A stretch of DNA of 26,084 nucleotides. It comes from a virus. The notes under the pieces are model-generated. The model worked only from the letters and a program-made list of their open reading frames with translations, was not told the origin of the DNA and searched no databases. Within the stretch, counting starts at the first letter, position 1. Each line of letters starts with the position of its first letter. The stretch is from IMG/VR virus record IMGVR_UViG_3300037847_006309, positions 1 through 26,084 of that record; one strand, written 5' to 3'. A program made the position numbers and the translations under genes. Shown here piece after piece: positions 1-26,084 of the stretch.

Positions 1-202
1 CGGGTTCACGGATGCCATCGATGTCCACAGGAGGAGCAGCGATGAATGCTACGACGAAACAGATGGTTGCTGCCAACAGAGTTGGGATCATCAGAACGCC
101 GAACCAACCGACATAGAGGCGGTTATTGGTGGAAGTTACCCAGTCACAAAAATTGTCCCAGGTAGATTGTCCTTGTTGTTGGACGAGAGTAGATTGTGCC
201 AT
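1..202 (-). CDS. psbA: Photosystem II D1 protein, N-terminal part (runs off window)
   Basis: The reverse strand from the ATG at 200-202 encodes [10 protein letters not shown] followed by [20 protein letters not shown], the beginning of the D1 reaction-centre protein, through the first membrane helix and the [11 protein letters not shown] segment (about 67 residues visible). D1 binds the photosystem II cofactors in the thylakoid membrane; phage copies replace light-damaged host D1 during infection. The codons are more GC-rich than in the hypothetical genes nearby, as is usual for genes taken from the host. The remainder of the gene (about 290 residues) lies outside the window, so intactness cannot be judged. 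Confidence 0.97.
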
Positions 203-252
203 TGAAATTAAACAGTTAGTAAGACCATCAGGGAAATGGTGGAGTTACTATT

Positions 253-273
253 CCTCTGCACCCTAAGCAGAGG
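253..273 (-). promoter_or_regulatory. Hairpin in psbA 5' leader
   Basis: A perfect 7-bp inverted repeat, CCTCTGC/GCAGAGG with a 7-nt loop, lies about 50 nt upstream of the psbA ATG, inside the ~165-nt leader expected from the promoter at 368-397. A second 6-bp pair (ACACCC 293-298 with GGGTGT 317-322) lies further upstream. Structured psbA leaders (PhotoRC-type RNA motifs) have been described in cyanobacteria and cyanophages; whether this belongs to that family was not tested. Confidence 0.6.
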
Positions 274-362
274 TATGAGAGACGTGATTTAGACACCCTA
301 TAGGTCTCGGTTTAAGGGGTGTTACAAGAATTAGAAACGTTACATTTCTTAACCCGTTGATT

Positions 363-397
363 TATTTAGTATAAACCGTACCCATACTTCCTGTCAA
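363..397 (-). promoter_or_regulatory. psbA promoter: sigma70-like with overlapping late-like box
   Basis: Reading the minus strand there is TTGACA (392-397), an 18-bp spacer, and TATACT (368-373). A CTAAATA box (363-369), like the T4 late promoter TATAAATA and its cyanophage variants, overlaps the -10 element. The arrangement suggests that psbA can be transcribed both by unmodified host RNA polymerase and later by the phage-modified enzyme. Start site and timing are inferred. Confidence 0.65.
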
Positions 398-409
398 CCC
401 CTCTTGGTG

Positions 410-436
410 CTAAATAACCAAAGATAATACCTTTGG
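410..436 (+). promoter_or_regulatory. Late-like promoter and hairpin before the first plus-strand gene
   Basis: CTAAATA at 410-416 lies 30 nt before the ATG at 447. It is followed by an inverted repeat CCAAAG (418-423)/CTTTGG (431-436) with a 7-nt loop, which would form at or near the 5' end of the mRNA. Together with the box at 363-369 it forms a divergent pair of late-like promoters. Confidence 0.5.
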
Positions 437-446
437 ACTTATACCA

Positions 447-950
447 ATGAAAGCAGGTTTAATTGCTTTTGGAATGATATTGATGACCACCACTGTAGCA
501 AATGCAGGTGGATTAGTTACAAGACATCAGTCAAGTCTTCAGCACACAGTAGACGCTGCAAGAACAACCACTTCTAGAATCGGCAACTCTTATTCAGTTT
601 CTGGTAGTGGTGTTGTTACTGACGTTGGTGGAACGGGCACTGCCGACTTGAACGTTGGTGGTCTTGGAACCCTATCTAATGGTGCAGCAGGAGGATCAAT
701 CCCAACAGCGACTCAATCATCTTCTGGTGCTGCCTTTAGTTTCAGTAATTCTTTCACCGCAGGTGATGCCACCGATGCAACTGGAACTAACTCAACTGCA
801 TATACCGCAGGTAGTGCTGGTGACTATAGTGGTGGTGGTTCTGTTGGTACCATTGATAACAAGCATACACTTACTATCACAGGAACAAGTCAAGGTGCTG
901 GTACTAGTGTAACTGCTCAATTCGTAACAGAACTCACCGTTATAGACTAA
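447..950 (+). CDS. Secreted Gly/Ser/Thr-rich protein of unknown function
   Basis: 167 residues. The N-terminus is a clear signal peptide (MKAGLIAFGMILMTTTVANA, predicted cut after ANA). The mature part is almost entirely Gly, Ser, Thr and Ala with few charged residues, suggesting a beta-rich extracellular or virion-surface protein; it ends with alternating hydrophobic residues (FVTELTVID), similar in style to the end of the next protein. It is first in a three-gene plus-strand unit; its TAA shares one base with the next ATG (TAATG). No enzyme motif is visible and I do not recognise the family. No strong Shine-Dalgarno sequence precedes the start. Confidence 0.8.
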   Translation: MKAGLIAFGMILMTTTVANAGGLVTRHQSSLQHTVDAARTTTSRIGNSYSVSGSGVVTDVGGTGTADLNVGGLGTLSNGAAGGSIPTATQSSSGAAFSFSNSFTAGDATDATGTNSTAYTAGSAGDYSGGGSVGTIDNKHTLTITGTSQGAGTSVTAQFVTELTVID

Positions 951-1420
951 TGACTAGATTACAAGAAGCAATCGGACTAGGATTGGTTCTTGGTGTAATT
1001 CACGGTTTGGCACAACCAGGATATTCCGTTCCGGTGGTTCCAAACTTCACACAAGGCTCAATGACTAGCCACACAGAGACTACTTCAAAAGTCACTGAAA
1101 CGATTAACTCTATAGATTATTCAACAGGATGGCAATACTCAGTAACTGGAAGCAATGTCTCCAACAATGGGGAATCTCTACTTCCACCAACCACATCAAA
1201 CAACGTGACAGTGAATCCTTTAGGAGGAACAGAAGGTCAGGTTACAAGTACAGCAACTGGTCTAGACTTCTCCAACTCAAACTTCACAATAACAAATCCA
1301 GGTGCAGCATTTCAGTTCACGACAACATATCAAGGTCCTGGGGTCACGAATCAAACTATAATTCAGAGAGTTACAGAGGTTCAAAGCGTAACAGACACTA
1401 CAAGTATCTTTACCCAGTAA
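950..1420 (+). CDS. Secreted Ser/Thr/Asn-rich protein of unknown function
   Basis: 156 residues, starting at the ATG that overlaps the upstream stop (TAATG). A hydrophobic N-terminal stretch (AIGLGLVLGVIHGLA) followed by small residues looks like a signal peptide. The mature part is rich in Thr, Ser, Asn and Val, with FQFTTTYQGPG and RVTEVQSVTDT strands near the end resembling the C-terminus of the previous protein, so the two may be paralogues. Probably exported or virion-associated. The stop at 1418-1420 lies within the region that encodes the signal peptide of the next ORF in another frame. Confidence 0.78.
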   Translation: MTRLQEAIGLGLVLGVIHGLAQPGYSVPVVPNFTQGSMTSHTETTSKVTETINSIDYSTGWQYSVTGSNVSNNGESLLPPTTSNNVTVNPLGGTEGQVTSTATGLDFSNSNFTITNPGAAFQFTTTYQGPGVTNQTIIQRVTEVQSVTDTTSIFTQ

Positions 1421-2409
1421 TCGGATTACTAATCGCATCCCCCGTCAATGCTGCTGACGTGGGAGGTGTTTCTGCGACTGCTAATCCAATCGCAAATAGC
1501 TCAGGCTCGGTGACCAACCAAGCTATCCAGGTTTTACAAGGTCCATATATCACTAATACTTACGGCGGAGGGATCAGTTGTCAAGGACCGACTGCAAACT
1601 TTACCCCCTACATTACACATGCTCGTAATGATAAGGATCCATTTGAAACTCATTATCTAGAACCACAATATGATAATAGAGACTTTAAAGGTCGAATGGT
1701 AGAAGTAACTAAAACTGTTAAAAACTATCCTTGGGAATCTTGGTACGACGATAGAACGTATACAGATGCATCTGGCAATCAAGTTCGTGCATATGAAGAC
1801 GGTGCAGATATGACTATCACAGAAATGCAAATGCAAGGTGATGGTGTACCTGATAATGCAGGAGACATTCTATGGCATAAACCGGTAAGAACTGGTATGA
1901 CTAGAAACTACAGCACCAGTATTGGTTTTTCCGCAACACTATCTTTACCTCTTGATGGTGGATTACAAGAGCGTTGTAAACAAGCAGCAGAAACACAAAT
2001 TGCATTGCAAGGTCAATTACTTGCCAATAAAAGATTGGATTTTGAGATAGCTCGTCTCAAGAATTGTGGGGAATTGATGCAAAAAGGAATTCGCTTTCAT
2101 CCTAGAAGTCCATATGCAAAGATATGTGCCGATGTCATAGTGATGAATAAAAATGCTATTGCACCACACAAACATTCAATACCACAACCTACTTCTTCAG
2201 GGGTCGAACAGAGCGCAATAACTTCACCGCGTGGTTCCTCTGACGCTGCTCAGCAATCCTCTCACTCGCACTCTGTACCGGGATCTTCTTACCCCGTAAG
2301 GTCGCAATCTTCTTCATTACCTTCTTCACAACCGGTTTCACAACCTTTAACAAAAGATCAGCAAGAGGTTTTGCGAGCAGTGCAGAGGTCGTTGCCACAA
2401 CAGCGATAG
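1396..2409 (+). CDS. Secreted Cys-containing protein, start codon unresolved
   Basis: The frame encodes a convincing signal peptide (YLYPVIGLLIASPVNA, cut before ADVGG) and a mature protein of about 325 residues with conserved-looking aromatic and charged segments (ESWYDDRTY, GLQERCKQAAE, RLKNCGELMQ) and three spaced cysteines in a probable helical region. There is no in-frame ATG, GTG or TTG between the signal peptide and the ATG at 1129, whose intervening codons look like an out-of-frame reading of the preceding gene. The given left end is therefore only approximate. Possibilities are a rare start codon, a -1 frameshift from the preceding ORF, or a sequence error. The last ~73 residues (Ser/Gln/Pro-rich) overlap an opposing gene. 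Confidence 0.65.
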   Translation, partial: HYKYLYPVIGLLIASPVNAADVGGVSATANPIANSSGSVTNQAIQVLQGPYITNTYGGGISCQGPTANFTPYITHARNDKDPFETHYLEPQYDNRDFKGRMVEVTKTVKNYPWESWYDDRTYTDASGNQVRAYEDGADMTITEMQMQGDGVPDNAGDILWHKPVRTGMTRNYSTSIGFSATLSLPLDGGLQERCKQAAETQIALQGQLLANKRLDFEIARLKNCGELMQKGIRFHPRSPYAKICADVIVMNKNAIAPHKHSIPQPTSSGVEQSAITSPRGSSDAAQQSSHSHSVPGSSYPVRSQSSSLPSSQPVSQPLTKDQQEVLRAVQRSLPQQR

Positions 2410-2980
2410 ATCCTGTAGTAGTTACCATACCTGCTGATGGTATGTTCTGAAGAATCTGAGCGGGAACAGAAAGTGTCTCAAATACTGGGAGACATTCTTT
2501 CCCAACCGTTTCATATGCAACAATCTTTCTATTGCCCTCTAGGATTTTTCCTACAGGGTCTTTTAATTGCTGTGCTCTAGTGGGACACTCTGGTAAAGGT
2601 GCCTCTGTTTTGGGAACTCTTGGTGATTGTGGTGGTGGAGGTGCTTCTGATTTTGGTGGAGCAACTTTAGGAGGAGGTGGTGCTTCTGTAGTAATCGTTA
2701 ATTTATTTGTATCATAATCAATCGGTGTGAAGCTAGGGGTTCCAGCATCACACAAAGTCATGACACCATCAGGGTCTTCCTCTTTGAGTGCTGTATTCTT
2801 TTGACTATCTTTATGAACCTCAACACAACCAGGAATATTTACAACTGGTACACCAATTTCAGAAGTAACTGGTGGATAAATTGGTAATGCTTGAGGTGGT
2901 TCTAACAAATAATTTGGAGGTCTATTAATCGTAATAGTATTAATATCACCACCCTTCAATCTAATATCAGGAATATCCAT
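2189..2980 (-). CDS. Proline-rich protein with hydrophobic/basic C-terminus
   Basis: 263 residues from the ATG at 2980, chosen because it overlaps the upstream stop as TAATG; two further codons upstream begin with TTG. The middle is proline-rich (TEAPPPPKVAPPKSEAPPPP), typical of a flexible spacer across a cell envelope or virion. The C-terminal third has a hydrophobic stretch (ATTSALLAKPLADLLLKVV) followed by a very basic tail rich in Lys/Arg. No enzymatic motif is seen. It is last in the minus-strand run from 4927 and overlaps the plus-strand gene tail to tail by 221 nt. Function unknown. Confidence 0.75.
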   Translation of the reverse strand: MDIPDIRLKGGDINTITINRPPNYLLEPPQALPIYPPVTSEIGVPVVNIPGCVEVHKDSQKNTALKEEDPDGVMTLCDAGTPSFTPIDYDTNKLTITTEAPPPPKVAPPKSEAPPPPQSPRVPKTEAPLPECPTRAQQLKDPVGKILEGNRKIVAYETVGKECLPVFETLSVPAQILQNIPSAGMVTTTGSIAVVATTSALLAKPLADLLLKVVKPVVKKVMKKIATLRGKKIPVQSASERIAEQRQRNHAVKLLRSVRPLKK

Positions 2981-3606
2981 TAGCAATCATTAAATACTTC
3001 ACCAACTTGCGAACCGATTTCTGAACCTGCCTTCTGTCCTAGTAGCAATGCCCAACCACCTGCTAACCATCCGACGTAAGGAATATTAGAGACTGCTGGG
3101 ACGATAACACCAGCACTAATTGCTGTTCCTGCCATCGCACCTTGTGACCGTGCTCCAGCGTCCGCCCGAATGCACTCTTCGTTTTTTGCAAGGGACTTTC
3201 CCTCGGCATCAATTGCACCTCCCATGTTACGGGTACCATCCATCGTATATTGATCACGACGGAACTCACGACGCATTTCTGTTGTAGGTCCAAACAATCC
3301 TTTCTTATGTTTATCCAGAGTCAAAGATCTATCAGACTCAAGAATTGTTGGATCGTTTGCACGATATTTAATCCTATATCCATCTTTGTCTGCTTCAACT
3401 TCATAAGAAGAATAATCACCTCTAGGGAATTGAATGACAGGATAATCGGGTTTACTTTCCTGCATCAGATACCCAAGCAGACCCACATGAGCAACAGCAA
3501 AAATACTCCCAACAACAATAGCAACCGTCTTCATAGAAGACCTTTTTGAAGTAGGTTCTGGGTAGTAATCACCAGGTTGCTCCTTATTACTATTAAAAGG
3601 ATTCAT
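2980..3606 (-). CDS. Membrane-anchored protein with glycine-rich C-terminus
   Basis: 208 residues. A polar N-terminus is followed by a membrane helix at about residues 26-48 (VAIVVGSIFAVAHVGLLGYL). A charged middle region precedes an Ala/Gly-rich C-terminal segment (GAMAGTAISAGVIVPAVSN, then GWLAGGWALLLGQKAGSEIG) that resembles a glycine-zipper membrane hairpin. It begins at an ATGA overlap with the preceding gene and ends at TAATG with the next, so it is translationally coupled on both sides. Possibly an envelope or virion membrane protein; no named family is recognised. Confidence 0.75.
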   Translation of the reverse strand: MNPFNSNKEQPGDYYPEPTSKRSSMKTVAIVVGSIFAVAHVGLLGYLMQESKPDYPVIQFPRGDYSSYEVEADKDGYRIKYRANDPTILESDRSLTLDKHKKGLFGPTTEMRREFRRDQYTMDGTRNMGGAIDAEGKSLAKNEECIRADAGARSQGAMAGTAISAGVIVPAVSNIPYVGWLAGGWALLLGQKAGSEIGSQVGEVFNDC

Positions 3607-3854
3607 AATGAAGGTATGACAGAACCAGTTGTAGAAGGAATAGCATCACCAGTTGCTTGAGGTAACTCTGGCATTGCTGCATCCAACATTCCAGGGAGTG
3701 CCCCTGCAATTGCTTCTGTTGCTGCTGCGGTAATCTTTTCTCTTGCTTCTTCAACCATTACATCCTTATTAAGATATAACCAAGTACCACCACCAACAAC
3801 GGCAGCAGATACAACAAAAGACGACAGCGCAAGTACATTGATTAGTTTTTGCAT
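3603..3854 (-). CDS. Small one-helix membrane protein
   Basis: 83 residues. An N-terminal hydrophobic helix (VLALSSFVVSAAVVGGGTWLYL) is followed by an acidic, Ala-rich segment predicted to be helical and a Pro/Ser/Thr-rich tail. It could be a signal anchor or a cleaved export signal. A good ribosome site (AAGGA, 7 nt before the ATG) supports the start. It lies between a 56-residue membrane protein and the glycine-rich membrane protein in the same run. Function unknown. Confidence 0.75.
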   Translation of the reverse strand: MQKLINVLALSSFVVSAAVVGGGTWLYLNKDVMVEEAREKITAAATEAIAGALPGMLDAAMPELPQATGDAIPSTTGSVIPSL

Positions 3855-3863
3855 AATTGTTCC

Positions 3864-4034
3864 TTATTTTTGAACACAAATAACTCTGTTAGAAGAAACC
3901 AACCTACAGTCAAATGCAGGAGTATTTAGAGCACCAAGAACTGTAACAATAGTAATTGTTGACAACATAGCAGTTTGAGCAACAATTAAGTATGGGATTA
4001 GATCTTTTAATTTTTTATTAGATTCCCTTTTCAT
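3864..4034 (-). CDS. 56-residue membrane protein
   Basis: A short ORF starting MKRESNKKLKDL, with a basic N-terminus, one membrane helix (LIVAQTAMLSTITIVTVL) and a short tail with two cysteines. Its ATG overlaps the stop of the nuclease-like gene as ATGA, and the gene fills an otherwise empty gap ahead of a gene with a clear ribosome site. These contextual signs, rather than recognised homology, support it. The CTAAATA at 3923-3929 falls inside it and may be chance. Confidence 0.65.
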   Translation of the reverse strand: MKRESNKKLKDLIPYLIVAQTAMLSTITIVTVLGALNTPAFDCRLVSSNRVICVQK

Positions 4035-4492
4035 TCAACCAATGTCCCATGTGCTCTACGAATTTCACGTAGTTCTTCAAAATTCTTTTGCTTGGTTCCA
4101 CCATCATACTCCCAAGCATAACCTTCTTCAATCATTTGTTCGTTAAGAGATAACGTAGAATCTCCTATGTACAACCAACCGAGAAGGCGACCATACTTGC
4201 CCATACCACCAACAAGCTCAGTACGGATAACAAGATCGTCATCCCCACTAATGGCACCATCCAACTTCTCTTTGAGCCAATTCGTCGCATCGATACCTAG
4301 CTCCTTTTCTTCTAAGTCTCTTGTGCGTTTCTCTGGTGTATCTACACCAGCAACTCTAACTCTTTCTTTTTTATAAAGATCAAATCCAAGATCAATAGTG
4401 ACATCAATAGTGTCTCCATCAACTACCCTGTTGATCTCTATCACTCGAAAGTTGTAGCAACTCTTCCGACTCGGTGGTGTCATTGCTCCCAT
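4031..4492 (-). CDS. Staphylococcal-nuclease-like (thermonuclease) protein
   Basis: 153 residues from the ATG at 4492 (ATGs at 4492 and 4483 are both possible; the longer frame begins with TTG). It shows the nuclease signature in order: VVDGDTIDV (metal-binding Asp), RVRVAGVDTPE (catalytic Arg, metal-binding Asp and Glu), GKYGRLLGWL (second catalytic Arg) and LNEQMIEEGYAWEY. This is the calcium-dependent phosphodiesterase fold that cuts DNA or RNA. No signal peptide is visible, so it probably acts in the cytoplasm, perhaps in host nucleic-acid breakdown. It is embedded among membrane-protein genes and overlaps the upstream one by 74 nt. Confidence 0.9.
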   Translation of the reverse strand: MGAMTPPSRKSCYNFRVIEINRVVDGDTIDVTIDLGFDLYKKERVRVAGVDTPEKRTRDLEEKELGIDATNWLKEKLDGAISGDDDLVIRTELVGGMGKYGRLLGWLYIGDSTLSLNEQMIEEGYAWEYDGGTKQKNFEELREIRRAHGTLVE

Positions 4493-4625
4493 GAGATTCT
4501 CTTTCGTCAACTAGTAGTATATATCTAATAACCCAAGAAACTCCTGCCAAAAGTATTAGAATGCTAATTATCACACTCCATGTTGGATCATTGATATCAT
4601 TCAAAGGTCTTAATACTAAGTTCAT
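4419..4625 (-). CDS. 68-residue one-helix membrane protein
   Basis: The sequence has a short N-terminus, one strong membrane helix (WSVIISILILLAGVSWVIRYILL) and an acidic, Ser-rich soluble tail ending in DRDQQGS. It starts at an ATGA overlap with the gene upstream and its tail overlaps the nuclease-like gene by 74 nt in another frame, so the tail composition may be constrained by that overlap. Function unknown; its size and topology would suit a lysis accessory protein but nothing specific shows that. Confidence 0.65.
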   Translation of the reverse strand: MNLVLRPLNDINDPTWSVIISILILLAGVSWVIRYILLVDERESHGSNDTTESEELLQLSSDRDQQGS

Positions 4626-4927
4626 TGCTTAGGTTCAACTGCAGAAACTACAGGAGGTTCTTCTTTCTTTTTGGTAACTGCCTTACCATTACCACCTGCC
4701 TTAGCAGGAGAAAGTCCGAACGCAGCTAAAGAACCGGAAAAAACCGAAGCTATAAATGTGGGATCAAAATCTAAAATCTTTTGACCGTTTGGAAGTCTTA
4801 CGTAACTGAATGTAAGAAGAGAGGCAGACCATATAAGTACAACAACTTTAACTAAATTACCAAGAACTTCACTCTTATCTTCATCGTGGTCTTCCTTTTC
4901 TACAACTTTGGACTTATCTTCTGCCAT
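4622..4927 (-). CDS. Small two-helix membrane protein, holin-like in outline
   Basis: 101 residues: a highly charged N-terminus (many Glu/Asp/Lys), a membrane helix (LVKVVVLIWSASLLTFSYV), a short loop (RLPNGQKILDFDPT), a second hydrophobic segment (FIASVFSGSLAAFGL) and a Lys/Pro-rich tail. Short length, two helices and a charged tail are shared by many holins, and a lysozyme-like gene lies 1.7 kb upstream, but no holin family signature was recognised. It follows a CTAAATA late-like box 22 nt upstream and heads the tightly overlapped run to 2189. Confidence 0.7.
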   Translation of the reverse strand: MAEDKSKVVEKEDHDEDKSEVLGNLVKVVVLIWSASLLTFSYVRLPNGQKILDFDPTFIASVFSGSLAAFGLSPAKAGGNGKAVTKKKEEPPVVSAVEPKQ

Positions 4928-4949
4928 TTGTAGAGTAGCAAGGCTCAGT

Positions 4950-4956
4950 TATTTAG
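4950..4956 (-). promoter_or_regulatory. Late-like promoter box CTAAATA
   Basis: On the minus strand CTAAATA lies 22 nt ahead of the ATG at 4927, within the last codons of the upstream ORF (stop at 4953). Position and sequence match a T4-type late promoter, which would drive the run of envelope-protein genes from 4927 to 2189. Confidence 0.5.
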
Positions 4957-5147
4957 GGTTCTAGTACCTCTACCGTGATGTTTGTGTCGTTTATTTGATT
5001 GTATCTTTGACAGAGAACATCACTTCCTTGATGTTCCCATTTGTGATATGCACTTTTTAAGTTTTGGAGGTAATCAGTTCCACCGAGACCAACCATTTCG
5101 TCGGCAACGATTTTCTTGATTAACACATCCCTTGTTAAATGTGTCAT
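4953..5147 (-). CDS. 64-residue protein of unknown function
   Basis: A small soluble protein (MTHLTRDVLIKKIVADEM, later YHKWEHQGSDVLCQRYN) with no membrane segment or motif I recognise. It sits alone between a sigma70-like promoter flanked by a perfect inverted repeat (5170-5218) and a late-like box that overlaps its 3' end, which suggests a separately controlled early gene. There is no strong ribosome site before the ATG. Confidence 0.65.
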   Translation of the reverse strand: MTHLTRDVLIKKIVADEMVGLGGTDYLQNLKSAYHKWEHQGSDVLCQRYNQINDTNITVEVLEP

Positions 5148-5169
5148 ATGTAAGAATAGTTTTCCAACA

Positions 5170-5218
5170 ATAAACTCTTACATTATAAGACTTAGAGGGA
5201 TTAGTTCAAAGAGTTTAT
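5170..5218 (-). promoter_or_regulatory. Promoter enclosed by a perfect 10-bp inverted repeat
   Basis: Minus strand: TTGAAC (5204-5209), 16-bp spacer, TATAAT (5182-5187), then the ATG at 5147. Arms ATAAACTCTT (plus 5170-5179) and AAGAGTTTAT (plus 5209-5218) are perfectly complementary and bracket the promoter: one arm starts at the -35 element and the other covers the expected transcription start. It could be an operator pair. A complete RNA hairpin is unlikely from this promoter because one arm lies upstream of the start site. Confidence 0.5.
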
Positions 5219-5256
5219 CTTGGGTGGTTTTTTCCGATTTCTGTATCGGATGTTAA

Positions 5257-5928
5257 TTATTTAGGTAGGTGACCATTTTCAATCAACCACTTACGGGTCA
5301 ATGGAGTTGGTTCATAGTCACTCCACATTGTGCCACGAGCACAAGATTGAAGTGCTTCCATTGTCATTTTTTCAGTTCTACCTGCCCATCCTGCTTCTGC
5401 TTCCCAGGGGACAGCATTTGCTGGATAGGTGCGCTCTGCCATTACACGCCAGATCATAGGCACTTCTTCTTCAGGTTTGATGATGGCAATCAGAGAGTTA
5501 TTGATAGATCCTGCCATACAATCCTGTGCAGCGTGCCATCCTTCGTGACGCATCACTTGCATCAGATAATTAGTGCTTCCCATAAACTTACGATTAAGGA
5601 AGAAGTTATTGCTTACAGTGTGATAAACACCACGATGAGTATGTGGGAAATACTTACTGTCTGCTAGAAACACCCCAACTCCGACCTGCTCAAGAGCGAC
5701 AAGCATTGCGTTGAACTCGTCAGCAACAAAATCAAAATCAGTATCGGGATACTCATCAGCAACAGTTGCGATGCTTTCGATTTTATCCACTCCATCAGTA
5801 CACTCTCGAAGTAGCATACACCCCATTGCATCCATACTATGGTAACCCTTGGTGATCTTAGAGTCATCAGCAAGTGCAGGAGTTGCCATAGCAGCTGCTG
5901 CAAGAATAGCAAAAATAGTCTTACGCAT
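5257..5928 (-). CDS. Secreted HExxH metallopeptidase-like protein
   Basis: 223 residues from the ATG at 5928, preferred because GAGG lies 7 nt upstream and the signal peptide MRKTIFAILAAAAMATPALA starts directly there (cut after residue 20). The mature protein has HEGWH at residues 128-132, matching the zinc-binding HExxH motif, in a helix-like context (YLMQVMRHEGWHAAQ). Two glutamates about 45 residues later (PWEAEAGWAGR) could supply a third ligand as in gluzincins. Several cysteines (37, 43, 137, 207) could form disulfides. Likely exported to the periplasm; substrate unknown. Peptidase activity is inferred from the motif and context only. Confidence 0.72.
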   Translation of the reverse strand: MRKTIFAILAAAAMATPALADDSKITKGYHSMDAMGCMLLRECTDGVDKIESIATVADEYPDTDFDFVADEFNAMLVALEQVGVGVFLADSKYFPHTHRGVYHTVSNNFFLNRKFMGSTNYLMQVMRHEGWHAAQDCMAGSINNSLIAIIKPEEEVPMIWRVMAERTYPANAVPWEAEAGWAGRTEKMTMEALQSCARGTMWSDYEPTPLTRKWLIENGHLPK

Positions 5929-6133
5929 AATAAGCCTCATAGTATTTAACGATTCCATCGGTTCTCATATTACCTTGAGAAACCCAATCATGTACACATT
6001 CGTAAATGCTTTGATTTGAATAACGTGGTGAACCATCAGAGCAAATTTGAGAACCAAACTTCTTTAATAGAATGTTCAGTGCTTGAGTTCTTACATCCAT
6101 ACGTTCATCACTGTAACGCCAATCTTCGTTCAT
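5921..6133 (-). CDS. 70-residue protein of unknown function
   Basis: A soluble protein beginning MNEDWRYSDERMDVRTQALN, with two cysteines and many aromatic residues (ending VKYYEAYYA). No membrane segment or enzyme motif. It starts at an ATGA overlap with the gene upstream and overlaps the following signal-peptide gene by 8 nt, so it belongs to the lysozyme-like transcription unit. I do not recognise the family. Confidence 0.7.
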   Translation of the reverse strand: MNEDWRYSDERMDVRTQALNILLKKFGSQICSDGSPRYSNQSIYECVHDWVSQGNMRTDGIVKYYEAYYA

Positions 6134-6600
6134 TTGTTAAACTGCCCCATACCATTACCAGAATTCCAACCACCAGGACCTTCATGAAAGTTCTCTGAAC
6201 CACCTTGCGATTCGGAAACTGTATTCCAATTAGAAGTTGCTTTTTGGTACATCAATTCATGAATGTTTTCTGGTTCTTTAGTTTCCTGTTCTTTACGAAT
6301 ATCATCATGAAGTCTTTGTGTTGCTTCTCTCTGACGATGTTCTTCTTGTTTTTCTGTAAGTGTAGGTGCGGGTCCAAACCAAGGGTCATCTTCAAGATAT
6401 GCAGGTGCAGGAACACCAACATAAGGTTCATAATAATTTAAAGCATCTTCAATAAATGCATCACCCTCATCATACTGTTCTTGAAAATCTTGACAGTCTA
6501 CAAGATTATCATCAACGGCACACTCAACTTGCCAACTTCCCATTGCTTCAGGGGAGTGAAAGACTTGCCCTAGAGTTTCTTTTAGTTTGCGAATGATCAT
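6130..6600 (-). CDS. Acidic, Gln/Glu-rich protein of unknown function
   Basis: 156 residues. The N-terminal half is acidic with two cysteines (VECAVDDNLVDCQDF), followed by an aromatic/proline stretch (PYVGVPAPAYLEDDPWFGPAP), a helical Glu/Arg/Gln-rich segment (EKQEEHRQREATQRLHDD) and a Gly/Asn-rich disordered end. It overlaps both neighbours by 4 nt (ATGA). It may be a virion or lysis-unit accessory protein; nothing specific identifies it. Confidence 0.7.
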   Translation of the reverse strand: MIIRKLKETLGQVFHSPEAMGSWQVECAVDDNLVDCQDFQEQYDEGDAFIEDALNYYEPYVGVPAPAYLEDDPWFGPAPTLTEKQEEHRQREATQRLHDDIRKEQETKEPENIHELMYQKATSNWNTVSESQGGSENFHEGPGGWNSGNGMGQFNK

Positions 6601-7178
6601 GCCCAGACTAGCTTCTTACTATAGTTATATGAGTAATGTTTCCTATTACCCTCAATACCCCATCCCAACCAATAAAAGGCAGGGACCATGTATTGATCTA
6701 CAGTATAACCCCTTCCTTCAAATTCGGGAAGTATCCCCTGAAACTGATTTTCATTAATCATGTAACGGGTTTGCCCTTCTAGACTACTCGGGTCACAATT
6801 GTACTTCTTACAGAAACTACCTAACCCCAGATAACGCTTCTCAGTGGTCCACTGAATAAGTCCGTACCCACCCCGATGACAATCAGAATAAGGAACTCTA
6901 GCCCCTCCCTCGCAAATGTTGGAATGGAAGTTACTCTCCTGTTTAATATTTCCCATGATCGTAGCAAGAGCATTACGATCACGAATTTTTGTTCTTTCTT
7001 GGAGTTGTGCAAGGACATACTTTTCTTCTGGGGTACAATCTTCACACTTCCAAGTTTTTTCTACAACCTCAATTTCAACAGTAGGAGGTGTTTGTATATT
7101 ATTTACAAACGTAGGTCCTTGCGATGCCGTAAGCAAAAGAGAACCCAGTAGAGTCGTGCGTAAAATCATTAATCTCAT
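6597..7178 (-). CDS. Exported phage lysozyme-like protein
   Basis: 193 residues. A hydrophobic N-terminus (MILRTTLLGSLLLTASQG) forms a signal peptide or signal anchor; ATGs at 7178 and 7169 are both possible. After a Cys-containing linker, residues ~70-150 resemble the phage tail-lysozyme fold: ATIMGNIKQESNF with a candidate catalytic Glu, GGYGLIQWT, and a later aromatic-rich segment (PAFYWLGWGIEGN). Six or more cysteines suggest disulfides after export. It would cleave peptidoglycan in the periplasm, as endolysin or entry enzyme. It heads a unit read from the strong promoter at 7191-7219. Confidence 0.8.
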   Translation of the reverse strand: MRLMILRTTLLGSLLLTASQGPTFVNNIQTPPTVEIEVVEKTWKCEDCTPEEKYVLAQLQERTKIRDRNALATIMGNIKQESNFHSNICEGGARVPYSDCHRGGYGLIQWTTEKRYLGLGSFCKKYNCDPSSLEGQTRYMINENQFQGILPEFEGRGYTVDQYMVPAFYWLGWGIEGNRKHYSYNYSKKLVWA

Positions 7179-7190
7179 TTGAACACCACT

Positions 7191-7219
7191 ATGATAGCAC
7201 GAGAGATCGTGCCTGTCAA
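7191..7219 (-). promoter_or_regulatory. Strong sigma70-type promoter with palindromic spacer
   Basis: Minus strand: TTGACA (7214-7219), exactly 17 bp, TATCAT (7191-7196), then the lysozyme-like ATG at 7178. The spacer contains a perfect inverted repeat, GCACGA-4-TCGTGC (7197-7212), which looks like an operator for a dimeric regulator. The -35 box overlaps the stop codon of the upstream gene. Confidence 0.72.
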
Positions 7220-7797
7220 CAAATAGAAAACACCTGATACTTTGTCATATTGCTAGTCATATAAAATATCTCTGGATCGTAAATTAATACTTGATTATGT
7301 TCAATGTCTTTTTGAAAAGAAATAAATTTAGATTTATCCTCCGGTTCTTCAACCATTTGATAATTAGTACCAGGTGCTAATTGATCAAGAGAATTTTCAT
7401 CGTCCTGTGTTTCTGGTTCTACAATAATTTCTTTTAACTGATTTCTTAAAGAAAAAACAATTTGATTATTATACTCACCACCACTCAAATTAACTATGGC
7501 ATTATATTTTGCAGATCCACAATCAAAATCATTTTGAGTATTATCAGTAGAAAAATAAACAAGATTATGTCTTCTACTATTACCATCAGTATTTAAAAGT
7601 TGGCAGAAAAATTTATATATTGGTATTACTCTATTATCTCTAGCGATTAACTCTTCTTCTTCTCCAAATTCATATGATGCAACACTATCTGGTGTTAGAT
7701 AAAACATTTCCATAGACAATATATCAGAAGTTAAATCATCGTCTATGTCTATTCTGTATTTTTGTAAACCTGATTGTTGTCTGTTTAGTAAAAACAT
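7216..7797 (-). CDS. Protein of unknown function, possibly structural
   Basis: 193 residues from the ATG at 7797; the frame is open three codons further to a TTG. The composition is mixed, with many Asp/Asn/Tyr residues and beta-like segments (NLVYFSTDNTQ, NAIVNLSGGEYNNQIVFSL) and an acidic middle (EPETQDDENS). No membrane segment, metal motif or nucleotide-binding loop is visible. It follows a 51-residue gene after 5 nt and ends on the -35 box of the next promoter. I do not recognise it. Confidence 0.7.
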   Translation of the reverse strand: MFLLNRQQSGLQKYRIDIDDDLTSDILSMEMFYLTPDSVASYEFGEEEELIARDNRVIPIYKFFCQLLNTDGNSRRHNLVYFSTDNTQNDFDCGSAKYNAIVNLSGGEYNNQIVFSLRNQLKEIIVEPETQDDENSLDQLAPGTNYQMVEEPEDKSKFISFQKDIEHNQVLIYDPEIFYMTSNMTKYQVFSIC

Positions 7798-7802
7798 TTT
7801 TC

Positions 7803-7958
7803 TCAATACCTGTACTCTTCAATTTTATCTAATACTTTATTGAGATACTTCTGTGCTATTTCTTTTTCTCCAGGGTATCCTTCATCATGATCAACACTAT
7901 GCTTCAACTTAAAAATATAACATTTTAGTTCTTCTTTATCCAACTGACCACGTGGCAT
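7803..7958 (-). CDS. 51-residue helical protein (MPRGQLDKEEL type)
   Basis: A short ORF starting MPRGQLDKEELKCYIFKLKH and ending VLDKIEEYRY, largely charged and helical. The start MxRGQLDKEELK and end LDxxEEYRY resemble a small protein that I recall recurring in cyanomyovirus genomes; its function is unknown. It lies between the terminator-like hairpin at 7970-7999 and the unknown gene at 7797, separated by 5 nt. Confidence 0.75.
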   Translation of the reverse strand: MPRGQLDKEELKCYIFKLKHSVDHDEGYPGEKEIAQKYLNKVLDKIEEYRY

Positions 7959-7969
7959 AATACTAAAAT

Positions 7970-7999
7970 AACTCTGCCCATTATATAGGACAGAGTTTT
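7970..7999. terminator. Bidirectional terminator-like hairpin
   Basis: AACTCTGCCC (7970-7979) pairs with GGACAGAGTT (7988-7997), ten pairs including one G-T, with an 8-nt AT loop. It lies just after the stop of the peroxiredoxin-like gene (8003). On the plus strand the stem runs into TTTT; on the minus strand it is followed by ATTTTAG, a weaker tail. It probably ends the redox-cluster transcript at least partly. Confidence 0.55.
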
Positions 8000-8002
8000 A
8001 AA

Positions 8003-8533
8003 TTATGCTCTCAGATATTCTAGAACTCTATCTGGATGTGTTGCTGAATATGGATCTTCTTCACAATTATCACACATGCCAGGTTCTGCAATTACCTTTT
8101 CAATAATTTGATTATTAACTACAATTACATTTCTCCAAGGTCTGTTACCGTAACCTTCACGATTTCTCTTAACTAGATAACCCATTTCAGAGGTGAATTC
8201 ACAGTTACCGTCAGAGATAAAGAGTGCATTAGGACCAACAGTATCAAAATTATTTGCTAGTTGCCACTCGTTTTGAGTCCAAACATCATTTGTTGTCAAG
8301 ACATAAACTTTATCAATACCTTCATCCATAAAGTCTTGATATGCATCTTTGATATCTTGAAGATGCTCTTCACCACAAACACGATTATTTGCACCAACTA
8401 ATGAAAACACCACTACTCTTTTATTACGAAAAAGATCAGCAGCAGTAATTTTCATTGGGTCCATATTATCAAGATAAAAAAGTTCCACATAAAGTGGAAC
8501 TTGATATCCTGCTGGGATAGGTGATGGTTTCAT
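8003..8533 (-). CDS. Peroxiredoxin-like (Prx5/redoxin) protein
   Basis: 176 residues with the order of a Prx5-type thiol peroxidase: KRVVVFSLVGANNRVCGEEHL with the candidate peroxidatic Cys at 53, VYVLTTNDVWTQNEW, a glycine/Asp turn (FISDGNCEFTSEMG), then a GYGNRPWRNVIVVN strand that matches the family's conserved Arg region. The usual PGAFTPxC is changed to VGANNRVC. Extra cysteines near the end (MCDNCEED) may resolve the disulfide. It would reduce peroxides using a thioredoxin or glutaredoxin, and a thioredoxin-like gene lies 0.5 kb upstream. Preceded by a late-like ATAAATA box. Confidence 0.82.
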   Translation of the reverse strand: MKPSPIPAGYQVPLYVELFYLDNMDPMKITAADLFRNKRVVVFSLVGANNRVCGEEHLQDIKDAYQDFMDEGIDKVYVLTTNDVWTQNEWQLANNFDTVGPNALFISDGNCEFTSEMGYLVKRNREGYGNRPWRNVIVVNNQIIEKVIAEPGMCDNCEEDPYSATHPDRVLEYLRA

Positions 8534-8560
8534 TTTATTAAAGATACTTACCTGTTAAGA

Positions 8561-8567
8561 TATTTAT
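8561..8567 (-). promoter_or_regulatory. Late-like promoter box ATAAATA
   Basis: Minus-strand ATAAATA, seven of the eight bases of T4 TATAAATA (C instead of the first T), lies 27 nt upstream of the peroxiredoxin-like ATG, in the gap after the small Hli gene. It would give the peroxiredoxin its own late transcription. Confidence 0.45.
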
Positions 8568-8568
8568 G

Positions 8569-8676
8569 TCACCAAATACCTGGGATAATTTGTCCAGTTG
8601 TTGCATAACTACCCATTGCTGCAATGACACCGATCATTGCTGCCCAACCATTAATACGTTCTGCTCTTTCAGTCAT
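8569..8676 (-). CDS. hli: Minimal high-light-inducible (Hli) protein, 35 residues
   Basis: The ORF MTERAERINGWAAMIGVIAA followed by MGSYATTGQIIPGIW is the single chlorophyll-binding helix of the Hli/SCP family with almost nothing else: the AERINGWAAMIG core matches the AEKLNGRTAMLG core of the larger Hli at 10039-10257, and both continue into SYATTG. Such proteins bind pigments next to photosystem II or its assembly intermediates and dissipate excess light energy. Its ATG overlaps the upstream stop (ATGA), with AGGAG shortly upstream. Too short for usual ORF length cut-offs but well supported. Confidence 0.92.
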   Translation of the reverse strand: MTERAERINGWAAMIGVIAAMGSYATTGQIIPGIW

Positions 8677-8900
8677 TGTTGTTCTCCTAGTGTAAGATAG
8701 AATTGTTCGTTGTTACTTGGGGTGTTCTCATAGATTGAAGAATCACCATAAGTTTTGTGATCTTTATATCCAACCATACGACCCTTAGTATTTTGAAGGG
8801 CAGGTTGGAAGACAATGAAGAAGAATACTCCTGGGGCACCAATCAAAAGGGCACCACCAATAACATAGTAAGTAAGAATTTCAAGAAGGGAGTTTTCCAT
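8673..8900 (-). CDS. 75-residue membrane protein next to hli
   Basis: Start chosen at ATG 8900 (MENSLLEILTYYVIGGALLI); an upstream in-frame ATG exists but lies in a region already coding for the 51-residue ORF. One long hydrophobic segment (YYVIGGALLIGAPGVFFFIVF) is followed by a polar tail (NTKGRMVGYKDHKTYGDSS). It is coupled by ATGA overlap to the minimal Hli gene, which suggests a role at the photosynthetic membrane, but I do not recognise it as a known photosystem subunit. Confidence 0.75.
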   Translation of the reverse strand: MENSLLEILTYYVIGGALLIGAPGVFFFIVFQPALQNTKGRMVGYKDHKTYGDSSIYENTPSNNEQFYLTLGEQQ

Positions 8901-9036
8901 TTTGTGTTTTGTTAATAATGATGACTCGTTTGCCATCGTGGGTAAATTGTAACTCATCGTCAGGATCCCACAGTAGCTCTTCATACAAATCGTCGAGCTT
9001 CTGAATGTCTTCCCAGAGTGCGTCAGGATTAGGCAT
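8881..9036 (-). CDS. 51-residue acidic protein of unknown function
   Basis: A short ORF, MPNPDALWEDIQKLDDLYEE then LLWDPDDELQFTHDGKRVII, ending NGKLPS. The N-terminal half is an acidic helix and the middle looks like a beta hairpin (LQFTHDGKRVIIIN). It overlaps the thioredoxin-like gene by 8 nt and the next membrane-protein gene by 20 nt. The compact, non-repetitive sequence and fit in the operon support it; it resembles small proteins common in cyanophages. Function unknown. Confidence 0.72.
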   Translation of the reverse strand: MPNPDALWEDIQKLDDLYEELLWDPDDELQFTHDGKRVIIINKTQNGKLPS

Positions 9037-9313
9037 ATTGACTCGTTAAAGTTTTAATATTTTGTGTAATTTGTAATCCTCCAGTTTTTTTCTCAAGCAA
9101 AACACCATTAGGAGAAGCAATAACAAGAACAGGAGTTGCAGTTACACCATATTTTTTAGCAAGATCAAGTGCTTCCTGCGTTGGGGTTGATCCAAAATCT
9201 TCTAAATCAACATAATCAATTAAATCAGGGTCAAGTTCAATAGACCTAAAATACTTGTCTACTAAAGCACAAGGACCACATGATTTTTTAGAGAAGAGAT
9301 AGAATTTATTCAT
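9029..9313 (-). CDS. Thioredoxin/glutaredoxin-like protein
   Basis: 94 residues. An N-terminal strand (NKFYLFSKKS) leads to CGPC at residues 12-15, the thioredoxin redox centre. The cis-proline loop appears later as YGVTATPVLVIAS, and the C-terminus is a helix after a GG turn (KKTGGLQITQNIKTL). The length and order suit a minimal thioredoxin. It would reduce protein disulfides, possibly passing electrons from the adjacent ferredoxin or supplying the peroxiredoxin-like protein. Starts at an ATGA overlap with the previous gene. Confidence 0.88.
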   Translation of the reverse strand: MNKFYLFSKKSCGPCALVDKYFRSIELDPDLIDYVDLEDFGSTPTQEALDLAKKYGVTATPVLVIASPNGVLLEKKTGGLQITQNIKTLTSQYA

Positions 9314-9663
9314 TTGCTATAAGTGTCGTACATTTTAGCATCATCAGACTTTTTGATTTCGGCAGCAAGTTCCTTATCAGTCTTAAGATGATGTGCCTTC
9401 AGATCAGTATTTAGAACAGAAGGTACTGTAGGATTACGAGACCTATTCTTAATTACAATAAATGCATCTTTGTTGTACTTACGAGTACCTTTGACAGGTG
9501 CCCACTTAGTACCAGCACCATCAATCTCATAGACAGAGGTGCCACCAATTTCAATAGCAATGTCTTCTTCGGTGGTCCATCCCAAATTGTTAATTGCTCT
9601 TGCAATATCTTCAATAAGAGATTTTTCCATCACATGCTCTTCGGGTTCAAGTGATCCGTGCAT
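9310..9663 (-). CDS. 117-residue protein of unknown function in redox cluster
   Basis: The protein begins [20 protein letters not shown]; an internal ATG (MEKSLIED) is an alternative start. It is soluble and basic overall, with a beta-like section (IAIEIGGTSVYEIDGAGTKW) and a Lys-rich C-terminal helix (TDKELAAEIKKSDDAKMYD). Its ATG overlaps the ferredoxin stop as TGATG and its stop overlaps the thioredoxin-like start, so it is co-translated with both. No cysteine pair or cofactor motif is seen. Function unknown. Confidence 0.75.
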   Translation of the reverse strand: MHGSLEPEEHVMEKSLIEDIARAINNLGWTTEEDIAIEIGGTSVYEIDGAGTKWAPVKGTRKYNKDAFIVIKNRSRNPTVPSVLNTDLKAHHLKTDKELAAEIKKSDDAKMYDTYSK

Positions 9664-9953
9664 CAGTACAGAGTCTCCTCTTGTTCAGTTTGGATAGTAA
9701 CATCAGAAGTAGGATATGCAACACAGGTCAGAACAAATCCTGCTTCCATTTGATCATCATCCAAGAAGGACTGATCACTTTGATCAACAGTACCACTCAG
9801 GATCTTACCAGCACATGAAGAACATGCACCAGCACGACAAGAGTAAGGAAGATCTACACCTGCTTCATCAGCAGCATCAAGAATGTATTCATCGTCTTCG
9901 CAGGTAATAACTTTTTCACCTTCAGAGGTTTGAAGAGTAATAGTGTAATCCAT
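9663..9953 (-). CDS. petF: Plant-type [2Fe-2S] ferredoxin
   Basis: 96 residues, the normal length of photosynthetic ferredoxin. The cluster ligands are present: Cys39, Cys44 and Cys47 in [15 protein letters not shown] and Cys77 in GFVLTCVAY. It carries electrons from photosystem I to NADP reductase, thioredoxin reductase or phage bilin reductases. Here it sits between an Hli-led pair and a thioredoxin-like gene in a chain of 1-nt stop/start overlaps, suggesting that the phage keeps electron flow under its own control during infection. Confidence 0.96.
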
Positions 9954-10039
9954 CAGTAAGTTTCGGAAAGTTGTTCTACAGTATAACCCAAAAGACAGAA
10001 GAAGGCAACTGTCGTGAGGGTAAAAATAATTTCAGTCAT
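9953..10039 (-). CDS. 28-residue one-helix membrane peptide between hli and petF
   Basis: The ORF encodes [20 protein letters not shown] followed by VEQLSETY: one membrane helix with a short acidic end, the size of the smallest photosystem or cytochrome b6f subunits. Its ATG shares a base with the Hli stop and its stop shares a base with the ferredoxin ATG (TGATG at both ends), which strongly suggests real, coupled translation. I could not match it to a known subunit by eye. Confidence 0.7.
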
Positions 10040-10257
10040 CAGAATCCAAACATGCCGAAGAAGAAGACACTACCAGTAGTAGCATAAGAGATCACTGCAG
10101 CAACAAAACCAAGCATTGCTGTACGACCATTCAGTTTCTCCGCTTTTTCTGCATAGGTCTCATAACCATAACGCTCAGCGTCGGTCTTCGAGACATACAT
10201 TTGCGGTTCTTTGGCAAACATATTCTGTTGCCCAAACTCATTGGTTGTTACGGTCAT
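10039..10257 (-). CDS. hli: High-light-inducible protein
   Basis: 72 residues: a polar N-terminal half and a C-terminal helix with the Hli signature AEKLNGRTAMLGFVAAVISY, whose Glu/Asn/Arg residues bind chlorophyll, and an aromatic tail (SVFFFGMFGF). Hli proteins protect photosystem II from excess light; cyanophage copies are probably expressed early to keep photosynthesis running. It is first in the redox cluster, 26 nt downstream of a consensus sigma70 promoter's -10 box. Confidence 0.95.
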   Translation of the reverse strand: MTVTTNEFGQQNMFAKEPQMYVSKTDAERYGYETYAEKAEKLNGRTAMLGFVAAVISYATTGSVFFFGMFGF

Positions 10258-10282
10258 TGTCTTTGTAAAGATTTACAACATA

Positions 10283-10311
10283 ATTATATAGCAAATGTAA
10301 ACTTATGTCAA
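10283..10311 (-). promoter_or_regulatory. Consensus sigma70 promoter of the hli-petF cluster
   Basis: TTGACA (10306-10311), 17-bp spacer and TATAAT (10283-10288) on the minus strand: 12 of 12 consensus bases at ideal spacing. The expected start is near 10276, giving a leader of about 20 nt before the hli ATG. This predicts very strong early expression by the host polymerase. Confidence 0.88.
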
Positions 10312-10331
10312 GACCATGTTTGTAGTGATTA

Positions 10332-11132
10332 TTACTTATTTGACTTGTTAGAGATTCTTCCTAGGTATGGATCGTAGTTCATGAGCACAGAAAGGTCTGT
10401 TTGACACCCAGTAGTCTGCCACCAGTTCATCAGTGCATTATGACTTCCCCTATGAAAAATATCAATATGTTCAGGATGTATTGCAGATCCAAGATCTAAT
10501 CTATACAAGAAAAGAGGTATAGAATATGTTTTACCAGAACCTAAAATAGTATCTTCAGAAACTGCTCTTGGTTTTACTCCATTGTCTAATTTATATTTCT
10601 TTCCTCTAACATGATTTTTTAAAACTTTTGCAGCATGATGTCTAGAAATTAGATAAGCAGCAGCAGAAAAATCATTGATAAAATATGGATGCAATACAAC
10701 ATGAATATCTCCTGTAGAAATTATACTCATCTGAATACAATCCCAATCATGTGGAAGTTTTGATACAAAGTCTTTCCAAGTGAAATTCCAATACTTCACT
10801 GTCTCAAATACGACATCATCTTCGAAGATGACTGCATAAGGATCATCAGTATTCTCATAAAATTCTTTGATTGCTTTGATATGTGTCAAGCAACAACCAA
10901 TTTCTCCCTCACTCATATGATCAGGAGCACGACCACTGAGATATTGACAAACATCATCTGTACGTCCATCAAAACCAGAGACTCTTGTATGATTTTCAAT
11001 TTCCCAATAATCAAATTGCTTCTCCATATACTCACGTCTGTGAGTATCGGTATCAAGATTCAACCAATAAATTGGAGGTAAACCCTTCAACTTACTGGTT
11101 GATTTATTTTTTTCTAAGAACTCATCCATCAT
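10332..11132 (-). CDS. Glycosyltransferase family 25 (LPS biosynthesis type)
   Basis: 266 residues. Family 25 features appear in order: PPIYWLNLDTDTHRREYME near the start, GEIGCCLTHIKAI at ~77, and YAVIFEDDV at ~99-107 with the EDD metal/nucleotide-sugar motif. Members transfer sugars (often galactose) from nucleotide donors onto LPS or glycoprotein. It overlaps the upstream fused transferase by 4 nt (ATGATGG, so either of two adjacent ATGs may be used) and is the last gene of the sugar operon. Cytoplasmic or membrane-peripheral. Confidence 0.9.
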   Translation of the reverse strand: MMDEFLEKNKSTSKLKGLPPIYWLNLDTDTHRREYMEKQFDYWEIENHTRVSGFDGRTDDVCQYLSGRAPDHMSEGEIGCCLTHIKAIKEFYENTDDPYAVIFEDDVVFETVKYWNFTWKDFVSKLPHDWDCIQMSIISTGDIHVVLHPYFINDFSAAAYLISRHHAAKVLKNHVRGKKYKLDNGVKPRAVSEDTILGSGKTYSIPLFLYRLDLGSAIHPEHIDIFHRGSHNALMNWWQTTGCQTDLSVLMNYDPYLGRISNKSNK

Positions 11133-12670
11133 TCAAAATACTTAATCAGTTTTTCTCTATCACCTTTAATGTAAGAGATAGCTTCTCTAAGATCTGGTTG
11201 AACACCTTCTACTAGTGCCATCATTTCTTTAACAGCAATATTTTTATTGTAGTTGGTTCCCTTAGCATGTTGAATCTGATGATTGTAGTCACGAATAACT
11301 GGTCTACCTTTAATGAAAGATATTCCATTATAAACCATATCCCATCCCCAACCCATCTTCATAGTTTCATGGGTCATTAGTTTATCAAGTCCTCTTTCAT
11401 AGTAATCATCAATAATATCTCTATGAATAAACCAAACCGTCTCATCGGTACATGCAACCATCTTGATATTTTCATCTTCAGACTCAATACCATGAATATC
11501 GGTATGTTGAGGTGTATACCAAACATTAGTTACATCTGGTGCATACACTCCCCACTCATATAGATTATAATATTTTCTTGCATCCTTTACAAGTTCATCA
11601 TAATTATTAAACACAGTATCACCTTGACAATGCATCATAACTTTTTTATCTGGTTTTAGAAGTCCCAGTGCAGTTACCCACTGTTTAGTGAAATATGCAA
11701 AATCATCTAATTGAACCCAACCAGGTCTTGTGTTCTCTTCATCACTATTAATAACAGTTACTTCACCAAAAATTTCTTTGAGAGAATCTTCAATGGCACA
11801 AGACTTTTCAAATTGACCTCTCCAATTAAAGATAAATGGTTGAATATCTTGTGTACGAATTTGAGCAAAACGTTCACCAGATACATCTAGATCATCATGG
11901 TCACCATGATCATTACTTGTATCAAGATCCTGATATAGAACTTCTACACTTGGATTCAAAACTCTTGCATAATTTGCAATATTAGAAGACTTGCAGATAA
12001 TAGTCTTACACTTTGAGAGTGTAGTTGCGTCAATAAGAACTTCATCACCTGCCAAAATTCTTTCTGGACTATTTGGTTCTGCTTCTATGGAATAGTGAAG
12101 CCCAGACTTACTATCTGTCCTTTGATGATCATTATAATAAAGATCAAGATCACCAAAATGTTCTCTAAACTTTTCTATGACACCTTCTTCATCTGTAGTA
12201 ATAAAGATTGAATCATAGTTACCAGATGAATACTCTTCTGCTGCAGCATCTAAGTATTGTTCAACACTGACAAATTCAGTGTGACCAATACCATCAGTGC
12301 CACGATAATGAACACCAAGACAATTTGAATACTGATCAGAGTCAATCCCGTCGATGAGAGATTTAACTCTCTCATTAAGAGGAAAATATTTGATATATTT
12401 TTTAAGATCTAGATCCCTATAAGATGGCCAACAATAATTCAAATCCCAACCTTCCTGAGAGTTGAATGCTTGATCAGCATCATCAGTTACCTTTGTTTCG
12501 TCAAACCAATTGTCTGCTTTACCGTACAACATAAACATGGACGGTGATACACAAACATCCTCAGGTTTTACACCAGATCTTTCTAATGTTCTGAAACTTG
12601 TAAGTACTGTAAGATAATTAGAAAGGAAACCTCTATGTTGCCCCTCAAGTAGTCTAATTCTAAATCCCAT
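11129..12670 (-). CDS. Two-domain protein: fucosyltransferase-like plus second glycosyltransferase-like domain
   Basis: 513 residues from the ATG at 12670, which has AAGGAG 8 nt upstream. The N-terminal ~270 residues contain LGVHYRGTDGIGHTEF and SIFITTDEEGVIEKFREHFG, matching the GDP-sugar-binding core of alpha-1,6/O-fucosyltransferase-like enzymes. A linker rich in Asp/His (DTSNDHGDHDDLD) precedes a second unit with strands and aromatic/acidic motifs (KKVMMHCQGD, GWGWDMVYNG) suggestive of a GT-A-type transferase, though without a firm family match. One polypeptide may add two sugars in sequence. It follows the cupin gene after 1 nt. Confidence 0.72.
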   Translation of the reverse strand: MGFRIRLLEGQHRGFLSNYLTVLTSFRTLERSGVKPEDVCVSPSMFMLYGKADNWFDETKVTDDADQAFNSQEGWDLNYCWPSYRDLDLKKYIKYFPLNERVKSLIDGIDSDQYSNCLGVHYRGTDGIGHTEFVSVEQYLDAAAEEYSSGNYDSIFITTDEEGVIEKFREHFGDLDLYYNDHQRTDSKSGLHYSIEAEPNSPERILAGDEVLIDATTLSKCKTIICKSSNIANYARVLNPSVEVLYQDLDTSNDHGDHDDLDVSGERFAQIRTQDIQPFIFNWRGQFEKSCAIEDSLKEIFGEVTVINSDEENTRPGWVQLDDFAYFTKQWVTALGLLKPDKKVMMHCQGDTVFNNYDELVKDARKYYNLYEWGVYAPDVTNVWYTPQHTDIHGIESEDENIKMVACTDETVWFIHRDIIDDYYERGLDKLMTHETMKMGWGWDMVYNGISFIKGRPVIRDYNHQIQHAKGTNYNKNIAVKEMMALVEGVQPDLREAISYIKGDREKLIKYFE

Positions 12671-12671
12671 T

Positions 12672-13043
12672 TCAGTCTCCTTTTTCAATACGAATACTAT
12701 CTTCATCAAAATGTTCGGTAGAAAACTCAAACATTTCGGTATCTTCCAATGCAAACATTCTATGCCTCATGCCTTTAGGCACATGAAATTTGTCACCCTC
12801 TTCTAATTCTTTTACGTATGCTAGTTCAAATTCATCGAAGTTACTCCAATAAACTTTAAGTTTACCAGTACGAACATAAAAGACTTCATCTTTTTTCTCA
12901 TGGTAATGCCATGAGCACTGCTTACCTTTACAGAACCAAAGAATTTTACCACAATAAAGTGGACCATTAGTAATCCATTTTTCGTAACCCCATCCCTTAG
13001 GGACGAACTTTATCGGGTCGTTTTGTGAAGAAGTCATTGTCAT
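12672..13043 (-). CDS. Cupin-domain protein (sugar isomerase-like)
   Basis: 123 residues. The cupin metal site is visible: WHYHEKKDEVFYVRTG (two His and a Glu) and, after a turn, GDKFHVPKGMRHRMF (His). The opening GWGYEKWITNGP resembles mannose-6-phosphate isomerase/cupin enzymes of polysaccharide operons. It could isomerise or epimerise a sugar phosphate or nucleotide sugar. The start (13043, or 13037) overlaps the HAD gene by 47 nt. Substrate unknown. Confidence 0.82.
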   Translation of the reverse strand: MTMTSSQNDPIKFVPKGWGYEKWITNGPLYCGKILWFCKGKQCSWHYHEKKDEVFYVRTGKLKVYWSNFDEFELAYVKELEEGDKFHVPKGMRHRMFALEDTEMFEFSTEHFDEDSIRIEKGD

Positions 13044-13344
13044 TCATTCCTTTGTCGTCGATGTAGTAGTCACCAGAAGGTTTACCAAGATGAAGTTCAT
13101 GGTACTTACACCCCCAAGACTTCAATTGAGACTCAGTGAAGTTGTAGAATTCTTTCTCCGCTAACTCGCGGGAGTTGTCAAATCTACCCATACCTCTAGC
13201 AGTCAAATAGACAACATAGTTGCCTTCATCATATAAGTTATTTATTACCTGTATTCTATCCCATCTTGGAACAGCATGAGTGTATCGACCTTCACCAGGA
13301 CCAGGATAACAAATAGTACCATCAATATCAATTACATATCTCAT
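12997..13344 (-). CDS. HAD-family phosphatase, capsule/LPS type
   Basis: 115 residues from the ATG at 13344, supported by GGAGG 6 nt upstream and an ATGA overlap with the kinase gene. The HAD motif 1 (YVIDIDGTI, nucleophile Asp) and motif 2 (VVYLTARGM) are present, and the C-terminus has YYIDDKG as motif 3/4. Small HAD proteins of this sort occur in polysaccharide loci. Next to the heptose kinase and adenylyltransferase it could do the GmhB step (removal of the 7-phosphate of heptose bisphosphate), but that is inferred from context. Confidence 0.8.
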   Translation of the reverse strand: MRYVIDIDGTICYPGPGEGRYTHAVPRWDRIQVINNLYDEGNYVVYLTARGMGRFDNSRELAEKEFYNFTESQLKSWGCKYHELHLGKPSGDYYIDDKGMNDNDFFTKRPDKVRP

Positions 13345-14150
13345 AATACCTCCTCGATGTCCCATTTTTGAATTTGATATGTACCACGATGCTGAACTGA
13401 TCTAGTTGCCATTTGAATTGCTTTGTCAATAGAAAATGGTAGATCTTTTCCATTTGCATGAAGATATGTAAGAGTTGATATAAAGACATCACCAGCACCT
13501 GTGACATCATGCACATCAACTTTCGGTGCAGGAAATACTCTACTATTCCAAGTTGCACCGTCCTTACCTCTTGTCACGATAATTTCCGATTCATCATCAA
13601 CTTCCAAAAGTGCTTGATCTTCAAACTCATTGATTTTAATTATTGCATTTTTATAGCAAGTCAAATCAGTTTTCTTTGAATCTACAAATACAGGTCCATC
13701 AAAGTCTTTACAAATAGATGAAGCAACTTGATGAGTAATCAAACCTTTATCATAATCAGAAAAAACTATAGCATCGTATTGTATAGAGTCCTCTAGAAAA
13801 TCCCAAATAGTCAGTGCTTTCTTGACTTTATCACCTTTGTCAACTCTAAGAAGTTGATGACCAGATCTCTTATCAAGATACCTAATTTTAATTAGATCGT
13901 CTGGATCGTTAGAAATAAAGGTAACATTACATCCGAGAGCAAGTAAGTTTCTCTCAACGTTTGCTGCCATACCAGGACACACAGATCCCCAAGAGTAATC
14001 CATAATGGGCACTGGTGCCTCAGGGCTAATCCTATTACACTCACCATAATGATATTCGTCTTGGCAAGACTCACCAATCAGTAAGATGTTTAACGGTTTT
14101 AGTTGTTGAGTACTCTCCGATTCTATCAAAAAACCGAACTTGTTTCGCAT
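13341..14150 (-). CDS. Heptose-7-phosphate kinase-like protein (HldE kinase half)
   Basis: 269 residues of the PfkB sugar-kinase fold. NILLIGESCQDEYHYG, then NRISPEAPVPIMDYSWG, matches the RISPEAPVPV region characteristic of the HldE/RfaE N-terminal domain; PGMAANVERNLLALG is a variant of the GGAANVA loop; DVTGAGDVFISTLTY has the catalytic Asp and anion hole. It would phosphorylate D-glycero-D-manno-heptose 7-phosphate at C1. It is shorter than the usual ~310-residue domain. It overlaps the adenylyltransferase gene by 80 nt in a different frame. Confidence 0.85.
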   Translation of the reverse strand: MRNKFGFLIESESTQQLKPLNILLIGESCQDEYHYGECNRISPEAPVPIMDYSWGSVCPGMAANVERNLLALGCNVTFISNDPDDLIKIRYLDKRSGHQLLRVDKGDKVKKALTIWDFLEDSIQYDAIVFSDYDKGLITHQVASSICKDFDGPVFVDSKKTDLTCYKNAIIKINEFEDQALLEVDDESEIIVTRGKDGATWNSRVFPAPKVDVHDVTGAGDVFISTLTYLHANGKDLPFSIDKAIQMATRSVQHRGTYQIQKWDIEEVL

Positions 14151-14469
14151 AGTGTGAACCTACTACTTCTTTTCCTTTCCAATCGGAACCTACTACCATT
14201 GTATCAGGTTTAATTGATTCTAGCAAATATTCTAGTTCTTCTCTAGTATCAAAAATATGAACTATATCAACATATCTTATAGATTTGAGAACTGCTGCTC
14301 TGTCATATTGTGAAAAAATAGGTCTCTTGGGACCCTTCATCTCTGCCACCTTTCTATCAGAATCAATGGCAACAATGAGATAGTCTCCAAAAGACCTTGC
14401 ATACTCTAGAAGTTGAATGTGTCCTGGATGGAGAACATCAAAACAACCATTAACAAAAGATATTTTCAT
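14071..14469 (-). CDS. Heptose-1-phosphate adenylyltransferase-like protein (HldE transferase half)
   Basis: 132 residues, matching the C-terminal domain of HldE: SFVNGCFDVLHPGHIQLLE with the HxGH nucleotide-binding motif, KGPKRPIFSQYDRAAVL, and VGSDWKGKEVVGS near the end, finishing with EYSTTKTVKHL (the STT signature). It would activate heptose 1-phosphate to ADP-heptose. In most bacteria this is fused behind the kinase; here it is a separate gene located upstream of the kinase gene. ATGA overlap with the methyltransferase gene. Confidence 0.88.
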   Translation of the reverse strand: MKISFVNGCFDVLHPGHIQLLEYARSFGDYLIVAIDSDRKVAEMKGPKRPIFSQYDRAAVLKSIRYVDIVHIFDTREELEYLLESIKPDTMVVGSDWKGKEVVGSHYAKQVRFFDRIGEYSTTKTVKHLTDW

Positions 14470-15083
14470 TTCTTTTTAAAGACAGCAGTTAAAATATTTG
14501 TCTCACCCTCCTTATTTTTTCTGATCGTATCTTCAATATTACTAGAAGAGATAAATGTGTATCCCATACGTTTCATAAAATTGTAAAGAGAGTCTTCATC
14601 GAAATGCCAAAGATGTTCATCAGGTCTACGATGCTTCCAATTCATAAACCAATCTTCACTTTTATTGTGACAATGTGGTACAGAAATACAAACATAATTA
14701 CACTTCAAATCTTTAACAAATTCAATATCTTCAAAGTGTTCAAGTGAATCAAAGAAGGTGATGACATCATGAAAATCAGATAAATCTTCTACAAATTGAC
14801 AACCTTCAGGAAGACTAAAATTTGTTATATCAAAACCAGAACAGTTTTCTATAATGTTTTTACAAACCTTGAGAAAACTGCCGTCACCATACCCAACATC
14901 AAGAATACTATCTGGAACTCTACCAATAGATCCGATAATATTACCTAAACGAAGATACCCCATATAAGTAGGCAATTCACCATAATTAACATACCTAGTG
15001 TTTACATAATTTTCATTATAATCAATAACAGATTTTTCAATCTGATAGATTATACCGTCTCTATTTTTTGTATAGTTTTTCAT
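14466..15083 (-). CDS. SAM-dependent methyltransferase
   Basis: 205 residues. Motif I is SILDVGYGDGSFLKV, followed by FDVITFFDSLEHFE-like motif (DVITFFDSLEHFED) that is typical of Methyltransf_23/UbiE-like enzymes, then CISVPHCHNKSEDW and HLWHFDEDSLYNF. By context it probably methylates a sugar or glycan. Overlaps both neighbours by 4 nt (ATGA). The exact acceptor cannot be read from the sequence. Confidence 0.85.
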   Translation of the reverse strand: MKNYTKNRDGIIYQIEKSVIDYNENYVNTRYVNYGELPTYMGYLRLGNIIGSIGRVPDSILDVGYGDGSFLKVCKNIIENCSGFDITNFSLPEGCQFVEDLSDFHDVITFFDSLEHFEDIEFVKDLKCNYVCISVPHCHNKSEDWFMNWKHRRPDEHLWHFDEDSLYNFMKRMGYTFISSSNIEDTIRKNKEGETNILTAVFKKK

Positions 15084-15868
15084 TTTCTAAAAGGATAATC
15101 AACAATTGCCCATCTATTATTATTTGCATCACAATTAACCTGAATAATAGTATTCATTCTAATATCATGATAGTAAAGATTAGGTTTGATATGCTTTGCC
15201 ATACTATCAACTAAGCAGAAGAATGAACTAGCAACGCAATGAACCTCTTTAGCATTTTCAATTAACTTCTTGTATGCAAGCATATTTGTGGTCTGCCCGA
15301 TTTGTATTTCAACAACCTTAATGTTTTTGTTGAATTTACCCTTTCTCCATGACCACATTTCTATGGGATAATCACCCTCAGAACTTGAATTCTTATGAAC
15401 AACAATATACTCGGAAGCATCACCAACTAATTTATCATAAACTTCATCAGAACCAGGAACTTCTTCAGGCATCTTAAACATATCATATCTTTGCTTGAAT
15501 AAGATATTTGCCTGTTCGTAAAACTGCCTATCAAAATTAACAGCAAAAAATTCTTTCGGTGAATTTACTCTTTGAAGGTTTCTATAATAAACTTTTTCAA
15601 ATCCAATTCTTGTAACTGGCCATTCTTTTTCTTGTGCCCATTGAAACATTTCTCTCTCAAGAGTTGCCCAATCATCATTAAAAGGATGAATGACAATATT
15701 ATCAAAATCTTTGTATAAACAGTCTACTGTTTCAAAAAATTTTTTATGGCAGGGTATATGCAGAGTATCACAAAGATTCTCCGCATAGTAATGAACTATT
15801 CCATTGCAAATAAAATGATCACCTAAAGAAGTATGATGATGAAAAACAAGATCTTTAAACTGAGTCAT
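15080..15868 (-). CDS. GT9-like (heptosyltransferase-type) glycosyltransferase
   Basis: 262 residues. The start FHHHTSLGDHFICNGIVHYY resembles the GDxxxxxP N-terminal loop of ADP-heptose:LPS heptosyltransferases, and the C-terminal half (YIVVHKNSSSEGDYPIEMW, then ENAKEVHCVASSFFCLVDSM) looks like the GT-B donor-binding domain. Motif matches are partial, so the donor is uncertain; heptose is attractive because the heptose-activation genes are immediately downstream. ATGA overlaps on both sides. Confidence 0.6.
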   Translation of the reverse strand: MTQFKDLVFHHHTSLGDHFICNGIVHYYAENLCDTLHIPCHKKFFETVDCLYKDFDNIVIHPFNDDWATLEREMFQWAQEKEWPVTRIGFEKVYYRNLQRVNSPKEFFAVNFDRQFYEQANILFKQRYDMFKMPEEVPGSDEVYDKLVGDASEYIVVHKNSSSEGDYPIEMWSWRKGKFNKNIKVVEIQIGQTTNMLAYKKLIENAKEVHCVASSFFCLVDSMAKHIKPNLYYHDIRMNTIIQVNCDANNNRWAIVDYPFRK

Positions 15869-16722
15869 TCTGTTAGTCTTCCAAATTGATCAAACTGAAA
15901 TACATTCTTAGTATTTCCTCTATAAAGATTTGCCCATAATGCACAATTACCAGTATGATTTACTAAGTAACCACACTCAGATACAATTCGTAAAGCAGCA
16001 TCAAACCAAAGCTGATGATCTTTTGGATCCCCATTTTTCGATTCAATAGTATCAAGAACAGAAAGATTTGTATAGGAGACTTGAGTTTCTTGGAATGAAA
16101 TCATTTTTTCACCGAGCTCAGATTTAAAGAAATCACGAACTTTACCATCATCAGTTTGAATTAAAACTTTTTTAGCACCAGTAACTTTTAAAAGTTCATT
16201 AACAACTTTAAGGTAATCTTCTGGTGATGCTAATCTTACTTCAGTACCTTTATCAGTACCTCTATACAGAACAGAAATGACATTTTTTAAATCTAAGTCA
16301 TTAAAATATTTTTTCAATAATGTTGTTTTTCTAGAAGAAACAATATCACTTGGACTAAAAAATCTTTTAACTATTTGATTATACAAATCCCAATCATATA
16401 AATCAAATTGCTTTTGATTTTCATCTGGTAAAGTTATTTTTTTACCTATCGTTACTGGTACAGATGAATCTATTCTATGGAAATCTGGGTAGATATCTTT
16501 ATATCTATCTGCTGGTTTAAATCTTTTGAAACCATAATCAAAAGAAATTTTATCTGGAATAATATTATGATTACAAAGAAGAATCAATAAAGATAAAAAA
16601 GTTTGTGTTTCATTAGAATAAAAACCACAGTTCCACATGCACTGGAGTATATTCATTTCTGGGTGATCTATAGAAGAACATCCACCAGTTGCTGAAGTAT
16701 ATTTACAATGTCTTAATTTCAT
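15865..16722 (-). CDS. Fucosyltransferase-like protein
   Basis: 285 residues. NVISVLYRGTDKGTEVRLAS, then KKVLIQTDDGKVRDFFK, is the same HxRGTD...(I/V)xTDD pattern as in the fused transferase at 11129-12670, indicating a GDP-sugar-dependent enzyme of the alpha-1,6/O-fucosyltransferase-like group. Near the end, WFDAALRIVSECGYLVNHTG lines up with the motif that binds the donor. It follows directly (ATGA) after the GDP-mannose-epimerase-like gene, so GDP-L-galactose or GDP-L-gulose are possible donors. Confidence 0.72.
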   Translation of the reverse strand: MKLRHCKYTSATGGCSSIDHPEMNILQCMWNCGFYSNETQTFLSLLILLCNHNIIPDKISFDYGFKRFKPADRYKDIYPDFHRIDSSVPVTIGKKITLPDENQKQFDLYDWDLYNQIVKRFFSPSDIVSSRKTTLLKKYFNDLDLKNVISVLYRGTDKGTEVRLASPEDYLKVVNELLKVTGAKKVLIQTDDGKVRDFFKSELGEKMISFQETQVSYTNLSVLDTIESKNGDPKDHQLWFDAALRIVSECGYLVNHTGNCALWANLYRGNTKNVFQFDQFGRLTE

Positions 16723-17756
16723 AGTTGCTCCTTAATCCATGTATAAGTTTTAAGAATACCTTCCTCAAGAGACATTACATAGTCCCAATTAAGTTTTTCA
16801 CGAATCAAATCATTATTAGAATTACGTCCACGAACACCAAGAGGACCATCGATATGATTCTTCTCTACAGTCTTACCAGCAACACGAGCAGCAGTATCTA
16901 CCAGTTGATTGATAGTCACCATCTCCTCTGAACCAATATTTACAGGTCCAATGAAGTCGGAGTCCATGAGTCGTCTAGTTGCTTCAATGCATTCGTCAAT
17001 GAACAGGAAGGAACGAGTCTGTAGACCATCTCCCCACACCTCGATAGTTCCACCTTGTTCTGGGAGGTAAGCGACTTTACGGCAGATTGCAGCTGGTGCT
17101 TTCTCTCTTCCACCGTCCCAGGTCCCTTCAGGACCAAAGATGTTGTGGTAGCGAGCAATGCGAACAGGAATGCCGTGGTTACGATTGTAGGCAAGGTAGA
17201 GACGTTCACTGAAAAGTTTCTCCCATCCATACTCAGAGTCGGGATTTGCTGGATATGCTGAATCTTCACGACAATCGGGGTTATCAGGATCAAGTTGATT
17301 ATGCTCTGGATACATACAAGCAGAACCAGAATAGAAAATCTTAGTTTTATTTTGCTCTGTAATCATATTCCATTTACGTTGCTCTTCAAGAACGTTTAGA
17401 TTGATTTGAACAGAGTTGTTCATGATGTCTGCATCGTTCTCTCCAGTGAAAACGAAACCTGCACCACCCATATCAGCAGCAAACTGATAGATCTCATCAA
17501 AAGGTTCAAGGAACTTGTCTACAATATTTGCGTAGAAGTTTCCATTGTAACCAGCAAACTTAATACATCGACTAACCATATGTCGATCTCTAAGATCACC
17601 AATAATGAATTCATTAGCTTGAGTCGAAGAGAACTCAGGGTACTTGAGATCCACACCACGCACCCAGTATCCTTCTTGCCGAAGTCTCTTGACCATATGT
17701 GATCCAATAAAACCACCAGCACCAAATACTAGTGCCGTCTTCTTATATTCGGACAT
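16719..17756 (-). CDS. GDP-mannose 3,5-epimerase-like SDR enzyme
   Basis: 345 residues of the extended short-chain dehydrogenase fold. GAGGFIGSH binds NAD near residue 12. The sequence follows the plant-type GDP-mannose 3,5-epimerase closely: FAADMGGAGFVFTG, SGSACMYPEHNQL, YGWEKLFSERLY (catalytic Tyr/Lys), RYHNIFGPEGTWDGGREKAP, and VWGDGLQTRSFLFIDEC. The enzyme converts GDP-D-mannose to GDP-L-galactose and GDP-L-gulose. It has its own TTGATA/TATAAT promoter and no overlap with the gene upstream, so it may be transcribed separately. Confidence 0.88.
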   Translation of the reverse strand: MSEYKKTALVFGAGGFIGSHMVKRLRQEGYWVRGVDLKYPEFSSTQANEFIIGDLRDRHMVSRCIKFAGYNGNFYANIVDKFLEPFDEIYQFAADMGGAGFVFTGENDADIMNNSVQINLNVLEEQRKWNMITEQNKTKIFYSGSACMYPEHNQLDPDNPDCREDSAYPANPDSEYGWEKLFSERLYLAYNRNHGIPVRIARYHNIFGPEGTWDGGREKAPAAICRKVAYLPEQGGTIEVWGDGLQTRSFLFIDECIEATRRLMDSDFIGPVNIGSEEMVTINQLVDTAARVAGKTVEKNHIDGPLGVRGRNSNNDLIREKLNWDYVMSLEEGILKTYTWIKEQL

Positions 17757-17780
17757 AATGTTTTTAAGTTCTTAGTATAT

Positions 17781-17810
17781 ATTATAGTTTAATCCATCGT
17801 GGATTATCAA
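17781..17810 (-). promoter_or_regulatory. Internal sigma70-like promoter in sugar operon
   Basis: TTGATA (17805-17810), 18-bp spacer and TATAAT (17781-17786) on the minus strand, overlapping the last codons of the dehydratase-like gene and ending 25 nt before the ATG at 17756. It would allow the GDP-sugar part of the operon to be expressed apart from the first gene. Confidence 0.6.
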
Positions 17811-18801
17811 GAGTCCACTGAACAACTTCAGAAACTCTTTCTTCAATTGGTTTTGGTTCCCAACCCATCATCTTCATTTTTTCACCAGATAAAGCATAAC
17901 GAAGATCGTGACCAGGACGTTGAGAGTGGAAATCAACTAGTTCATAATTTAATTGCTTATTTTGAATCAAAGCAATCATTTGTGCTAATTCTAGATTGTT
18001 TAATTCTCTAGCACCAACAATATTAAACTTAGGACACTTGGCACCACCCCAATTGTTCTCTTCAATTGTATCTTGATTCAATAGAAATAACAATGCATCA
18101 GCAACATCTTCAGCATGAATATAATGTCTTGAACCAGGTACTGTTTTAGTTGGATCACTATGAATGGTAATAGATTCACCGTCCCGAATGCGTTTGATAC
18201 ACATAGGAATAAACTTCTCTGGGTGCTGACGTTGCCCAAAGACGTTCATCGTATGAGTGATATAGACAGGAACACCATAAGTATTGTGATATGCAACTGC
18301 TAGTTCTTCACCACCTGCCTTTGTTGCACTATATGGGTTAGTAGAATTATAACGATCATTCTCTTCGTAATTTACCCCAGCAGGTGCAGGACCAAAGACT
18401 TCATCAGTGCTGAAGTATACAAACCTTTCAAGATTATCCACACTACGAGCATAATCAAGAATATTTGCTGTACCAACTACATTGTCAAGAACGAACTCCA
18501 TAGGATATTCGATACTACGATCAACATGAGAACCAGCAGCAAGATGTAGAATGTAATCTACCTTGCCAATTTCAGATGCTATTAGTGGATTTACTGCTGC
18601 TTTTAAATCATGAAATACAACGTTTACTCTAGACCTATCTTCATCAGAAAAGTCTTTAAGGACATCTTGAAGACGATTTAAATTACCACTAAAGTCTAAT
18701 CTATCAAGAGTAACAATTTCCCAATCAGTTTGCTTCAGGATTTGAGAAATAACATGATGTGCAATAAACCCAGCACCACCAGTAACGAGTGCTCTTTTCA
18801 T
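17782..18801 (-). CDS. dTDP-glucose 4,6-dehydratase-like SDR enzyme
   Basis: 339 residues from the ATG at 18801 (MKRALVTGGAGFIAHHVISQ); upstream in-frame codons lie in the promoter region. NAD loop TGGAGFIAHH, HLAAGSHVDRSIEYP, FSTDEVFGPAP (catalytic Thr-Asp-Glu), NPYSATKAGGEEL (Tyr/Lys) and YITHTMNVFGQRQHPEKFIP match RfbB-type 4,6-dehydratases, which make the 4-keto-6-deoxy intermediate of deoxysugars from a nucleotide hexose. First gene of the sugar operon, directly behind a promoter. Confidence 0.9.
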   Translation of the reverse strand: MKRALVTGGAGFIAHHVISQILKQTDWEIVTLDRLDFSGNLNRLQDVLKDFSDEDRSRVNVVFHDLKAAVNPLIASEIGKVDYILHLAAGSHVDRSIEYPMEFVLDNVVGTANILDYARSVDNLERFVYFSTDEVFGPAPAGVNYEENDRYNSTNPYSATKAGGEELAVAYHNTYGVPVYITHTMNVFGQRQHPEKFIPMCIKRIRDGESITIHSDPTKTVPGSRHYIHAEDVADALLFLLNQDTIEENNWGGAKCPKFNIVGARELNNLELAQMIALIQNKQLNYELVDFHSQRPGHDLRYALSGEKMKMMGWEPKPIEERVSEVVQWTLDNPRWIKL

Positions 18802-18825
18802 ATTACAGTTTATACTACATCTGCT

Positions 18826-18854
18826 ATTATACAAAAAAAGCAGGGTTTACGCAA
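18826..18854 (-). promoter_or_regulatory. Sugar-operon promoter overlapping a terminator
   Basis: TATAAT (18826-18831) with TTGCGT 17 bp upstream (18849-18854) on the minus strand; 25 nt separate the -10 from the ATG at 18801. The -35 element lies within the loop and 3' arm region of the terminator hairpin at 18840-18860, so termination of the upstream transcript and initiation of the operon use the same DNA. Confidence 0.6.
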
Positions 18855-18860
18855 CCCTGC
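18833..18860 (-). terminator. Rho-independent terminator
   Basis: Minus strand: GCAGGGTT-5-AACCCTGC, a perfect 8-bp GC-rich stem, followed directly by seven T. It ends transcripts that pass through the tandem repeats at 18883-18986 and the oxygenase-like gene upstream. Confidence 0.92.
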
Positions 18861-18882
18861 TCTATAAGGTCTTTCATGCACG

Positions 18883-18986
18883 CCACTTGCTCTTTAATCA
18901 GAAGCAAGAAACTGAGCGGGGTAACCCCATCCGCACCACTTGCTCTTATGGTAAAGCAAGAAACCCGAGGGGTCGTTGACCCATCC
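18883..18986 (-). ncRNA. Candidate structured RNA: two tandem ~54-nt units
   Basis: Minus-strand units at 18936-18986 and 18883-18932 share the order GGATGGG, a small hairpin, GTTTCTTGCTT, a loop, AAGAGCAAGTGG. In each, CTTGCT pairs with AGCAAG. The first hairpin is GGGTC/GACCC in one unit and GGGG/CCCC in the other, which keeps pairing despite sequence change. A terminator follows 23 nt later. An alternative reading is a 42-residue ORF (19022 down to 18894, starting MPVMETRKQPW) with an internal GWVNDPSGFL/GWGYPAQFL repeat, but it lacks a ribosome site. Not matched to any RNA family I know. Confidence 0.5.
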
Positions 18987-19066
18987 CGACCAGGGTTGTT
19001 TACGTGTCTCCATCACGGGCATATTGGGGATGACTCCACCAGGGTAAGTTTATAGTCTGTCCAAGA

Positions 19067-19654
19067 CTAATCAATAGTAACATCGAAAGATATACAAAAT
19101 CTTTCATGTGGTGAAAGATTTGTCCCAACACTATGAATCAATTGAGAAGGGAAGATAAAAAGATACTCTGTTTGTGGAGTTATATTTAAATTATCCGATG
19201 TAAATTGATTAAAGTTTTTTAAAGTGGGAACAAGAGAGGTTTGAAAACAACTATTGCCTTCAAAAGTAATATCACCACTTTTCGAATTTACTTCTAAGTA
19301 ATAAATTCCACTAAACAGACAATTAGTATGTAAGTGTCTTTGACCCCAATCTTTTTGTTGATGTTTAATAGCCCAAGATCTACTAATGTTTAGTGGTACA
19401 TTATTGTCTATACTTAGATCTTCATAACCAAAATGATTTAATTCTACTTGAATTTTATCACGTAGGTTTTTTAGTTCTGGTATTTCTAAAATGTTTTCAC
19501 TTTCACTGATCCATCCATTTTCCATGGAGGTTCTCTTGTAAGAAAGATTCTTTACACAAGAAATCCAAGACCCCTCTATCTTTATGACAGAAGAATAAAG
19601 GGGTGTTGCGAAAATTGGACTTATATTTCGTTTAGTTGGAAGCACGAGCAACAT
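19067..19654 (-). CDS. 2OG-Fe(II) oxygenase-like protein (TIGR02466-type)
   Basis: 195 residues. After ISPIFATPLYSS, a typical family opening, the core is SWAIKHQQKDWGQRHLHTNC followed by SGIYYLEV, and the distal motif is LFIFPSQLIHSVGTN...RFCISFDV. The HxH and distal His positions match the 2OG-FeII_Oxy_5 group, whose members lack the usual HxD. Such proteins are common in cyanophages; the substrate is unknown. The start overlaps the upstream gene by 23 nt. Its transcript leads into the tandem structured repeats. Confidence 0.75.
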   Translation of the reverse strand: MLLVLPTKRNISPIFATPLYSSVIKIEGSWISCVKNLSYKRTSMENGWISESENILEIPELKNLRDKIQVELNHFGYEDLSIDNNVPLNISRSWAIKHQQKDWGQRHLHTNCLFSGIYYLEVNSKSGDITFEGNSCFQTSLVPTLKNFNQFTSDNLNITPQTEYLFIFPSQLIHSVGTNLSPHERFCISFDVTID

Positions 19655-19898
19655 CCTTTACGTAAGCAGGAACACCATCGGGGTCCAACCAACAGGTATA
19701 ATCATGATCTTCCATTGCAGTTAGCAACTGCATTTCATTATCACAAAGATACATGTCACGATATCGTCCAGTATAGGAGTCTACCTTTTGAATACGACAG
19801 TCTGGCATACCGTTGATTTCTAGTTTGCCACACTGAATATAACGATAAGGAAACCGTTCAAGAAGAACAGTTGGTTTTTTCACTTTTTTCATTTCCAT
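19632..19898 (-). CDS. 88-residue protein of unknown function
   Basis: The sequence starts MEMKKVKKPTVLLERFPYRY, with ATG codons at residues 1 and 3. Soluble, mixed, with three cysteines (IQCGKLEING, PDCRIQKVD, YLCDNEMQL) and a DHDYTCWLDPDGVPAYV segment. The upstream stop overlaps the first ATG as TGATG, and GAGG lies 8-9 nt upstream. Second gene of a small unit read from the promoter at 20136-20164. I do not recognise the family. Confidence 0.75.
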   Translation of the reverse strand: MEMKKVKKPTVLLERFPYRYIQCGKLEINGMPDCRIQKVDSYTGRYRDMYLCDNEMQLLTAMEDHDYTCWLDPDGVPAYVKDVARASN

Positions 19899-20113
19899 CA
19901 GGCAACCTCTACAGTTTCAAGATCGATAGCAACTTGATCCATTAGCATCTCATAATCATCTAGAGGATCACCAGAGAACACAATACCGTTATTTTCATAA
20001 AATTTACGGACCTTTTTGAAAAGTTTCGGATTCTTTACATCAAGGAAAATTTCACCGTTTGCTGCACTACGAAGAGTTTGAATGTCTTTCTTGAACTTAG
20101 AAGTGATAGTCAT
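19898..20113 (-). CDS. 71-residue protein of unknown function
   Basis: Sequence MTITSKFKKDIQTLRSAANG, then FLDVKNPKLFKKVRKFYENN, basic in the first two-thirds and acidic at the end (DQVAIDLETVEVA). Predicted mostly helical, no membrane segment. It is the first gene behind a strong sigma70-type promoter, with no clear ribosome site. Early expression is likely; function unknown. Confidence 0.75.
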   Translation of the reverse strand: MTITSKFKKDIQTLRSAANGEIFLDVKNPKLFKKVRKFYENNGIVFSGDPLDDYEMLMDQVAIDLETVEVA

Positions 20114-20135
20114 CGTTTCGATTGTTGACCTTGTT

Positions 20136-20164
20136 ATTATAAGGTTTTGACTTTATATAGTCAA
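20136..20164 (-). promoter_or_regulatory. Sigma70-type promoter for the 20113-19067 unit
   Basis: TTGACT (20159-20164), 17-bp spacer and TATAAT (20136-20141) on the minus strand, 11 of 12 consensus bases, ending 23 nt before the ATG at 20113. It directly follows the hairpin downstream of tRNA-Pro. Confidence 0.82.
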
Positions 20165-20166
20165 GA

Positions 20167-20186
20167 TGCCAGAAGTAAATCTGGCA
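20167..20186 (-). terminator. Hairpin immediately after tRNA-Pro
   Basis: TGCCAGA/TCTGGCA with a 6-nt loop, starting 1 nt after the tRNA discriminator base. The tail is only TCTT, so it may be a weak terminator or a stem that guides 3' processing of the tRNA rather than a full terminator. Confidence 0.5.
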
Positions 20187-20187
20187 A

Positions 20188-20261
20188 TCGGAATGACAGG
20201 ATTCGAACCTGCGACATCTCGCTCCCAAAGCGAGTGCTCTACCAAACTGAGCTACATTCCG
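20188..20261 (-). tRNA. tRNA-Pro (UGG)
   Basis: A 74-nt cloverleaf: acceptor CGGAATG/CATTCCG with discriminator A, D arm with TAGCTCAG, anticodon arm CTCGC-TTTGGGA-GCGAG (anticodon TGG), and T arm with GGTTCGAATCC. The 3' CCA is not encoded. It is preceded by its own promoter and a folded ~130-nt leader. Confidence 0.96.
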
Positions 20262-20264
20262 CAA

Positions 20265-20397
20265 CGTTACACTTATCAGTATGCTATGTGGGCACTACAC
20301 CCAGAATACTGACAGTTTGTAACGGAGCAAGAGAGTAACCAACTCTCATTCACAGTGTGGTTAGTACCATGGCAGGGTGCTCACTCCCCGTCACTGT
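20265..20397 (-). ncRNA. Candidate structured RNA leader upstream of tRNA-Pro
   Basis: Between the promoter and tRNA-Pro the minus-strand RNA can form a nested hairpin: CGTTACA/TGTAACG (20265-20271 with 20318-20324), inside it TCAGTA/TACTGA (20276-20281 with 20307-20312), then TGGG/CCCA. Next to it are GAGAGT/ACTCTC (20331-20336 with 20342-20347) and ACAGTG/CACTGT (20352-20357 with 20392-20397). The last pair begins about at the predicted transcription start. No ORF fills this gap. It may be a separate small RNA or a precursor segment removed by RNase P. Confidence 0.5.
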
Positions 20398-20401
20398 AGT
20401 A

Positions 20402-20430
20402 ATTATACCACTATTTGTGGTGCTTTGCAA
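20402..20430 (-). promoter_or_regulatory. Extended -10 sigma70-type promoter for tRNA-Pro
   Basis: TGGTATAAT (extended -10; TATAAT at 20402-20407) with TTGCAA 17 bp upstream (20425-20430) on the minus strand. It overlaps the last codons of the small membrane ORF at 20411-20536 and points into the folded leader and tRNA-Pro. Confidence 0.75.
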
Positions 20431-20536
20431 ATGGTTCCCAGTGTTCCCAACCATACTTGTGAACTAAGTGCATACCAATAATGGGCACAAAGACTAAAAA
20501 GAACCCCATGACACCTAAGCACCATGGGGTTTGCAT
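20411..20536 (-). CDS. 41-residue membrane protein
   Basis: ORF beginning MQTPWCLGVMGFFLVFVPII, one membrane helix, followed by a His/Trp-rich tail (GMHLVHKYGWEHWEPFAKHH). It starts 7 nt after the stop of the 79-residue membrane protein and is the last gene in the talC-containing run. The regular helix-plus-aromatic tail and operon position support it. Function unknown. Confidence 0.62.
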   Translation of the reverse strand: MQTPWCLGVMGFFLVFVPIIGMHLVHKYGWEHWEPFAKHHK

Positions 20537-20543
20537 TACATGC

Positions 20544-20783
20544 CTAACGAACAGTTGAACGTGGTTCATCGAAGTATGCGGGTAAAGGACAACCTTTAAA
20601 GTTCTCTATCTCTTTAACAGATAGAACAAACATGGTACAAAAACCAAGGCAAAAAGCAAAAAGCATTTGAGGGAAGTTATAGTTCCCCATGTAAGCAGTA
20701 GGATCAGGTTCATCATCATGAGGATGAAGATGCTTTGCTACTTCTTTTATTCTTTTTTGTTTCTCCTTTTCTTTGTCATCCAT
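20544..20783 (-). CDS. 79-residue one-helix membrane protein
   Basis: A highly charged N-terminus (MDDKEKEKQKRIKEVAKHLH), a His/Asp/Pro linker, then a membrane helix (NFPQMLFAFCLGFCTMFVLSV) and a short external part (CPLPAYFDEPRSTVR). GAGG 7 nt upstream of the ATG supports the start. It follows the 27-residue membrane peptide after 1 nt. Function unknown. Confidence 0.75.
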   Translation of the reverse strand: MDDKEKEKQKRIKEVAKHLHPHDDEPDPTAYMGNYNFPQMLFAFCLGFCTMFVLSVKEIENFKGCPLPAYFDEPRSTVR

Positions 20784-20784
20784 T

Positions 20785-20868
20785 TTAACCTCGGTATCTA
20801 CCTGGCCATGTTAATTGCATTCCAGCAATAAGCAATGAAATAAAAGCAAACACAAACAATAATGTCAT
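20785..20868 (-). CDS. 27-residue membrane peptide after talC
   Basis: MTLLFVFAFISLLIAGMQLT followed by WPGRYRG: one hydrophobic helix and a short basic end. Its ATG overlaps the talC stop (ATGA), and the next ATG comes 1 nt after its stop. Translation is therefore plausible though the ORF is very short. No match to a known photosystem or cytochrome small subunit by eye. Confidence 0.55.
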   Translation of the reverse strand: MTLLFVFAFISLLIAGMQLTWPGRYRG

Positions 20869-21512
20869 TGCTGAACAGAATCCCAATCCTTCTGGAATAG
20901 ATCAAGACCTTCTCTAGTCAGAACATGATCATACATCTTCCAGAAAGTCTTCGGTGGAAGTGTACAAATATTTGCACCATACATGAAGCATCTAGAAACA
21001 TGATGCACATCACGAACTGATGCGGCAAGAACTTGTGTAGTGCTGAAATGCCTGTCGTAAGTATTTGCAATGGCACGAACAAGTTCTACACCACTAAAAC
21101 TATTATCATTACATCTACCAACGAAAGGTGATACATATGCAGCACCAGCACGACGTGCAAGAATTGCCTGTGCTACAGAGAAGATAAGAGTTACATTAAC
21201 TCTTCTACCAGTAGCAGCAAGTGCTGTACATGCCTTAAGACCTTCGATTGTACATGGAACCTTGATGGTTACATTACGACAATCATCAAATGCTTTTGCC
21301 TGATCAATCATCTCTTCTGCTGTATCAGCGACAACTTCAGCAGAAATAGATTCAAAAATTTTAAACTGGCTTGAAATCTCTTTAATCACTTCAACAGGAT
21401 CACGACCACTTCTTTTAATAAGAGTAGGATTGGTAGTAATACCTTCGATCATGCCCGTTTCATGAGCTTTTTTGATCTCATCAATATCAGCAGTATCTAG
21501 AAAAATTTTCAT
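20865..21512 (-). CDS. talC: TalC-type transaldolase
   Basis: 215 residues, the length of the short TalC/MipB class. MKIFLDTADIDEIKKAHETG, then GITTNPTLIKRSG, and the Schiff-base lysine at 84 in NVTIKVPCT are all present, with RRVNVTLIFSVAQAILARRAG and YVSPFVGRCND further on. The enzyme interconverts sedoheptulose-7-P/glyceraldehyde-3-P and erythrose-4-P/fructose-6-P. Cyanophage copies are thought to push host carbon through the pentose phosphate pathway to make NADPH and ribose for nucleotide synthesis. Confidence 0.97.
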   Translation of the reverse strand: MKIFLDTADIDEIKKAHETGMIEGITTNPTLIKRSGRDPVEVIKEISSQFKIFESISAEVVADTAEEMIDQAKAFDDCRNVTIKVPCTIEGLKACTALAATGRRVNVTLIFSVAQAILARRAGAAYVSPFVGRCNDNSFSGVELVRAIANTYDRHFSTTQVLAASVRDVHHVSRCFMYGANICTLPPKTFWKMYDHVLTREGLDLFQKDWDSVQQ

Positions 21513-21543
21513 TGGTTTGGATAATTCGTAGTATATAGATCAA

Positions 21544-21654
21544 TTATTCGGCATCTTTTCTGCCGATAATATACCCCAGGAGTATACCACTTAACCAAGC
21601 AATATACAAGTATAACATCCAGGAGATTTGTTCAATAAAATCAGTCAGTAGCAT
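21544..21654 (-). CDS. 36-residue membrane peptide before talC
   Basis: MLLTDFIEQISWMLYLYIAW then LSGILLGYIIGRKDAE: a long hydrophobic helix with a charged C-terminus. A strong ribosome site (GGAGGT, 6 nt before the ATG) makes this one of the better supported tiny ORFs. It overlaps the upstream small ORF by 14 nt. Function unknown. Confidence 0.7.
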   Translation of the reverse strand: MLLTDFIEQISWMLYLYIAWLSGILLGYIIGRKDAE

Positions 21655-21754
21655 CTTCTACCTCCTCATAAAGAGGGCATGGTTCTTCAAATAACATTTG
21701 CATTCTTAAGTGTTTAACTCTTGCCTGTAGCTCTTTTAAATCTTCTTCTGACAT
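21641..21754 (-). CDS. 37-residue acidic helical protein
   Basis: MSEEDLKELQARVKHLRMQM followed by an acidic tail (LFEEPCPLYEEVEDATD); the first half is a good coiled-coil/amphipathic helix. The start at 21754 is chosen because it overlaps the upstream stop as TAATG; an in-frame ATG at 21778 (adding MVKNYIEL) is an alternative. Function unknown. Confidence 0.58.
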   Translation of the reverse strand: MSEEDLKELQARVKHLRMQMLFEEPCPLYEEVEDATD

Positions 21755-21975
21755 TAGTTCAATGTAATTTTTAACCATGGCAAAAGTGGAGGGATCACTC
21801 CAATGAGTCGAAGTAAACCCTCAGCAAAAAGTGCAAGAACAACCCAACCAACACACATACTGATAATCGAAGCATTACGATTATGCTTTCGTATGGCATC
21901 ATCAATCATCTCCTGCACTTCTTCTTTAGTTGCCCATTCAGGTGGTTCTGTTCCCTTACCCCAATCTTTAAACAT
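21754..21975 (-). CDS. 73-residue one-helix membrane protein
   Basis: A soluble N-terminus (MFKDWGKGTEPPEWATKEEV, then QEMIDDAIRKHNR) leads to a hydrophobic helix (IISMCVGWVVLALFAEGLL) and a short Pro-containing end. Its ATG overlaps the stop of the gene before (TAATG). Predicted inner or thylakoid membrane protein with a cytoplasmic head; unknown function. Confidence 0.72.
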   Translation of the reverse strand: MFKDWGKGTEPPEWATKEEVQEMIDDAIRKHNRNASIISMCVGWVVLALFAEGLLRLIGVIPPLLPWLKITLN

Positions 21976-22124
21976 TATTCAGTTTCCTGTGACAAATTAT
22001 CCATCGGGTCAGGTCCACCCGATACTATAGAACAAGCTCGACGATAATAAAAATTATCTGTATTTCCCGATGCTTCTAAAGCTTCTTTGACTCTCACCCA
22101 ATTTTCGTAGGATGTTTTGTCCAT
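21975..22124 (-). CDS. 49-residue protein of unknown function (YYxRA...GxPDP type)
   Basis: MDKTSYENWVRVKEALEASG then NTDNFYYRRACSIVSGGPDP. The pattern W-RV-ALEASG-T...YY-RA...G-PDP resembles a small protein I recall from several cyanomyoviruses. The start at 22124 is preferred because a TTGCAT-16-TATAAT promoter lies just upstream; the frame is also open to a GTG at 22202, but AAGGA directly abuts that GTG. Function unknown. Confidence 0.65.
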   Translation of the reverse strand: MDKTSYENWVRVKEALEASGNTDNFYYRRACSIVSGGPDPMDNLSQETE

Positions 22125-22152
22125 TTGTTTTTTTGTGAAATACTTACTAGCT

Positions 22153-22180
22153 ATTATAGTAAGCACTTTCACCCATGCAA
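22153..22180 (-). promoter_or_regulatory. Sigma70-type promoter for the talC run
   Basis: TTGCAT (22175-22180), 16-bp spacer and TATAAT (22153-22158) on the minus strand, giving a leader of about 20 nt before the ATG at 22124. It would drive the run of small genes through talC to 20411. Confidence 0.62.
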
Positions 22181-22229
22181 CAAAGTGTTCATTTCGTAAC
22201 ACTCCTTAAACAAATATTAAATTTTTAAA

Positions 22230-22313
22230 CGGAAAGGGTGGGATTCGAACCCACGGTGCTACTAACACGGCAGTTTTCAAGACTGCTACCTTAAACCACT
22301 CGGTCACCTTTCC
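22230..22313 (-). tRNA. tRNA-Ser (UGA)
   Basis: 84 nt with the long variable arm of serine tRNAs. Acceptor GGAAAGG/CCTTTCC with discriminator G; anticodon arm GCAGT-CTTGAAA-ACTGC (anticodon TGA); T arm with GGTTCGAATCC. No encoded CCA. It starts 5 nt after the stop of the zinc-ribbon gene. Confidence 0.95.
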
Positions 22314-22318
22314 AAGTT

Positions 22319-22576
22319 TTATCGAACTTCAAAGTTCAATTTACGTACTTTACGTTGCCTTCTTTGTTCTTGCCACTCAATATCTTGTTGTGTCAAGACA
22401 CTTTTTTTATCTGTAGGTTGTGGTGAATTTAACATAACAACCAATGATAAGTCAACTGCAGAGACTCTATCACCACGAATGGTCGTCATATTTGGGCATC
22501 CACAAGTCACCGTCTTATTATGATGCCCCTCCAACTCCTTACCACAGGAGCGGCATCTTACTTTGATACAATCCAT
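22319..22576 (-). CDS. Small zinc-ribbon protein
   Basis: 85 residues. RCRSCGKELEGHHNKTVTCG plus CPN gives a CxxC...CxC zinc-ribbon-like arrangement at residues ~8-28, followed by a short conserved-looking strand (MTTIRGDRVSAVDLSLVVML) and a basic tail (EQRRQRKVRKLNFEVR). This type recurs in cyanophages; it may bind nucleic acid. A GATAAATA box lies 32 nt upstream. Confidence 0.8.
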   Translation of the reverse strand: MDCIKVRCRSCGKELEGHHNKTVTCGCPNMTTIRGDRVSAVDLSLVVMLNSPQPTDKKSVLTQQDIEWQEQRRQRKVRKLNFEVR

Positions 22577-22607
22577 TGTATGACCAAGTATACTTCTTCA
22601 TTGATTC

Positions 22608-22615
22608 TATTTATC
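22608..22615 (-). promoter_or_regulatory. Late-like promoter box GATAAATA
   Basis: Minus-strand GATAAATA, seven of eight bases of the T4 late consensus, lies at the 3' end of the oxygenase gene and 32 nt before the zinc-ribbon ATG. The downstream tRNA-Ser would be on the same transcript. Confidence 0.5.
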
Positions 22616-23171
22616 TAAATTCAGGTCCACCATACCAACCAGATATTACAGTTCTTTCTCCAGACTTGAGAGGTCTAACTCTGTGTATAGCAGTTGATGG
22701 AAAAATAATACAATCACCCATATCAAATTTTAAAGTTTCCATTTCTTTACGACCATCTAAAAGAATTTGAAACTCACCACCTTCATAATCTTCTTTACTA
22801 CTAAGAGATAAAACAATAGATAATTTACGAATACCAACATCATTAGCTGGTACACCTATATCAGAATGCCATTTATAACCAGAACCCTTTCCATCATAAA
22901 AAAGAAAATTTAAATCATCGTACCAGTTTTTTATATCAAAGTTAAAAACATCGTTGTTTGCTGCTCTAATATAATAATCAAGAACACCATTAATCCAATG
23001 AGATCTAGGAATATATCCAACTAAACAATTTCTAATATCTTTGTCTACTGTATTGCTACTACATTTAGCTTCAACAATTTCTATATTATCATTTACAAAA
23101 TCAAAAATACTCTTACATACAGAAGAATCAATCCCAGTATTAAAAAACACGAATTCAGGACGATTTTGCAT
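22611..23171 (-). CDS. 2OG-Fe(II) oxygenase (PKHD/prolyl-hydroxylase type)
   Basis: 186 residues. The iron ligands are YKWHSDIG (HxD) and STAIHRVRPLKSG (distal His), with the 2-oxoglutarate-binding Arg in GERTVISGWYG. EDYEGGEFQILLDG is the conserved strand before the distal His. Members hydroxylate protein, nucleic acid or small-molecule substrates; the phage substrate is unknown. AAGGA lies 9 nt before the ATG, and the gene starts 17 nt after tRNA-Val. Confidence 0.92.
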   Translation of the reverse strand: MQNRPEFVFFNTGIDSSVCKSIFDFVNDNIEIVEAKCSSNTVDKDIRNCLVGYIPRSHWINGVLDYYIRAANNDVFNFDIKNWYDDLNFLFYDGKGSGYKWHSDIGVPANDVGIRKLSIVLSLSSKEDYEGGEFQILLDGRKEMETLKFDMGDCIIFPSTAIHRVRPLKSGERTVISGWYGGPEFR

Positions 23172-23188
23172 TTTCTTTATCCTTTATA

Positions 23189-23260
23189 TGCAAGATGACG
23201 GGATCGAACCGCCGACCGCCTCGGTGTAAACGAGATGCTCTACCTCTGAGCTAATCTTGC
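23189..23260 (-). tRNA. tRNA-Val (UAC)
   Basis: 72 nt: acceptor GCAAGAT/ATCTTGC with discriminator A, TAGCTCAG D arm, anticodon arm TCTCG-TTTACAC-CGAGG (anticodon TAC), T arm GGTTCGATCC. The first 10 nt are also the end of the ORF at 23251-23424, whose stop is the tRNA's T8-A9-G10. Confidence 0.95.
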
Positions 23261-23424
23261 TTCTCTTCATATTTTAGCATATACTCTACAGTTTTGGCAA
23301 CATCCTCCATTGCATCCCGTAGAACTGGTCGTTGTCCTGCTTCCATCCACTTCACATCTTTCTCATCAGTAAGAGTCCAACGCCATTGACCCATACCTTT
23401 TGAGTACCAAAGATTAATTCTCAT
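23251..23424 (-). CDS. 57-residue protein ending inside tRNA-Val
   Basis: MRINLWYSKGMGQWRWTLTD then EKDVKWMEAGQRPVLRDAME and a helical end finishing EEKQD-stop. The compact start (beta hairpin with several Trp) and helix look like a real small domain. It overlaps the upstream membrane protein by 11 nt and the tRNA by 10 nt; the TAG comes from tRNA bases 8-10. Function unknown; resembles small cyanophage proteins in general character. Confidence 0.68.
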   Translation of the reverse strand: MRINLWYSKGMGQWRWTLTDEKDVKWMEAGQRPVLRDAMEDVAKTVEYMLKYEEKQD

Positions 23425-23737
23425 GGTTTTTGATTTGCTTAGAACTCCAGAATGCTAGAGCAATTAATGCAAGGTAGAACAAAGTGTCATCAATCATTAC
23501 AAGAAAAAAGATGACAGACCCACCATACTTTAACCAGTCAGGCAATCTACTAGTATATCTAGCAATGAATGGTCTAACTTTATTTTCAAACTTGAAGTAA
23601 AGAATAGCACCAAGTGTTACTGTAATCTCACTCATCGGAACGATGAAGTAGAGAGAAAGAATAATAAAGATAGGCCAGTAGTGCCTCTCTGGTATTTTCT
23701 TCAAGAGAGAAACATACTTACGGATAAGTTTTTTCAT
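23414..23737 (-). CDS. Multi-helix membrane protein
   Basis: 107 residues from the ATG at 23737, which overlaps the upstream stop (TAATG) and has GGGAG 9 nt before it. A basic N-terminus is followed by three hydrophobic segments: YWPIFIILSLYFIVPM, ITVTLGAILYF, and GGSVIFFLVMIDDTLFYLAL running into IALAFW. It ends in a basic tail. No transporter or holin signature is recognised. Confidence 0.75.
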   Translation of the reverse strand: MKKLIRKYVSLLKKIPERHYWPIFIILSLYFIVPMSEITVTLGAILYFKFENKVRPFIARYTSRLPDWLKYGGSVIFFLVMIDDTLFYLALIALAFWSSKQIKNHEN

Positions 23738-23919
23738 TAATTCAACTCCCAACAAGTTTCTCGTGCCAACTCTGGATTTTTTTGTAGTGCTCTGTGAACA
23801 TGCCCATGAACATCTTGTTCTAAAGTGTGATGTGCTTTGGTATGAACAAATTCAATCACCCCAAGAGATCCACAGATCATTAGATTTATGATAGTGACAG
23901 GGTGAAAAAGATACCGCAT
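23737..23919 (-). CDS. 60-residue protein with N-terminal membrane helix
   Basis: MRYLFHPVTIINLMICGSLG then a His-rich region (HTKAHHTLEQDVHGHVHRAL) with six histidines, ending CWELN. The ATG lies 2 nt past the T-run of the terminator, leaving no space for a ribosome site, so an internal ATG (MICGSL) or lower confidence in the ORF must be considered. Coupled by TAATG to the next gene. Confidence 0.55.
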   Translation of the reverse strand: MRYLFHPVTIINLMICGSLGVIEFVHTKAHHTLEQDVHGHVHRALQKNPELARETCWELN

Positions 23920-23920
23920 G

Positions 23921-23944
23921 AAAAAAGGGGTGCCGTCGCACCCC
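23921..23944 (-). terminator. Rho-independent terminator after the barrel-protein gene
   Basis: Minus strand GGGGTGC-4-GCACCCC (7-bp GC stem; 23927-23944) followed by six T. It lies 31 nt after the stop of the outer-membrane-like gene and should end its transcript, although an ORF starts 2 nt later. Confidence 0.9.
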
Positions 23945-23975
23945 CATCATAACACCTAGATGTTTAGTTGTAAAC

Positions 23976-24347
23976 TCAGAAGTTATACTTCACACCGAGT
24001 TTACCACCGTACCCACGGTCAACGGAATCAGAACCAGAACCAATGAAGGAGACTTCACCATAGACACCCAGGGCATCTGTAGCAGCAATACCAAGACCTG
24101 CCTTACCAGAAGGAACAGTGTCATCAGAACCACCGTCAGGAGCGACGTAGCTAGCACCACCTTGGACGTACCAGGAAGCAGACTCACCCAGAGCACCCTC
24201 GTAGCCTACGTGGAAATCAGTCGTGGCACCGGTGTAATCCGTGCCCGTCCAACCAGCATTGGTTTCCACATTGACGTAGGGACCTGCAAGGGCAGCACCA
24301 GCAGACATAGAGAGAGCAGCAGTGGCTGCGAATACAGATTTGAACAT
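23976..24347 (-). CDS. Small outer-membrane beta-barrel-like protein
   Basis: 123 residues. A standard signal peptide (MFKSVFAATAALSMSAGAAL, cut after ALA) precedes ~100 residues of short alternating strands with turns rich in Gly, Ser and Asp (GPYVNVETNAGWTG, SWYVQGGASYVAPDG, YGEVSFIGSG) and a terminal Phe (GKLGVKYNF), the outer-membrane sorting signal of barrel proteins. It would fold in the host outer membrane, perhaps altering surface permeability or blocking other phages. Codons are more GC-rich than in its neighbours. A perfect TATAAATA promoter and a folded leader precede it and a terminator follows. Confidence 0.78.
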   Translation of the reverse strand: MFKSVFAATAALSMSAGAALAGPYVNVETNAGWTGTDYTGATTDFHVGYEGALGESASWYVQGGASYVAPDGGSDDTVPSGKAGLGIAATDALGVYGEVSFIGSGSDSVDRGYGGKLGVKYNF

Positions 24348-24370
24348 TTGTTAATTACCTTTTAGTTACT

Positions 24371-24448
24371 TGCGGAATGATTACCCGCAGATGGATAGGG
24401 ACTCGACATGTCCCGTTTGTTACCTTTTGTCATAAAAATACAAAAGGT
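24371..24448 (-). promoter_or_regulatory. Three-hairpin 5' leader of the barrel-protein gene
   Basis: Three separate perfect stems lie between the late promoter and the ATG: ACCTTTTGT/ACAAAAGGT (24422-24430 with 24440-24448), GGGAC/GTCCC (24398-24402 with 24410-24414) and TGCGG/CCGCA (24371-24375 with 24385-24389). The leader is about 100 nt with no ORF. It may stabilise the mRNA or control translation. Confidence 0.6.
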
Positions 24449-24452
24449 GTAA

Positions 24453-24460
24453 TATTTATA
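24453..24460 (-). promoter_or_regulatory. Perfect T4-type late promoter TATAAATA
   Basis: Exact match to the T4 late consensus on the minus strand, about 105 nt before the ATG at 24347 and directly ahead of the hairpin leader. Confidence 0.75.
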
Positions 24461-24471
24461 CTAGGTATAAA

Positions 24472-24495
24472 TTCTGGTTTTACGGTTAACCAGAA
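24472..24495 (-). other. Hairpin directly after tRNA-Gly
   Basis: TTCTGGTT/AACCAGAA, a perfect 8-bp stem with 8-nt loop, begins at the base following the tRNA discriminator and is followed by TTTATA. It may be a weak terminator or a 3' processing signal, like the hairpin after tRNA-Pro. Confidence 0.55.
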
Positions 24496-24567
24496 AGCGG
24501 GAGACGAGATTTGAACTCGCAACAACCTGCTTGGAAGGCAGGGACTCTACCGTTGAGTTACTTCCGC
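24496..24567 (-). tRNA. tRNA-Gly (UCC)
   Basis: 72 nt: anticodon arm CCTGC-CTTCCAA-GCAGG (anticodon TCC), D arm TAACTCAACGGTAGAG, T arm with AGTTCAAATCT. The acceptor stem GCGGAAG/CTCCCGC has one A-C mismatch at the fifth pair. Discriminator T, no encoded CCA. Confidence 0.92.
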
Positions 24568-24573
24568 AATGGT

Positions 24574-24588
24574 GGGGGTAAAACCCCC
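24574..24588 (-). other. Hairpin just upstream of tRNA-Gly
   Basis: GGGGG/CCCCC with a 5-nt loop, ending 6 nt before the tRNA 5' end. It lies in the short leader between the promoter and tRNA-Gly and has no T-run, so it is more likely a leader stem than a terminator. Confidence 0.5.
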
Positions 24589-24614
24589 GACACTTCCTTC
24601 ACACGGACAAGAGT

Positions 24615-24643
24615 ATCTTAAAACAATTCCTTTAGATTGTCAA
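24615..24643 (-). promoter_or_regulatory. Sigma70-type promoter between tRNA-Thr and tRNA-Gly
   Basis: TTGACA (24638-24643), 17-bp spacer and TAAGAT (24615-24620) on the minus strand. The first T of the -35 box is the discriminator base of tRNA-Thr. It would give tRNA-Gly its own early transcription. Confidence 0.65.
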
Positions 24644-24716
24644 GCCACTCATCGGACTTGAACCGATGACCTACGGTTTACAAAACCGTTGCTCTATCCA
24701 GCTGAGCTAGAGTGGC
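24643..24716 (-). tRNA. tRNA-Thr (UGU)
   Basis: 74 nt: acceptor GCCACTC/GAGTGGC, D arm TAGCTCAGCTGGATAGAGC, anticodon arm ACGGT-TTTGTAA-ACCGT (anticodon TGT), T arm GGTTCAAGTCC, discriminator T. The first 10 nt are shared with the 3' end of the oxygenase-like ORF at 24707. Confidence 0.95.
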
Positions 24717-25240
24717 AGTTCTACTTTCAGATTAAAAGAAAATATAATTCTCTCTTTATCTGAACCAGATGGTGGTGCAGTATGTACCAAAAAACTTGGA
24801 AAAATAACTAAATCACCCTCTTCAACTTCAGGTCTTGCACCACCAATGTTTCCAAAGATGTCTGGAAATGGTGCAGTATATTCTGTAGGTTGATGAACTT
24901 CACTATCATAATTAGCATAAAAGATACATGAGTACCCCTGACTACCATGATTATGTGGTGAGTGCCAATCAGAATGAAGATAACCTTGACACCATGGCAA
25001 TCCAAAATCAGAAATTTTGTACATTTTTTCAAAGTCTGCTAGATGCGGTTTTATGACATCTAACAACTCATCTCCATAATGACGATCTTTTTCAAAATAA
25101 TCACTATATGATAGTTCCTCATTAGTATTGAACTTTTCAGAACTAAAAGGAACTAAAGATAGAATTCTATTTTTATGCTGCTGCCAGTTAGATATATTAA
25201 TCTTATGAATGACAACTTTATATAAGTCTAAACTTATCAT
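24707..25240 (-). CDS. 2OG-Fe(II) oxygenase-like protein ending inside tRNA-Thr
   Basis: 177 residues. WHSPHNHGSQGYSCIFYANY gives an HxH-type proximal site and GDLVIFPSFLVHTAPPSGSD the distal His, followed by ERIIFSFNLKVE with the substrate-binding Arg, matching the 2OG-FeII_Oxy_5-like group also seen at 19067-19654. The ATG lies 19 nt after tRNA-Asn; the TAG stop is bases 8-10 of tRNA-Thr. Substrate unknown. Confidence 0.75.
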   Translation of the reverse strand: MISLDLYKVVIHKINISNWQQHKNRILSLVPFSSEKFNTNEELSYSDYFEKDRHYGDELLDVIKPHLADFEKMYKISDFGLPWCQGYLHSDWHSPHNHGSQGYSCIFYANYDSEVHQPTEYTAPFPDIFGNIGGARPEVEEGDLVIFPSFLVHTAPPSGSDKERIIFSFNLKVELPL

Positions 25241-25259
25241 AATATAGAATTGCTATCAA

Positions 25260-25331
25260 CTCCCCCGGCAGGATTCGAACCTGCGACCAGACGATTAACA
25301 GTCGTCGGCTCTACCGCTGAGCTACAGAGGA
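25260..25331 (-). tRNA. tRNA-Asn (GUU)
   Basis: 72 nt: acceptor TCCTCTG/CGGGGGA (with G-T pairs), D arm TAGCTCAGCGGTAGAGC, anticodon arm GACGA-CTGTTAA-TCGTC (anticodon GTT), T arm GGTTCGAATCC, discriminator G as expected for Asn. Its first 10 nt overlap the end of the ORF at 25322-25528. Confidence 0.96.
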
Positions 25332-25528
25332 TTGTTTTTTTCTTCTTTTGCAGTTTTGAAATAGAGTTTATAATATCTCTTTTTCATTTCATCAATGGAA
25401 TCCATATCTTCTTTGAATCCCATATACTTAAGAAGTTGGTATGAACCCTCAAGTTCACTGATCAATCTTAACATATTAATTGAAGATCTGTCAAATCCAC
25501 CAAATCTATACTTGCTTATGTCTTCCAT
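25322..25528 (-). CDS. 68-residue helical protein ending inside tRNA-Asn
   Basis: MEDISKYRFGGFDRSSINML then a mostly helical charged sequence (SELEGSYQLLKYMGFKEDMD, DEMKKRYYKLYFKTAKEE). It overlaps the upstream oxygenase-like gene by 13 nt, and its TAG stop is tRNA-Asn bases 8-10. No motif recognised; function unknown. Confidence 0.65.
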   Translation of the reverse strand: MEDISKYRFGGFDRSSINMLRLISELEGSYQLLKYMGFKEDMDSIDEMKKRYYKLYFKTAKEEKNNPL

Positions 25529-26084
25529 TCTATATTAATTGAACTAACAATCCTTGGAATACTATCATCTTTAGTACCATTGTCTACACAATGCTTTAGA
25601 TAGGATGGAAAAATTACAAAATCATCTTCTTCTGTATCAAGAATATAATCACTAAAGTAAGTTGAATTATCTAAAGTATTATATAATTGCTTACTTATAT
25701 GTTTGTAGTTATCAAAAGGATCACTAATCTTCAGTGGATTTTTAAATCTAGTTGAACTATGAAAGTCTTTATTGTAACTTATATAATGTATACAAGCAAA
25801 CATACATTGACTATTATCTAATCTATGAAAATGATCGTGCTCCACCATGTATTTGGTATTGATAGCAATATTAGTTAAGTGCCACCTATAGTCAAAATTA
25901 CCTTGTATGGAAGACATGTAATCTTGGATTATATTATCATAGATGTCATCAAGACTACTTAGATCTGGACCATTCACCATATCATTAGTATAGTGATGTA
26001 GTACAGAAAAATTATCCCAATCGTTTCTGTAAGGTTGTTCTTTGTATCTAGAAATACATTCTTCAATAATTTTTTCTTTATCGT
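25516..26084 (-). CDS. 2OG-Fe(II) oxygenase-like protein, 5' end outside window
   Basis: The frame is open from the stop at 25516 to the window edge (about 188 residues visible; an internal ATG at 25980 is probably not the start because coding-like sequence continues upstream: RYKEQPYRNDWDNFSVLHHY). YMVEHDHFHRLDNSQCMFAC gives an HxH-like proximal site, and DDFVIFPSYLKHCVDNG the distal His, then PRIVSSINIEW. It is the third HxH-type member of this group in the window. Substrate unknown. Confidence 0.7.
   Translation of the reverse strand, partial: DKEKIIEECISRYKEQPYRNDWDNFSVLHHYTNDMVNGPDLSSLDDIYDNIIQDYMSSIQGNFDYRWHLTNIAINTKYMVEHDHFHRLDNSQCMFACIHYISYNKDFHSSTRFKNPLKISDPFDNYKHISKQLYNTLDNSTYFSDYILDTEEDDFVIFPSYLKHCVDNGTKDDSIPRIVSSINIEWKT

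Follow-up and report, generated by a model that had tools for sequence, protein, structure and literature searches.

Cyanophage genes that end on stop codons encoded by the tRNA genes behind them

Three reading frames that run into tRNA genes

The stretch of DNA analysed here (the window) is a 26,084-base fragment of a T4-like cyanophage, whose nearest named relatives are Synechococcus phages including S-H9-2, S-RIM44, and Syn1. Using ORFs and the tRNA genes predicted by ARAGORN, we identified three ORFs on the minus strand that overlap the next tRNA gene, also on the minus strand, by exactly 10 nt, with tRNA bases 8–10 forming the stop codon TAG. The first, an ORF of 57 aa (23251..23424) that matches phrog_2818 with E=6e-26, has its final 10 nt within tRNA-Val(tac) (23189..23260), in which T8-A9-G10 lies at 23253-23251. 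The second encodes a 2OG-Fe(II) oxygenase of 177 aa (24707..25240; phrog_81, E=2.5e-29; Pfam PF13759) and ends in the same way within tRNA-Thr(tgt) (24643..24716), on T8-A9-G10 at 24709-24707. The third, of 68 aa (25322..25528), belongs to phrog_741 (E=2.5e-35; Pfam DUF7212), and its final 10 nt lie within tRNA-Asn(gtt) (25260..25331), whose T8-A9-G10 at 25324-25322 is its stop. These coordinates confirmed the three 10-nt overlaps that an earlier note had read from the sequence. As a contrast case, the phrog_8074 ORF (22319..22576, minus strand) stops 4 nt ahead of its neighbour tRNA-Ser(tga) (22229..22314, minus strand) without overlapping it, and its relatives end at -10, -1, 0, +1, +2, +4 to +7, +9, and further from the tRNA (negative values give the overlap and positive values the distance, in nt).

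The three overlapping ORFs were regarded as real genes because their family matches reach almost to the C-terminus. All three frames are open up to the TAG, with no earlier in-frame stop, and the stop is taken from conserved tRNA bases and changes with the tRNA partner among relatives. Each is hence a junction at which the tRNA encodes the stop.

The expected position of the stop within a tRNA

U8 and G10 are near-universal in tRNAs, and A is the commonest base at position 9. TAG or TAA occupies bases 8–10 in five of the six tRNAs of the fragment. In two samples of viral contigs, a stop was present there in approximately 49–59% of the tRNAs; TAG alone accounted for 43–53%, and TAA or TGA for a further 6%. 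As a null, the first stop was computed for every tRNA in all three phases of an ORF reading into it. With random phase, 26–30% of the overlaps that stop within 60 nt are expected to end at 8–10. No excess over this null was observed in the viral-contig samples, where 10 of 41 (p=0.66) and 11 of 34 (p=0.44) overlaps ended at 8–10. Both samples were fetched by tRNA pattern and not by gene: the sample of 34 by a D-arm pattern that contains the TAG of 8–10, and the sample of 41 by a T-arm pattern that is blind to it. In the cyanophage set the 10-nt overlap was over-represented (52 of 71 versus 26% expected), in a set that was chosen via two of the families studied here and is linked by shared descent.

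The stop of an ORF at position 8–10 is thus a product of tRNA grammar and needs no special cause. The lack of any stop ahead of the tRNA in three conserved genes of a single cluster does exceed chance. The three cases are not independent coincidences, because two of the three junctions are widely inherited in cyanophages.

Turnover of the junctions and homing endonucleases

The comparison covered viral-contig loci of phrog_741 (about 100) and phrog_2818 (about 75). The 10-nt overlap recurred among related cyanophages, a comparison that the earlier note had proposed, and its geometry was labile. Homologues of the phrog_741 gene end at -10 in tRNA-Asn, Thr, Arg (as in the isolate Syn1), Ala, or Asp. 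Others end at -23 in tRNA-Thr, -22 in tRNA-Ser, or -6 in tRNA-Tyr, at 0, +3, or +7 before other tRNAs, or far from any tRNA. DNA cores of this gene that are 90–95% identical carry tRNA-Asn at -10, tRNA-Tyr at -6, or tRNA-Ser at -22, and cores that are 90% identical carry tRNA-Asn at either -10 or 0. On the phrog_741 tree, which was built on 186 nt and has many weak forks, at least 22 changes of the tRNA partner and at least 18 changes between -10 and any other state were counted. Most phrog_2818 loci end at -10 in tRNA-Val, and cores that are 99% identical differ in ending at -10 (L118) or -6 (L103) of this tRNA. Members with their own stop were found in all three families, for example L092 and others in phrog_2818, L018 and L021 in phrog_741, and L143 among the oxygenases. 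The last, at 70% identity, has its own TAA three residues earlier. The earlier note had named homologues that end well before the tRNA as evidence against its reading, and all three families include them. Nor was the geometry conserved among the relatives: the ends flip among -23, -22, -10, -6, 0, +3, +7, and no tRNA at all, partly between genes that are at least 90% identical.

Truncation of the genes by the tRNA was ruled out, as the genes that overlap a tRNA equal or slightly exceed their native-stop relatives in length. The tRNA therefore replaced the stop region only. Elements other than ordinary tRNAs occupy the same place. In L015, whose core is 99% identical to that of L016, a tRNA-like element without U8-A9-G10 stands in place of tRNA-Asn, and the ORF is extended to 76 aa. 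L070 has a reverse-strand HNH gene between phrog_741 and tRNA-Asn. In L092, a 357-aa gene, tryptophan-halogenase-like by eye, lies between phrog_2818 and tRNA-Val, and the end of the upstream gene forms an ATGA overlap. From these loci and the HNH cases described below, we concluded that the stop is supplied by whatever lands at the junction.

An unannotated, non-canonical tRNA-Asn was observed separately on about 66 viral contigs. It forms a 73-nt cloverleaf with anticodon GUU, U1-A72, and G73, and lacks U8, the TTCRA T-loop, and the D-loop GG. Its four variants differ by three compensatory pair changes only. It was missed by ARAGORN, gave no Rfam tRNA match even at E=1, and, with the search sensitivity applied, was not found in any record of the isolate phage collection. 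Ordinary tRNA-Asn genes scored about 20–39 bits with a model built on it, versus its own score of 108. This element could function as an atypical tRNA-Asn, or could be a decoy.

At one relative of the phrog_2818/tRNA-Val junction of the fragment, the comparison of sequences identifies an HNH insertion. The phrog_2818 gene of L083 (91% protein identity to that of the fragment) keeps the first 9 nt of tRNA-Val, GGGCGATTA. This remnant is followed by a 140-aa HNH gene (Pfam HNH, E=3e-7), which ends on T8-A9-G10 of an intact tRNA-Val. Genes of this type combine an HNH domain with a fixed place beside one tRNA. In all 24 loci of close homologues (80–100% identity, with several near-duplicates and two appearances of the query) the HNH gene has no stop of its own and ends inside tRNA-Val, at -21 in 20, -10 in three, and -6 in one. 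More distant HNH homologues lie mostly beside tRNA-Thr, Asp, Met, and others. Directly left of the cassette, L376 and L388 have a truncated tRNA-Val of about 23–29 nt, and the left end of most HNH copies has a GTAGAG-like element and, paired with it, GCTCTAC. Such a pairing would be expected after insertion into the D-arm, which is the probable insertion site. In a systematic search to the left of the HNH cassettes, remnants were clear only in L376, L388, and L083, and the other candidates lay inside complete upstream tRNAs or did not rise above shuffles. The 9-nt remnant of L083 is itself below the shuffle maximum and was counted only for its exact position. The remnants fit, without proving, cutting of the tRNA allele that lacks the HNH gene.

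In the viral-contig samples, HEG-like ORFs made up 18 of the 45 genes that overlap a tRNA and 10 of the 89 that abut one (Fisher p=2.2e-4), the classes being set by motif with our own regular expressions. PHROG scans pointed in the same direction; Pfam alone gave a weak enrichment, since its threshold misses many HNH genes. The overlaps of the HEG-like ORFs were distributed over the three phases as 7/7/4. Homing endonucleases are thus the likely driver of junction shuffling. At the three junctions of the fragment, where the upstream genes are phrog_2818, the 2OG oxygenase, and phrog_741, no HNH or other HEG was found, and a part of homing there is suggested by analogy with the relatives.

Origin and meaning of the tRNA-encoded stops

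We propose, with a probability of roughly 0.8, that the stop codon is supplied by the tRNA, or by an incoming gene, at a recombining gene/tRNA junction, and that any nonstop mRNA is a tolerated side effect. In T4-like cyanophages, tRNA genes, homing-endonuclease cassettes, and accessory genes would replace one another in the gap that separates a small gene from the tRNA following it. A newcomer landing at the 3' end of the gene would remove the old stop, and translation would continue to the first in-frame stop of the newcomer. Given that nearly all tRNAs have U8 and G10 and that A is most frequent at position 9, one of the three reading phases would often meet UAG at 8–10 straight away, at a cost of only three extra residues; the other two phases would stop at 4–6, 15, 21–23, or deeper in the tRNA. 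The probable motors are free-standing HNH, GIY-YIG-associated, and related homing endonucleases, whose genes immediately precede tRNAs and in many cases have no stop of their own; at least one family has a 5' remnant of tRNA-Val on the far side of the cassette. From the chemistry of RNase P, a cut at the 5' end of the tRNA would strip the last three codons and the stop from each ORF. We judged this loss to be a tolerated side effect because homologues manage without it and the geometry shifts among relatives. The overlaps, the exchange of tRNAs behind near-identical genes, the relatives that have their own stop, the insertion of the HNH gene in L083, and the randomness of the phase are seen in the sequences; recombination, homing, and this tolerance are what we infer.

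The earlier note had taken the repeated geometry to suggest that tRNAs were inserted at, or kept at, ORF ends, and had proposed that tRNA maturation is coupled to the fate of the message. The placement stood, and the 10-nt overlap recurs in relatives; a conserved switch, or built-in call on tmRNA, found no support, given the labile geometry. Under such coupling, RNase P maturation would strip the stop and yield a nonstop mRNA for tmRNA, limiting the upstream protein, and translation to the stop would delay maturation of the tRNA. A nonstop product is indeed unavoidable from the geometry whenever RNase P acts first, and the 10-nt overlap is retained in most phrog_2818/tRNA-Val loci. However, members with their own stop, or with a stop just before the tRNA, occur in all three families, both the geometry and the tRNA partner turn over frequently, and stops at 8–10 are not in excess in the viral-contig samples, which makes a regulatory switch very unlikely. 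How a switch of this kind would work is seen in E. coli arfA, in which RNase cleavage before the stop produces a nonstop mRNA under tmRNA control; no sign of such control was observed at the cyanophage junctions. Still less credible is chance or mis-annotation, by which the ORFs would be spurious or the true genes would end earlier. Although many spurious ORFs also end at 8–10, the matches to conserved families along almost the whole length of all three, and the missing earlier stop, leave hardly any room for it.

Selection for the shortest harmless tail is easier to entertain, if only tentatively: tRNAs would land in random phase, and junctions that stop at 8–10, adding three residues only, would survive best. 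When family/tRNA combinations that do not involve the three queried families were counted by hand, about eight of 14 overlaps were at -10 versus 26% expected, but the numbers are small and the family calls subjective. The 7/7/4 phases of the HEG-like ORFs, and the use of -21 by 20 of the 24 HNH/tRNA-Val loci, speak against it. Such selection is compatible with the supply of stops at recombining junctions, as a modifier of it, and the excess of -10 in cyanophages may owe something to a slight advantage of the shortest tail or to selection of another kind. A more speculative extension, which we consider rather improbable, is that phage tRNAs serve as portable 3' ends. A homing endonuclease would enter the 5' part of the tRNA (the D-arm), regenerate the tRNA, and borrow its last codons and stop from it; RNase P would then make part of its message nonstop, damping the endonuclease automatically.

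Integrative elements regenerate tRNA genes at their att sites and are then flanked by an incomplete tRNA at one end and a complete one at the other. The HNH cassette resembles them in having a partial and an intact tRNA on its two sides, but what remains of the partial tRNA is its 5' part, the mobile gene encodes an HNH endonuclease, and no integrase was seen. In human mitochondria, six mRNAs are flanked by a tRNA and have their stop completed by polyadenylation, and nonstop mRNAs beside tRNAs have been described as noise (PMC9674279). The cyanophage junctions are similar to this animal-mitochondrial tRNA punctuation in that a tRNA directly follows the coding sequence; in mitochondria its 5' processing defines the 3' end of the mRNA, with nonstop mRNAs as a by-product. 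They differ in that the stop lies inside the tRNA, so that processing would remove rather than complete it, and in that the partner tRNA varies among relatives. Free-standing endonucleases of the SegB type near phage tRNAs cut within the region of the tRNAs, which they move between phages or amplify (PMC2988022, PMC13096335; Brok-Volchanskaya 2008 cited there). The L083-type HNH gene likewise lies directly beside phage tRNAs, but it runs into the tRNA and uses its stop, whereas T4 segB terminates on a stop of its own, 5 nt ahead of tRNA-Arg, and was accordingly rejected as an exact precedent. No mention of tRNA overlap or stop sharing by SegB-type endonucleases was found in PMC2988022 and PMC13096335, and a literature search that covered few subscription papers found none describing phage ORF stops at tRNA positions 8–10.

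The three junctions most probably reflect the shuffling of tRNA genes against mobile genes, and the results lend no support to a conserved RNase P/tmRNA switch. For annotation, the tRNA-encoded C-termini should be treated with caution, as passengers. Near-identical genes with differing junctions offer natural pairs for asking whether RNase P yields nonstop mRNAs during phage infection. The results link turnover of the phage tRNA set with homing endonucleases whose genes extend into tRNAs and terminate on the stop found there; we found this feature stated in none of the papers searched. Since the universal core of the tRNA holds a ready stop codon, one tRNA gene can take the place of another behind a protein gene and leave that protein gene unbroken.

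Left ends of HNH cassettes at tRNA-Val

The HNH endonuclease gene cassettes at tRNA-Val had a common left-end hairpin (GTAGAGC...GCTCTAC), which was located upstream of the HNH ORF in the viral loci L376, L388, L083, and L370-L387. Its left arm was similar to a tRNA D-arm. Remnants of the tRNA-Val 5' part were found at the cassettes of three loci (L376, L388, and L083).

A tRNA-Asn(GUU)-like element

A conserved 73-nt cloverleaf resembling tRNA-Asn(GUU) was identified on approximately 66 viral contigs (L440-L504), as well as at L015:6148-6220, L014:1056-1128, and L381:2576-2648. It lacked U8, the TTCRA T-loop, and the GG D-loop, and every stem change was compensatory. Both ARAGORN and Rfam missed this element, and it was absent from the isolate phage collection at the sensitivity used. 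Immediately after the element in L015 came an AT-rich hairpin (L015:6222-6269; TTCTAACCTCTA...TAGAGGTTAGAA) that was long and almost perfect, and L441 had the same flank. This hairpin is perhaps another cassette left end.

Other genes and junctions in the window

Three different 2OG-Fe(II) oxygenase-like genes lay within 3.4 kb on the minus strand (22611-23171, 24707-25240, and 25516-25980), two of which started 17-19 nt past a tRNA 3' end. Judged only by eye from translations, an apparent sugar-nucleotide and glycosyl-transfer gene cluster occupied 10332-18834 (minus strand), comprising epimerases, a split kinase/nucleotidyltransferase pair, and glycosyltransferase-like ORFs. Among relatives of the phrog_8074 ORF (22319-22576, minus strand), the stop frequently shared one base with tRNA-Ser (-1) or was positioned at 0 to +9 nt from it. 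The phrog_8074/tRNA-Ser boundary is another labile gene/tRNA junction.
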